Positions 1 through 47,251 of a stretch of 47,251 nt of DNA are shown here, one piece after another. Within the stretch, counting starts at the first letter, position 1. Every line of letters begins with the position of its first letter. Position numbers and translations under genes: made by a program. This DNA is from a virus: IMG/VR virus record IMGVR_UViG_3300027743_000039, positions 1 through 47,251 of that record, one strand, 5' to 3'. Below the pieces are notes generated by a model that had not been told where the DNA came from, did not search any database, and saw nothing but the letters and a program-made list of their open reading frames with translations.

Positions 1-153
1 CGACGCCTACACGCCCCTCAGCGCGCGACTGGAGCGGCCTGGATGGCTCCTAGGCGCAGCCCATGCCCCGCAGCGGCCCGCGTGGCGTCGGCCCGGTACA
101 GGGGCCGCGCCTGCCCCGCCTGCCCCGTAGCGGGCCGCACGTTGCGCCCTGCC
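1..153. repeat. GC-rich non-coding end region with imperfect palindromes
   Basis: No convincing gene is seen. The stretch downstream of the last leftward gene is very GC-rich and holds several short hairpins whose loops contain TAG or GTAC: GGCCC/GGGCC at 90-94 and 102-106, and CCCG-TAG-CGGG at 124-134. Two pieces are repeated exactly near 35.2 kb: CCGCAGCGGCCCGC (68-81; also 35226-35239) and GGCGTCGGCC (84-93; also 35254-35263). The motif around CCCATGCC (61-67) also recurs at 35280 and, inverted, near 47203-47220. It may act as a terminator region for the leftward arm or be a dispersed repeat. Function is inferred only. Confidence 0.5.
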
Positions 154-393
154 CTAGTGGCTGCGGCTGCGACGCTTCGCACGCTTGCGCCCCGCCTTGT
201 GGGCTTCATACTTCTTGCCGACGCTTTGAGGGATGCCGACCTTCTTCGCGAACTTCTTGCTATGAGCAACGGCGCGCATGAGCTTCGCTTGTTTCTTCGA
301 CTTGTACGGCACTTCCTTTTCCTCCTTTCTTTTGACGTCGTCAATGAGTGAATCTACGATGCCGCTGCTCAACGCTTCACTGATGATTTGCAC
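154..393 (-). CDS. Small basic phage protein (SKKQAKLMRAVAH family)
   Basis: A 79-residue protein with a GTG start placed five bases after a strong GGGAGG ribosome site; this site begins at the stop codon of the upstream beta-helix gene. The middle reads YKSKKQAKLMRAVAHSKKFA followed by KKVGIPQSVGKKY, a pattern I recognise from small conserved phage proteins of unknown function often encoded near structural genes. The C-terminal 20 residues are almost entirely Lys, Arg, Ser and His, which suggests nucleic acid or polyanion binding. It is the last gene of the leftward arm. The function is unknown, and the start choice rests on the ribosome site. Confidence 0.75.
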   Translation of the reverse strand: MQIISEALSSGIVDSLIDDVKRKEEKEVPYKSKKQAKLMRAVAHSKKFAKKVGIPQSVGKKYEAHKAGRKRAKRRSRSH

Positions 394-403
394 GACGACC
401 TCC

Positions 404-1531
404 CTAGATGTAGTAGTTCTTGCCGATGTCGTTGGGACCGTCGCCGTTGGCGATGAGGATATCCTTCGCCAATCCCGTCTTGTATCCCGTGTATTCAAAA
501 TCGACGCGATCACGTTCGCCCTGCCGCAGATAGTTGAAGCCCGACGTGTTCTCGTGGAAGTGCGAGTTCTTCGACAGCTTTCCGAGAACGGTGCCGCTGG
601 CGTTGTGATGCGTGATGCGATTGCCGATGATCCAGTATTCGTCGGCACCGATGGCCTGAACGCCGAGATTGGAATTCTCGAGACGGTTGCGCCGGATCAT
701 GACGTTGGTGATCGGTACGATGCTGGCTGCACCGTGGAACAGCAGAATGTCGGCCGATTGATTGTTGTGGATGTAGCAATCTTCGATGACGATATCATCG
801 GTCACCCACGTTCCCGACCGCGGATTCGCCGGTTCCACGTCGATACCAGCGCCGGGACCTGTTCCGCCAATATCGAAGATCTCGCTTTTCTGGATCACGA
901 TGTGAGTTCCGCGGCCGATGCTGATTCCTTGACGGCGGTTCTTGCTGAGCGACGCACCGCGCACGAAGATGTCATTGCACATTTCATCGTCGCGGTCATC
1001 GTCGATGTTCTTCGCGCCGATCACCATGCCGTCGCCTGTTCCATTGAACGCCATTGCGTCGAATACCGAGACACGCTGCGATCCCAGCACCTGGATGCAG
1101 TGACCCCATTCATGCGTGTTGAGCGCGGCGTTGCCCTGCTCGGAATAGATGTGCGTCTCGCGGTCGCCAATCACCATGGAACCCATGCCGAACTGAATGA
1201 CAGAATCGGTGATGCCGTTGGCGCGCAGCACGCCATAGCCCCGAGAATCGTTCGTCTTGCACTGGAGCACGGCACCGTCCTCGAGAACGAAGCGCATGTT
1301 GGACTTCATGCGGACTCCGGTGTTCACCGCTTCGATGAGGTACATGCCGCGCGGAACGATGAGGTCGCCGCCGCCTGCGGGGAGCGCCGCGATTGCAGAG
1401 TTGATCTGGTTCTGCGCTTCGGTCTTGCCGGTGGTGTCGGCGCCGAACGACTTCACGTTGACGTAGGGCCACGGCTTCCGCATCGGAATCGGCACGGTGG
1501 CGGTGAGCATGCTGGGATTGTACGTTGCCAT
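404..1531 (-). CDS. Right-handed beta-helix tailspike / pectate-lyase-like depolymerase candidate
   Basis: A 375-residue protein. After a short N-terminal stretch it has the entry motif VNVKSFGADTTGKTEAQNQI, typical of the pectate lyase 3 / phage tailspike beta-helix superfamily. Repeated beta-helix turns follow, such as NDIFVRGASLSKNRRQGISI, DIVIEDCYIHNNQSADILL and NVMIRRNRLENSNLGVQAIG. Its position after the tail-tip genes suggests a virion-attached enzyme or adhesin that binds or cleaves host surface polysaccharide. There is no signal peptide. The catalytic residues cannot be fixed by eye, so it could be a non-enzymatic receptor binder. Start ATG has GGGAG seven bases upstream. Confidence 0.8.
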   Translation of the reverse strand: MATYNPSMLTATVPIPMRKPWPYVNVKSFGADTTGKTEAQNQINSAIAALPAGGGDLIVPRGMYLIEAVNTGVRMKSNMRFVLEDGAVLQCKTNDSRGYGVLRANGITDSVIQFGMGSMVIGDRETHIYSEQGNAALNTHEWGHCIQVLGSQRVSVFDAMAFNGTGDGMVIGAKNIDDDRDDEMCNDIFVRGASLSKNRRQGISIGRGTHIVIQKSEIFDIGGTGPGAGIDVEPANPRSGTWVTDDIVIEDCYIHNNQSADILLFHGAASIVPITNVMIRRNRLENSNLGVQAIGADEYWIIGNRITHHNASGTVLGKLSKNSHFHENTSGFNYLRQGERDRVDFEYTGYKTGLAKDILIANGDGPNDIGKNYYI

Positions 1532-1533
1532 TT

Positions 1534-1752
1534 CTAATCTCCCGGTGGTGGTGGTGGTGGAGTGACGGTAGTCTTGATAATTGTCTTCGGCTTCGTTTCT
1601 TCGGGGTCACCTCCCTTGATTATCGTGATCGTGATATGACAGAACGAGATGCAGAATGGATTCGCCAGCGGCATCGACAGCAGGTCTGGTCCGTTGGTCG
1701 GTGGTGCCGTTGCGCAGCCCGCCAGCAGAAGCATGAATGCGTAGCGCATCAT
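1534..1752 (-). CDS. Small lipoprotein with proline-rich C-terminus
   Basis: A 72-residue protein beginning MMRYAFMLLLAGCATAPP, a short type II signal peptide with the lipobox LAGC, so Cys12 (or Cys11 from the second ATG) should be lipidated. The C-terminus is PPPPPPGD. The start overlaps the stop of the upstream gene (ATGATG at 1752-1747). It probably sits in the outer or inner membrane of the infected Gram-negative cell. Candidate roles are superinfection exclusion, as for lipoproteins encoded after tail fibres in lambdoid phages, or an outer-membrane spanin partner. No inner-membrane spanin is visible next to it, so I do not assign either. Confidence 0.7.
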   Translation of the reverse strand: MMRYAFMLLLAGCATAPPTNGPDLLSMPLANPFCISFCHITITIIKGGDPEETKPKTIIKTTVTPPPPPPGD

Positions 1753-1943
1753 GGCTGCACGACCGGCATCCAGTGCCAGTGATAGTTGATGCGGCCGATG
1801 TTCATGATGATGTTGTTCTCGGCGCACCACTTTTCTTTCAGCTTGGCGCAATGCTCGGCTGCCTGTTCTGCGGTGGTGCCGGTGGCCAGTATCTGCAACG
1901 GCCAGTGATTCCGGCACACGACGATCTGCATGGCGTCGTCCAT
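1749..1943 (-). CDS. Small hypothetical protein, tail-fibre end of the leftward operon
   Basis: A 64-residue protein beginning MDDAMQIVVCRNHWPLQILA and ending RINYHWHWMPVVQP. It starts two bases after the upstream stop and its own stop overlaps the lipoprotein start, so it is translationally coupled. It has three Cys and a His/Trp-rich end. The AEQAAEHCAKLKEKW stretch should be helical. Small proteins with a Y-x-W/H-x-W-V-P ending are common after tail-tip genes in siphophages, but their role is not known to me. Confidence 0.6.
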   Translation of the reverse strand: MDDAMQIVVCRNHWPLQILATGTTAEQAAEHCAKLKEKWCAENNIIMNIGRINYHWHWMPVVQP

Positions 1944-1945
1944 GT

Positions 1946-2503
1946 TCAGGAACTCGGCTTGAGCGACTCGATCTGGTCGTCGGTGAGCGGCGTGACGACG
2001 GCCACTGGATTCGCCCGCAAGAAATTCGAGAGCTGCTGGCGGCGCGTGTTCTCGTACAGGCCGGGTGAATAGACGTACGTTTCCTTTTCCGACTCGACGT
2101 ACACGCGGTCGCCTGCATGGCCGGTCTTCGGCAACGTGGGAACATGTTTGACGTCCACCTGATCGTCGCGCGGCTTCTTGGGGTTGTAGGCGAGATCGGT
2201 CTTGATCCAGCCTGCGTTCATCGTGTCGGTGCCTTCGCGCACGAGAGCAGTCGGGATGCTGATGCGAACGCGCGGCATCGTGATCGGCTCGCCGTAGTCG
2301 TCGACGATGAAGTCGCCAGCTTCGTCCACTTCATACGCCGATGTTTCGACCATGATGTTCTGCGCCGTCGCAAGCTCGGTGTCGGCGGTGAGCAACTTCA
2401 GGTGAACACGAATGAAGCGCCCGTCTGGAACTTGATACGTCGTTGAGTTCCCAGGCGCATCCTTGACCTTGATCGTTTTGACTTCATTGCCATTGCCGTT
2501 CAT
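1946..2503 (-). CDS. Hypothetical protein downstream of the tail tip genes
   Basis: A 185-residue soluble protein of unknown function, with a good ribosome site (GGAG seven bases before ATG). The first 60 residues look like beta-rich sequence (VKTIKVKDAPGNSTTYQV). The centre is acidic (DEAGDFIVDDYGEP). The C-terminal part LSNFLRANPVAVVTPLTDDQ looks helical. It lies in the same leftward operon as the tip proteins and may be a virion accessory or fibre-associated protein. No family is recognised. Confidence 0.65.
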   Translation of the reverse strand: MNGNGNEVKTIKVKDAPGNSTTYQVPDGRFIRVHLKLLTADTELATAQNIMVETSAYEVDEAGDFIVDDYGEPITMPRVRISIPTALVREGTDTMNAGWIKTDLAYNPKKPRDDQVDVKHVPTLPKTGHAGDRVYVESEKETYVYSPGLYENTRRQQLSNFLRANPVAVVTPLTDDQIESLKPSS

Positions 2504-2512
2504 TTCTATCTC

Positions 2513-3001
2513 CTACATTCCAAGCTGCTCAAAGGCAGCGTTCTCGGCGATTTTCGCCAGCATGTCACGCAGAGCGCCATCGAGCGCCAGCGCCCGCGTG
2601 TTCTCGGTGCTACCTTTCTTCGTGATGAGGTCGTCCTTTGCGCACGATGCCGTGCTCACGCCTTCGATGGCCAGTCCCATCTTGTCGATGTATGGACGGC
2701 CGTTGATGTCGCGCGCGAACGCGCAGCACGTGATTCCGAACATGCTGGTATCAGCGCCTGCACCGCGCGCGAACCGCACCGCCGCATGGTAGCCGTTCAC
2801 TTCATACCCGGTCTCGTCGGGCGCGAGGTCTTTGAGATCGACCTTCTGGCACGGCAGCAGAACAACGTCGAAGTTCTCGTTGATGCGCGGCGTCACGATC
2901 TTCGGCATCTGCTCGGGCGAGCGGCGGCGATGCGCCGGAGCTTTCTTCGTGGCCTTCTTGGCCACCTTCTTCGTGACCTTCTTGGCGACTTTCTTGGCCA
3001 T
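2513..3001 (-). CDS. Accessory tail-region protein with lysine-rich repeat tail
   Basis: A 162-residue protein following the J homologue. ATG at 3001 is preferred over the adjacent GTG because AGGAG lies six bases before it. The first 20 residues are a repeat of (A)KKV/T units encoded by near-identical 12-base tandem repeats, followed by HRRR; such tails bind nucleic acid or other polyanions. The remaining globular part (PKIVTPRINENFDVVLLP ... GYHAAVRFARGAGADTSMFG) is not recognised. The C-terminal helix holds ALDGALRDMLAKIAE. A histone-like tail on a protein at the end of the tail operon is unusual. Confidence 0.65.
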   Translation of the reverse strand: MAKKVAKKVTKKVAKKATKKAPAHRRRSPEQMPKIVTPRINENFDVVLLPCQKVDLKDLAPDETGYEVNGYHAAVRFARGAGADTSMFGITCCAFARDINGRPYIDKMGLAIEGVSTASCAKDDLITKKGSTENTRALALDGALRDMLAKIAENAAFEQLGM

Positions 3002-3010
3002 CACGATCTC

Positions 3011-6000
3011 CTACGGCTTGAGTGAATTGTGCGTTGCGATGCGACGACCGACGCGTTCACCAGCGAAGTAGCTTGAACCGCCGACCGAGATATGACTGAC
3101 CAGCTTGTTGCCAATGAAGTCGCACTTCGTGACCTGTTCCCACCTGATCGTGCCGTTGTCGTCGACGAGAACCTGCTCGCCAAGCATTTCACCAATGAAC
3201 TTAGAAGTGCCGTCCTGCAACGTCATCGGCGTTGTCTCGCCTGCGGAAACGGCGATTCCGCTTTCGGTTTCAATGCGATAGCTTGCGCTAATTCGCAGTT
3301 GATTGCCAGTCACGGACTGCGACACCACGCCCGCCTGATCGATGATGTCGATACTGTCGAGTTCATTGATGTCGCCAGCGAGTCGTCTATCGATGAACAT
3401 GTCACTGCACACGCATGACCCGCCACCGCCACCGCCACCTGAACCGCCGGTGCCGAGAACAGGCGTCGTGACCACCGCGTCGCCGATCCACATTCTGTCG
3501 TCGGAATTCGAGATGTTGGCGGCGTTGGTCGTTATGTTCAACGTCTTGGCACCGCCACTGTAATCAGCGTCGATGTAGTACAGATAGTACGTGACCGTCG
3601 TTGATCGCGCTTGATTGACGTTACCGCTAGATGCGTTGTAGGCAATGCTGGCGCTGCCCGCGACAAGCGATCCCGATGCAACGTTGAACGCGACCGATGC
3701 AGGCGAGCCGGTAGTTGGAATGGTGAACGTGATTGCAGCGCCGCTCCATCGCGATCCCGTCGAGCCGGTGCGAACCGGAGTGAGATTACGCTGGTCACCG
3801 ATCTGGTAGCCGCTGCCTGGAATTGTGAGATCTTCGAGCTTGCGAATCCACACGTTGCTGAAGCCTGCGTCGAGCAGAATACTTGTTGCGTGCGTATACG
3901 CTGTTCCCGCGTTGTTCGTCACCGCTGCACCGAAGTCGGGGCGCATGAACGCTGCACTTATTCCAGTTGGAACCTTCACTATTCCTTTGTATGTACCGCT
4001 TCCGCGGTTGGCTGCGTTATCAAGCGTAGTGATTACGGCAGTCCAAGTTCCGACGGCTGCACCGCTACTGTCGTAGAAGTGAACACTGGCGCGCGTGCGG
4101 GCGTCGATGGTGCCGGGAATCGAACCGTTGAATGAATTGGTAACAGTGAAACCGAATTCATACGACTTGCCGGCCTGCACTGGAATGTTCGGAGCCCAGA
4201 ACGCAGACAGGCGCGACGCGCCAGCGGCAAGTGCAGTTTGACCGTAGATGCGACAACGGATCTGCGTGCCGTTCCACAGTACGCCGTTCTCAGCATCTTG
4301 CGTTATTCCGCCCGACGTTGGATATACATACCATCCATCGCACAACGCGACGTTCACCGCCTTGTATACGTTCGTCGCCATTCCCAAACGATTGTAGGTG
4401 AAATTAGGATTCGGCGCGAGATTTTCACCGGGGACGTAATCGGCACCGTACATCACTACGTCGGCAATATGCTGAAGGATGACGACCTTCGCCTGATAGT
4501 AGTCGGCCCACTTCGATCGGAACGTGGTGCCGACGACATTCGTGATGTTAGTCAGGTTGTTCCACGCAACGGGCGACGTGAGCGTACCGAGATACGTTTG
4601 AAGTGCTGAGTATGCAGAATTGTATGCAGTGAGGTCGGCATCAAGATCGTACTTCACCGCCTGCGCCGAGATTCCAGCTTTCTCAGCAACGGCGACGTTC
4701 CAATCGTTGATCACGCGCTTTTTCTCGACGACGCTGAGCACGTTGTCGCTTGCCATGTTCGACAGATCGGCCGCTGCGGCATTCGCAGTAGTGATCGCGG
4801 TATTGGCGGTCGTCTGCGCGGTATCAGATAGTGACTTCTGCACGTTGTAGATCTTGTTGAGCACGATCTGGCGCTTAGAATATACGTCGTTCCATTTTGA
4901 CTTGTATGTCGATCCGACGATTGGCGTGTTCTGCGTTTGATCGTTCCACGCTGGCGACAGCGTGTTGAGATACGCAGTAAGCGCCGTGATCGATGCGTCG
5001 TAATTCGTTTTCTCGGTGGTGATCCCGAGATTCGTTGCCTCGGCGTCGATGCCAGCCTTGTCGTTGATGATCGTGTTGTAGTTGGTGATCGTTGCTTTCT
5101 TTTCGACTTTGGACAAGACGTTGTCGCTCGCCTGCGCATTGATCTCAGCCATCGCCGCTGCCGCATCGGCCGCCGCTGCCGCCGCTTGATCACTCGCATC
5201 TTGCACGGAAGTCGGTTGCAGCGTTTGATCGAGAACGTCGAGCGTCGACGAATACGCCGGAACGCTCCGCCTCTTGTTCGCGCCGATGGCGATGACACGG
5301 AACTGCCACTTTCCGCTGAAGCCTTGATCGTATTGCGTGCTCAACCCGGTTACGCGCTGCAATGGCGTCCAGTTGCGGGCGTTGCCCTTCCACTGTATTT
5401 CATAGGACACAGCGCCGACAGCCTTGTTCCAGTGAGCTGTGAGGAACGTCTGCGCCAGCACCGAGCCAGCGCGCGGCGTTGCGCTGATCACCAGTCCAGT
5501 GGGCGGCACTTGAACAGGCGGTGCGATGCCGCTGATCCTGCGCTTGTCGAGCGCGTCGCCAAAGTCGACCGCACCGAAGATGCTTGGATCGTGTTCAAGA
5601 CCCGTCAGCTCGAACGACAACGTATCAGAACCCTTCGCTTCGATGACACTGATCACGCGGAACAGTTGCGTCATGAGCGATGCGCTCTCGGTGGCCCACG
5701 GTGAACCGACGACCGGAACATTGCCAGCGCCAAGCGTGGCGAAGCCAAGCGTCTTCGTTCCAACGTTCACGCTGGTGATCGCGCGGTCGATGGAAGTGCC
5801 ATCGGGCTTGATCATGATAAGCGTGTCACCATTCACCGGCGGTGGCGTCGACAACGCATCAACGGTGAGCGTGGTGAGCGTGGCTGAATGAACCCTGCCG
5901 CCGATCCTGCGGCCCGCGCGCTTGGCATCGGCAACGCGCACGATCTGGCCGGGCACGGCAACGGTTCCCTCGAGACCGACTTCCCAAGTGCAAGTGTCAG

Positions 6001-7690
6001 TGAGCAGACGCTCGCTGAGTAACAGCCAACGCCCGAGTCGACGCGCCGTTCCCTGTGAGGTGCAGCCAATCGCATTGATTTGAGTTGTCTGTACTCCATA
6101 GCGCGCGATGCCGACGGGATCGTCGACGTATTCAACCTTCGTTCTGCCGAAGTCGGTTGGATCGCTCCACGAGACCAAGCACACCGTGTGACGCGCGCGA
6201 CGGCCCGAGCCTTGATACGTGAACTTGCCATCCTTGACGTTGGCATTCGTGTAGACGTATGAAGGATCGGTCGGCATGTCGCACACCGGCACGATGGCAC
6301 CGCCAGCCCAATAGCTGATACCGCGGAAAATGCTGGCGAGGTCGCTCAGCACCTTGAACGCTTCTTCCTGACGTTGCAGGTAGATCGACGCGGCGAAGCG
6401 CGGTTCAGTCGGCACCGCAGTGACGATGGTCTTGCCAGCGGCGGCGGCTGCCGTCGTGAGGTCCATCTCGTACGTCATTATCATTTTCGTAGCGGTGACT
6501 TCGGAAATGATGCCGCGTCCGTTGTTGTTACTGGCCGCGAAACCGCTCACCGTCACTTGGTCGCCAGCGAGGAAGCCGTCGGTGATGAACGATCCAGTGG
6601 CGCGATTGAATGAATTGTCGGTCGCAGATACGCTGATCGAAGTCGAGCCGGTGGTCACCGCCAGTCGCAGCGGCTCGCCCGTTGGAACGAGTTCATCGCA
6701 GTATTGCGCAATTCCGAAGAGCGCCCACTTGTCGATGAGCGATGCCGACACGATATGGCCGAGACCATAGCGCGCGTGCGTCACCATGTCATAGTAGACC
6801 CACGCTGGATTGTTTGTCCACGAGCTCTTGAATGTTCCGTCCCATGTGCCGGTGTAGACGCGGGTGAACGCGTTGTAGTTGGTCGGCACCTGAACGACGC
6901 GGCCCATGATGTAGTAGCCGCGCGTCGGAATCGAACGGAACTGCGCTGCATCGACGATGACGCCAGCGTATGCGCTCATTGGATAGCGGAACTTGGCGTC
7001 GATGATCTCCGTGTAGGAATCGATCATCGTCGTGTCGTTGATGTTGGAATCGAGCGTGTCGGCCGTGAGGCGTCGCACGCGCAATGACCAGCTTGACGTG
7101 GCCGCTGGCAGATCGATGCGATGACTGCGCTGATACTTCGTGCTGGCCTTGCCGTCGAACGCGCCGTTGATCACCTCGACGTATGCGCCTGCATCGGTCT
7201 TGATGTCGATGGCGTACTGGACGCGATAGCCAGAAAGATCACCGGTGGTGAGGTCTTGCTGCGTCAATGCGTTGGCACTGACCATGACGCGCAGCGCATC
7301 AAGCTCGGTGTTGTTGATCGCGCGCACGAATGGCGACGCCGCCGTGAGCTCGACGTTCACCGCGATCTCGTTCTCAACCGACGGGAAGCCCTTCATCGGG
7401 CTTTGCGTCTGCGTGCCGAGACGCGAGTCTACGATCACGTTCTTGAAGTTGAACGAGCCGTCTGGATTAGTGACCGGCGTCTCGTCGAGATACACGTCGC
7501 GCAGCATTTTCTTGCCGGTGCCATGGACGAAGCCATAGATCGGCCCTTCGCTGATCAAGTCGAGAATGCGCGCCTGCGCCAGCGAGATAAGACTATCTGG
7601 CGCTTCAATCGGAGTACGAGATGTCGCCTCGCCTCCCTTCGCGCCCGCAATGACGCGACGACGCTTCCTTGTTGAACCATCAGCAGCCAT
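3011..7690 (-). CDS. J: Central tail tip / host specificity protein J-like
   Basis: A 1559-residue homologue of the lambda J family. The N-terminus has the family signature DSLISLAQARILDLISEGPI and IYGFVHG, then the tip scaffold with RRLGRWLLLSER. A fibronectin type III-like domain lies around residues 727-822. Two copies of a module of about 128 residues, each starting with ASDNVLS and EKK, lie near 851 and 979. A lectin-like region begins near 1090 (NLAPNPNF). A glycine run precedes a C-terminal module (about 1426-1559) that starts at a Cys and ends HNSLKP, resembling a Hint/intein-like fold. The protein should form the tail tip and contact the host receptor. It begins ten bases after the I homologue. 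Confidence 0.93.
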   Translation of the reverse strand: MAADGSTRKRRRVIAGAKGGEATSRTPIEAPDSLISLAQARILDLISEGPIYGFVHGTGKKMLRDVYLDETPVTNPDGSFNFKNVIVDSRLGTQTQSPMKGFPSVENEIAVNVELTAASPFVRAINNTELDALRVMVSANALTQQDLTTGDLSGYRVQYAIDIKTDAGAYVEVINGAFDGKASTKYQRSHRIDLPAATSSWSLRVRRLTADTLDSNINDTTMIDSYTEIIDAKFRYPMSAYAGVIVDAAQFRSIPTRGYYIMGRVVQVPTNYNAFTRVYTGTWDGTFKSSWTNNPAWVYYDMVTHARYGLGHIVSASLIDKWALFGIAQYCDELVPTGEPLRLAVTTGSTSISVSATDNSFNRATGSFITDGFLAGDQVTVSGFAASNNNGRGIISEVTATKMIMTYEMDLTTAAAAAGKTIVTAVPTEPRFAASIYLQRQEEAFKVLSDLASIFRGISYWAGGAIVPVCDMPTDPSYVYTNANVKDGKFTYQGSGRRARHTVCLVSWSDPTDFGRTKVEYVDDPVGIARYGVQTTQINAIGCTSQGTARRLGRWLLLSERLLTDTCTWEVGLEGTVAVPGQIVRVADAKRAGRRIGGRVHSATLTTLTVDALSTPPPVNGDTLIMIKPDGTSIDRAITSVNVGTKTLGFATLGAGNVPVVGSPWATESASLMTQLFRVISVIEAKGSDTLSFELTGLEHDPSIFGAVDFGDALDKRRISGIAPPVQVPPTGLVISATPRAGSVLAQTFLTAHWNKAVGAVSYEIQWKGNARNWTPLQRVTGLSTQYDQGFSGKWQFRVIAIGANKRRSVPAYSSTLDVLDQTLQPTSVQDASDQAAAAAADAAAAMAEINAQASDNVLSKVEKKATITNYNTIINDKAGIDAEATNLGITTEKTNYDASITALTAYLNTLSPAWNDQTQNTPIVGSTYKSKWNDVYSKRQIVLNKIYNVQKSLSDTAQTTANTAITTANAAAADLSNMASDNVLSVVEKKRVINDWNVAVAEKAGISAQAVKYDLDADLTAYNSAYSALQTYLGTLTSPVAWNNLTNITNVVGTTFRSKWADYYQAKVVILQHIADVVMYGADYVPGENLAPNPNFTYNRLGMATNVYKAVNVALCDGWYVYPTSGGITQDAENGVLWNGTQIRCRIYGQTALAAGASRLSAFWAPNIPVQAGKSYEFGFTVTNSFNGSIPGTIDARTRASVHFYDSSGAAVGTWTAVITTLDNAANRGSGTYKGIVKVPTGISAAFMRPDFGAAVTNNAGTAYTHATSILLDAGFSNVWIRKLEDLTIPGSGYQIGDQRNLTPVRTGSTGSRWSGAAITFTIPTTGSPASVAFNVASGSLVAGSASIAYNASSGNVNQARSTTVTYYLYYIDADYSGGAKTLNITTNAANISNSDDRMWIGDAVVTTPVLGTGGSGGGGGGGSCVCSDMFIDRRLAGDINELDSIDIIDQAGVVSQSVTGNQLRISASYRIETESGIAVSAGETTPMTLQDGTSKFIGEMLGEQVLVDDNGTIRWEQVTKCDFIGNKLVSHISVGGSSYFAGERVGRRIATHNSLKP

Positions 7691-7700
7691 GATCGTATTC

Positions 7701-8375
7701 CTATGGTGAATCCATTATCGAATTGACATTGACGTGAACGAAGTTGCCGCCACCGCCAGCGCCGTCGATTGTCGCGCCGTCAGCACTCGGCGCATACACG
7801 TCGTCCTTCGCTTCGAGTGACGCGCTGACCACCGCGCTGCCAACAAACATAGGACCGCCGTATGCGACGGGAACTGGATTTCCCTGCGCCTGCGTATTCA
7901 CCGGACCGTTGAACGCGTAACTGGCGCGGTTTTCCTTGTCGCCTTCGCCTGCATCGGACTTCGTTGTCGACATCAGCATCGTGATGATGCCGCCTGCCAT
8001 GAGCGCTGCACCGGCATAGATGAGTGGAACGCCGAACGGCGTCTCAATGAGGATCACGCCGACGACGATCAACACCGCTCCGGCGATGGTGGCGATGGTG
8101 CTACCGCTGGCACCGACGATGATCGGCACGAATTTTATCTCGTCGTCGCCCGATGGATATCTGAGTTCTTGGACGATGAGGTTGCGGTCGCCAGCGTAGA
8201 CGGCGAATTCCATGCCATGATCCTTCGCTCCCATGAAGAACGCCGTGATGCCTGGGATCATCGCGCACAACGCGCGCGCGGCTTCTGCGGGCGACTCGAC
8301 GGCAAAGCGATGCCGCCTTCCGAATTTCTTTCCAAGCACGCCATGAAGCGTGATCGTTTTGACTTCACTTGACAT
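7701..8375 (-). CDS. I: Tail assembly protein I-like
   Basis: A 224-residue protein between the K and J homologues. The N-terminal half is a ubiquitin-like/beta-grasp type sequence (VKTITLHGVLGKKFGRRHRF). Two hydrophobic segments follow (GSTIATIAGAVLIVVGVILI and VPLIYAGAALMAGGIITMLM). The C-terminal half is soluble and Gly/Ser-rich and ends near a VHVNVNSIMDSP motif. This architecture matches lambda gpI, which is needed for tail tip assembly and is not kept in the virion. The start at 8375 has GGAG six bases upstream and overlaps K by 11 bases; an in-frame ATG at 8381 is possible. Confidence 0.85.
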   Translation of the reverse strand: MSSEVKTITLHGVLGKKFGRRHRFAVESPAEAARALCAMIPGITAFFMGAKDHGMEFAVYAGDRNLIVQELRYPSGDDEIKFVPIIVGASGSTIATIAGAVLIVVGVILIETPFGVPLIYAGAALMAGGIITMLMSTTKSDAGEGDKENRASYAFNGPVNTQAQGNPVPVAYGGPMFVGSAVVSASLEAKDDVYAPSADGATIDGAGGGGNFVHVNVNSIMDSP

Positions 8376-9126
8376 GACCATCTCCAGCGTAGTGCAGAAA
8401 CATCCGCGTGGTCTCGCGCCAGTAGCCTCCATACACGTCGCGGCTCGACAGCTTGCCGTAGACATGCTGAAGAATGCGCGTGTTGTCGATGTAGACCGCG
8501 GCATGATTGATGTCTGGCTCGCCGCGTCCTGGCTGCGGTATCTGCATCAGAATAAGATCGCCGGTCTCGAGTTCCTTTTCAGTGGTCTCGACGAAACCCT
8601 GCGCGGCGAAGTTCTTGACGTACAGATCCTTTCCCTTGTACCACCAGTCATACTCGTCTTCGGCTGGCCGCGTGAGCACGACACCGCGGTTCCGCAGATA
8701 CCAGTCTTGGACGAGAGTGAAGCAATCGAGTATTCCATACGTGAACTCGCGCCCGATGAGGTCGGCTTCGTAGCCGCAGGGATTGAAGTCATGCACCGCG
8801 ACGAAGCGCGGCGTGTCTTCGCCTGCGTCCATGTGAACGGCGACGATGCTCCACGGCAGTTCCGACGCTTCGCACATGACCAGATCGGCTTCGCTCGGCA
8901 ACGCGCCAACGTCGGGATGGCTGTGAACGATGCGCGTGACCTTTCCAATATCTTCGGTAGCGGCGTACTGCGCCGGGTCAATGGTGAAGTGAGCAGCTTT
9001 GGTCGCGAGATTAGTGCATGGAACGTAGCGCTCACGCCCCTTGATTACAGCCACGAGACCGCACGACTCGCGTGGATAGCATTCCAGCGCGTGGTCGGTC
9101 GCAGCCTTGAGCGTGGCGGCTTTCAT
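8365..9126 (-). CDS. K: Tail tip assembly peptidase K-like (JAMM + NlpC/P60)
   Basis: A 253-residue two-domain protein like lambda gpK. The N-terminal JAB1/MPN domain has Glu20 (YPRESCGLV) and the zinc motif H68-S-H70-P ... S78-x-x-D81. The C-terminal NlpC/P60 domain has Cys135 in GILDCFTLVQDWY and His208 in INHAAVYI. In this family the protein is required for tail tip assembly and may process peptidoglycan or a tail protein. The start overlaps the L homologue stop by four bases (ATGA). With no separate endolysin visible, this is the only recognisable peptidoglycan-active domain in the window. Confidence 0.92.
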   Translation of the reverse strand: MKAATLKAATDHALECYPRESCGLVAVIKGRERYVPCTNLATKAAHFTIDPAQYAATEDIGKVTRIVHSHPDVGALPSEADLVMCEASELPWSIVAVHMDAGEDTPRFVAVHDFNPCGYEADLIGREFTYGILDCFTLVQDWYLRNRGVVLTRPAEDEYDWWYKGKDLYVKNFAAQGFVETTEKELETGDLILMQIPQPGRGEPDINHAAVYIDNTRILQHVYGKLSSRDVYGGYWRETTRMFLHYAGDGHVK

Positions 9127-9809
9127 CGCACCAGTCCAGCAGCGGGGAACCCGCCATGATTGAGGACGCCGTTCTCGCCAAAGCGTTTCTTGCACGATGT
9201 GACCTTCTTACCGCAGTCGTCAAGCGCGGGATTTGACGTCGGCGTGTCGTCGATCTTCGCCACCGGCCCGCCAGTGTATCCGCAATTCGCATCGCGGTAG
9301 CGCCATGGACATTGATTGGCGATGATCTGTCGGCGCGGAAGCTGCACGTTGTTGAAGTCCATCGCGCTGGCAAGCTCGAACGATGCCTGTTCTGCGGTTT
9401 CATGCGTCTTGCGCTCGATGAACCATATCTCGTCGGGAAACTTCTGCGTTGGATCGGCGGTTGGATTTCCGCCTGGGAAGTTGGCGGCGTCGAGATACTT
9501 GGTCAGCGTGCGACGCCGCGTGAAGATGGAACCGACGAGATCGTCGTAGCTGAGACACAGCGCGGTAATCGAACCGTTGAGGTTGGAAAGACTGAGAACA
9601 GGCGTCGGCGGCTTGCCGCTGGCCGCACGGTCGAAACCTTCCGCCTGAATCGGCCATGGATCGTACTGCAGTCCCTGCCACCAGATCGAGCCGATCTGCG
9701 GATAGCCGTGGAATCGGAATATTCCGACGCCAAGAGTCGTCGCATTGACCTCGTAGACCTCGATGAGGCCACCGGGTTCAAGCGATTGCATGTCAGCTTG
9801 AATGGTCAT
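9123..9809 (-). CDS. L: Minor tail protein L-like with four-cysteine metal site
   Basis: A 228-residue homologue of lambda gpL. The N-terminal beta domain (GGLIEVYEVNATTLGVGIFRF) is followed by a C-terminal region with Cys167, Cys176, Cys199 and Cys206. This spacing fits the cysteine cluster that binds an iron-sulfur cluster in lambda gpL. The protein forms part of the tail tip between the distal tail ring and J. The start overlaps the M homologue stop (ATGA). ATG at 9809 is chosen because it is the first in frame after M and gives the usual family length of about 230. Confidence 0.9.
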   Translation of the reverse strand: MTIQADMQSLEPGGLIEVYEVNATTLGVGIFRFHGYPQIGSIWWQGLQYDPWPIQAEGFDRAASGKPPTPVLSLSNLNGSITALCLSYDDLVGSIFTRRRTLTKYLDAANFPGGNPTADPTQKFPDEIWFIERKTHETAEQASFELASAMDFNNVQLPRRQIIANQCPWRYRDANCGYTGGPVAKIDDTPTSNPALDDCGKKVTSCKKRFGENGVLNHGGFPAAGLVR

Positions 9810-10144
9810 GGCACGAATATCTGTTCGAGAGTGAAGGACAGCGTCTCTTGACCGCCGCTGCGAGGAGTGTTGTTGTAGCCGGTGCAAAGATACAGACCCT
9901 GCACCGCGCCGATGACCGGTGGCGTCCAGTTGAACGAGATACCGATATGCGCATCGAGAAACTGCTTGATAGGCAGAATGTCGGCGGCAGCGCGGTCGAA
10001 CTTCAACGGCCACACTTGAAACTTCACGTTCAAGCCATCGGGGATAACCTGCGCATAGCCGTCACCAAACTGCGTTTTCATTATGCGCATCTTGATGTCG
10101 CCCGACGGACCGTCGTCTGGCAGAAAATTGAAGGTATCAGCCAT
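9806..10144 (-). CDS. M: Minor tail protein M-like (distal tail)
   Basis: A 112-residue protein of the phage minor tail / lambda gpM family. It has the characteristic sequence FGDGYAQVIPDGLN and a C-terminal ETLSFTLEQIFVP. In this family it forms the hexameric ring joining the tail tube to the tip. ATG at 10144 is chosen because the next upstream in-frame start would extend further into the tape measure gene. The eight-base overlap with the tape measure stop and the four-base overlap with L indicate coupled translation. Confidence 0.88.
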   Translation of the reverse strand: MADTFNFLPDDGPSGDIKMRIMKTQFGDGYAQVIPDGLNVKFQVWPLKFDRAAADILPIKQFLDAHIGISFNWTPPVIGAVQGLYLCTGYNNTPRSGGQETLSFTLEQIFVP

Positions 10145-12755
10145 GTTGCATTCTCCATAGCGAGCCGCCTGCACGCTGTTCTTGGTTCACGAGATCGCGG
10201 AAGCGCATGTCGACGAGTTCCTTGAACTGACGCATGCTGTTTTCTCGGTCGGCGTTGGACTGCGTCGACGACGATGAACCATCGCTGTTGATGTTGAACG
10301 TCGAGTTGAGCGTGACGCCTGCGTTCCCACCACCGAGGAGCGCCTGTTGCGTGAGCTGACGTGCTGTGATCGCCGCAGGCCCGCGCACAAACTCGGGGCC
10401 GTATTCGCCAACAACGCCGATCTTACCCGGAGGAATGCGACCGCCCTGATCGTGTTCAGTGAATTGCTGCGATTGGATCTGGCGGACATTGGCGATGCCT
10501 GCAATGATCGCCGCCGCTGCGGCTGCCGCGCCAAGCACTGGACCGACGTATGGAATCTTGACCATTGATGCGTATGCACCAGTCGCGGCTTCATACGTAT
10601 TGATGATGGCTTGCGCGGTCGACGCCGCCTTTGAGATTTCAAACGCGCGCTTCGCCTGCTTGCTATGACCCTTTGAATACGTCTCGGCAAGCTGAGCGAT
10701 GGCTCCGAACATATCGCTGCCTACCTGCGCCATTGCCTGATTCTTTTCTTTTTCGATTGCAAGCTGTTTCTCGGTCGTTTCGCGTTCAAGCCTGAGGATG
10801 AGATCACGCCGTTCTTCCTCGGTGAGCTGGGTAGACTTCATGATCTCATCGCGGCGACGTTGCTGATACTCAGCCTCAAGTTCCTCCTCGCTCAGGAGCC
10901 CGTCGTAGAGGGCGTCTTTCTTTTGCTGAAGGGAATCCTTGTAAGACTGCAGTTCTTCGGCATGATTGGCGTCGAGCTTCGCCAGCGCATCTTTTTGGAT
11001 CGCAGAACCTTCCTCGGTATTGGCAAGGATGATCGCCAAGCGGTTTACATACGACTCTTGAATGACCTGTTCTTCGCTGCGCAACGACAACCGCAGTTGC
11101 TCGAATTCAGCTCCCTTCGTCGCGGCGAGATCGGCCTTTTCTTTGTCGTACTGCGCGCGGCTGTCGTCGCTCATTTTCTTGCGATCTTCGGCGGTCAGCT
11201 CGACATGCGAATCGATGATCGCTTGGCGGGCTGCGTAAGAATCGTCGATGACCTGTTCTTCGTTGCGCAGGCTGTCGCGTAGTGCCTGCAATTCTGCGGC
11301 GCGATCTTCGGCTTTCTTTTTCGCCGCGTCACTGGCACGCTTCGCCGCAGCTTCGCGGTCGGACTTTGAACCGGGGTCTTCGGTATCTTCGCCAGTCGGC
11401 GGTGTGACGCCCGTTCCAGTGGCCGCTGCGGCGTCGCTCGCACGCTTGGCGTTCTTCTCATCGCTCAAGCCTAGCAGCCGATCCATTTTGATCGAAGCAT
11501 CGAGAGCTGCCTTGCGGTTCGCCAGTTCCTTGTCGCTTGAACCCTTGATCGTACCAAGTCCCGCGATGTTCGCCGCGCCTGCCCACCCGCGCGCGAGTCG
11601 GCCCACGAACGTTGAAGCGTTCTGGGCACGGTCGGCGATTTCCGCTTCCACGTCGGCAACTTCACGCAGCTTCTGCGTGGTCTTGGCGGCGTCGCTCGCA
11701 CCACCGAGAACGCTGGTGATGAACTCAGAACCGCTGTCAATCGCCTTGTTTGACCAACTGACGAATTGCGCAAACGCGCCGACCGATCCAAGGATCCCTT
11801 GAGTAAGAGACTGGAAACCCTGCTTGACATCGGGATCGTTGAGCGTAGTCGCGAGATTGTTTATCGCTACCACCGTTCCCTTGACACCTTCACCAGCGGC
11901 GTCGCCTTCCAGCAGGTTATGGAACGTATTCTTCAGATGCGACAGTGAACCTCCCAGCGTGTTGCGCGCGGCTTCGGCGGCACCACCCATCTTCGTTTCA
12001 AGCTTGCCGAAGATGATAGCCTGCGCTTCGGCCCGTTGGCCAGCGTCGACGAGGTTCTTGATAAGAGTCTTTTCTTCGTTGCTGAACTGCACGCCAGCGC
12101 GCGTCAACGACATGATTCCCCTCACCGGCTCGTTCAGCGCCTTGCCTACCATGCGCGTCGCACCTTCGAGATCGGTTCCCATTGCGGTGGCGACATTGAG
12201 GATCGCCTGCTCGGCACGCGGGAAGATGTTGGCACCGATGTTCTGGAACGTAAGAAGCAACGCTTCGGACCTGCCGATAGCTTCGTCATCGAACGTCGAC
12301 AGCTCCATCAGACCGGCCGACAAGTCGTTCAACGACTTCAACGTCATACCGGCCGCGCCTTTGGTCGACTTCAGCCGCGCTTCCAACTGAGCCTGCACCT
12401 GCTCGGCTTCAATCGTGTTGTCGATCATCGCACGGATGCCGCGACCGATCTGGTATCCGATGGTGCCGCCAATGGCGAGGTTCTTGATCGAGCGCAGCAT
12501 GCTCACCAGAGCGTCGTCTTCTTGCCTGATGGCGCGCGTGCGGTCCTGCGATCCCTTTACGAATTTTCCCTTGTCATCGCGCGACTGCGCCGCAGCCCGC
12601 GCGGCGGCTCCTACCTTGTCGTGCGCCTTCGCTTCCTGCTTGAGCTGGTCTTCGACCTTTTGACTTGCCTGCGTGAGCTGCTCGACTTCACCGGTGGCTT
12701 TGGTCACCTGCGTCGAATCGACATTGAGGACAAGACTGGCGGCATCAATTGCCAT
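10137..12755 (-). CDS. H: Tail tape measure protein
   Basis: An 872-residue protein. The N-terminus (MAIDAASLVLNVDSTQVTKA) is typical of lambda H-type tape measures. It is followed by a TMP_2-like domain (residues about 90-330), a long charged coiled-coil segment (about 460-700) rich in E, K, R and A, and a hydrophobic stretch near 755-785 (PVLGAAAAAAAIIAGIA). Near the C-terminus lies GKIGVVGEYGPEFVRGPAA, a common tape-measure ending. It sets tail length and is probably delivered into the cell envelope on infection. Its length predicts a tail shorter than or near lambda's, because lambda H has 853 residues before processing. Confidence 0.93.
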   Translation of the reverse strand: MAIDAASLVLNVDSTQVTKATGEVEQLTQASQKVEDQLKQEAKAHDKVGAAARAAAQSRDDKGKFVKGSQDRTRAIRQEDDALVSMLRSIKNLAIGGTIGYQIGRGIRAMIDNTIEAEQVQAQLEARLKSTKGAAGMTLKSLNDLSAGLMELSTFDDEAIGRSEALLLTFQNIGANIFPRAEQAILNVATAMGTDLEGATRMVGKALNEPVRGIMSLTRAGVQFSNEEKTLIKNLVDAGQRAEAQAIIFGKLETKMGGAAEAARNTLGGSLSHLKNTFHNLLEGDAAGEGVKGTVVAINNLATTLNDPDVKQGFQSLTQGILGSVGAFAQFVSWSNKAIDSGSEFITSVLGGASDAAKTTQKLREVADVEAEIADRAQNASTFVGRLARGWAGAANIAGLGTIKGSSDKELANRKAALDASIKMDRLLGLSDEKNAKRASDAAAATGTGVTPPTGEDTEDPGSKSDREAAAKRASDAAKKKAEDRAAELQALRDSLRNEEQVIDDSYAARQAIIDSHVELTAEDRKKMSDDSRAQYDKEKADLAATKGAEFEQLRLSLRSEEQVIQESYVNRLAIILANTEEGSAIQKDALAKLDANHAEELQSYKDSLQQKKDALYDGLLSEEELEAEYQQRRRDEIMKSTQLTEEERRDLILRLERETTEKQLAIEKEKNQAMAQVGSDMFGAIAQLAETYSKGHSKQAKRAFEISKAASTAQAIINTYEAATGAYASMVKIPYVGPVLGAAAAAAAIIAGIANVRQIQSQQFTEHDQGGRIPPGKIGVVGEYGPEFVRGPAAITARQLTQQALLGGGNAGVTLNSTFNINSDGSSSSTQSNADRENSMRQFKELVDMRFRDLVNQEQRAGGSLWRMQHG

Positions 12756-12758
12756 GAT

Positions 12759-12962
12759 TTATCTCCTACTCGCCCAATACTCTTGGTCTATCGCCTTGAT
12801 CGCTTTCGACTCCCAACCTTTGATGGGAGTTTCGGTGGCCTGCGCCCAATAGCAGATGTCTTGCCATTGAAGCGGCTCGCCGGTGAATATTTCCGCATAC
12901 CAGTCCCACAGGTATGAAAGCTCGGTCGGTTCCTCGGGACCATTGACTAACTCGACTGGCAT
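12759..12962 (-). CDS. Tail assembly chaperone T-like frame, expressed by -1 frameshift from G
   Basis: From the first ATG this frame gives 67 residues (MPVELVNGPEEPTELSYLWD ... KAIDQEYWASRR), rich in Trp. There is no ribosome site before that ATG. The frame is open upstream through the end of the G gene to a T TTT TTC heptamer at 13085-13091. In the lambda arrangement this part is made only as a G-T fusion after -1 slippage; here the fusion would have 235 residues, 127 from G and 108 from this frame. The T part recruits the tube protein to the tape measure in known systems. It lies directly before the tape measure gene, as expected. Confidence 0.8.
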   Translation of the reverse strand: MPVELVNGPEEPTELSYLWDWYAEIFTGEPLQWQDICYWAQATETPIKGWESKAIKAIDQEYWASRR

Positions 12963-13000
12963 CCGGCCAGTTGACTTGAATACCTGCTCGAGACTCGCCT

Positions 13001-13465
13001 TCAGACTTTGCTTTGAGCCTTTCGGGATCGTGCTGAGGTGGAACTCATGTCGGGCGTAGCGTCGGAGCTGACGGATGCGTTCCTGAAAAAATAGCCGCGG
13101 TCACTCGCAGTGATGTCGATTGAACTGCAGATCTGCGGTGCCTGCTTGAAGAACGCAATGATGTTTTCCTCGGTGCATTCTTCGGGGAACGACCATGCGA
13201 TGACCAACGACGCGGTGAGCCGCGTCGTCAGTTCGTAGACCGCCTCGTCCCTTTCCTTTTCGTCCTTGATCGACGCAAGACGCACCGCGTCGCGCTTCGC
13301 CTTCGTGTCGGCCGCACGAAATTCATCGCTGTCAACGCCGCGTATCTGGATCCACTGATCGGTCTTTCTCCCTGACGGTGTATACAGCGGAATACGGACG
13401 CCAGCGTTCGCGCGATCACGCGTGAAGAACTGGCTCTGCAGATCCTTGTCGTTGACGGCGTTCAT
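13001..13465 (-). CDS. Tail assembly chaperone G-like
   Basis: A 154-residue protein starting at ATG 13465, which overlaps the tube protein stop by one base (TAATG). The N-terminal part (VRIPLYTPSGRKTDQWIQIR) and the helical centre with KAKRDAVRLASIKDEKERDE are typical of tail chaperones. The C-terminus after GYFF is Ser-rich and ends KAQSKV. The Phe-Phe pair is encoded by the slippery TTTTTTC. In lambda-like systems G and the G-T fusion coat the tape measure during tail assembly and are absent from the virion. Confidence 0.85.
   Translation of the reverse strand: MNAVNDKDLQSQFFTRDRANAGVRIPLYTPSGRKTDQWIQIRGVDSDEFRAADTKAKRDAVRLASIKDEKERDEAVYELTTRLTASLVIAWSFPEECTEENIIAFFKQAPQICSSIDITASDRGYFFRNASVSSDATPDMSSTSARSRKAQSKV
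13085..13091 (-). promoter_or_regulatory. Programmed -1 ribosomal frameshift site T TTT TTC
   Basis: Read on the minus strand the sequence is TAT TTT TTC AGG in the G frame. The heptamer T TTT TTC fits the X XXY YYZ rule exactly. After a -1 shift the frame continues CAG GAA CGC ATC without a stop until 12759, giving the G-T fusion. Position relative to the tape measure and tube genes matches the conserved frameshift of lambda-type tail chaperones. Confidence 0.85.
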
Positions 13466-14379
13466 TACGGCGTCCTCGTGACCACGATCTGCGACAGATC
13501 GGTGTCCTTGTAAAGCGCCTGGAACGGCATCGACAGCGTGATCGGACCTTCGCCGCCAACGTCGGGCTGACCGCCGGTGTACTTGATGCGCGGGAGGCTG
13601 AAGGAATACTTCTGCGTGCCGGTGCCCGCGAGATCGAACGCAATGTCCGATTCCGTTTCGTTGATGAACTTGTCGAGCAGCAGACTGTTCTCGAAGTAAG
13701 CCGTGATCGAGCCTGTGAGGTTGCTGCGGCCGACGCTCGGATCGATGCTTGCCTTTGATCCCACGACGTAGCGCGCCTCGATGTTGTTCTCGAGAGTGAG
13801 CGAGATCTCGGTGATCACCGCGATTGGAACGCCGCCTTCGCTGAGCGTGCCGGTGAACGAGTCCATTGGACTGGTCGTCGATACCGCTGGATACGTCGCA
13901 CCCGCGATGATCGCGGTGGCGGTGGTCATGTTGCCGCCGATGATGCCGAACGAGCCGGTGATCATCGCGTTGGCATTGATCGCGAGATTGAGGCTGTTCA
14001 CCTCGCATCCCGTGTACCGATGATACGGCTTGTCGGCGGGAGCGATGTCTGCGAAGTAGCGTTCGATTGTGAAGTAGTGACGCAGAACACCGGCCTTTGC
14101 GATGTTCCCTGTCCATGCGCCCATCAGAACCGCTTCGAGAAAGTCGTCTTGCGATCCATAGCTGAGCTCGAAATTGATGTCGCCACCGACTTGATACGTA
14201 CCGTGGCGAACGTCGCGGATCTGGCGGTCGCTCACCATTTCCTCGGACTGCAGTATTTCCTTCGCAAGTCCCAGCGTCGTGCCGGTGTTGCGAAGCGTCT
14301 TGAACGCCGGAGTCGCTGGCGTGGTGCCGCGGACGAGTTCCGGAATATAACGGAGTGAATGGCGCGAGCCGCTGGCCAT
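13465..14379 (-). CDS. Major tail tube protein
   Basis: A 304-residue protein placed between the tail terminator and the chaperone genes, where the tube protein lies in lambda-like genomes. The N-terminus SLRYIPELVRGTTPATPAFK is typical of tail tube proteins of the TTP family. The rest is beta-rich, with GGDINFELSYGSQDDFLEAV and an inserted segment (about 135-200) that may be an immunoglobulin-like surface loop. Start ATG has AGGAG seven bases upstream. The C-terminus FQALYKDTDLSQIVVTRTP is typical. Confidence 0.88.
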   Translation of the reverse strand: MASGSRHSLRYIPELVRGTTPATPAFKTLRNTGTTLGLAKEILQSEEMVSDRQIRDVRHGTYQVGGDINFELSYGSQDDFLEAVLMGAWTGNIAKAGVLRHYFTIERYFADIAPADKPYHRYTGCEVNSLNLAINANAMITGSFGIIGGNMTTATAIIAGATYPAVSTTSPMDSFTGTLSEGGVPIAVITEISLTLENNIEARYVVGSKASIDPSVGRSNLTGSITAYFENSLLLDKFINETESDIAFDLAGTGTQKYSFSLPRIKYTGGQPDVGGEGPITLSMPFQALYKDTDLSQIVVTRTP

Positions 14380-14389
14380 GAGCGTTCTC

Positions 14390-14821
14390 CTAGCGTTTGA
14401 TCATCGAGTAGTAATACACGGATACGCTGATCGTAAGCGTCGCAGAATTCGTCTCAGACCTCCTTGCCTGAGTCATGTCGGCTTTTCGTATCAGCACCTC
14501 TTGCTCGTCCTTGATGTACTTCTTTCCGGCGGTGTAGTTTGCAGTCACGACGCACGCCGCCTCTGTGAGTCGTCTGATGCCATCGCCCACCGGGCCGTTG
14601 ACATCTACTTGGAACACGCCGACGAACATATCTTCGCCTTCGTCGCCAAGCGTATCTGGATCGCGCGCTGCGGGAATGTTGAACACCTCATACCAGATCG
14701 AGTCGTCGGTCGGTGGATCGAATTCACGTTCTGGGTATGCCGTCGGTCCCAGGTTCAGCGCGTTGAAGCTGGTCACCAGCGCCGAGTAGACCAGCCATTC
14801 GGAGTTCATTACGGCGCTCAT
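14390..14821 (-). CDS. Tail terminator / DUF4128-like protein
   Basis: A 143-residue protein overlapping the preceding gene by four bases (ATGA) with a GGAG ribosome site. The N-terminal helix (WLVYSALVTSFNALN) and PTAYPEREFDPPTDDSIWYE match the tail terminator/DUF4128 pattern. The later FQVDVNGPVGDGIRRLTEAA is also typical. Proteins of this group cap the tail tube and join it to the head. The assignment rests on position, length and sequence look. Confidence 0.75.
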   Translation of the reverse strand: MSAVMNSEWLVYSALVTSFNALNLGPTAYPEREFDPPTDDSIWYEVFNIPAARDPDTLGDEGEDMFVGVFQVDVNGPVGDGIRRLTEAACVVTANYTAGKKYIKDEQEVLIRKADMTQARRSETNSATLTISVSVYYYSMIKR

Positions 14822-15216
14822 CGGTTTCTCCTTGCCGCGCGGGCGACGATGCCTTGAACGCGCGCGAAGTTCTTACGCATCATACCGTATGGAGCTTTCG
14901 TGTGAGACCATCCCTCATACTCGATGCGATACGCATACGGCAGCGAGTTGGAAAGGTAGATCACAGACCCGAGCTTGATGTTGAATCCCTTTATTTCACC
15001 GGCGACGGTGCCGCCTGTCGGATCGGTGACCGGTCGCGTCGAAAGATCGGGCGATCCCTCGCTGATGCGCCAGTTGGCGCGCAGGTAGCCATCGAGAACC
15101 GGAGTGTCCATGACGGTGCTGGTAAACAGCTCAATGACAATCGCCTTGTGCGTATCTTCGAGCGAACGCCCGATGCGCTTGGCGTATGCAGAGAGATCGG
15201 CAGAAAACTGTCCCAC
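14818..15216 (-). CDS. Neck / HK97 gp10-like head-tail protein
   Basis: A 132-residue protein. GTG at 15216 is used as the start, with AGAGG five bases upstream and the preceding stop one base away. Features of the family are an N-terminal helix (FSADLSAYAKRIGRSLEDTH), a beta-rich centre with DTPVLDGYLRANWRIS, and a C-terminal helix with RKNFARVQGIVARAARRN. In this family the protein lies in the head-tail joining region. The next gene overlaps by ATGA. Confidence 0.7.
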   Translation of the reverse strand: MGQFSADLSAYAKRIGRSLEDTHKAIVIELFTSTVMDTPVLDGYLRANWRISEGSPDLSTRPVTDPTGGTVAGEIKGFNIKLGSVIYLSNSLPYAYRIEYEGWSHTKAPYGMMRKNFARVQGIVARAARRNR

Positions 15217-15217
15217 G

Positions 15218-15622
15218 TCAACCTCTTGTTACCATCATGGTGTAGAGCAGCGGAATTCCAGCAGGCGAAATCGGCGTGACGCCAACTCCAACCCAGCGAA
15301 CGATGTCACCGCCTTCTTCGGGAATCTTGATGTAGTCGCCAGCTTCCGGCGCCCACAGGAGTCCCTTTGCCGCGATCTTTACGTTGCGCGTCCCAGCGGC
15401 AATGGCGGTGCCGTCGATCAAACCGTCTGCTGGACTCGCGCCTACAGGCAGCACCACGCATGACATGGGCTGCTCATCGGTGTGACCGGGAAGCTCGGTG
15501 TCGGTGTCGGGGTCATACTCGCCTTCGATGAAGCGAGTGAGCACGAGATCGTCGCGTCCCTTGTCCGTGATCAGCGCAAGCGTAACCTGCGCCATTTCAT
15601 TATAGAATGCGGTGTCGACCAT
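15218..15622 (-). CDS. Head completion / head-tail joining protein
   Basis: A 134-residue protein whose ATG (15622) overlaps the upstream stop as TGATG, with AGGAG six bases before; a GTG one codon upstream is also possible. It contains VLPVGASPADGLIDGTAIAA and IKIPEEGGDIVRWVGVGVTP, typical of small beta-barrel head-tail joining proteins. Position between the connector and the neck protein supports this role. The precise family is not certain. Confidence 0.65.
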   Translation of the reverse strand: MVDTAFYNEMAQVTLALITDKGRDDLVLTRFIEGEYDPDTDTELPGHTDEQPMSCVVLPVGASPADGLIDGTAIAAGTRNVKIAAKGLLWAPEAGDYIKIPEEGGDIVRWVGVGVTPISPAGIPLLYTMMVTRG

Positions 15623-16134
15623 CACACTCTCCTGACCGGCACGTTGAGGGCGTAGCCCGTGAGCAGAGGCTCGAGGATCGCCATCGCCTTGCTGAGCACG
15701 ACGCCAGCGGCCGTGTCGCCGTCGATTGAATGTGGATTGGCGTACTTCACACTGACTGCGCCGACCACCGTCTGTTCGATGACCGCGCCAGTTGGACTCG
15801 GCGTGACCGTTGGCTGCAGATCGACGGTCATGGCGTCGAACGCAAGCTGAGTCTGGCCTCTGAGCAACTGTTCAGGCAATTCATCGTAATCGTAGTAGAA
15901 GCCGTCGATGACGACGCCGACACGCGGCCACTTCAGGTTCTGTTCCTTGCTATACCGCAGTCCCTGATAATTGAGCGACTGCATGTAGTCCATTGCCTTG
16001 ATCAGCAGGACTTCCTGTTCCTCGTCGGTTGCTGGAAGAGTGATGCCACGCTGCAACGCCGCCGCCTGCAAAGCTCCAACGGTCACGTATGACATCGCGT
16101 TTGGATTGCCAGTACCATCTTCGATCACTAGCAT
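15622..16134 (-). CDS. Head-tail connector / DnaT-like family protein
   Basis: A 170-residue protein with an AAGGAG ribosome site. The N-terminus LVIEDGTGNPNAMSYVTVGA and the region QEVLLIKAMDYMQSLNYQG match a phage group often labelled DnaT-like but found in head-tail connector position. YDELPEQLLRGQTQLAFDAM continues the same helical domain. The C-terminus contains conserved Lys-Tyr and hydrophobic stretches. I infer a head-tail adaptor function from its place after the capsid gene. The gene lies just downstream of a strong hairpin terminator. Confidence 0.72.
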   Translation of the reverse strand: MLVIEDGTGNPNAMSYVTVGALQAAALQRGITLPATDEEQEVLLIKAMDYMQSLNYQGLRYSKEQNLKWPRVGVVIDGFYYDYDELPEQLLRGQTQLAFDAMTVDLQPTVTPSPTGAVIEQTVVGAVSVKYANPHSIDGDTAAGVVLSKAMAILEPLLTGYALNVPVRRV

Positions 16135-16149
16135 GACACGACTCCTTGG

Positions 16150-16194
16150 AAAAAGTTCCCGGCACCCGCAGAGGGTAAGAACGAGTGCCGGGAA
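16150..16194 (-). terminator. Hairpin terminator downstream of the capsid genes
   Basis: On the minus strand a perfect 10-bp stem TTCCCGGCAC / GTGCCGGGAA (16185-16194 and 16156-16165) encloses a 19-base loop and is followed by C and five T. It lies in the only sizeable gap between the capsid and connector genes. It probably terminates part of the transcripts so that capsid mRNA is more abundant than tail mRNA. Confidence 0.7.
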
Positions 16195-16214
16195 AAGCTA
16201 CCGCCGTCCCTTGA

Positions 16215-16631
16215 TTATGCCCGACGCTTCTCGGCGTCCTTTTCGATGTCCTTGGCGATCTTCGTCTGCGATTCCAACTGCTCGGTCAACGTGGGCTGAT
16301 CTTCGTCCCAGCGTGCCTTGGAATCAGCCGTCCACAACTTGTCGTTCTGGTTGGCGGGCTGCACGCATTCGCGATCACCGGTATCGGTCGGCCGTTCCAT
16401 CGCAGCCAACAAAGCAGGATTGATCGAGCCGATCTTTCCCTCGCGCTTCGCCTTGTCGTCGTCGCCGAGACCGACTCCACGCGTGTTCTTGCCGCCGGGG
16501 CCGCCGTCACCGCGTCCGCCGTTGCCACGATCACCTTCCTTGTGTCGTGACAGGCGGTCGGCATCGCGCTGTTCACGCTGCTCGCGCTCGCTACGCTCGA
16601 GAGCGGTTTCGTCTTTCTTTCCGTTGCTCAT
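16215..16631 (-). CDS. Charged hypothetical protein next to the capsid gene
   Basis: A 138-residue, highly hydrophilic protein with an AAGGAG ribosome site, ten bases after the capsid gene. The N-terminal third is a run of Glu, Arg, Asp and Gly (ERSEREQREQRDADR; GDRGNGGRGDGGPGGKNTRG) and is probably disordered. The C-terminal part holds NPALLAAMERP and a charged helix. It might decorate or stabilise the capsid, but that is only a guess from position. No family is recognised. Confidence 0.6.
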   Translation of the reverse strand: MSNGKKDETALERSEREQREQRDADRLSRHKEGDRGNGGRGDGGPGGKNTRGVGLGDDDKAKREGKIGSINPALLAAMERPTDTGDRECVQPANQNDKLWTADSKARWDEDQPTLTEQLESQTKIAKDIEKDAEKRRA

Positions 16632-16641
16632 GTCGTGCTCC

Positions 16642-17664
16642 TTAACCGTTCGACACGATGAACGCCATGCCTACCGTCTTGCGAGGATAGACACGAGTCC
16701 AATTCGTGGCGAGCTTGAGATCGGCCCACGTCGGAGAAAGACCGGGACCAGTGACAGTGGCGCTGGTGAATGAATAACCAGCGGGATGGACAACCCAACG
16801 CTTGCGGATCCACAGTGTCTCGAATCCGCCGCCATTGCCGCGCTCAGGATCGCGCTGGAATTCCTGAGGTACCTTTGCGTTCCCCTTTCCGTAGCCGAAC
16901 GCGCCCGGTGCGAAGAGGATCGTGAGATACTTGTAGGCGACGGTGCTGCCGTTGCCGCCCACGATTGGCATTCCATCGTCGACGACGACACGCTTCCCGA
17001 GATACGTGGGAATCGTGACGTCCTGCTCGCTCGTCGGAACGAACGTGATCAGGTCCTGCTTGAGCAGGTTCCCGTAGACGACTGAGTGCATGGCAATCGC
17101 GCCGACCTTGTTCAGCTGATCGCCCATCGTCAACGCAGCGTTGATGACGGCAGTCGAGCTGATCAGGTTCGCAGCGTCGACGGCCATCGCCGTGTCGCTG
17201 ATGTCGATGGTCATGTCACTGGCATTGCCAGCCACGTTGTCATTGTAGATGCCGATGGCGCTGGCAAGACAACGACGCTGGAACTGACGCGCCCAATAGG
17301 CGTCAACCTGCTGAGCTACCAGCTTCAGCGGATCGGTGCCATTGAGTGATTGCACAAGATCGGCCGTTCCCCATCCTTCGTTGAGGTCGGCAATGCGGGC
17401 GAGCATCTCGCCGGTGCTGAGGCCCTGCGGCTGCGCGATGTCGGTGTAGACATCGTTGGAGTAGTTGGGCTCAAGGCTGGCGTCGAGGTCGTTCCAGAAC
17501 GGCATCGTGGTGATGCGTCCCGGCCCGTTCGCCAGATCGTTGAACAGCGCGTTGGTGACTGCGATTCCTGACTCGATGAACGCTGTCGATTCGACGCTAT
17601 CGTTGATTTGATAGGAAGCGAATACCGACGGAATCCAGACATCACTGAGGGTGACGTAAGGCAT
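16642..17664 (-). CDS. Major capsid protein (HK97-fold candidate)
   Basis: A 340-residue protein following the scaffold gene, with GGAG seven bases before the ATG. The sequence has the hallmarks of phage coat proteins: an N-terminal SDVWIPSVFASYQIND, the axial-domain-like region VGAIAMHSVVYGNLLKQDLI, then IPTYLGKRVVVDDGMP, which is widely shared by HK97-fold capsid proteins. The C-terminus ends ADLKLATNWTRVYPRKTVGM. There is no obvious protease in the operon, so the scaffold is probably a separate removable protein rather than a cleaved fusion. Confidence 0.9.
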   Translation of the reverse strand: MPYVTLSDVWIPSVFASYQINDSVESTAFIESGIAVTNALFNDLANGPGRITTMPFWNDLDASLEPNYSNDVYTDIAQPQGLSTGEMLARIADLNEGWGTADLVQSLNGTDPLKLVAQQVDAYWARQFQRRCLASAIGIYNDNVAGNASDMTIDISDTAMAVDAANLISSTAVINAALTMGDQLNKVGAIAMHSVVYGNLLKQDLITFVPTSEQDVTIPTYLGKRVVVDDGMPIVGGNGSTVAYKYLTILFAPGAFGYGKGNAKVPQEFQRDPERGNGGGFETLWIRKRWVVHPAGYSFTSATVTGPGLSPTWADLKLATNWTRVYPRKTVGMAFIVSNG

Positions 17665-17681
17665 GATGGATCTCCAAGTGG

Positions 17682-18434
17682 CTATTTGACGTTAGGGTTG
17701 GACGGCACCCTTCCGCCGGCAGCAGTCACCAACTGCTGGAAGCGTGCGGGATCGGTCCTCGCCAGAGTTGTACGTTCTGCCTCGGTCATTTCAGCAAGAG
17801 GCTTGGAAGCACCGCTCCCACCGTTGCCACCGGAAGCACCGCCACCGGAGGAACTGCTACCACGAATGATGCGCTCGAATTTCTTGTTCCCGGCGTACTC
17901 GGACTTGAGGTCGTCGGGAGTGAGCGTCGAAGCCTTGCCATCATCGGTCAATACGCGGGTCACCGGCTCGCCATCGACCACTTCTACCTGCAAACGCTTT
18001 TCCAGCAGCGGAATGAGAAGATCGGGAACGTCGGTGATCTCGTTGGCGATGCGCATTGCCACGTCGCTGACGTACACCTTCTTTACCGTCTTTTCCAACG
18101 CTTCCTTTTCCTTTTGATGCTGTTCTACCAACTTCTTTTCCTTTTCGGCGTACTCTGCCTGAAGCTGTTCGCGCAGTTGGTTCTTATCCTTGCCCGCGTC
18201 GAGTTTCAGCTGAGCAATCGTCGCATTCGCCGTTTCCAGTTCCTGCGTGCGCGTGGCGAGGTCCCGCTCTGCGATCTGGCGCAGCCCGACTTCATGTTCC
18301 TTGGCACGGATCAGCGGGCCGTTGTCGTCGTCTTCGATCTGCAGATGATACTTGCCATCGGCTCCCTTTTCATACAACGCGGCGAGAGCTTCGTCCAGAC
18401 CATCGAGCGTGTCGAGCAGCTTCTTGAGTTTCAT
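17682..18434 (-). CDS. Capsid scaffolding protein
   Basis: A 250-residue protein immediately before the capsid gene. Residues about 60-120 form a strong coiled coil rich in E, K, Q and A (QLREQLQAEYAEKEKKLVEQ). A Ser/Gly linker (SSSSGGGASGGNGGSG) lies near 195-210 and a C-terminal helix with MTEAERTTLARTDPARFQQL follows. This organisation and position are typical for internal scaffold proteins that guide procapsid assembly. No serine protease motif is seen. Confidence 0.82.
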   Translation of the reverse strand: MKLKKLLDTLDGLDEALAALYEKGADGKYHLQIEDDDNGPLIRAKEHEVGLRQIAERDLATRTQELETANATIAQLKLDAGKDKNQLREQLQAEYAEKEKKLVEQHQKEKEALEKTVKKVYVSDVAMRIANEITDVPDLLIPLLEKRLQVEVVDGEPVTRVLTDDGKASTLTPDDLKSEYAGNKKFERIIRGSSSSGGGASGGNGGSGASKPLAEMTEAERTTLARTDPARFQQLVTAAGGRVPSNPNVK

Positions 18435-18448
18435 GACCTTCTCCTACT

Positions 18449-18461
18449 GGGACACCGTCCC
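18449..18461 (-). promoter_or_regulatory. Small hairpin just before the scaffold ribosome site
   Basis: GGGAC-ACC-GTCCC on the plus strand (complement on the transcript) forms a perfect 5-bp stem five bases upstream of the AGGAG site of the scaffold gene, inside the 58-base gap after the preceding small gene. It could modulate translation start or mRNA processing. This is a structural observation only. Confidence 0.35.
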
Positions 18462-18492
18462 GTTTTGCGCCTTGTCCACCGGACTCGGTCGC

Positions 18493-18693
18493 TCACACCA
18501 TTGGTATTGGACGCGGATACATCTCGCGCAAGCATGTCTGCACGTCCGGTATATCTTTTATCTTATTGATGGCATCCTGCAGATTCATGTATGAACACAT
18601 CCGCATGGCATCAGCCTTAGAACTGCCGGTCTGGGCCATGTAGGCATCGATCTGCGCGGTTGTCACCGGCTGAATTGCAAAGTTGCCGCTCAT
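18493..18693 (-). CDS. Small hypothetical protein in the head operon
   Basis: A 66-residue protein (MSGNFAIQPVTTAQIDAYMA ... YPRPIPMV) whose start overlaps the Mu F-like gene stop (ATGA). It is predicted mostly helical, with a motif SSKADAMRMCSYMNLQDAI. No family is recognised. It lies between the minor head protein and the scaffold, so a role in head assembly is possible. Confidence 0.62.
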   Translation of the reverse strand: MSGNFAIQPVTTAQIDAYMAQTGSSKADAMRMCSYMNLQDAINKIKDIPDVQTCLREMYPRPIPMV

Positions 18694-19589
18694 TCGCCTT
18701 CACCTTCTTGCATGTCTTGCCATTCGCTGAACGTCGTATCGGCGTCGATGTAGCCTTCTTCGCTTGAGCGCGTGCGACCTTCGCTAAGTTCAGCGAAGTC
18801 TTCGTGCAGAATCGCTACCGTGATGCTTCTGCAATTCGGATGCGCTGGCGGCACCGGGCCGTCACCGATGTCAAACACTTCGCCATCGAGATCGACGCAG
18901 ATGTCGCTCGTTCTGTCGTCAAGCACCGATACCCATTGATACTGACTGACGACATCCTTGTTCTCGGCCCAGACCTCGCTGTATGACACGTTGTTGATGT
19001 GTTGCATGGCGGTGCGCACCATCGTCGCGTTCTGCTTCCCGAACCTCGAGAGCAGACCATCGGCGAACGCCTTTTCTGAAGTCCCTTTTATCGCCTGCAA
19101 TGTTTCCTTATCAGTCCACCCGTTGACGCTTGCCTTGCGCAGAGTCTTTTCCATGGCGACGACCTGCCCGTTCACCGTGTTCTCGATGAATGGCTTCAGC
19201 AGATCGCCGGTGGCACCGAGAGGCCGGTCGAGAGCAGCCTTGTAGACCTCGCGCGCCTGCGCTGCGTGCGCGATGGCCGCACCAGTCACCTTGTGAAGCC
19301 ATGCCGCTTCAAGCTCGTATGAATACACCGAGAACGACTTCATCCGGTCGACGCTCGACGCCAGCGCCTTGTCCATCATCGCCTTCTGCTGCTTCACCAC
19401 GCTGCCGATGAACCGGTTCAGCTCGGCGCGTCGCAGATCGCTGATCTCACCGTTCAGCTCGTTGACGACAGACGTAACCATCTTGTTGATGTCTCCATAA
19501 ACCTTGTTCAACTGCGTGTATTCAGCGACCTTCAGCTTCTCCATATATAGCTGAAAACGCTCATGCAGCTTTTGAAGCGACGCGGCCAT
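18690..19589 (-). CDS. Minor head protein / head morphogenesis protein (Mu F-like)
   Basis: A 299-residue protein. The long helical N-terminal two thirds is followed by the Mu gpF / SPP1 gp7-type C-terminal domain: QYQWVSVLDDRTSDICVDLD, then the signature PPAHPNCRSITVAI. Proteins of this family are minor head components bound near the portal. ATG at 19589 is chosen because it lies four bases after the preceding stop; the longer in-frame extension would overlap that gene. Confidence 0.9.
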   Translation of the reverse strand: MAASLQKLHERFQLYMEKLKVAEYTQLNKVYGDINKMVTSVVNELNGEISDLRRAELNRFIGSVVKQQKAMMDKALASSVDRMKSFSVYSYELEAAWLHKVTGAAIAHAAQAREVYKAALDRPLGATGDLLKPFIENTVNGQVVAMEKTLRKASVNGWTDKETLQAIKGTSEKAFADGLLSRFGKQNATMVRTAMQHINNVSYSEVWAENKDVVSQYQWVSVLDDRTSDICVDLDGEVFDIGDGPVPPAHPNCRSITVAILHEDFAELSEGRTRSSEEGYIDADTTFSEWQDMQEGEGE

Positions 19590-19593
19590 GACG

Positions 19594-19881
19594 CTACTTC
19601 TTCGGCTCCGGGCATGGCGTCGCCGCGCATTCACCCGGCGGCTGTCCAGGCAGCACGGCGTCACCCGGTGCAGGCAACGCATTGTTGATGCGCGGCAGCG
19701 CCTGGATGATCGTGCATCCCTTGTCGACGACCTGACAGGCCTTGACGGTGAACGCTGTGAGCGACACCATCAGCACGACACTCGCCACCTTCACGAAGTG
19801 TGTGAGCATGGTGCGCAGCCACGATCCGCCTGGGAGCGTGTTGTCCGGATACTCGGGGAACTCTGTGCGTGGTGTTGACAT
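19594..19881 (-). CDS. Small single-pass membrane protein in the head operon
   Basis: A 95-residue protein with AGGAG before its ATG. Residues about 27-50 (THFVKVASVVLMVSLTAFTV) form one membrane segment. The remainder has four Cys and a Pro-rich C-terminus (PAPGDAVLPGQPPGECAATP). A membrane protein between portal and minor head genes is unusual. It could be a holin-like or envelope-interaction protein, but one transmembrane segment and no neighbouring endolysin leave this open. Confidence 0.6.
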   Translation of the reverse strand: MSTPRTEFPEYPDNTLPGGSWLRTMLTHFVKVASVVLMVSLTAFTVKACQVVDKGCTIIQALPRINNALPAPGDAVLPGQPPGECAATPCPEPKK

Positions 19882-19933
19882 GACGTGTCTCCTGTTGTGA
19901 ATCGGTCCCCCTGTCTCCCCTCCCTAGAGTTTA

Positions 19934-20230
19934 TTACTTCGGACTCGGCCGACCGGGAAGGTCGTGTCCTGGACGTCCAGGATCGTTTTCGTCCTCGAGG
20001 TCTCCGGGCAGCGTTTGATCGGGACGCGGCTTCTCGCCCGGCGGATACTGCGGCCGGTCAGGGCGATCAGGGCGATCCGGTCGATCAGGTCTGTCGGGAC
20101 GATTGTCGCCGGGTGAGCCAGGACGTCCGAGATCGGGACGACCCGGTTCCCCTGCATCGGGGCGTCCTTCGTCGCCAACGTCGGGTCTGCCTGGACGGCC
20201 AAGATCGCGATCTTTGTCGGGATTGTTCAT
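19934..20230 (-). CDS. Repetitive Pro-Arg-Asp/Gly protein (collagen-like composition)
   Basis: A 98-residue protein with a strong AAGGAG site. It consists almost wholly of G, R, P and D: GRPGRPD, GRPDAGEPGRPDLGRPG, then five tandem RPD triplets encoded by a 9-base repeat on the DNA. The sequence should be extended and unstructured or collagen-like. It lies between portal and membrane protein genes. Its role is unknown; low-complexity surface or linker proteins are possible. Slippage at the repeat could make the length variable between relatives. Confidence 0.6.
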   Translation of the reverse strand: MNNPDKDRDLGRPGRPDVGDEGRPDAGEPGRPDLGRPGSPGDNRPDRPDRPDRPDRPDRPQYPPGEKPRPDQTLPGDLEDENDPGRPGHDLPGRPSPK

Positions 20231-20254
20231 TGCGTTGCTCCTTGTAATGCTCGC

Positions 20255-21796
20255 TCATTGGATCGGTGGTGTTGCGTTGTCGCTCGGTGGCGTCGCGCCG
20301 TTGGTCTTCGGCGTTCCATCGGGGTTCGTATCTGCTTCGGGACCAAGTCCCATCGCTGCGGCGTTGGCCAGCGCCTCTTTCTCCAATTCCGCCTTCGCCT
20401 GCGCGTCGTCGAGAGTGGCGATGCCAGCGCGCACGAGAATGGAGCGCATCTCGCTGAACGTGATCGCGCCGTCGGTCCACATTTTCACGCGGGCCTGCAA
20501 CGCGGCGGCGTCGAGCGACATGATCTCGAAGTCGGTGTTGATTTCGTATCCAAGGTCGTCGGTAATTTCTGCTCCCGCGAAGAGCGCCGCCGATTCAAGC
20601 GACTTCCTGTACGCTGAATTGACATTGTAGACGGCGCTCAACAGCACGCTCTGCTCGCTCGCATCGTCCATGGTGGCTTCTTTCGCGGTGCGCTGCACAC
20701 TATTGGGATTCACCAGCTTGGCACCGATGGCCGCAGCCATGAGCTCTTTGTGTTCCATCGCCTTGAGCGCAAGCTGCGACTCATTGACCTGTAGATACGT
20801 CGCACTCGCTCCCACCGGAAGCATGAGCGCGGTACTCGACCCTGTCTTTACTTCCCCCTTCAACACTTCTTCGACCCACGACTTGTTCAATCCCGCGATC
20901 ACCGTTGTTGGCTGGCCGAGAATGAACACCATTTCTTCGAAGTCGCATGAGTTGCGGTAGTGCCCGAGATTCACGTCGGCCAGCGCGCTCAGCGGGACTT
21001 CATCGATGCCGCCGTCGTTGTTCCGTGAACCGACGAATTCAAACGGGATGTAGTCAAACGGCTTCGCTCCCGATTGCAGTGGAACCATCGGCACTCCCTG
21101 CGACACGATCCCCATCTCGGTCTTGCGATAGACCTCGACGGTATATATGCCGTTGACAAGACGCAGCACGCGCCATTGCATCTCGGTGGTGCGCTTGAAC
21201 TCGTCGATCTCGACTTCATACGACTCGACGAGAACCACGAGACTCAGCTTGCGTATCGCGTTCACCGTCTCGTAGCGCCAATTGATTATGTCCTCGGCGA
21301 AGTAGAACTGAATGACAGGCCGCATCTCGCCGTTGTTCACCTGCGCGCGCGACACGAAGCCGTCTGCCGTCGGATAATCAGTGAGCAGCCCGCAGCGTCC
21401 CACTCCCAGCGCATCGCTCAACACTTGACGCGCCTGCTGGTCCATGGTGGTGGCACCGCCGTCGACGTTTTCATGCATGATGTCGAGCTCAGGCGGAAGC
21501 GTGGCGATCGGAGCCTTGTTGAACGCCGTGCCGACCATGCCGTTGAGCGTGCGCCCCGTCATGTTGACGAAGATACCGCGATTCTTGTAGGCGTCATACC
21601 GCAACACGTTTTCTGTTGACTGGTCGGCGGCGTTCGGCATCGGCAGATACGTGACACCGCGTTCCTTCACTGCAGACTGACCGCCGACGCAATCGCGCAC
21701 GGTGCGCCATTCGTCAACCATGTCGAGGACTTCAGGCAACACGTATCCAACGTTGACGGTGCTGGCGACGGGCTTCTTCGCTGCGGTGGTAGCCAT
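20255..21796 (-). CDS. Portal protein (DUF4055-like)
   Basis: A 513-residue protein between large terminase and head morphogenesis genes. It carries features I associate with the DUF4055 phage family, whose genomic place is that of a portal: N-terminal VLDMVDEWRTVRDCVGGQSAVKERGVTYLP, then the segment QARQVLSDALGVGRCGLLTDYP and FDYIPFEFVGSRNNDGGIDE. The C-terminal 40 residues are low complexity (Pro, Thr, Asn). It should form the dodecameric DNA channel. It begins three bases after the terminase stop. Confidence 0.85.
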   Translation of the reverse strand: MATTAAKKPVASTVNVGYVLPEVLDMVDEWRTVRDCVGGQSAVKERGVTYLPMPNAADQSTENVLRYDAYKNRGIFVNMTGRTLNGMVGTAFNKAPIATLPPELDIMHENVDGGATTMDQQARQVLSDALGVGRCGLLTDYPTADGFVSRAQVNNGEMRPVIQFYFAEDIINWRYETVNAIRKLSLVVLVESYEVEIDEFKRTTEMQWRVLRLVNGIYTVEVYRKTEMGIVSQGVPMVPLQSGAKPFDYIPFEFVGSRNNDGGIDEVPLSALADVNLGHYRNSCDFEEMVFILGQPTTVIAGLNKSWVEEVLKGEVKTGSSTALMLPVGASATYLQVNESQLALKAMEHKELMAAAIGAKLVNPNSVQRTAKEATMDDASEQSVLLSAVYNVNSAYRKSLESAALFAGAEITDDLGYEINTDFEIMSLDAAALQARVKMWTDGAITFSEMRSILVRAGIATLDDAQAKAELEKEALANAAAMGLGPEADTNPDGTPKTNGATPPSDNATPPIQ

Positions 21797-21799
21797 GAT

Positions 21800-23386
21800 T
21801 TATCTCGCGCGCGTGAGCTTGACGGAAGTTGCAATGCGGTTCGCGCCCTTCAGAATTCTGTAGCGCGTTCCGTCCCATGGATGGTCTTCGGCTGCGGTGT
21901 CGACATCGTCTTGGTCCTTCTCATCGCGTGGGAGGATGGGGAGCGTGGCGATGGCGGCGGTGCAGTTGTTCATGAAATAAATGGCGGGTCCCTCTCCTGT
22001 GAGCGCAGCTTCTAGGCGGTCGCGCATGAGCTGAACGCCGTTCTTGCGCGAGCCTGCGCTCTTGTCGCTCGTTTCCCATTCGACGCCGTTGTCTGACATG
22101 ATCTTGGCGATGGTGTCGGTGTCACGCTCGATGACATTGTGAATCGCGTTGTCTGCGGGACCGGGCATGACGCGTGTTGCGATCCACTTTTCTTCGAGCA
22201 TTTTCTTCTCACGCTGCTTGATGCCAATCGCCACCGACTTCGCGCTCAGCTTCAGCCCCTTGTTCGTTCCTATTTCTGTAGTTCCATACCACTCGTTGAT
22301 AAGGAACAGGGTTCCCCGTGGCGGCGACCACTTCTCGCCACCGGGCATGTCCAGCGTCTCGCCGTTCGCTTCGGCCCACCATCCATTCCAGAACGGCTGC
22401 GACGATCCCCAGTCATGTGAGCGATCTAGATGCCAGCCTTCTGGTATGCGGAAGCGTGGAACGACGTGCAGATCGCGACGCCACAGGTCATCGAAGATGC
22501 CGCCTGCGACGACATCCCAGTCGCCATAGAGCCAAGCGCGGCGGATGTTTTCATCGGCCATCATTTCAAGCTCGGCAATGTACTCAGGCGAGAGGTACTC
22601 GTTCTCGCGGTATGAACCGAAGATGCGTACCTGCGTCTTGGTCACGATTTCTTTGCGCTTCGTGCGCGGATTGAAGACCTCGATTTCTTTGCGCACGATC
22701 TCGCCCGGTTCTGCGCAATCGATGAAGCGACGCCTCACCCAATTATGTCCGGGGCCATGCGGATTGGTCGTGCTGAACACTTCGAGCGGAATGTCGGGGA
22801 TCGGGAAGTACTCCGAGTACGCGCTGTCTTCGGGAAGGAACACGACGCGCCCTTCTTCGCGGTAGATGTCGCCGTCGATGAACTGGCGATGGTCTTGCGG
22901 GCGGAACGATGAGCGGTTGCACGACATCATCAGATCGTACATCTCAGAGGTCGGATACTTCGTGAGCTCGTTCCATCCGATGTACGGGTACTCATGTCCA
23001 TGATACTTGCCGTAGTCGCTGCGCTTCTTGATGTGTCGGAACAGGAGCACTTCACCCGTTGGCCAGCGCCAGCGACCACCGCCACCTCCACCCGAGAACT
23101 TCGCACCGTCACCGAATGAACTGAACCACCGTTCAGCCTTCGACACGACGTCATCGAGGTTCTTGTATTCACGGTCGAATATAACGCCGCGCCAGAACTT
23201 GCCGTATCCCATTCCCACGCGCTTGTAGTAGCGCAGTATCTGCGTATCTGTTTTCCCAGGGCCTCTCGTTCCTTCGAACAAGATATGATTGGCGGGGCAC
23301 GACAGCGCGAGAACCTGCGATCCAGGAAGCGGTTGCCACGCAACGCGCACGGGATGCAATGGTCGCACTGGACTAAGAACGGACAT
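21800..23386 (-). CDS. terL: Terminase large subunit
   Basis: A 528-residue DNA packaging motor. The ATPase domain has the Walker A motif GTRGPGKT (39-46) and the Walker B-like YPYIGWNE (133-140). The coupling region STTNPHGPGHNWV follows. The C-terminal nuclease domain has the first acidic site in WHLDRSHDWGSSQPF and the last in DTAAEDHPWDGTRY. It overlaps the small subunit by 14 bases. The family is the phage terminase 6-type; packaging strategy (cos or pac) cannot be told by eye. Confidence 0.95.
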   Translation of the reverse strand: MSVLSPVRPLHPVRVAWQPLPGSQVLALSCPANHILFEGTRGPGKTDTQILRYYKRVGMGYGKFWRGVIFDREYKNLDDVVSKAERWFSSFGDGAKFSGGGGGGRWRWPTGEVLLFRHIKKRSDYGKYHGHEYPYIGWNELTKYPTSEMYDLMMSCNRSSFRPQDHRQFIDGDIYREEGRVVFLPEDSAYSEYFPIPDIPLEVFSTTNPHGPGHNWVRRRFIDCAEPGEIVRKEIEVFNPRTKRKEIVTKTQVRIFGSYRENEYLSPEYIAELEMMADENIRRAWLYGDWDVVAGGIFDDLWRRDLHVVPRFRIPEGWHLDRSHDWGSSQPFWNGWWAEANGETLDMPGGEKWSPPRGTLFLINEWYGTTEIGTNKGLKLSAKSVAIGIKQREKKMLEEKWIATRVMPGPADNAIHNVIERDTDTIAKIMSDNGVEWETSDKSAGSRKNGVQLMRDRLEAALTGEGPAIYFMNNCTAAIATLPILPRDEKDQDDVDTAAEDHPWDGTRYRILKGANRIATSVKLTRAR

Positions 23387-23810
23387 CTTCCTTCAACGCC
23401 TTCTGCTGCTTGAGCGCGGCCTTCTCCCAATCGTTGAGCGAAGCCGTTGCGGGAACGAGAACGACGCCACCACGCACGCCGTCGTCGGGAGCCTTGTTCT
23501 TGTCGGGATACATACCTTTCATCGAAGCCAGCTCACGCAACGCCGTTGTCTTGGTGCTGTACGACGAGAACGGAGAACTGACCACCTCCTGGAACTTCGA
23601 TATGACCCACTGAGGCGAGATCATTTCGTCAGGGTTCATTTGAAGCGTCGCTGCATCGATCTTCGCATGAACGTTCGGGTCACGCATGAACTTTTTCACA
23701 AGCTGCTTGATCGCCAGCGGTGCGATGCCAGCGCGTTGAGCAGCGGCGAACGCATCACGGTCGATGAGATACTCGGCAATGAACCTGTCCTCGGCAGATG
23801 GTCGTGTCAT
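23373..23810 (-). CDS. Terminase small subunit
   Basis: A 145-residue protein directly upstream of the large terminase. ATG at 23810 is used; longer in-frame starts run into sequence without phage-like features. The N-terminal half (RFIAEYLIDRDAFAAAQRAG, then LAIKQLVKKFMRDPNVHAKI) has the helix-turn-helix look of small terminases that recognise the packaging site. A central helix includes WVISKFQEVVSSPFSSYSTK. Assignment depends on both sequence type and position. Confidence 0.82.
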   Translation of the reverse strand: MTRPSAEDRFIAEYLIDRDAFAAAQRAGIAPLAIKQLVKKFMRDPNVHAKIDAATLQMNPDEMISPQWVISKFQEVVSSPFSSYSTKTTALRELASMKGMYPDKNKAPDDGVRGGVVLVPATASLNDWEKAALKQQKALKEDVRS

Positions 23811-24001
23811 TGCCCTGTTCCCTGAAGAGTGTGCGGCGACGCCAACGATGCGCCACCGGGGAGGAGCGAGCTGCCCAAATTCACACGTGACGCCGCCGCA
23901 CGTCGCGCACCATGCGCGCGAGGGACTGGGAATTGCAAGCACTGAACGCGAAGAGGTATGAAAAAGGACCTTAAAACAAGTAAGAAGTCGTCATACTTCG
24001 T

Positions 24002-24027
24002 TCTTTTATGGGCGAAAACAACAACTT
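24002..24027. repeat. 26-bp direct repeat, copy 1
   Basis: Exact copy of the sequence at 24057-24082; the core reads TTATGGGCGAAAACAACAAC. The two copies have a 55-bp period, about five helical turns, so both would face the same side of the DNA. Likely binding sites for a regulator or initiator. Confidence 0.85.
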
Positions 24028-24056
24028 GAAACTAAGTAGTAAATTGTAATAACCTA

Positions 24057-24082
24057 TCTTTTATGGGCGAAAACAACAACTT
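24057..24082. repeat. 26-bp direct repeat, copy 2
   Basis: Exact second copy of the repeat at 24002-24027, separated from it by 29 bases that include AGTAGTAAA, the complement of the TTTACTACT motif that follows the second copy. Confidence 0.85.
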
Positions 24083-24092
24083 AGACAAGACG

Positions 24093-24116
24093 TTTACTAC
24101 TTTACTACTTTACTAC
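24093..24116. repeat. Three tandem TTTACTAC iterons
   Basis: TTTACTAC occurs three times head to tail. Related copies lie nearby: AGTAGTAAA at 24036-24044 (inverted), GTAGTAGTAGT at 24144-24154 (inverted), TAGTAGTG at 24161-24168 and TTTACTACT at 24256-24264. The arrangement flanks an AT-rich stretch at 24117-24140, as in iteron-type origins and multi-site operators. Confidence 0.7.
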
Positions 24117-24487
24117 TCTTATATATAAAAGAATAAAAGTAAGTAGTAGTAGTGTGTATATAGTAGTGGAGCGGCGATTTTTTTAGTTTAGTAATAATCT
24201 AGTTATCCTATAGACCCCGTCCTACGTTTTTTAGGCGTTTTGCTCTTGACCCTGCATTTACTACTGGGGCCTAAAGAACTCAGCATGTAAAACAGCGCGC
24301 CACGCAGCCGCGAAACATAAATCAAACACACTTCGCGTCATAGTCGAAAGACGGTGATTTGCCCATGAAAACTACCGTCCGAAAATTAAGGCGCAAAATT
24401 TTTGCGTGACATCACAGCAAAATTAATCAATGAGTCTTATTCTCGAGTAATCAAATAAGCCCGTTTTGCTAAGACGTTTCGTGCGGC

Positions 24488-24517
24488 TTGCAACTCCCTG
24501 CGTGCGACGCGCACAAT
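24488..24517 (+). promoter_or_regulatory. Candidate rightward promoter before the primase-helicase
   Basis: TTGCAA (24488-24493) and CACAAT (24512-24517) are separated by 18 bases. The spacer contains the perfect dyad GTGCG-ACG-CGCAC, a possible operator. The start codon at 24620 lies about 100 bases downstream, leaving room for a leader with the GC-rich hairpin at 24535-24551. Predicted from consensus only. Confidence 0.35.
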
Positions 24518-24619
24518 AGCCGGGCGCAGCGAAACCGCGCAAAACGCGCGGACCAATAAACCAACGTAGGAACAGGAAACTGTCCCTCTGGTCTTACCCT
24601 GTAAGACGAGGAGCTTTTG

Positions 24620-26692
24620 ATGTCTTCAACGATGACATCCAAATTCAATTTGCGAGATGCGTTCAACCAGAAAATGCAAGAGTCGAACATCGACCAGATA
24701 TCAGCACGAAGACTGGGATTCAAGCCGCTGACAGCTGAACAGTCGCCACCGTGGCTGCCCCACCGGGGCGCAGGAATCCTCATACCGTATCACGATACAG
24801 CAGGGAAGCCAACTCACTTCAGTCGTTATCGTTACCTAGAACAGCCGCGTGCCAACGGATTCGCCGCGCTCGCCTATAACGACAAGCCTCTACGCTACGT
24901 CCAACCGGGAAAGTCGGCCAGCGAGCTTTATCTGCCTGTGATCAATAAGTGGAACGACACCTGCGCCGATGCCGATATTCCAGTTGTGATTACCGAAGGC
25001 GAGTTCAAGGCGGCGTGCGTCTGCATCAACACAGACATCCCATGCATCGGTCTCGGTGGCGTATGGAGTTGGATGTCGCAGGCACGGAAGCTTCCGCTTC
25101 TCGAGCAGTTCCAAGACTTCGAGTGGCAGGATCGCATAGTCTATATCTGTTTCGACAGCGACGCCGTTACGAACCCTGATGTCATGCGTGCCGAGAATTC
25201 GCTGGCGCGGGCCATGCTGCAAGAGGGAGCGCTGCCATTCGTCGTGCGCCTGCCACCGCGTGGAGATGGCAAGAAGCTGGGACTAGACGACTACATCGTG
25301 GCCAACGGTACCGAAGAATTCGAGACTCTGTTGAACGATACCGAAGAATGGTCGGAAAGCAGCGTGCTCCACGAGCTCAACGAAGAAGTGGTTCTGGTGA
25401 GAAGTCCATGCTTCGTCTATAACTATGCCGATAAGAGCAAGATGCGGCTTCCCGAGTTCAACATGCTCTATGCCAACCGCGTGTTCAACGAGCAGACGTT
25501 CGACTCGAAGGGAAAGCCAAAGCTCACGCCGAAGCCCGCCGCCAAAGAATGGCTGAAGTGGTCGATGCGTGCCGAGGTCAAGCGCATGACGTACGCGCCG
25601 GGGCAGGCGCAGATCACACCGCGCAATGAACTCAATGGCTGGTCAGGCTGGGGCGTCGAGCCGCGCAAGGGGAACATCGCGCCGTGGAAGCGACTGCTCA
25701 AGCATCTGTTCGGAAGCAACGAAGTCGACCGTGATTGGTTTGAACGCTGGCTCGCATATCCATTGCAGCATCCTGGTGAAAAGATGTACAGCTCTGCGGT
25801 AGTCTGGTCGCGCGAACAGGGAACGGGGAAGTCGTTCGTCGGCTACTCGATGTTCCGCATCTACGGCTTTGAGCATGACGGCAACGCGACTGAGATCGTC
25901 GACCGCGATATCTATGCTACTCACAACGAATGGGCGATGAATAAGCAATTCGTCATGGGCGACGAGATTACTTCCAAGGACAAGCGCAGCGGAACCGACA
26001 TGCTCAAGTCGATGCTCACGCGGCAGCTCCTGCGCATGAACGAGAAGTATGTCCCGACGTATGAGATTCCCGACTGCATCAACTACTACTTCACGAGCAA
26101 TCATCCCGACAGCTTCTTCCTCGAGGACAAAGACCGGCGGTTCTTCGTTCACGAAGCCGTCTGTGAACCGATGTCGCGCGAGTTCTGCCAGGAGTACGAA
26201 GACTGGATCGGCAAGCCCGGAGTCACAGGTCCCGGTGCGGCGGCATTGTTCTACCATCTGCTCACACTCGATCTCAAGGGCATGAAGGCGACCGACCGGG
26301 CACCGATGACGATGTCTAAGCAGAACATGCTCGATCTTGGCCGCAGCGATCTTTCGTCGTGGGTTCACGGTCTGGTCGAAGACGCCGACACCGTTCTGCG
26401 GTTCGACAATCAAATCGTTCCGTTCGAGCTCATGTCCTCCAAGGACCTGCTCGCGTTCTACGACACCGAAGGCAGAACCGGTGTAACCGCCAACGGCATG
26501 ACCCGTGAAATGACCAGACAGGGTTTTCGCTACCTCTACAAGGGACAGACCGTTCCAACCGCCGAAGGGCATCTCCATCTCTGGGCGGTGCGCAATGCCG
26601 AGAAGTACGCCAAGATGCCGGGAAGGCTGATCGGTGAAGCGTATGACAACGAAAGAAAGCAGCCTACGAAGAAGGAGCCGAAATACAAATGA
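24620..26692 (+). CDS. Primase-helicase (TOPRIM-like DUF3854 + DUF5906/SF3-type helicase)
   Basis: A 690-residue replication protein, first gene of the rightward arm. The N-terminal half has a TOPRIM-like site: ITEGE (124-128) and YICFDSDA (175-182). The C-terminal half is a phage P4-like superfamily 3 helicase with Walker A GTGKS (401-405), acidic Walker B GDE (447-449) and the Thr-Ser-Asn sensor (492-494, in YYFTSNHPD). It should unwind DNA and prime synthesis at the phage origin. ATG 24620 has GAGGAG six bases upstream. No primase zinc finger is seen at the N-terminus. Confidence 0.88.
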   Translation: MSSTMTSKFNLRDAFNQKMQESNIDQISARRLGFKPLTAEQSPPWLPHRGAGILIPYHDTAGKPTHFSRYRYLEQPRANGFAALAYNDKPLRYVQPGKSASELYLPVINKWNDTCADADIPVVITEGEFKAACVCINTDIPCIGLGGVWSWMSQARKLPLLEQFQDFEWQDRIVYICFDSDAVTNPDVMRAENSLARAMLQEGALPFVVRLPPRGDGKKLGLDDYIVANGTEEFETLLNDTEEWSESSVLHELNEEVVLVRSPCFVYNYADKSKMRLPEFNMLYANRVFNEQTFDSKGKPKLTPKPAAKEWLKWSMRAEVKRMTYAPGQAQITPRNELNGWSGWGVEPRKGNIAPWKRLLKHLFGSNEVDRDWFERWLAYPLQHPGEKMYSSAVVWSREQGTGKSFVGYSMFRIYGFEHDGNATEIVDRDIYATHNEWAMNKQFVMGDEITSKDKRSGTDMLKSMLTRQLLRMNEKYVPTYEIPDCINYYFTSNHPDSFFLEDKDRRFFVHEAVCEPMSREFCQEYEDWIGKPGVTGPGAAALFYHLLTLDLKGMKATDRAPMTMSKQNMLDLGRSDLSSWVHGLVEDADTVLRFDNQIVPFELMSSKDLLAFYDTEGRTGVTANGMTREMTRQGFRYLYKGQTVPTAEGHLHLWAVRNAEKYAKMPGRLIGEAYDNERKQPTKKEPKYK

Positions 26693-27048
26693 GCAACAAC
26701 AACCGGTTCAACGCCTACGCTGTCCTCGGCGTACACAGAGGGAGTGGCGACGGCGAGATTCATACCGCGTTCACGCGTCTGTGCAGCACGTTTCACCCAG
26801 ATCGCGGCGGCAACCCGCACGCGTTCATCGCGGTGACCGCGGCATACCGAGACATAAAGAACGAAGAACGTCGCGTCAAGCTCGATGAGTTGATGGCGTT
26901 CACATGCAATCCCTGCAAGCGTTGTGGCAACAAGGGATGCTTGATCGTATATGGCAAGCGCAAGTCGACCACGATCTGTCCCGATTGCCGGGGCAGCGGG
27001 TTCACCACGAGGAGCTGGTATGAAGAACAACGGCAACGGAAAGGGTAA
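26689..27048 (+). CDS. J-domain (DnaJ-like) zinc-finger protein
   Basis: A 119-residue protein overlapping the primase-helicase stop by four bases. Residues 8-65 form a J domain with the HPD motif at 36-38 (STFHPDRGGN). A compact zinc-binding part follows with Cys73, 76, 79, 84, 97 and 100, the last pair in CPDCRGSGF, as in the DnaJ CxxCxGxG repeats. It should recruit or stimulate host DnaK, perhaps to remodel the replication complex, as DnaJ does for lambda. Coupling to the helicase gene supports that idea. Confidence 0.85.
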   Translation: MSNNNRFNAYAVLGVHRGSGDGEIHTAFTRLCSTFHPDRGGNPHAFIAVTAAYRDIKNEERRVKLDELMAFTCNPCKRCGNKGCLIVYGKRKSTTICPDCRGSGFTTRSWYEEQRQRKG

Positions 27049-27205
27049 CGGGAAAGAGTTCTCGGCTATCGACACGCAGGCAGCTCTGCTTTTCAGCAGC
27101 GGCAAGAGCTATCGCGTCATTGCAAAGACTCTTGGACTCAGTTCTAAATCTGAGGCACGCAAGCGCGTCGCCGCTGGCCAGCGCGGGCCGGTTTCGCGCC
27201 AATAG
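27020..27205 (+). CDS. Small helix-turn-helix protein
   Basis: A 61-residue basic protein starting inside the J-domain gene with its own GAGGAG site. Residues 17-55 (TQAALLFSSGKSYRVIAKTL followed by GLSSKSEARKRV) have the spacing of a helix-turn-helix. It may be a small transcription regulator of the early arm. Target sites are not known; the dyads before the primase-helicase gene are candidates. Confidence 0.6.
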   Translation: MKNNGNGKGNGKEFSAIDTQAALLFSSGKSYRVIAKTLGLSSKSEARKRVAAGQRGPVSRQ

Positions 27206-27325
27206 CGGGCGAAAAACACATAGATGCGCATCCCTGCCTTGCAATGCCATAATTGCAGGGCCGGCGCATTGTGGCCCCGGCATTGGCTGTTTGAAAACGC
27301 GAATCTAAACCCAAAGGAGCATGAA
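27206..27325 (+). other. Intergenic gap with hairpin
   Basis: A 120-base gap. It has a CCCTGC ... GCAGGG stem (about 27232-27258) with a 15-17 base loop containing TTGCAATGCCATAATTGC. A terminator or internal promoter is possible, but no T-run follows the stem and I cannot choose between them. Confidence 0.3.
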
Positions 27326-27568
27326 ATGGCACTTTCGTTCGAGACCGTGAATAAAACGATTCTCCCGCTCGGCGTCGAGCTTGTGCGCGAACGCAAGCGC
27401 GGCATCACCACGTTCTACTTCCGCGAGTTTGCGCCCGACAGCAAGGAAGCACCGCTGGAAACCGGCCGACTGCCGATCAGGCGCGTGACTCAACACAGCT
27501 TGCAGTCATGGCACAGCATGGCCGAAGAACAGGCCAAGAAGTTTGAACAAGACCACGCCACGAAGTAG
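27326..27568 (+). CDS. Hypothetical small protein
   Basis: An 80-residue protein starting MALSFETVNKTILPLGVELV with GGAG six bases before the ATG. It contains REFAPDSKEAPLETGRLPIR and a C-terminal charged helix (SWHSMAEEQAKKFEQDHATK). It appears soluble. No family is recognised; it belongs to the run of small early genes. Confidence 0.6.
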   Translation: MALSFETVNKTILPLGVELVRERKRGITTFYFREFAPDSKEAPLETGRLPIRRVTQHSLQSWHSMAEEQAKKFEQDHATK

Positions 27569-27577
27569 GAACCGACG

Positions 27578-27841
27578 TTGCCACGAATCGAACCATTCAC
27601 GAAGAAGGAACTTGCAAGCAAGACGTGCGTGCGCTGCGGTCGTCGTGCGGGATATCAGTGGAACATTTGTTCCGACGACAACACATGGAGGCCAGTGTGC
27701 GGACGGTGTGACATCGAGCTGAACCTGCTCGTTCTGAAGTTCATGCGCTTCAGGAACTGGCGAAGCAAGATGCTGCGGTACTGCAAGAAAATGCGGCGCA
27801 AGCCACCAATCAACCTAGAGGGAAACGACGATGCACATTGA
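27578..27841 (+). CDS. Zinc-ribbon small protein
   Basis: An 87-residue protein with a TTG start and AGGA seven bases before it. It has two Cys pairs: CVRCG and CSDDNTWRPVCGRC, then the sequence DIELNLLVLKFMRFRN. The CxxC ... W-x-P-V-C-x-x-C-D-I-E-L-N pattern resembles small zinc-binding, HNH-related phage proteins, but the catalytic His residues of an active HNH nuclease are not evident. Nucleic acid binding is plausible. The C-terminal 30 residues are basic. Confidence 0.6.
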   Translation: MPRIEPFTKKELASKTCVRCGRRAGYQWNICSDDNTWRPVCGRCDIELNLLVLKFMRFRNWRSKMLRYCKKMRRKPPINLEGNDDAH

Positions 27842-28202
27842 AACGGGGATAGCGAATGCAAGGCGCTTCATTGCGATGGTCGATAGACTGTCGCGCGAGG
27901 GGAGGGTGATCGTAGTGTACGCCGACAGCCGCAAGTATCATCAGCGGTGGCCATGGATGGCTAATCTGGCATGGCAGAACGTGGTGCTCGACGGCCTGAG
28001 CAACATCAACGTGCGTCACGCGCAGTTCCATCCAGGCGATAACGTCGACGGCCTCTGCTTCTCGGCCATCAGCGTGGCGGCGGTCAACCGCATCGAGGGA
28101 CTCAGCCTGAACAGCACGCTCGACGACGTTGTTCCGCCGAAGACATGGTGGCAGAAGCTGCGCTGGCTCACGGTTGCCATGTTCACTGGAGCGCCGATAT
28201 GA
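27831..28202 (+). CDS. Hypothetical protein
   Basis: A 123-residue protein overlapping the zinc-ribbon gene by 11 bases. It begins MHIETGIANARRFIAMVDRL, then EGRVIVVYADSRKYHQRWPW, which looks like a Rossmann-type strand followed by a loop. No known motif is found. Coupled expression with the neighbours is certain from the overlaps; function is unknown. Confidence 0.6.
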   Translation: MHIETGIANARRFIAMVDRLSREGRVIVVYADSRKYHQRWPWMANLAWQNVVLDGLSNINVRHAQFHPGDNVDGLCFSAISVAAVNRIEGLSLNSTLDDVVPPKTWWQKLRWLTVAMFTGAPI

Positions 28203-28438
28203 AGGGCCGCCATTGTTCGATCAAGGGGCGCAACGTCACCAAGGACGACATCCACGCAATGGTCGAGGAGTCGGGAATGGGCGTCGTGGCGATTCGCCGC
28301 AACAGACACTGGACCGTGCGCGTGCGACGCGCGGACGGCACCGAAGCCACGGTCTCGTTCCCGGTCACGCCAAGCGACCACCGGGCGTTGCTCAACAGGG
28401 CCAGCAGTCTTAAGAAAACAGCGAAGGGAGTGGCTTGA
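28199..28438 (+). CDS. Small basic hypothetical protein
   Basis: A 79-residue protein whose start overlaps the upstream stop (ATGA). It has a beta-rich centre (GVVAIRRNRHWTVRVRRADG) and a basic C-terminus. It may bind nucleic acid. No family recognised. Confidence 0.58.
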   Translation: MKGRHCSIKGRNVTKDDIHAMVEESGMGVVAIRRNRHWTVRVRRADGTEATVSFPVTPSDHRALLNRASSLKKTAKGVA

Positions 28439-28776
28439 TGTTCGGCAACAACAGATGTGACCATGCGTACTTTCCCGTCGAGGACGCGGGAAGCTTCATC
28501 GGGCAACGCTGTGCGATCTGCGGCCGCTTCAATTCAATCGAAGCCATCGCCAAGATGCGCCATCACGAGGCGGTCGACGCCCGCAAGTACGCGACGACGA
28601 CGCAATGCGGGAAGCATGAAACGAAGTGGTGGATGCAGGCGCTCTGCACGTTGTTCGGTGTTCACTGGCATGGCGAGAGTCTGCGTCAGGGCGCGGTGTG
28701 CCACGTGTGCGGCACGCATAGCAAGGACAAGCTGTATCTCGTCCACGATGAAAGCGAACAGTGGGGTCCACGATGA
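28438..28776 (+). CDS. Cysteine-rich small protein (zinc-finger-like)
   Basis: A 112-residue protein overlapping the previous stop by one base (TGATG). Cys/His residues occur as CDHAYF, RCAICGRF and VCHVCGTHS, forming at least two knuckle-like pairs, so one or two structural zincs are likely. The intervening region (ALCTLFGVHWHGES) is aromatic. Role unknown. Confidence 0.58.
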   Translation: MFGNNRCDHAYFPVEDAGSFIGQRCAICGRFNSIEAIAKMRHHEAVDARKYATTTQCGKHETKWWMQALCTLFGVHWHGESLRQGAVCHVCGTHSKDKLYLVHDESEQWGPR

Positions 28777-28991
28777 AGTGCAGTTGCGCGACGCGGTGCG
28801 GAGTTCACGTGGTCACCAACATCATGGACGGTGGTGCGCCGTTGCAGGAATACTGCGACGACTGCGGCGGCATTGTGTATCACGACGATACGGTACTGGT
28901 GACCGAGGACGATTTGGTACAGGCACAGGAAAACGTGTTCAACCGATGGCTGCTTGAAGTCAAGCAAGCCTTTTCTAAGTGGAGGGAGTAG
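28773..28991 (+). CDS. Cysteine-rich small protein
   Basis: A 72-residue protein starting inside the stop of the previous gene (ATGA). The N-terminal half has CSCATRCGVH and CDDCGGIVYHDD, consistent with a zinc ribbon. The C-terminal half is a charged helix (LVQAQENVFNRWLLEVKQAF). Role unknown. Confidence 0.55.
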   Translation: MKCSCATRCGVHVVTNIMDGGAPLQEYCDDCGGIVYHDDTVLVTEDDLVQAQENVFNRWLLEVKQAFSKWRE

Positions 28992-28993
28992 CG

Positions 28994-29305
28994 ATGTCGT
29001 ATCACGAGCTTACGCACACCATGGATGTCATCGTGCGGGATTCAAAGTACAAGAAGCGTAATTTCAACAGCCGCAGCGCGCGGTTGGAACAACGGCCGGT
29101 GGCGCGCGTCGAACGTCTGCCGGTCATTCTGGCGGGGCAGTCTGCCGCGCGACACTTCGTCATCGCGTATTTTCCAGAGCTCAAGGACGACGAGATCTGC
29201 GAATGGCTGATCGGCAGCGATGTTCCTCGCATCGTAAAGATCAGGCCGCTGGCGATGTATTCGCAGCCGTATCATCTCGAGGACAAGTCAGCCCAAGAGG
29301 CCTGA
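28994..29305 (+). CDS. MSYH-family small protein, copy 1
   Basis: A 103-residue protein with GGAGGG upstream of ATG 28994. It is a paralogue of the 73-residue protein at 31921: both begin MSYH, continue x-x-x-TMDVI-x-RD, contain a V-E/R-R segment and RHF, and end with D-E-x-C-x-W-L/F-x-GSDVP-x-IV. This copy has about 30 extra residues, part in the middle and part at the C-terminus. Function unknown. Confidence 0.62.
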   Translation: MSYHELTHTMDVIVRDSKYKKRNFNSRSARLEQRPVARVERLPVILAGQSAARHFVIAYFPELKDDEICEWLIGSDVPRIVKIRPLAMYSQPYHLEDKSAQEA

Positions 29306-29347
29306 GCCATGCTTCTTTTCCTATACGCCGCCAACCAGGAGCCACAA

Positions 29348-29698
29348 ATGCAAGACTTCAATTATCTCGAGGTAGCGCAGTTCATCGCGCAGGCCGGTGT
29401 GAACACCATGCCTGAAAGCGAAAAGTTCAGCGTCATGCTCAACGGCAAGCGGTCTGTTCTCATCAACCATAAGAACGCGCCGAAGTCGTCGCATGTTCTG
29501 CTCTACATCGGCGGCGTCGACTCGATGAGCCAGTCGTCGTTCGGCGTGGTCACGACGCAATTCGGAATGCGCCCGCTCACGGTCTACAACTTGTGTGAGG
29601 GGCTGAAGTGGCTGGCCGCAGGCGGGCACCGTGGGCCGGTCAAGGTCATGCCGCCGTCGCAAGAAGCAAGCAAGGTCTTCGTCACCAAGCATTTCTAA
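29348..29698 (+). CDS. Hypothetical protein
   Basis: A 116-residue protein. ATG 29348 is preferred because AGGAG precedes it; an earlier in-frame ATG at 29309 has no ribosome site. It contains NYLEVAQFIAQAGVNTMPES and a beta-rich region SHVLLYIGGVDSMSQSSFGV. No family recognised. It is followed by a 92-base gap. Confidence 0.58.
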   Translation: MQDFNYLEVAQFIAQAGVNTMPESEKFSVMLNGKRSVLINHKNAPKSSHVLLYIGGVDSMSQSSFGVVTTQFGMRPLTVYNLCEGLKWLAAGGHRGPVKVMPPSQEASKVFVTKHF

Positions 29699-29710
29699 CC
29701 GGCCAAGCAC

Positions 29711-29728
29711 TCACGGTTCTTACACCGT
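29711..29728 (+). other. Small hairpin in a 92-base gap
   Basis: CACGGT-TCTTAC-ACCGTG makes a perfect 6-bp stem in the gap 29699-29790. It recalls a tRNA anticodon arm, but the loop is six bases and no acceptor or T-arm is present. It may be an mRNA structure or processing site. Confidence 0.3.
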
Positions 29729-29790
29729 GGCACCGGCAACGCGCCTGTCCGTTGCGTGCGAAGAAGGCAGGCTCAACGAGGAGCAACGTC

Positions 29791-30036
29791 ATGACTAGGC
29801 CAAGAACACCGCGACCGAGGAACCTGTCGCCGCCATCGGAATACCGCATCAACCGTGTGAAGCCGATCAGTCCGATGAAGCGCTATGAATATTGGTATAC
29901 GCACGGAATCATGGTCGACGGCGTCATGCTCGTCGGCCGCGCGCTCGACGACTACACCGATCTACAGATCTGGCTAGAGGCGCATCCTGGCCAAGACCCG
30001 GTTCAGCGCATTCTATTGGGAGGGAACGATGCGTAG
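29791..30036 (+). CDS. Hypothetical small protein
   Basis: An 81-residue protein with GAGGAG seven bases before the ATG. The first 30 residues are Pro/Arg-rich (MTRPRTPRPRNLSPPSEYRI). The rest (YEYWYTHGIMVDGVMLVGRA and LQIWLEAHPGQDPVQRILLG) looks like a small alpha/beta fold. Function unknown. Confidence 0.58.
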   Translation: MTRPRTPRPRNLSPPSEYRINRVKPISPMKRYEYWYTHGIMVDGVMLVGRALDDYTDLQIWLEAHPGQDPVQRILLGGNDA

Positions 30037-30571
30037 GATGGCGCGCGACGTACAGGCCGCACGCGACGCGCGTGAGCGCGCCAAGCAGGAACGTGAGCGT
30101 GCTGCCGCCAGTCGTCAGCGCGTTCGCAAGGCGATCAGCACCCGCGTCGAGTCCGAGGAATACGCGCCATACGTCTCAACCATCAAGGATGTGCGGCATC
30201 CGTGTTTCTCGGATCCCGTCGGCCGCGAACGCTACACGCCGCAGCGGTTCATGTCTGACTGCTGCGATGAAACGTACAAGATGCTGGTAGATGCGTGGTG
30301 CGAGGGATCGCAGCTTGTCGCGCGTCGCGTGCCTGTCGATGGGCTGCCATGCGTGCTGATCATGGCATCTTATCTACGCGGTTTCGACATCGATCTCGTC
30401 GACGACTTCGACGCGCTGGTGTTCAGGTATGACGAACATATCACGGAGTGTGCTCACCCAGACAAGTTCTTCGCTTCATGCATCAGCATTCTGCATCGTC
30501 GTTATCTGCGGCCGGGCGACGAAGCATTTGAAATGGTCCGCGTTCCAAGCATCTACGAGGAAATGTTCTAA
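30029..30571 (+). CDS. Hypothetical protein with coiled N-terminus
   Basis: A 180-residue protein overlapping the previous gene by eight bases, with GGGAGG before the ATG. Residues 5-40 are a basic Ala/Arg/Glu helix (QAARDARERAKQERERAAAS). The C-terminal part has CCDETYKMLVDAWCEG and a region of hydrophobic helices (PCVLIMASYLRGFDIDLVDD). Not recognised. Confidence 0.6.
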   Translation: MRRMARDVQAARDARERAKQERERAAASRQRVRKAISTRVESEEYAPYVSTIKDVRHPCFSDPVGRERYTPQRFMSDCCDETYKMLVDAWCEGSQLVARRVPVDGLPCVLIMASYLRGFDIDLVDDFDALVFRYDEHITECAHPDKFFASCISILHRRYLRPGDEAFEMVRVPSIYEEMF

Positions 30572-30855
30572 TGGAACCGAAGGGTGAAATACTCAAATAC
30601 ATGGTGTTTCTCACGGCAATGCAAAAGCTGACGCTCAGCAAGGGAGCGGTCATCCTCGACGTGCAGGAACAGGACGGCGCGCTGGCATTGTGGGCCGCCC
30701 ACGCCACGCGCATCATCAGCGCCGAGAACAGCGAGGAAGTCACGCTGTACATGATCGGCACCGGCGACCAGATTCCGAGCGACTACGTTCGCTACATCTG
30801 CACTATCCAGCATGGAAAGCTCGTCGTCCACATCTTTGAAGGCCCGAGGGAATAA
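30571..30855 (+). CDS. DUF7352-like small protein
   Basis: A 94-residue protein whose start overlaps the preceding stop (TAATG). The pattern ILKY ... LTLSKGAVILDVQEQDGALA ... LWAAH ... GTGDQI ... YICTIQHGKLVVHIFE matches a widespread small phage protein family of unknown function. It is probably a compact beta-barrel. Confidence 0.7.
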   Translation: MEPKGEILKYMVFLTAMQKLTLSKGAVILDVQEQDGALALWAAHATRIISAENSEEVTLYMIGTGDQIPSDYVRYICTIQHGKLVVHIFEGPRE

Positions 30856-30857
30856 CT

Positions 30858-31082
30858 ATGAACTGCGTCGAATACTTCATAGAAGCGGAAAAAGTTCTGG
30901 GGCCGAATAGGTCATGCGACGCAATAGATCAAATGGCGCGAGTGGCTGGCATTCATGGTAGATACGATGCTGTTATCAATCGGGTATCGCAAAAGTTTAA
31001 AGAACAAGGCAACGAGAAAGCGTGCAAGCGCGTGTTGATCGAGTCTATCCGAAGCTATCAAAACGAAATCAACGGAGTTTAA
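30858..31082 (+). CDS. Hypothetical small protein
   Basis: A 74-residue mostly helical protein (MNCVEYFIEAEKVLGPNRSC ... VLIESIRSYQNEINGV). Start ATG follows a GAGGGA site. The stretch is slightly more AT-rich in codon choice than its neighbours, which may reflect recent acquisition. No family recognised. Confidence 0.55.
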   Translation: MNCVEYFIEAEKVLGPNRSCDAIDQMARVAGIHGRYDAVINRVSQKFKEQGNEKACKRVLIESIRSYQNEINGV

Positions 31083-31084
31083 TC

Positions 31085-31924
31085 ATGGCCGTCAAGCTTC
31101 CGATCTACGTGGTCTCGATGGGGCGGCGCTCGCAGACCGCGCTCAAGCTGCATCAGGCAAACGTGCCGTTCACGCTGGTGACGCATACTCCGAAGATGCT
31201 CAACGATTTCATCGACCTCTGTGGGTTCGCGCCTACCAATGCGCTGGTCACCAACAGAAAGGGGCTGCTCAGCTCGCGCAACGCCATCATGGAGATGACG
31301 CCCGACAATTCATGGTACTTCTGTCTCGACGACGACATCAACACGGTCACGCGCGTCGATCCGAAGTATCGTGGCGAGTTCAAGCTTGAAGTGACCGGGC
31401 CACCGCCACCGGGTTTCAAGTCGTGGCGCGAGGTCTACAAGCGACCGATCTCGATGAAAGAACTCGTCGATGCGGCTCAAGGCGTCATTGCCGAGTGCAA
31501 GCGCCAGGACACGGTGATGGGCGGCTTCGCCACCATGGAAAACCCGTATTTCCGTGCGCGGCGATGGGGCCGCATACGCGGCGTGGGAATCGCGGCGTTC
31601 GTATTTCAAAAACGAAGGGGAGGCATCGACAGGTTCAAGTATCCGTGCATGCAAGATCAGTGGATGTCGATGAACGTTATCAGGGAACATGGCTCGGTGG
31701 TCGTCGACAACTTCGTTCACGTCGGCGCTGATATGTTCACACCGGGCGGGATCGGCGTATTCGAAGAACGAATGCCCGAGATGCAGCGCATACAGCGCCT
31801 TATCATCGAGGAGTTCGAAGGACTGGCCAAGCCGTCTTCTGTTTGTCCCAATATCCACTACATCAGCCGTTCACGCACGTTCGTAGACAGGTGGCGTGCA
31901 AGACAAGGGGAGCGCAAACAATGA
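31085..31924 (+). CDS. GT-A glycosyltransferase, TET-associated glycosyltransferase-like (copy 1)
   Basis: A 279-residue protein with GGAG before its ATG. The layout is that of the TAGT group: an N-terminal strand KLPIYVVSMGRRSQTALKLH, an SSRNAI segment (63-68) and the metal-binding DDD triad (82-84, in WYFCLDDDINTV), followed by an acceptor region with FATMENPYFR and a late W/D/H-rich part. TAGT enzymes add sugars to hydroxymethylated bases in phage DNA. A related gene with the same layout is at 42732. A role on other substrates such as surface glycans cannot be excluded. Confidence 0.72.
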   Translation: MAVKLPIYVVSMGRRSQTALKLHQANVPFTLVTHTPKMLNDFIDLCGFAPTNALVTNRKGLLSSRNAIMEMTPDNSWYFCLDDDINTVTRVDPKYRGEFKLEVTGPPPPGFKSWREVYKRPISMKELVDAAQGVIAECKRQDTVMGGFATMENPYFRARRWGRIRGVGIAAFVFQKRRGGIDRFKYPCMQDQWMSMNVIREHGSVVVDNFVHVGADMFTPGGIGVFEERMPEMQRIQRLIIEEFEGLAKPSSVCPNIHYISRSRTFVDRWRARQGERKQ

Positions 31925-32142
31925 GCTACCATCCAGAAGATAACACGATGGATGTCATCGAACGCGATGGCACACCGGCCCGCCGCAGGGTTGAGTGCGT
32001 ACGGAGGGAACCGTTCGATTCGCACTTTACTGGGAAGCGTCACTTCATGCAGTCTTACGAGCCAGTTCTTGGCGACGAAGAAACCTGCCTCTGGTTCGTT
32101 GGTTCTGATGTTCCACAGATCGTACCGGGAGTTCACCAGTGA
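31921..32142 (+). CDS. MSYH-family small protein, copy 2
   Basis: A 73-residue protein overlapping the glycosyltransferase stop (ATGA). It shares MSYH, NTMDVIERD, a VRRE segment, KRHF and the end motif CLWFVGSDVPQIV with the protein at 28994. It is shorter and lacks the C-terminal extension of copy 1. Next to the ligase gene; function unknown. Confidence 0.62.
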   Translation: MSYHPEDNTMDVIERDGTPARRRVECVRREPFDSHFTGKRHFMQSYEPVLGDEETCLWFVGSDVPQIVPGVHQ

Positions 32143-33026
32143 AGAAAATCGAAAAACCATTCGAGGTCATGCTGGCGGGCAAGGTCAACGACGTGCATGA
32201 TCTGCAGTTTCCGCTGCTGGCGTCGCCCAAGCTCGACGGTCTGCGCGCGCACGTTCACGATGGCGTGGTCATGTCGCGCAACATGAAGGCGTTCCCGAAC
32301 GAAGAAATGCAGGAACTGTTCGGCGTGCGCTGGCTGCACGGGATCGATGGCGAGTTGATCTCGGGGCCAGCGACCGCCGACGATGCGTTCCGTCGCACCG
32401 AGAGTCAGGTCATGTCGGCCAAGAAGGGCGCACGGAACCTGCGCTTCTTCGTGTTCGATGACTACACGCTGCCAGCTCTCGAGTTCCAAGCGCGTCTGCG
32501 CACCGCTGCGTTCCGTATCAAGCAGTATGCAGACTTCAAGCTGGTGCCTCACACGATCATTGCCGATTCCGAACGGCTGCTCGAATACGAGACGAAGATG
32601 GTAATGGCTGGATACGAAGGCGTCATGGTGCGCAGCATGGACGGGCCGTACAAGTATGGCCGTTCGACATGGAACGAAGGATGGCTGCTCAAACTCAAGC
32701 GGTTCGAGGACGCAGAGGCCACGATCATCGGCGTGCAGGAGTTCATGCACAATGAGAATGAGCGCGACGCCGACGGCAAGCGTAGTGGTCACAAGGCGGG
32801 TAAGCGCGCGGGAGGCAAGCTGGGTTCCCTTCTGGTGCGCGATCTCAAAACGAAGGTCGAGTTCAACGTCGGCAGCGGCTTCAGCGACAACGACCGGAAC
32901 ATGTTCTGGGCAATGCGCAGCGCGCTACCGGGCAAGATTATCCGTTACAAGTATTTCCCAGGCGGAAGCAAGACGCGACCGCGGTTCCCGACGTTCGGCG
33001 GCTTCCGTTCGAAGATCGATATTTAA
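32139..33026 (+). CDS. ATP-dependent DNA ligase
   Basis: A 295-residue ligase with a GTG start that overlaps the previous stop by four bases. The nucleotidyl-transferase motif I is SPKLDGLR, with the adenylated Lys31. Motif III-like FFVFDDY is near 103, motif IV GYEGVMVRS near 163 and motif V LLKLKRF near 190. The OB domain follows, with a Lys/Gly-rich insert (KRSGHKAGKRAGGKLGSLLV). It is of the short phage type. It should seal nicks in replication or repair of phage DNA. Confidence 0.92.
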   Translation: MKKIEKPFEVMLAGKVNDVHDLQFPLLASPKLDGLRAHVHDGVVMSRNMKAFPNEEMQELFGVRWLHGIDGELISGPATADDAFRRTESQVMSAKKGARNLRFFVFDDYTLPALEFQARLRTAAFRIKQYADFKLVPHTIIADSERLLEYETKMVMAGYEGVMVRSMDGPYKYGRSTWNEGWLLKLKRFEDAEATIIGVQEFMHNENERDADGKRSGHKAGKRAGGKLGSLLVRDLKTKVEFNVGSGFSDNDRNMFWAMRSALPGKIIRYKYFPGGSKTRPRFPTFGGFRSKIDI

Positions 33027-33034
33027 CGTAGATG

Positions 33035-33048
33035 CAAGCGCGCGCTTG
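33035..33048. repeat. 14-bp perfect palindrome CAAGCGCGCGCTTG
   Basis: A self-complementary 14-mer in the 70-base gap between ligase and the next gene. Candidate operator or transcript hairpin; no T-run follows. Confidence 0.4.
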
Positions 33049-33096
33049 TAGGCGTACACTGGCAACGCGACACCGACACAAAACGAGGAGCGAGCA

Positions 33097-33594
33097 ATGG
33101 CAACGAGAAAGACAGCGGCAGTAGTGAACGAACGTCAGCGCCGCAGCGCGCAGCAGGCCGCGCCAGAAGTCAAAGAAAGCGTGCGCCCGCATCGTCCGTT
33201 CAAGCGCAAGAAGCTGCGTATTCCGAAGAAGCTGGCTGAAGTGGCCGATCTGTACTATGCGACGCGCATGAGACGGCTCGCCATGGAAAAGGAGGCAGAG
33301 CTCGAGAAGGCCGATGAATCGGCGTTGCGTGAATACATCATCAACAACCTTCCGAAGTCGCAGGCTGGTGGCATCGCCGGTAAGAAGGCCCGCGTCGAAA
33401 TAAAGAAGCGCAACGTTCCGCGTATCGAAGACGAACGCAAGTTCTATCGGTATGCTCACCGCAAGGGGAACGAAGACCTCGTCAAAGAAACAATGGTGCA
33501 GAGCGCAGTTCAGGCGCGCTGGGAAGCAGGCAAGGCGGTTCCAGGCATCGAGGCGTTCACCATCGTCTCGCTCAGCCTCCACAAACTCAAGTAG
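33097..33594 (+). CDS. Basic hypothetical protein
   Basis: A 165-residue, strongly basic protein with GAGGAG before its ATG. The first 60 residues are Lys/Arg-rich (RPHRPFKRKKLRIPKKLAEV) and the centre is a charged helix (RRLAMEKEAELEKADESALR). A KKARVEIKKRNVPRIEDE segment follows. The end is SLSLHKLK. Placed before the ssDNA-binding candidate and polymerase, so a DNA-binding role in replication is plausible. No family recognised. Confidence 0.62.
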   Translation: MATRKTAAVVNERQRRSAQQAAPEVKESVRPHRPFKRKKLRIPKKLAEVADLYYATRMRRLAMEKEAELEKADESALREYIINNLPKSQAGGIAGKKARVEIKKRNVPRIEDERKFYRYAHRKGNEDLVKETMVQSAVQARWEAGKAVPGIEAFTIVSLSLHKLK

Positions 33595-33604
33595 GAGAAA
33601 CGCA

Positions 33605-34246
33605 ATGCAGAAGGCTAATTCACTCGAAGAATTGTTGTTGCTCATGGTCAAGCGTAGGCTGGCCGAGCGTAATCTGCGGTTCAACGGCAGCGTCGACGAC
33701 GTTCCCGACCATCTGGCGGGGTTCATCTTGGCGCAGAAGCCGTTCGAGCCAATGAGCGAGAAGGCAACGCAGAACTTCGTCAAGATCCGCGGCATGCTCA
33801 ACGCTCTCGATCCGGCGACAATCGACAGCGCCATCGTCCTCGTTCTCGCCAAGCCGCCCGAAGATACGCCGTGTCCTTGCGGCGAAGACCACGACGCCAG
33901 CGAATCGTTGAACGTGCTCACCGGCATGGTGTCGTCGCTTGACACCGCCAAGCTTCTGTTCAAGGTTCTTACCTGTGAAGCCGAGGGTGATATGACGCAG
34001 TACGGCGCAGTCGCATACGGTCTCGATTCCGACTACGCGCGAAGCATCATGCGCAACGACGGCAGCGAACCGGCAGGCGCGGCGAATCACGTCAACGACC
34101 GCGCCGGTGCCGAAGAAAATAAGAAAGGCGAAGACGACGTCCCTCCCCAACCAAATGACGAAGTGCGCGAAGCGCGCGAGCAGGCGACGCGAGATCGTGT
34201 CGAAGCCATGCTCCACGAAGACGAAGCGCACGACGCAAACAAGTAG
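33605..34246 (+). CDS. Hypothetical acidic protein
   Basis: A 213-residue protein with an AGGAG site. The N-terminal part is helical (MQKANSLEELLLLMVKRRLA) and includes a CPCGEDHD motif in the middle. The C-terminal 60 residues are highly acidic and Pro/Asn-rich (ENKKGEDDVPPQPNDEVREA), likely disordered. It may pair with the basic neighbours. Function unknown. Confidence 0.58.
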   Translation: MQKANSLEELLLLMVKRRLAERNLRFNGSVDDVPDHLAGFILAQKPFEPMSEKATQNFVKIRGMLNALDPATIDSAIVLVLAKPPEDTPCPCGEDHDASESLNVLTGMVSSLDTAKLLFKVLTCEAEGDMTQYGAVAYGLDSDYARSIMRNDGSEPAGAANHVNDRAGAEENKKGEDDVPPQPNDEVREAREQATRDRVEAMLHEDEAHDANK

Positions 34247-34256
34247 GAGAAACATC

Positions 34257-35267
34257 ATGGCCCGCAAGGCAGTCAAGAAAGTAGCAGCCAAGAAGGTCGC
34301 CCCTGTACGGGGCGGCCGGCAGTCAGCGCAACGCCGTCCACGTGACGAAGAGCACGAAGAACGCGAGGAAGGCGAAGAAGCCGAAGAAACCGAAGAGGCG
34401 GCACCGCGCGGCAAGAAAACTCCCGGCAAGTCGATGCAGAAGTGGGACAAGGAAATGGCGCGGCTGGCCGAGCTCTCGCAGACCACCATCGACTCCATCG
34501 GCAGCGGCGGCAGGCGCGCGATCAGCACGCGTTCTGGCACGTTCACAATCGAAGACGTCGACATCGGCACCGAGCTGGAAGGCGTGATCATCGCCTACAC
34601 GCTCGAGAACGCGTTCTACAACGATGGATACGATCCCGACAATCCGTCGATACCGGTCTGCTTCGCGTTCGGCCCCGAAGGCATGAAGGAACAAGACATG
34701 GCTCCCAAGCCCGAAGATGTCGAGGACCTTCAGAACGACGACTGCAAGACCTGCTGGGCCAATGAATGGGCCAGTGGCGACAAGGGACGCGGGAAGGCGT
34801 GCAAGAACCAAGCCAAGCTGCTCATCATCCGCGATACGGAACTCGAGGACGTCGCCAGCGCCGATCCCTACGTTGTCAACGTATCGGTAACGTCGCGCGG
34901 CAACCTGAAGGGCTACGTCAAGAGCCTCGATGAAAAGCTGCACCGCCATCCGATCGGCGTCGTCACCCGTCTTACGCTGAAGCCGCACAAGAAGCATCAG
35001 TTCGAGATGCACTTCCTGATGGTCGGTGAAATCGAAGGCGACGTGATAGGTGAATTGCTTGAACTGCGCGAACAGGTGAGCGGCGATCTCACACGTCCGT
35101 ATCAGCGCATCGAAGAAGATGGCAGCGGCGACGACAAGCCAACTTCCCGAAAGAAAAAGCCCGCAGGATCGCGGCCCACCGGCAACCGGCCCCCTAGCAG
35201 GGGCGCAGCGGCACGCCGCAAGCCACCGCAGCGGCCCGCAGGCAGGCAGGCGGGGCGTCGGCCGTAG
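34257..35267 (+). CDS. Probable ssDNA-binding / OB-fold replication protein
   Basis: A 336-residue protein of a group commonly found before phage family A polymerases. A basic tail (residues 1-30, Lys/Ala repeats), then an acidic EEHEEREEGEEAEETEE run, lead to a beta-rich core with GTELEGVIIAYTLENAFYND, PVCFAFGPEG and a Cys-containing loop (NDDCKTCWANEWASGDKGRG, then KACKNQAKL). The C-terminal 40 residues are Arg/Pro/Gly-rich and are encoded by the GC-rich palindromic repeats. Role inferred from position and core pattern. Confidence 0.58.
   Translation: MARKAVKKVAAKKVAPVRGGRQSAQRRPRDEEHEEREEGEEAEETEEAAPRGKKTPGKSMQKWDKEMARLAELSQTTIDSIGSGGRRAISTRSGTFTIEDVDIGTELEGVIIAYTLENAFYNDGYDPDNPSIPVCFAFGPEGMKEQDMAPKPEDVEDLQNDDCKTCWANEWASGDKGRGKACKNQAKLLIIRDTELEDVASADPYVVNVSVTSRGNLKGYVKSLDEKLHRHPIGVVTRLTLKPHKKHQFEMHFLMVGEIEGDVIGELLELREQVSGDLTRPYQRIEEDGSGDDKPTSRKKKPAGSRPTGNRPPSRGAAARRKPPQRPAGRQAGRRP
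34299..34313. repeat. GC-rich hairpin GCCCC-TGTAC-GGGGC inside the coding region
   Basis: Perfect 5-bp stem with loop TGTAC. The string GCCCCTGTAC is the exact complement of 96-105 in the window start. It interrupts the Lys/Ala repeat tail of the surrounding protein and encodes APVRGG. Member of the palindromic repeat family also found at 35189-35341 and 1-153. Confidence 0.5.
35189..35204. repeat. GC-rich hairpin GCCCC ... GGGGC
   Basis: GCCCC-CTAGCA-GGGGC, with TAG in the loop as in the hairpins at 124-134 and 291-309 of this block. It lies within the Arg/Pro-rich C-terminal codons of the preceding gene. Confidence 0.5.
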
Positions 35268-35341
35268 GGTAGTACCGGCCCCCATGCCGCGCGGCCCGTA
35301 GCGAGCCGCTGGCGCAGCCGCAGGCATGGGGCAACCGGGCC
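35226..35341. repeat. GC-rich palindromic repeat block in the gap before the polymerase operon
   Basis: Starts with CCGCAGCGGCCCGC and GGCGTCGGCC, both also present at 68-93. Then comes a nested palindrome: outer stem CCCCATGCC (35280-35288) / GGCATGGGG (35323-35331), 9 bp perfect, and inner stem GCGGCCCG-TAG-CGAGCCGC (35291-35309) with one mismatch. The block covers the last 14 codons of the upstream gene and the 107-base gap. It could terminate or process the transcript, or be a dispersed repeat that inserted here. Confidence 0.55.
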
Positions 35342-35374
35342 GACATTTAACAATCTTTTAACAGGAGATCAGCG

Positions 35375-35599
35375 ATGGCATCGCGCACGGCAACTCCTCA
35401 ACGTGTCAGTGAAATGACGTGGCTTGAAATGAATGAAGCGCTGCGACGCGCGAGTCACGATGACCAAGTGAAGTCGATGATCAATAACGAACTCACTGGA
35501 TCGCGTCGTCGCAGCTATCTCCTTCGGATGCAGCAGCGGTTCAATTCACTGCGTCTGCAACGCGAACGCGAAGAACTGCTGTCGAAGATCGAGGGCTGA
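35375..35599 (+). CDS. Small helical hypothetical protein
   Basis: A 74-residue protein with AGGAG before its ATG. It is nearly all helical and charged (SEMTWLEMNEALRRASHDDQ; LQREREELLSKIEG). It ends two bases before the DNA polymerase start. It could be a small partner of the polymerase, but this is only inferred from coupling. Confidence 0.6.
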   Translation: MASRTATPQRVSEMTWLEMNEALRRASHDDQVKSMINNELTGSRRRSYLLRMQQRFNSLRLQREREELLSKIEG

Positions 35600-35600
35600 C

Positions 35601-37490
35601 ATGTCACGAATCAAACCGCCACCGGTGAACACAATCGACTTCGAGACTGGGAGCATCGAGCGACGCCCAGATTATCCCCCGAAGCCGAAATCAATATCGA
35701 TCCAACGAATAGGTGAGAAAAAGCCGACGTTCTACGCATGGGGTCACCCCGAGGGAAACAACTGCGACGAAGCAACTCCGCGCGCCATCGTCCGTGACAT
35801 CGTTCGCTCGGGTGAGCGGATGCTGTTCCAGAACGCGAAGTTTGACGTTGACGTCATGCAGACCCATTGGAAGGTCGGCCCCGTAAGCTGGGATCGCATT
35901 CACGACACGCTGTATCTGTTGTTTCTCGACGATCCGCATCAGCGTGAGCTCAGCCTCAAGCCTTCTGCTGCGCGCCTGCTCGACATGCCGCCAGATGAGC
36001 GAGACGCGGTGAAAGATTGGATTCTCGCGCATAAAAAGGAAATCGAACGCATCCACGGCAAGTTCACGCCGAAAGAAGCGGGCAAGCATATCTGCATGGC
36101 TCCGGCACAGATAGTGAAGCCATACTGCAACGGCGACGTGATCCGTACGAAGAAGCTGTACGATCTGCTGTTCCCGGTGATTCACGAATGCGGCATGATG
36201 GAAGCCTACGACCGCGAGCGGCAGTTGATGCCGATTCTGCTCGAGAACGAACGGCAGGGAGTCCGCATCGACATCGCCGCGCTCGAACGCGACGTTGAGA
36301 TCTACGAGAAGGCGCTCAAGTACGCTGATGCCTGGCTCAGGCGTCGTCTTGGGAACAAGGACCTCGACTTCGAGAAAGACCGCGAGGTCGCCGCTGCCCT
36401 AAAGAAGTCGGGCATCGTCAAGCATTTCGTGCAGACTCCGACTGGTCAAGACAGCGTGAGCAAGCGCAACTTGACTCCATCTATGTTCGAGGACCCGCGC
36501 GTCGCATCGGTTCTCGGCTACCGCAACCGTCTCGTCACCTGCCTCAACACGTTCATGCGGAACTGGCTGTCGATGGCGAGCCGCAACAACGGATGGCTGA
36601 ATACCAACTGGAACCAAGTGCGGAACACCGACGGCAAGGGAGTCGGCGCGCGCACCGGCCGCCTGAGCAGCAGCTCACCAAACTTCATGAACATGCCGAA
36701 GGCGTGGGATGGCAAGGACGACGGATACGTACATCCAAGCTTCTTGCGTTCGCTGCCGCCGCTGCCGATTCTACGACGCTACATTCTACCCGATTCCAAT
36801 GGCGCGCTCTGGCTGCACCGTGACTACAATCAACAGGAACTGCGCATTCTCGGCCACTTCGAAGACGGCGCGCTCAAGGACGAATACATCTCCAACCCAG
36901 AACTCGACGTGCATCAGTACGTCAAGGAACAAATATGGGAGATCACGCATCTCGACGTTCCGCGGCCCAAGACCAAGTCGCTCAATTTCGGCATGCTCTA
37001 CGGCATGGGACTCAGCGCGCTGGCGCTGGCGCTCGACACGCCGTATGACGAAGCCAAGCGTCTGAAGAAAGCGCAGCTTGCGGCCATGCCCGGATTGAAG
37101 CAGCTCAACGATGGAATACTGGAACTGGCGAACCACGACGAGCCGATCAGAACATGGGGAGGCCGTCTGTACTACAAGGAAGCTGGAGTAAAGATCAGGA
37201 ACAGGCTGGTCGACTTCGGATACAAGCTGCTGAACTACTTGATTCAAGGCAGCGCGGCCGACTGCACGAAGCAGGCGATCATCAACTACGATGCGATCAA
37301 GAAGCACGGTCGCTTTCTTATCACGGTGCACGACGAGCTGAACGGCTCGGCACCGAAGAAGGCGGCGAAGTCCGAAATGAAGCTGCTCAATGAAGCCATG
37401 TTGGGAGTGAAGTTCGGCGTGCCGATGCTCAGCGACGCCAAGATGGGAACCAACTGGGGAACGCTCGAGAAGTACAAGGAGAAGCGATGA
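35601..37490 (+). CDS. DNA polymerase, family A, with 3'-5' exonuclease
   Basis: A 629-residue replicative polymerase. The exonuclease domain has Exo I DFE (Asp13, Glu15) and Exo II NAKFD (Asn78, Asp82), with a later acidic site near Asp179. Polymerase motifs are RTGRLSSSSPNFMNMP (351-366), motif A with Asp408 in DYNQQELR (DYSQIELR in most homologues), motif B KTKSLNFGMLYG (457-468) and motif C VHDEL with Asp578. There is no 5'-3' exonuclease domain. It would copy the genome and, if the modification pathway works at nucleotide level, incorporate the modified dNTP. Confidence 0.95.
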   Translation: MSRIKPPPVNTIDFETGSIERRPDYPPKPKSISIQRIGEKKPTFYAWGHPEGNNCDEATPRAIVRDIVRSGERMLFQNAKFDVDVMQTHWKVGPVSWDRIHDTLYLLFLDDPHQRELSLKPSAARLLDMPPDERDAVKDWILAHKKEIERIHGKFTPKEAGKHICMAPAQIVKPYCNGDVIRTKKLYDLLFPVIHECGMMEAYDRERQLMPILLENERQGVRIDIAALERDVEIYEKALKYADAWLRRRLGNKDLDFEKDREVAAALKKSGIVKHFVQTPTGQDSVSKRNLTPSMFEDPRVASVLGYRNRLVTCLNTFMRNWLSMASRNNGWLNTNWNQVRNTDGKGVGARTGRLSSSSPNFMNMPKAWDGKDDGYVHPSFLRSLPPLPILRRYILPDSNGALWLHRDYNQQELRILGHFEDGALKDEYISNPELDVHQYVKEQIWEITHLDVPRPKTKSLNFGMLYGMGLSALALALDTPYDEAKRLKKAQLAAMPGLKQLNDGILELANHDEPIRTWGGRLYYKEAGVKIRNRLVDFGYKLLNYLIQGSAADCTKQAIINYDAIKKHGRFLITVHDELNGSAPKKAAKSEMKLLNEAMLGVKFGVPMLSDAKMGTNWGTLEKYKEKR

Positions 37491-37762
37491 CCGTATACGT
37501 CGACAACATGCACGCCGGATACAGGCGCATGGTCATGTGTCACATGCTGGCCGACAGCGACGACGAGCTCCACGCGATGGCCGACAAGATCGGTGTCAAC
37601 AGGAAGTGGCATCAATACGCCGGAACGCCCCGTTCGCACTACGATGTCTGCCTTTCAAAGCGCGCGCTGGCGGTGAAGCATGGTGCCGTTGAAATCGACA
37701 TACGCGAGGCAGCGCTCATTGTCCGCAACCGAAGGAACCGAAATGAAAACGCCAACCGATAA
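37487..37762 (+). CDS. DUF4031 family protein
   Basis: A 91-residue protein overlapping the polymerase stop by four bases. It matches DUF4031: VYVDNMHAG, then VMCHMLADSDDELHAMADKIG, HYDVCLSKRALAVKHGAVEI. The family has conserved His and Asp residues that could bind metal, but no confirmed activity is known to me. It is common next to phage replication genes. Confidence 0.8.
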   Translation: MTVYVDNMHAGYRRMVMCHMLADSDDELHAMADKIGVNRKWHQYAGTPRSHYDVCLSKRALAVKHGAVEIDIREAALIVRNRRNRNENANR

Positions 37763-37913
37763 AGAAATCGAAGCTCACGACACCGTGTTCACCGACAAGC
37801 CGCCGATGGGCGAGGCTGTTCCGTACAAGAAGGCACCGAAGAAGGTACCGTCGCCCGGCAACAGAAAGCAGCGCCGCGCCGTCGAAGCCAAGACGCGAAG
37901 GGGAAAGAAATGA
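37743..37913 (+). CDS. Small basic protein
   Basis: A 56-residue protein starting inside the DUF4031 gene, with AAGGA six bases before the ATG. It reads KTPTDKEIEAHDTVF, then KKAPKKVPSPGNRKQRRAVE, ending in KTRRGKK. It is probably disordered and nucleic acid-binding. Short length makes it uncertain, but overlaps on both sides and the ribosome site support it. Confidence 0.52.
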   Translation: MKTPTDKEIEAHDTVFTDKPPMGEAVPYKKAPKKVPSPGNRKQRRAVEAKTRRGKK

Positions 37914-38650
37914 GGGCTCCACTACAATTCACAAGCTGGTCGTTCAGCCGCTGGTCTGACTGGGACGAATGTGCGCAGCGCGCGGCGTGGTCGCACCTGC
38001 TAAAGAAAGCGCGTCACCTGCCGTCTGCGCCCGCGCTTGAGCGTGGCAGCGTGCTTGACAAGGCGGGCGAGAACTTCCTACTAGGCAACACGCGCACGCT
38101 TCACAAAGAATTGCAGCCTGCCGCCAAGGAGCTGCGGACGATGCGCGCCGAGAAGCACAAGGTGATCCAAGAAGCATGGGGCTTCAACGCCAAGTGGGAG
38201 CCGGTGTCGAATACCGATTGGAACAACTGCAAGCTCCGCATCAAGCTCGACTTCGGTGCCGTGCGCGGAACGCACTTCTCGATCACCGACAACAAGACCG
38301 GCAAGTTCCGCGAGGACAACGTCAACAAGTACGAGATGCAGCTTGACCTGTACGTCGCCGGGGCGTTCAAGCAACTGCCGGGAATAAAGACCGCCGATGC
38401 GCGGCTGCTCTACACCGACTTCGGAATCGTGTATCCCGATGCCGAGGACATGAAGCGTTACACGCGCACCGACGCCGAGAAGCTGCGCAAGGACTGGGAC
38501 CGCCGCGTGAAGCCGATGCTCAACGCGACGCAGTTTCAACCGCGCCCCGGCTACTACTGTGACTGGTGCCCATACCGCAAGGGAGGCAAGCGATACACGC
38601 GCGACGGCAAGCTGAAATCAGGTGGCGAGGTCGGCGGTTGCCGATACTAG
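37910..38650 (+). CDS. PD-(D/E)XK nuclease with four-cysteine (Cas4/AddB-like) cluster
   Basis: A 246-residue RecB-family nuclease. Catalytic residues are Asp114 (RIKLDFG) and Asp127-x-Lys129 (ITDNKTGK), followed by Gln144 and Tyr148 (EMQLDLY), the usual QxxxY motif. Cys21, Cys217, Cys220 and Cys244 form the N- and C-terminal arrangement that binds a 4Fe-4S cluster in Cas4 and AddB. Start overlaps the upstream stop (ATGA). It may act in recombination, DNA end processing or degradation of host DNA. Confidence 0.85.
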   Translation: MRAPLQFTSWSFSRWSDWDECAQRAAWSHLLKKARHLPSAPALERGSVLDKAGENFLLGNTRTLHKELQPAAKELRTMRAEKHKVIQEAWGFNAKWEPVSNTDWNNCKLRIKLDFGAVRGTHFSITDNKTGKFREDNVNKYEMQLDLYVAGAFKQLPGIKTADARLLYTDFGIVYPDAEDMKRYTRTDAEKLRKDWDRRVKPMLNATQFQPRPGYYCDWCPYRKGGKRYTRDGKLKSGGEVGGCRY

Positions 38651-38661
38651 GAGAGTATGAC

Positions 38662-38871
38662 ATGAACGACAGAGAACTCTACGCGTTGTGCTACGAGCTG
38701 ATGGCCGACGACAATCCGAAAAATCAAAGAATGCAGCCTGTCAATAGGAACTGTCTCATCAGACTTGCTGAGCGCATAGCCGAAGAACGTGGATTCGACG
38801 GCTGGATTGCGTGGTACATGCAAGCCGAGATGCCGTTCACCGAGGCAGAAGTAAACGAGAACGCGTCATGA
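38662..38871 (+). CDS. Hypothetical small protein
   Basis: A 69-residue protein (MNDRELYALCYELMADDNPK ... AEMPFTEAEVNENAS) with AGGAG eight bases before the ATG. It is helical and acidic. Its stop overlaps the nuclease start. No family recognised. Confidence 0.58.
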   Translation: MNDRELYALCYELMADDNPKNQRMQPVNRNCLIRLAERIAEERGFDGWIAWYMQAEMPFTEAEVNENAS

Positions 38872-39203
38872 GCGAGAAATCAATGGTAGAAAACCCCGTC
38901 GTCAAGTGGGCGCGCGACCACGGCGTCACGGTGTTGAAGGTGAACCCGATCTGGTATGCCGGTTGGAACGACCGCATATTCTTCGTTCCCGGAGGTAAGC
39001 CGGTCATCGTCGAATTCAAGGCACCGGGCGTCACCACCGTGCGACCGAAGCAGAAGGCCCGCCACAAGAACCTTAGGAAACTTGGCTATGACGTCCATGT
39101 CATCGACACGAAGCAAGAAGGCATCGCGCTCATCGAGTCGCGTCTCGTCAAGAGTAGTGAACCGGCTGCCAAGAACAGAAGGGCTAGAGTGGGTTCCAGC
39201 TGA
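38868..39203 (+). CDS. VRR-NUC domain nuclease
   Basis: A 111-residue stand-alone VRR-NUC protein. The catalytic pattern Asp35 ... Glu49-Phe-Lys51 (PVIVEFKAPG) is present, followed by VRPKQKARHKNLRKLGYDVH, the typical Q-x-x-x-H/L-G-Y-x-V-x-V-I-D end. Such small enzymes are Holliday-junction-type resolvases in phages. It overlaps the following helicase gene by about 47 bases; the pair VRR-NUC plus SF2 helicase is a common phage arrangement. Confidence 0.85.
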   Translation: MSEKSMVENPVVKWARDHGVTVLKVNPIWYAGWNDRIFFVPGGKPVIVEFKAPGVTTVRPKQKARHKNLRKLGYDVHVIDTKQEGIALIESRLVKSSEPAAKNRRARVGSS

Positions 39204-40722
39204 CTTCATGAAGCGGGCGATGCGATGGCTGCTCCAGCATCCAGCCGCCGGCCTCATTCTCGACCCCGGTCTGCGCAAGACGTCGATCACGCTCGGCGCG
39301 TTCAAGGTAATGCTGAACAAGGGCATTCTGCAACGGATGCTGGTCGTCGCGCCGATCAAGGTCTGCTACCGCGTCTGGCCGAAGGAAATACGGAAGTGGG
39401 CCGACTTCAACGGCCTGCGCCTCTGCATACTTCATGGCCGCGACAAGACCGAAGAAAACCTTGCGCGCGACGACATCGACATTTTCTGCATCAACCCTGA
39501 GGGACTCGACTGGCTGTTCCCAGGTGAATCGCCGCTGCCGAAGCTCGCCACCGAAACCAAGGACGCATGGCGCGCGCGGAACAAGGCGCACCAGAAAGAA
39601 ACGCGGAAGGCGGCGAAGCGTCGTTCAGCTCTGTTGTTCGCGCCCGGTGGCACGATGCTCACCGTCGACGAATCATCGAAGTTCAAGAACAGCAGCACTC
39701 AGCGGTTCAAGCGCCTGAAGCCGTTCTTGCCACGCTTCCAACGCCGTGCTATACTCACTGGGTCACCATCTCCAAATGGTCTGCTCGATCTGTTCGGCCA
39801 GATATACATCCTCGATCTCGGCCGCTCGCTCGGTCAGTACATCACGCAGTACCGCAAGAAGTATTTCTCGTCTGTTGGCTTCGGAGGTTATTCATGGGTT
39901 CTTAAGGAAGACGACAGCGAGCAGCAGATCTACAAGGCGGTGAAGCCGTACTTGATACGGTTCCAAGCCGAAGACTTCATGGACCTTCCCGAGTTGATCG
40001 AGAACGACATCGTGATCGACCTGCCAGAAAAGGTTCGCAAGAACTACGATGAACTCGAGGAAGACCTCATCACCATGCTCGAGAGCGGTGTGAACATCGA
40101 AGCTCCAACCGGCGGCGCGGCGCTGGCCAAGTGTGCGCAGATCGCCAATGGCGCGGTCTACTTGAACCCAGAAGGCGGGTACCGTCGCAAGAAAAGCGAC
40201 TACGCCGAGCTCCACGATGAGAAGCTCTACGCGCTCGAAGACTACCTCGAAGAACGCAGCGGTCAACCGACGCTGGTGACGTACGAGTTCCACCACGACT
40301 TGATCCGCATAAGAAATTGGTTTCGCCATGCGTATCCCGCGCTGGTGCGCGAATGGGGCGACATCCCGTGCATCAGCACCGCATCGGAAAAGGTCGGCCA
40401 ACGCATGGAGGATGCCTGGAACGACAACCAGATCCCGTTCATGCTGGGCCAGCCGCAGTCGATCAGTCATGGGCTCAACATGCAAGGTGGCAACGCCGAC
40501 GCCATCGCGCTGTTCTCGCCCATGTATGACTACGACAACTATGATCAGCTGATAAGGCGGCTGCGGCGCTCGGGCAATACGTCGCGGCGCATCATCGTTA
40601 CGCGGTTCATCGCGCGGAACACCGTCGACCGGCTCAAGATACTGGCGCTGGTGAGAAAAGGCAGGACGCAACAACGGTTCATGGATGCACTCAAGACGTA
40701 CAAAACGGAGAGACGACAATGA
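39157..40722 (+). CDS. SF2 (SNF2/DEAD-like) helicase
   Basis: From GTG 39157 the protein has 521 residues. The N-terminal WVPADFMKRAMRWLLQHPAA is the Q-like motif of this phage helicase group and demands a start upstream of the ATG at 39208. The P-loop reads LDPGLRKTS (35-43), where relatives have DPGLGKT. Motif II is TVDESSKFKN and motif III is LTGSPSPN. Motifs V and VI are in ISHGLNMQGGNADAIALFSP and LIRRLRRSGN. It probably unwinds DNA for recombination or replication. The Gly-to-Arg change in the P-loop is unusual. Confidence 0.82.
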   Translation: MNRLPRTEGLEWVPADFMKRAMRWLLQHPAAGLILDPGLRKTSITLGAFKVMLNKGILQRMLVVAPIKVCYRVWPKEIRKWADFNGLRLCILHGRDKTEENLARDDIDIFCINPEGLDWLFPGESPLPKLATETKDAWRARNKAHQKETRKAAKRRSALLFAPGGTMLTVDESSKFKNSSTQRFKRLKPFLPRFQRRAILTGSPSPNGLLDLFGQIYILDLGRSLGQYITQYRKKYFSSVGFGGYSWVLKEDDSEQQIYKAVKPYLIRFQAEDFMDLPELIENDIVIDLPEKVRKNYDELEEDLITMLESGVNIEAPTGGAALAKCAQIANGAVYLNPEGGYRRKKSDYAELHDEKLYALEDYLEERSGQPTLVTYEFHHDLIRIRNWFRHAYPALVREWGDIPCISTASEKVGQRMEDAWNDNQIPFMLGQPQSISHGLNMQGGNADAIALFSPMYDYDNYDQLIRRLRRSGNTSRRIIVTRFIARNTVDRLKILALVRKGRTQQRFMDALKTYKTERRQ

Positions 40723-41684
40723 AGGCAAGAAGGCAAGAACCGCCGTTCGCGGTGCAGATCGAACCGTCGCAGGGTTGCAATCTCGGATGCGACTTCTGCG
40801 GCATTCACGCCATCGGCTACCAGAAAAAGAAGCGCGGCACCGACCTCATGTCTATTGAAACGGCCCGCAGCATCGCCGCGCAGATGATACAGTGGGACTG
40901 GAACCCGCGCATTGAGTTCGCCATGCACGGTGAGCCCACCATGCATCCCGCGCTCGACGTGCTCATCGCCACGTTCCGAGAAGCGTTGCCACGCGGCTAC
41001 ATCATGGTGACGTCGAATGGCGGCGGTCTGCTCGGCGGCGACGTTGCGGGCAAGGTTCTCGGCCTCTTCGAAGCCGGGCTCAACACGCTGGCGCTCGACA
41101 ACTACGAGAGCGTGAGCATCGTGCCTAAGATACTAGAAAAGCTGGGCGACGAGTTCCCCGTGCCGATCAAGCACTATCCACTAGACAAGACAGCGTCGCC
41201 GCACACCCGCCACCGCAAGCAATTGATCAGCGTGGTGCAGGACATCTCAGTGGCCGACGACGGCACGCATTCGCACTTGAACAATCACGCAGGCTCGGCG
41301 TTCCCGAAAAACTATGAGCACAATTCTGCGCGCTGCGCCAAGCCGTTCCGTGAGATGTCGATACGCTGGGATGGCTCCGTGGCGATCTGCTGCAACGACT
41401 GGCCGGGATACTACCATTGCGGCAACGTCGTGACCGACGGACTCGACAAGGTATGGAACGGCCCCGCGTTCGCAGCGGCGCGCAAGGTTCTGTACCACGG
41501 CAAGCGCGGCATGATCAAGCCATGCAACGGATGCGACGCGCTCAGCTATCGCGTTGGTCTGCTTCCCGACAAGCTCGGTCGTGAATCGCTACCGACGCCC
41601 GACGCCACGACCAAGCGCGCGATTGAACTCGCGCAGGCGAAGGGACCATTCACCGTTCCAGTACGTCCACCGATGGAGGCATGA
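40719..41684 (+). CDS. Radical SAM/SPASM enzyme, candidate DNA-base modification
   Basis: A 321-residue enzyme overlapping the helicase stop (ATGA). The SAM cluster motif is CNLGCDFC (Cys20, 24, 27), with the GGE-like HGEP at 70-73. A SPASM-type C-terminal domain carries Cys206, 224, 225, 234, 269 and 272 (AICCNDWPGYYHC; CNGCDA), so one or two extra 4Fe-4S clusters are likely. Phages with hypermodified thymidine (the M6/ViI type) encode radical SAM enzymes that rearrange an amino acid attached to the base. Its place before transferase genes suggests such a step. Confidence 0.82.
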   Translation: MKARRQEPPFAVQIEPSQGCNLGCDFCGIHAIGYQKKKRGTDLMSIETARSIAAQMIQWDWNPRIEFAMHGEPTMHPALDVLIATFREALPRGYIMVTSNGGGLLGGDVAGKVLGLFEAGLNTLALDNYESVSIVPKILEKLGDEFPVPIKHYPLDKTASPHTRHRKQLISVVQDISVADDGTHSHLNNHAGSAFPKNYEHNSARCAKPFREMSIRWDGSVAICCNDWPGYYHCGNVVTDGLDKVWNGPAFAAARKVLYHGKRGMIKPCNGCDALSYRVGLLPDKLGRESLPTPDATTKRAIELAQAKGPFTVPVRPPMEA

Positions 41685-41685
41685 T

Positions 41686-42735
41686 ATGCACAAGATGCAA
41701 GAAATCGCCTTGATCTACGCACGCGAACAGGTTGGAGGCGGAAGCACGTCGTTCACCGTGCATCTGTACGAAGGCTTCAAGCAGGCGGGCATTCCGTTCA
41801 GACTGCTGCGGTTCACCGACAGGCCGAAGCGACCGCGAAGACTGGCGGGCTACACCGGCGTCATAGCTGAATACGTGACACCGGACGAAATGAGGGCCAT
41901 CGTGCGTTCGCAGCCATCGGTTCTGCTGGCGCCAGAACACTCGCGTCACCTGCCTGAACCCGACATACTTTCGTCACTGGCAGCCGATGGCATGCGTCTT
42001 GTGATCCATGATCCGAACGAGTTCATGGCACGCACGCACGCCAAGATATTCGATCACCTGCAAAATAGATCAATAATAAAGCGACCAATCGCGATCCGCC
42101 CAAGCATGAAAACCCACTTCAAAGATGCCGTGTTCATCCCACATCCTTACTGGCGTGAATACGAGGGATGGCAGGGCAAGGACCTCATGAAGCGCGGCCC
42201 CGGCTGCACCATCGCCCGCTTGACGTTCGTGAAGCGACCGACGATAATTCTCGACGCCAACCGGCTGCTCACGCCAGCGATGCAGATAAAGATACACGGT
42301 GCCGAGAACCGGCTGTTCACCTACACGAAGGTTCTGCCGCACTATCCCGAGTTCAAGCAGGGAGGTTACAATCTGCCGCTCGAATGGGGCATCAGCGCGC
42401 GCGTGGCCCGTCAGCATCGCTTCGCCGTCGACATGACGTACTTCCCCGAAGACGGCGGCGGTTCGCAATATACGTTCATGGAAGCCTGGGACGCGGGAAG
42501 CGTCAACATCTGCCACGAGGACTGGCTGCGCTACGAAGGAGAAATGAAGCACCGCGTGAACTGTTGGGCGGTCGAGTCGCCCGAAGAACTGGCGAAGCTG
42601 ATCAAAAATTCGTACAGCTCGAAATCTCTGCAAACAGAACTCAGAAAAATATCTGCCGCTTCCACCGAGCATCTCGAACGCAAGCACGATCCAGCGACTA
42701 TCGCCCGCGCTTACTACAAGGAGCTGACACGATGA
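41686..42735 (+). CDS. GT-B glycosyltransferase
   Basis: A 349-residue protein with GGAGG six bases before its ATG, one base after the radical SAM gene. The N-terminal domain starts with REQVGGGSTSFTVHLYEGFK and the C-terminal domain has YFPEDGGGSQYTFMEAWDAG, a GT4-like nucleotide-sugar binding pattern with Glu in the usual place. Late motifs are NCWAVESPEELAKLIKN. Its place in the modification block suggests transfer of a sugar to a modified base; a role in surface glycan change is the alternative. Confidence 0.75.
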   Translation: MHKMQEIALIYAREQVGGGSTSFTVHLYEGFKQAGIPFRLLRFTDRPKRPRRLAGYTGVIAEYVTPDEMRAIVRSQPSVLLAPEHSRHLPEPDILSSLAADGMRLVIHDPNEFMARTHAKIFDHLQNRSIIKRPIAIRPSMKTHFKDAVFIPHPYWREYEGWQGKDLMKRGPGCTIARLTFVKRPTIILDANRLLTPAMQIKIHGAENRLFTYTKVLPHYPEFKQGGYNLPLEWGISARVARQHRFAVDMTYFPEDGGGSQYTFMEAWDAGSVNICHEDWLRYEGEMKHRVNCWAVESPEELAKLIKNSYSSKSLQTELRKISAASTEHLERKHDPATIARAYYKELTR

Positions 42736-43568
42736 AAATGAAAATATACATTCCAACGCGCGGTCGTGAACGCCTGCGCACCGTTGAACGCTTTGGCGAA
42801 GACCTGCTGAACAAGTATTCGGCGGTGCTGGTATCGTCGCGCGACAATGCGATCAAATACGATCTTAAGAAGTACGTCGACCGCGCCAAGCTTCTGTTCA
42901 CTCCGCCGAAGGTCGACGGCATCGCCGCCACGCGCCAGTTCATTATCAACAACGCAGCCGCGCTTGAAGTCAACGTGGCGTTGATGCTCGACGACGATCT
43001 GCCGACGTGGTGCCAGCGTAATCCAGATCCCGAGATCGACACCGGCGAAGACGCGAAGTATCACAAGGCAAGCGTCAGGGAAATTGCCGACGGTCTTGCC
43101 GACTTCGCCAAGATCATGCAGAAGTATGCGCACGGATCGATCGGTCATCGCCTGTTCTGCCAGCGCCATGCTCCCGTCTACTACAATATGCGCATGCTCC
43201 GCGCGCTGGCGTACAACATTCCGATGGTCGAGAAGGCCGGTGTCAAGTTCAGAGTGCCGGTAATGGAGGACTTCGATTTTCAGTTGCAGCTGATGACGAA
43301 GGGATACGAGAACGTAATCTACAACCGTCTCGTCCAAGACCAATACGGAAGCAACATCGAAGGCGGATGCGCCGAGTACCGCACACCCGAAGTGCAGGCC
43401 GCAGCCGCAGCCAAGCTCAAGGAACTGTGGCCCGACATCATCACTATCACGACGCGCAAGCCAAAGCGTTCATGGGGCACGGGCATGGAAGGCGAGCGCG
43501 TCGACGTGAAGGTGAACTGGCGTCGCGCGATTCTTGCAGGTCGTCAGCTCAAGGAGAAAAGGAAATGA
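42732..43568 (+). CDS. GT-A glycosyltransferase, TET-associated glycosyltransferase-like (copy 2)
   Basis: A 278-residue protein overlapping the GT-B gene (ATGA). N-terminal MKMKIYIPTRGRERLRTVER, a TRQFIINNA segment (68-76) and the DDD triad (87-89, in VALMLDDDLPTW) give the same layout as the gene at 31085. Later parts include VMEDFDFQLQLMTKGYENVI and QYGSNIEGGC. I infer glycosylation of hydroxymethyl-pyrimidine DNA. Sequence similarity between the two copies seems confined to motifs, so they may use different acceptors or sugars. Confidence 0.75.
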   Translation: MKMKIYIPTRGRERLRTVERFGEDLLNKYSAVLVSSRDNAIKYDLKKYVDRAKLLFTPPKVDGIAATRQFIINNAAALEVNVALMLDDDLPTWCQRNPDPEIDTGEDAKYHKASVREIADGLADFAKIMQKYAHGSIGHRLFCQRHAPVYYNMRMLRALAYNIPMVEKAGVKFRVPVMEDFDFQLQLMTKGYENVIYNRLVQDQYGSNIEGGCAEYRTPEVQAAAAAKLKELWPDIITITTRKPKRSWGTGMEGERVDVKVNWRRAILAGRQLKEKRK

Positions 43569-44398
43569 AAGTAGCAGAACTCCTCGAATTCATCAAGAGG
43601 CGGCACGCGATATTCTTGAAGCGCAACGCTGGCAAGAAAAAGCCGTGGACCGACGACAAGATCCTGCAACGATTCAAGTTCTGCAACGTGTACCGAGAAC
43701 TTGATACCGTGACCATGTGGATCGCGCAGCATTGGCGCACGCCATTGATCGGCAATCCAGATCTCTGGTTCGCAATGAGCGTCGCGCGTTGGGTCAACTG
43801 GCCGCCGACGCTGTACGCCATCGGCATCCCGGTACCGTGGAAAAAGGACAAGTTCATTCGTGTTCTGCGCGAACGCAGCGCGCGTCATGAGAAAGTGTGG
43901 ACCGGCGCATACATGATCGGCACGCAGGGCCACGCCATGGACAAGAACCTGTTCATCGCCGAGAGCGTGCTCAATCCGTTGTGGCAGGAACGCGAGTATC
44001 TGCGTCCACGGCCCGACGACACGCTGGCGACGTTTGCGGCGCGCGTCATCGCGGTAAAGAACCAAGGAAGGTTCATGGTCGGCCAGATGATCGCAGACGC
44101 GAAGTATGCCGACAACGTGCTCATGGAATGCCGTGACTGGCACACGTTCGCCGTCAGCGGCCCCGGCAGCCGACGCGGCATGAACAGAGTGTTCAACCGC
44201 GACGTGCATTTCCATTGGAACGAAGACGACTGGCACCGGCATCTTATGATGCTGCAAGAAGCGGTGAACCCGAGCCTGCCACAAGGCTGGGAGAAGCTGC
44301 ACGCGCAGGATCTGCAGAACTGCCTGTGTGAATTCGACAAGTATGAACGCGTGCGCCTGGGACAAGGTCGGCCGCGTTCCCTTTATCAAGGAGTATGA
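43565..44398 (+). CDS. Amino acid:DNA transferase / hmdU kinase helical-domain family (aGPT-PPlase group)
   Basis: A 277-residue protein overlapping the previous stop (ATGA). It has the N-terminal signature KPWTDDKILQRFKFCNVYRE (26-45) followed by LDTVTMWIAQHW, then LWFAMSVARWVNWPPTL, and the C-terminal LCEFDKYERVRLGQGRPRS. I recognise this as the family first described as alpha-glutamyl/putrescinyl-thymine pyrophosphorylases and later split into hmdU-kinase helical and amino acid:DNA transferase groups. They act on 5-hydroxymethyluracil in DNA. I cannot decide the exact subgroup by eye. No P-loop kinase partner is visible in the window. Confidence 0.8.
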   Translation: MKVAELLEFIKRRHAIFLKRNAGKKKPWTDDKILQRFKFCNVYRELDTVTMWIAQHWRTPLIGNPDLWFAMSVARWVNWPPTLYAIGIPVPWKKDKFIRVLRERSARHEKVWTGAYMIGTQGHAMDKNLFIAESVLNPLWQEREYLRPRPDDTLATFAARVIAVKNQGRFMVGQMIADAKYADNVLMECRDWHTFAVSGPGSRRGMNRVFNRDVHFHWNEDDWHRHLMMLQEAVNPSLPQGWEKLHAQDLQNCLCEFDKYERVRLGQGRPRSLYQGV

Positions 44399-44399
44399 C

Positions 44400-45464
44400 A
44401 TGCGGTGCATCATCGTAAGAAACGTAAACGAGGGACTGTCGAAGGCGCTGTTTGAACTCGTCACGCATCGGGTAACGCGCGACACGCGCAACGGCCCGGT
44501 CATCGCGTTCCCGTATCCAGTGTTCACAGAATACACGCGGCCCACCGAGCGCGTTCTGTTCAGCCCGATGCGCAACGCCAATCCCGTATTCCATTTCATG
44601 GAAGCGCTGTGGATGCTGGCGGGCCGACGCGACGTTGACTTCCCGGCGACATTCGTCAAACGCATGCGTGAATACAGCGACGACGGCGAAACTCTGTGGG
44701 GCGCGTATGGCTATCGCTGGCGCAGCTTCTTCGGTTTCGATCAACTCAGTTGGGTCGTCGATGAAATGAAGTCGAACCCGCAGACACGACGTTGCGTGAT
44801 TACCATGTGGAACGCCATGCACGACGGCGTGATCGACAAGGACTACATCAATTCCGATCTCGTCGTCGGCGGTCGTGGCGGCAAAGACGTGCCATGCAAC
44901 ACTCACATCTACGTCGACACGCGGAGCGAACGACTGAACATGTCCGTCTGCTGCCGTAGCAACGACATTCTGTGGGGCTGCTATGGATCGAACGCCGTTC
45001 ACTTCAGCATGTTGCAGGAATATCTCGCGGCGGCGGTCGGCGTGCCGGTTGGCAGGTTGATTCAGTTCTCGAACGATCTGCACCTCTACGCCAGCACCGT
45101 TGCCGAGCATGACATCGTTCCAATGGCGCTCGACGCTCACACGCATAACTACTATGAAGCCGACGGGAGTGATAAAATAGTCACTACTCCCCTGCTGGCC
45201 GAGGGCGAGAAGTTTTCGGACTTCGACAACGACTTGAAGTCGTTCTTCGAAACCTACGACCGCGACGGCATTGCAGGCCAGATGGCGAGGGGATACCGCA
45301 CGCAGTTCTTCAACTTCGTGGTGGCACCGATGCTCACCGCCTGGGACAATCGTCGCGATCCGCGCAAGGCACTGAGCTATGCCGCGATCATCGGCGGCAG
45401 CGATTGGCGATTGGCGACGAAGAACTGGATCACGCACAACTTCATTAAGGAGAAGACGACATGA
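44400..45464 (+). CDS. Thymidylate synthase homologue / dUMP or dCMP hydroxymethylase
   Basis: A 354-residue protein with AAGGAG six bases before its ATG. The active-site Cys166 lies in VPCNTHIYV; the phosphate-binding RSND is at 186-189. Asn198 (CYGSNAVHFS) is at the base-recognition position, where Asn favours dUMP and Asp favours dCMP. The DLHLY motif (226-230) and the N-terminal FHFMEALWMLAG are also conserved. The RSNDILWGCYGSNAVHFS form is one I associate with phages having hypermodified pyrimidines rather than with cellular ThyA. I infer production of 5-hydroxymethyl-dUMP; dTMP cannot be excluded. Confidence 0.82.
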   Translation: MRCIIVRNVNEGLSKALFELVTHRVTRDTRNGPVIAFPYPVFTEYTRPTERVLFSPMRNANPVFHFMEALWMLAGRRDVDFPATFVKRMREYSDDGETLWGAYGYRWRSFFGFDQLSWVVDEMKSNPQTRRCVITMWNAMHDGVIDKDYINSDLVVGGRGGKDVPCNTHIYVDTRSERLNMSVCCRSNDILWGCYGSNAVHFSMLQEYLAAAVGVPVGRLIQFSNDLHLYASTVAEHDIVPMALDAHTHNYYEADGSDKIVTTPLLAEGEKFSDFDNDLKSFFETYDRDGIAGQMARGYRTQFFNFVVAPMLTAWDNRRDPRKALSYAAIIGGSDWRLATKNWITHNFIKEKTT

Positions 45465-45994
45465 GCATCCGCACCGATCTCGAATTCATTCGTTCAGGAA
45501 TGAACGTGCGACGTTATCACCAACGCTACACGGCGCAGTCCGACACCGTGGCTCATCATTCTTATGGCGTGGCTCTGCTGGTGAACATGATCGACCCAAC
45601 GGCGCGCAAGGAAGTCTTGCTGGCGGCGCTGGTGCACGATCTTCCCGAAGGCGTCACCGGCGACATGCCGGGCCACGTCAAGGCCGCGCTTCCACCGTCG
45701 ATGCGGCATGAACTGAGCAACGTCGAATCGCAACTGCTGGCGAAGCACGATCTGCTATTCGACCTCTCGCTCGATGAAGCGCAACTGCTGAAGCTTTGCG
45801 ACAAGCTCGAGAGCCTGCTGTTCTGCATCGAAGAACGGCAACGCGGCAACAAGGGACTGCGGTCGTGCGGCGACAAGTGTTCTGCATGGATCAACGAGAT
45901 AATGCAGAGCGCGGCAACCCTGTCTAGCGTCGGCAGCGCCCGCGCCCGTTCTATCGTCATCGCAGCAACAATCAAATGGGAGCACGTGAAATGA
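45461..45994 (+). CDS. HD-domain phosphohydrolase (YfbR/DatZ-like)
   Basis: A 177-residue protein overlapping the synthase gene (ATGA). HD residues are His33 (TVAHHSYGVALL), His59-Asp60-Leu-Pro-Glu63 and Asp114 (LCDKLESL). The N-terminal RTDLEFIRSGMNVRRYHQRY and the GDMPGHVK segment match the YfbR/DatZ type, whose members hydrolyse deoxynucleoside mono- or triphosphates. Beside a synthase homologue it may remove a competing canonical nucleotide from the pool. Specificity is not visible. Confidence 0.85.
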   Translation: MSIRTDLEFIRSGMNVRRYHQRYTAQSDTVAHHSYGVALLVNMIDPTARKEVLLAALVHDLPEGVTGDMPGHVKAALPPSMRHELSNVESQLLAKHDLLFDLSLDEAQLLKLCDKLESLLFCIEERQRGNKGLRSCGDKCSAWINEIMQSAATLSSVGSARARSIVIAATIKWEHVK

Positions 45995-46431
45995 GCGCCA
46001 ACAACAGACAGGAAGGCGGCAGCCACTACGCCGCAGGCGGCAACCGCTATCAGCATTGGGACTACACGGTGCGCGCACTCGACAATTCCTATCTCGAGGG
46101 ATGTCTTACGAAGTATGTCATGCGTAGTCGATTCAAAGGAACACCGCTCAACGATCTCAAGAAGGCGCGACACTACGCCGAGAAATTGATCGAGGAATCG
46201 AACGCGGGCGAAGTGTCGCCGCTGTTCAACCATCATTATCGGGAATTGACATTCGACATCGGCAGAATGTCGCGTATGCATGAACTGAACGACGAAGAAC
46301 ACGAGATTCTCGTTCGCGTTGCCAACTGGCGCAGCGTCGACGACATTCTTCATATCGTCGGCGTGATCGACCACCTGATCGCGCTGGCGGTGCAGGCGCA
46401 GGCAATCGGCCCACCGCATCCCACTGAATAA
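45991..46431 (+). CDS. DUF3310 nucleotide-kinase-like protein
   Basis: A 146-residue protein overlapping the HD gene (ATGA). The core GGSHYAAGGNRYQHWDYTVR, then SYLEGCLTKYVMRSRFKGTP, LNDLKKARHYAEKLIE, is characteristic of DUF3310. This domain is present in T7 gp1.7, a nucleotide kinase acting on dTMP and dGMP. It may phosphorylate the hydroxymethyl nucleotide made by the upstream synthase. The C-terminal half (HELNDEEHEILVRVANWRSV) is unassigned. Confidence 0.82.
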   Translation: MSANNRQEGGSHYAAGGNRYQHWDYTVRALDNSYLEGCLTKYVMRSRFKGTPLNDLKKARHYAEKLIEESNAGEVSPLFNHHYRELTFDIGRMSRMHELNDEEHEILVRVANWRSVDDILHIVGVIDHLIALAVQAQAIGPPHPTE

Positions 46432-46432
46432 A

Positions 46433-46460
46433 TTGTCACAGAGCTATGATAAGATAATAT
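46433..46460 (+). promoter_or_regulatory. Candidate promoter before the last gene
   Basis: TTGTCA (46433-46438) and TAATAT (46455-46460) with a 16-base spacer, right after the DUF3310 stop and in an AT-rich 202-base gap. The left half (46441-46448) of an inverted repeat lies in the spacer. This suggests that the final gene has its own regulated promoter. Confidence 0.45.
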
Positions 46461-46490
46461 TTTTCCGTCACTGGTTGTGATACATAGCTC
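46441..46490. repeat. Inverted repeat GAGCTATG / CATAGCTC
   Basis: Perfect 8-bp arms at 46441-46448 and 46483-46490, 34 bases apart. One arm lies between the -35 and -10 of the candidate promoter, the other downstream, as in operators for looping or dimeric repressors. TGTGATA-type sequences recur at 46477 and 46520. Confidence 0.45.
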
Positions 46491-46633
46491 GACTGTTATC
46501 AACGCTTTTTCCAACGGTGTGATAAAAACAAGGGGATTGCAAACGGTATTCGTTTCAGCGCAGCCTGTGTTCACCGGGCGGCAACCGCCACCGGCACCGG
46601 GCAATCCGCCCACCACGAAACAGGAGCTCTATC

Positions 46634-47158
46634 ATGGCTAAGTCCTCGAAGTCCGCCAAGTCCATCACCAACGGCAAGAAGGTTGGTCGCATCTCGAAGT
46701 CCGAGCGCAACGTCGCCGCAACGGAAAAGGCTGGTGTCCGCACCCGTCAGGTAATGTCGGGGCAGCAGGTCGGTGAAGTCGCCGTCAGCGGTCAGCAGTC
46801 GAAGCCGGTCCGCGGCAAGAAGGCCGCAGCGAAGGCGGCACCGGCCAAGAAGGGCGGGAAGTCGAACGGTGCGAGCGTTCAGCAGGGGCAGCGCGGCCGA
46901 GTCAGCGAATTCCCGGTCGACATGAAGGTCAAGGCGACGACCGAGTATGAGCCCCGGGAAGGCAGCTTCGCCGCCAAGATCATGGCGCTGGCCACGAAGC
47001 CGACCACCATCGGCGCGATCATCGATCAGGCGACTGCCAAGCGCAAGGAGTACTTCCGCAACTCCGTGTGCGCCGAGTCGGCCGATGCCGCACGCCGCAG
47101 CATCACGATCCGGGTTCGCTCGCTCCTTCGCAGCGAATGGCTCCTGCCGACCAAGTAA
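46634..47158 (+). CDS. Lysine-rich histone-like DNA-binding protein candidate
   Basis: A 174-residue protein with CAGGAG before its ATG and its own promoter region. Residues 1-90 are Lys/Ala/Ser/Gly-rich (AKSSKSAKSITNGKKVGRI; RGKKAAAKAAPAKKGGKS), similar in composition to histone H1 or AlgP tails. The C-terminal 80 residues form a compact domain (GSFAAKIMALATKPTTIGAI and SITIRVRSLLRSEWLLP) that may be a winged helix. I infer a DNA-binding or nucleoid role. It is followed by a strong terminator. Confidence 0.7.
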   Translation: MAKSSKSAKSITNGKKVGRISKSERNVAATEKAGVRTRQVMSGQQVGEVAVSGQQSKPVRGKKAAAKAAPAKKGGKSNGASVQQGQRGRVSEFPVDMKVKATTEYEPREGSFAAKIMALATKPTTIGAIIDQATAKRKEYFRNSVCAESADAARRSITIRVRSLLRSEWLLPTK

Positions 47159-47174
47159 GCGACGACCATCAACG

Positions 47175-47198
47175 CCCCCTGCTACGGCAGGGGGTTTT
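47175..47198 (+). terminator. Rho-independent terminator with UACG tetraloop
   Basis: Perfect 8-bp stem CCCCCTGC (47175-47182) / GCAGGGGG (47187-47194), loop TACG, followed by TTTT. A C(UACG)G loop is a member of the extra-stable UNCG class. It ends the rightward arm, 16 bases after the last stop codon. Confidence 0.9.
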
Positions 47199-47251
47199 GA
47201 TTGATGGGCCGCGCGAGCATGGGCAGGCGACGACCGCAGGGGCAGCAATCA
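47199..47251. other. GC-rich window end, non-coding
   Basis: No gene is seen. On the minus strand it contains CTGCCCATGCTCGCGCGGCC, which resembles the repeat cores at 58-80 and 35279-35297. If the genome is circular or permuted, this joins the GC-rich start of the window and forms a roughly 200-base spacer between converging arms. Confidence 0.4.

Follow-up and report, generated by a model that had tools for sequence, protein, structure and literature searches.

The 5-NedU cluster of Pseudomonas phage M6 encodes, in this order, a HMUDK_hel protein (gp55), a thymidylate synthase (TS) homologue (gp58), an HD protein (gp59) and a DUF3310 protein (gp61), together with an amino acid:DNA transferase (ADDT; gp51, PF18724), a PLP enzyme (gp52), a radical SAM enzyme (gp53) and a kinase (gp54, PF18748); no glycosyltransferase (GT) was found in the region. 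Glucosylation of 5-hydroxymethylcytosine in phages T4 and T6 involves a TS-family hydroxymethylase, a GT-B enzyme with the α-glucosyltransferase (AGT) fold and a TAGT-family GT for the T6-type second glucosylation. The cultured Brevibacterium phage LuckyBarnes (NC_047851) has a kinase-free arrangement of TS-TAGT-TAGT-HMUDK_hel. A sugar-bearing replacement of thymine, glycosylated dihydroxypentyluracil, is found in the DNA of Bacillus phage SP-15 (PMC5977210).

We analysed a 47,251-nucleotide stretch of DNA (the window) that comprises the IMG/VR record IMGVR_UViG_3300027743_000039, from an uncultured virus and possibly incomplete. The window shares with M6 the HMUDK_hel, TS, HD and DUF3310 genes in the same order; it lacks the M6 kinase and ADDT and encodes in their stead a GT-B, a TAGT and a radical SAM enzyme (rSAM) that resembles BtrN and is unrelated to gp53. 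Like T4 and T6 it combines a TS-family hydroxymethylase candidate with an AGT-fold GT-B and a TAGT, but the predicted base is uracil (selector Asn) rather than cytosine, the GT-B has no sequence-level match to AGT, and HMUDK_hel and rSAM are additional. The LuckyBarnes region that was read contains neither an rSAM nor an AGT-like GT-B, whereas the window has both. SP-15 differs in its dihydroxypentyluracil base, its own carbohydrate gene cluster and its Thy1-type synthases. The window appears to encode a new version of thymidine hypermodification, the chemistry of which we infer, and we consider it probable that this is a kinase-independent route to glycosylated 5-hydroxymethyluracil (hmU) in DNA that includes a radical SAM step.

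The operon consists of seven tightly coupled genes on the + strand (40719–46431), and its coordinates, overlaps and gaps agree with those in the preliminary description. Four-base overlaps occur at the SNF2/rSAM, GT-B/TAGT, TAGT/HMUDK_hel, TS/HD and HD/DUF3310 junctions and one-base gaps at rSAM/GT-B and HMUDK_hel/TS, and the gene starts are preceded by Shine-Dalgarno-like sequences. The SNF2-family helicase directly upstream (38956–40722, + strand; PF00176, E 1.8e-16) occupies the same position in the sister phage L009 and is a conserved neighbor, not a modification enzyme. The same gene set, in shuffled order, was found again in dozens of divergent, uncultured phages, which excludes chance and confirms that the modification operon is real. 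The preliminary assignment of the locus to pyrimidine DNA hypermodification is supported; the gene mixture, not known to the author of that description as a described system, is indeed unusual, but it is not a one-off. The gene identities proposed there also stood up, with Pfam or PHROG matches for rSAM, TAGT, PF18723, TS, HD and DUF3310 and an AlphaFold model for the GT-B. Of the families named for HMM searches, PF18723, PF20691 (for the gene at 42732–43568), radical SAM and TS were matched, and PF18724 and, for the gene at 31085–31924, PF20691 were not.

The TS homologue (44400–45464, +) matches PF00303 (E 9.5e-20) and phrog_5131 (4.8e-103), and its best PDB match is the CMP 5-hydroxymethylase MilA (5jnh). 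The uracil-selecting Asn is present in 149/149 of its relatives and the catalytic Cys in 152/152; the aligned MilA residue is Asp. These residues suggest a dUMP-type hydroxymethylase that would make hmdUMP. The HD protein (45461–45994, +) is a YfbR-like 5'-deoxynucleotidase by its match to PF12917 (8e-17), with an NF003009 score below the cut-off of that model; its predicted role is to rid the nucleotide pool of dTMP. The DUF3310 protein (45991–46431, +; PF11753, 2.8e-6) shares a region with PHROGs named nucleotide kinase and is possibly the nucleotide kinase for hmdUMP.

Because searches of PDB sequences with the GT-B, TAGT, HMUDK_hel and c24 (a protein cluster discussed below) profiles gave nothing useful, the structures of the GT-B and HMUDK_hel were predicted. 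HMUDK_hel (43565–44398, +) is a helical protein that matches PF18723 (4.2e-39), the family that the preliminary description called the aGPT-PPlase group and that Pfam now names HMUDK_hel. Its AlphaFold model, based on an alignment from which two phage-collection rows were removed, has a pLDDT of 96; the nearest folds, all weak matches (best E 0.03), are the PUGT glycinyltransferase and HhH DNA glycosylases. HMUDK_hel is predicted to be a module that recognizes hmU or presents the base, since its partners swap between kinase and GT. A catalytic role is also possible, PF18723 being named after the kinase.

The GT-B (349 residues; 41686–42735, +) has no Pfam match at E ≤ 0.1 and no PDB sequence match in a profile search. 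Its AlphaFold model (pLDDT 92.3), compared with the whole PDB by Foldseek, gave T4 AGT as the top match (1y6f/1y6g/1y8z, E 3.6e-13); with an identity of 12–14% the likeness is one of fold only, and other GT-B enzymes score almost equally. T4 AGT has been solved in a structure with hmU DNA. The motif DGGGxQYTFxEAWDAG is conserved in the GT-B. The TAGT (278 residues; 42732–43568, +) is a GT-A enzyme that matches PF20691 (E 4.8e-15, 56.5 bits against a gathering score of 27.5) and phrog_842 (6e-31). A second TAGT-like GT-A, TAGT2, lies away from the operon (31085–31924, +); it has no Pfam match and so was not placed in PF20691, but phrog_842 (6.8e-5) and an hhalign comparison of its cluster c33 with TAGT (98.3%, E 2e-14) make it, at the sequence level, a distant TAGT relative. 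The DDD motif is conserved in both proteins and invariant in TAGT. The count of three GTs in the preliminary description is therefore borne out, by fold for the GT-B, by PF20691 for TAGT and by phrog_842 and hhalign for TAGT2. A sugar is the expected modification, since a TAGT acting on hydroxymethylated bases fits, as had been suggested, and a DNA glucosyltransferase is likewise the nearest match to the GT-B by fold.

The rSAM (321 residues; 40719–41684, +) contains a radical SAM domain (PF04055, 2.6e-9) and a SPASM domain (PF13186, 1.4e-12), both above the Pfam cut-off. An analogy to the radical SAM enzymes of M6 and ViI had been drawn, but hhalign against gp53 returned a probability of 1.1%, and this homology was rejected; the best PDB match is instead BtrN (6e-11; 2.8e-17 with the profile), spanning both domains. 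Like the window rSAM, BtrN combines a radical SAM domain with a one-cluster SPASM/Twitch domain, and the auxiliary cysteines align. In an alignment of rSAM relatives, the CX3CX2C motif (C20/C24/C27) and the auxiliary-cluster residues C206, C224, C225, C269 and C272 are invariant. BtrN, a dehydrogenase of butirosin biosynthesis, acts on a free aminocyclitol, and its overall likeness to the rSAM is remote. A BtrN-type dehydrogenation of a secondary alcohol is predicted from this sequence similarity, which leaves the reaction unfixed; SPASM enzymes are chemically versatile, and peptides are often their substrates. The family is nearly restricted to phages, with 148 viral relatives against one from the scan of GTDB genomes (a Patescibacteria MAG contig), and a host origin was rejected on this count. 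A role in anti-phage defense was likewise rejected, as PADLOC gave only a weak viperin-like match to the radical SAM core.

Of the 56 loci flanked by 5 kb on either side, 55 have a GT-like gene beside the rSAM gene; the two are on the same strand in 87/87, with a median gap of 0; GT, HMUDK_hel and TS are all present in 53/56 well-flanked rSAM loci. These GT-like counts include c24 proteins, whose identity as GTs is unproven; without them, a supported GT is present in 53 of the 56 clusters with rSAM, HMUDK_hel and TS. At one locus (L125) TAGT and rSAM form a single ORF, seen on one contig only, where an assembly error is possible; such a fusion is compatible with sugar editing before or after transfer. 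Among loci collected by HMUDK_hel scans, rSAM occurs in 9/23 clusters with a GT, in 1/29 without one and, as the window type, in 1/24 kinase clusters. GTs are thus found without rSAM, whereas rSAM without a GT is rare, and the rSAM therefore likely works after glycosylation; its predicted substrate is a DNA-linked sugar.

Glycosylated hmU could also form as proposed while the rSAM works on a free nucleotide sugar before transfer, yielding an unusual donor. The small free cyclitol used by BtrN and the adjoining of rSAM and GT genes fit this order of events, to which we give a small chance: among those window genes that were searched, none other points to nucleotide-sugar biosynthesis, and the rSAM family is almost limited to DNA-modification loci. 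We give a rather small chance to the rSAM altering the base itself, for example by oxidizing hmU to formyluracil or functionalizing the methylene, with the GTs using another site or product. BtrN/anSME-type relatives do dehydrogenate alcohols or thiols, and hmU is an alcohol, but rSAM follows the GT genes (9/23 against 1/29) and not hmU synthesis, as kinase loci, which also make hmU, have it in 1/24.

The 5-hmdU DNA kinase PF18748 had no match anywhere in the window record, in line with the earlier remark that no kinase was visible; the same search, over 50 records including the window, matched only L009, with L010 below the cut-off. In L009 the kinase stands in place of rSAM, GT-B and TAGT. 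ADDT (PF18724) was absent from the entire record in a search whose sole match was L010. Tet_JBP (PF12851) gave no match in the 50 records, nor in the control genomes, a result weakly consistent with the lack of a TET oxygenase noted earlier. Across HMUDK_hel+TS clusters of viral contigs, kinase and GT occur together in 1, kinase only in 23, GT only in 22 and neither in 6 (p = 3e-8); these counts come from HMUDK_hel scans alone and replaced those that included the biased loci collected through rSAM or GT-B. On the HMUDK_hel tree the partner switches between kinase and GT 12 times; well-supported branches force at least eight of these switches, and the window's six-row clade contains both types.

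An amino-acid-derived group in the DNA of this phage is unlikely, because PF18748 and PF18724 are both missing; of the amino-acid-derived and/or sugar group first suggested, the sugar is the one expected. Nor is the PF18723 protein the amino-acid transferase it had been taken for, that enzyme being ADDT. An M6/ViI-type amino-acid-derived hypermodification of thymidine with the sugar as an extra is thus very unlikely: HMUDK_hel, TS, HD and DUF3310 are common to M6, but the operon also has no PLP enzyme, and its rSAM bears no relation to that of M6. Phages can encode surface-modifying GTs, and SPASM substrates are often peptides, but decoration of a virion protein or host glycan by GTs and rSAM merely linked genetically to the hmU genes is just as improbable, given the overlapping operon with TS and HMUDK_hel, the 53/56 rSAM loci with this gene set, the occupation of the kinase slot by GTs and the DNA substrates of TAGT and AGT relatives.

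The operon and its genes, the family assignments, the matches by fold, the co-occurrence, the kinase exclusion and the partner swapping are observed; all chemical steps of the favored glycosylation route are deduced. In this route, the TS homologue would convert dUMP to hmdUMP, the HD nucleotidase and the DUF3310 protein would shift the pool from dTMP to hmdUTP, and the phage polymerase would incorporate hmU for part or all of thymine. HMUDK_hel, with a fold that weakly resembles base-handling DNA glycosylases, may recognize or present hmU in DNA, serving the kinase in M6-type phages and the GTs here. The AGT-like GT-B and the TAGT GT-A would use a host nucleotide sugar as donor and attach the sugar directly to the hydroxymethyl group, with a second sugar probably added to the first, giving a mono- or disaccharide. 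The BtrN-like rSAM would then act on a carbon of the sugar by hydrogen abstraction; the likeliest outcome is oxidation of an alcohol to a ketone, the alternatives being epimerization or dehydration. More tentatively, and at somewhat less than even chances, we propose a widespread, undescribed class in which rSAM edits a sugar already on hmU in DNA to a keto-, epi- or deoxy-sugar and HMUDK_hel is an interchangeable module that has been paired many times with a kinase or a GT.

If true, this would make radical-edited glycosyl-hmU a DNA base of a new chemical class, and the enzymes concerned would be candidates for radical chemistry carried out site-selectively on sugars linked to DNA. The proposal would also give a simple rule for reading HMUDK_hel operons, a kinase pointing to phosphorylation, often with amino-acid chemistry, and a glycosyltransferase to sugar chemistry, and PF18723, named after the kinase, would be recast as a shared module with a swapped partner. 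For the phages themselves, the sugar modification is a likely means of blocking restriction.

The window is an entire IMG/VR virus record (47,251 bp) of a siphovirus; its lambda-like tail genes are encoded by the minus strand, its replication genes by the plus strand. The seven-gene operon that the preliminary description placed at 40719-46431 is confirmed, with translational coupling between its genes, and Pfam and PHROGs searches bear out radical SAM/SPASM, TAGT, PF18723 (HMUDK_hel), thymidylate synthase (TS) homologue, YfbR-like HD and DUF3310 assignments. These searches matched the GT-B glycosyltransferase (GT) gene to no family. Its AlphaFold model is confident (pLDDT 92.3) and the three best PDB matches are all T4 DNA α-glucosyltransferase (E 3.6e-13 to 3e-12), with complexes containing 5-hydroxymethyluracil (hmU) DNA among the matches. 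A second TAGT-like GT-A gene lies away from the operon, at 31085-31924.

In present Pfam naming PF18723 denotes the helical domain of 5-hmdU DNA kinase and PF18748 the kinase itself; the amino acid:DNA transferase is PF18724. Pseudomonas phage M6 encodes each of these beside TS, HD and DUF3310, and there it also has a PLP enzyme and a radical SAM gene whose product, when compared with the window enzyme, proved unrelated. HMUDK_hel, TS, HD and DUF3310 are common to M6 and the window. Profile searches found neither the PF18748 kinase nor the PF18724 transferase in the entire window record; the searches work, because other phages gave matches in them. The earlier reading of pyrimidine hypermodification with an amino-acid-derived and/or sugar group is partly supported, as a predicted thymidine hypermodification redirected from an amino acid to a sugar.

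In the TS alignment, Asn occupies the site where the CMP hydroxymethylase MilA has Asp, and does so in 149 of 149 relatives. Asn at this position reads uracil, so that the predicted product would be hmdUMP and the modified base would lie at thymine positions. Direct O-glycosylation of hmU is the simplest route, since there is no kinase while AGT-like and TAGT enzymes are present; a T6-type TAGT is thought to add a second glucose in T-even phages (PMC13390438). The radical SAM enzyme matched no NCBIfam model above cut-off. Its best PDB match is BtrN, which aligns across both the radical SAM and the SPASM/Twitch region, auxiliary-cluster cysteines included. Because radical SAM genes are nested within GT loci (9/23 GT clusters versus 1/29 others, p=0.003), the enzyme probably works on the sugar or at a step after it; the reaction may be an oxidation, an epimerisation or a dehydration.

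Profile scans of viral contigs returned 148 radical SAM relatives (80 kept), 14 GT-B relatives and 562 HMUDK_hel relatives (80 kept), and GTDB genomes yielded one radical SAM relative; iterated profiles were then applied to all collected loci. Among clusters with TS from the HMUDK_hel scans alone, dereplicated at 90% HMUDK_hel identity, 23 had only a kinase, 22 only a GT, one a kinase and a supported GT, and six neither (Fisher p=2.8e-8 for kinase versus GT). Among radical SAM loci flanked on each side by 5 kb or more, 55/56 held a GT-like gene and 53/56 held GT, HMUDK_hel and TS together. The TAGT or GT-B gene, where present, shared the radical SAM strand in 87/87 loci (median gap 0 bp).

Family c24 (about 310-380 aa, uncharacterised, with no Pfam or PDB match) occurs, across all loci, in every HMUDK_hel+TS cluster lacking both the kinase and a recognised GT, and is a candidate new modifying enzyme; it is seen at L014:8124-9092, L082:11252-12403, L102:7032-8141, L142:4254-5426 and L179:6040-7014 (alignment A10). 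With c24 left out, 53/56 radical SAM+HMUDK_hel+TS clusters retain a supported GT. The sole such cluster with a kinase and without a GT-like gene is L161:10010-20832. One ORF between HMUDK_hel and TS (L125:3318-5060) joins TAGT (residues 4-252) to radical SAM (residues 271-579); it comes from one contig and may be either a genuine fusion or an artefact of assembly. Some radical SAM/TAGT cassettes include a member of family c45, which by eye resembles FkbM-type methyltransferases (L066:10953-11729, L078:9267-9992, L076:5515-6321 and L064:6219-6950); this suggests methylated sugars in some phages.

The sister phage L009 (identity to window proteins: HMUDK_hel 63%, SNF2 52%, TS 51%, primase 49%) has the order SNF2, 226-aa ORF, PF18748 kinase, HMUDK_hel, TS, HD and DUF3310, with the ORF and kinase in the place of the window's radical SAM, GT-B and TAGT genes. 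These three genes, HMUDK_hel and TS recur in different orders in L004, L005/L006 and L007/L008 at 26-53% identity. In a quick IQ-TREE tree of 97 HMUDK_hel proteins (SH-aLRT support only, c24 grouped with GTs), the partner must switch 12 times between kinase and GT; for either label, starred branches force eight or more of these switches. Partner labels are clustered relative to shuffles, yet far from a single origin, and the window protein falls in a starred six-row clade containing both types. This fits HMUDK_hel as a common module with exchangeable chemistry partners better than as a kinase-bound subunit. Its model (pLDDT 96) weakly matches phage glycinyltransferase 8z2n and HhH-type DNA glycosylases, weakly suggesting a base-handling fold. 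Viral contigs of 120-463 kb (L119, L137, L140, L144, L150) also encode HMUDK_hel proteins that share 46-51% identity with the window protein; no TS or kinase family was detected in these records.

Full-text literature searches returned no description of a radical SAM, TAGT and HMUDK_hel cassette; its novelty is provisional because two central papers lay outside their coverage. Each of three radical SAM queries found a single record among 50,697 phage records, at 25-27% identity. Among cultured phages, Brevibacterium phage LuckyBarnes comes closest to the kinase-free core and is a convenient organism for tests. Its locus (L182:4436-8451) has two TAGT genes beside TS, and an HMUDK_hel protein, gp38, annotated as hypothetical, with no kinase in that region.
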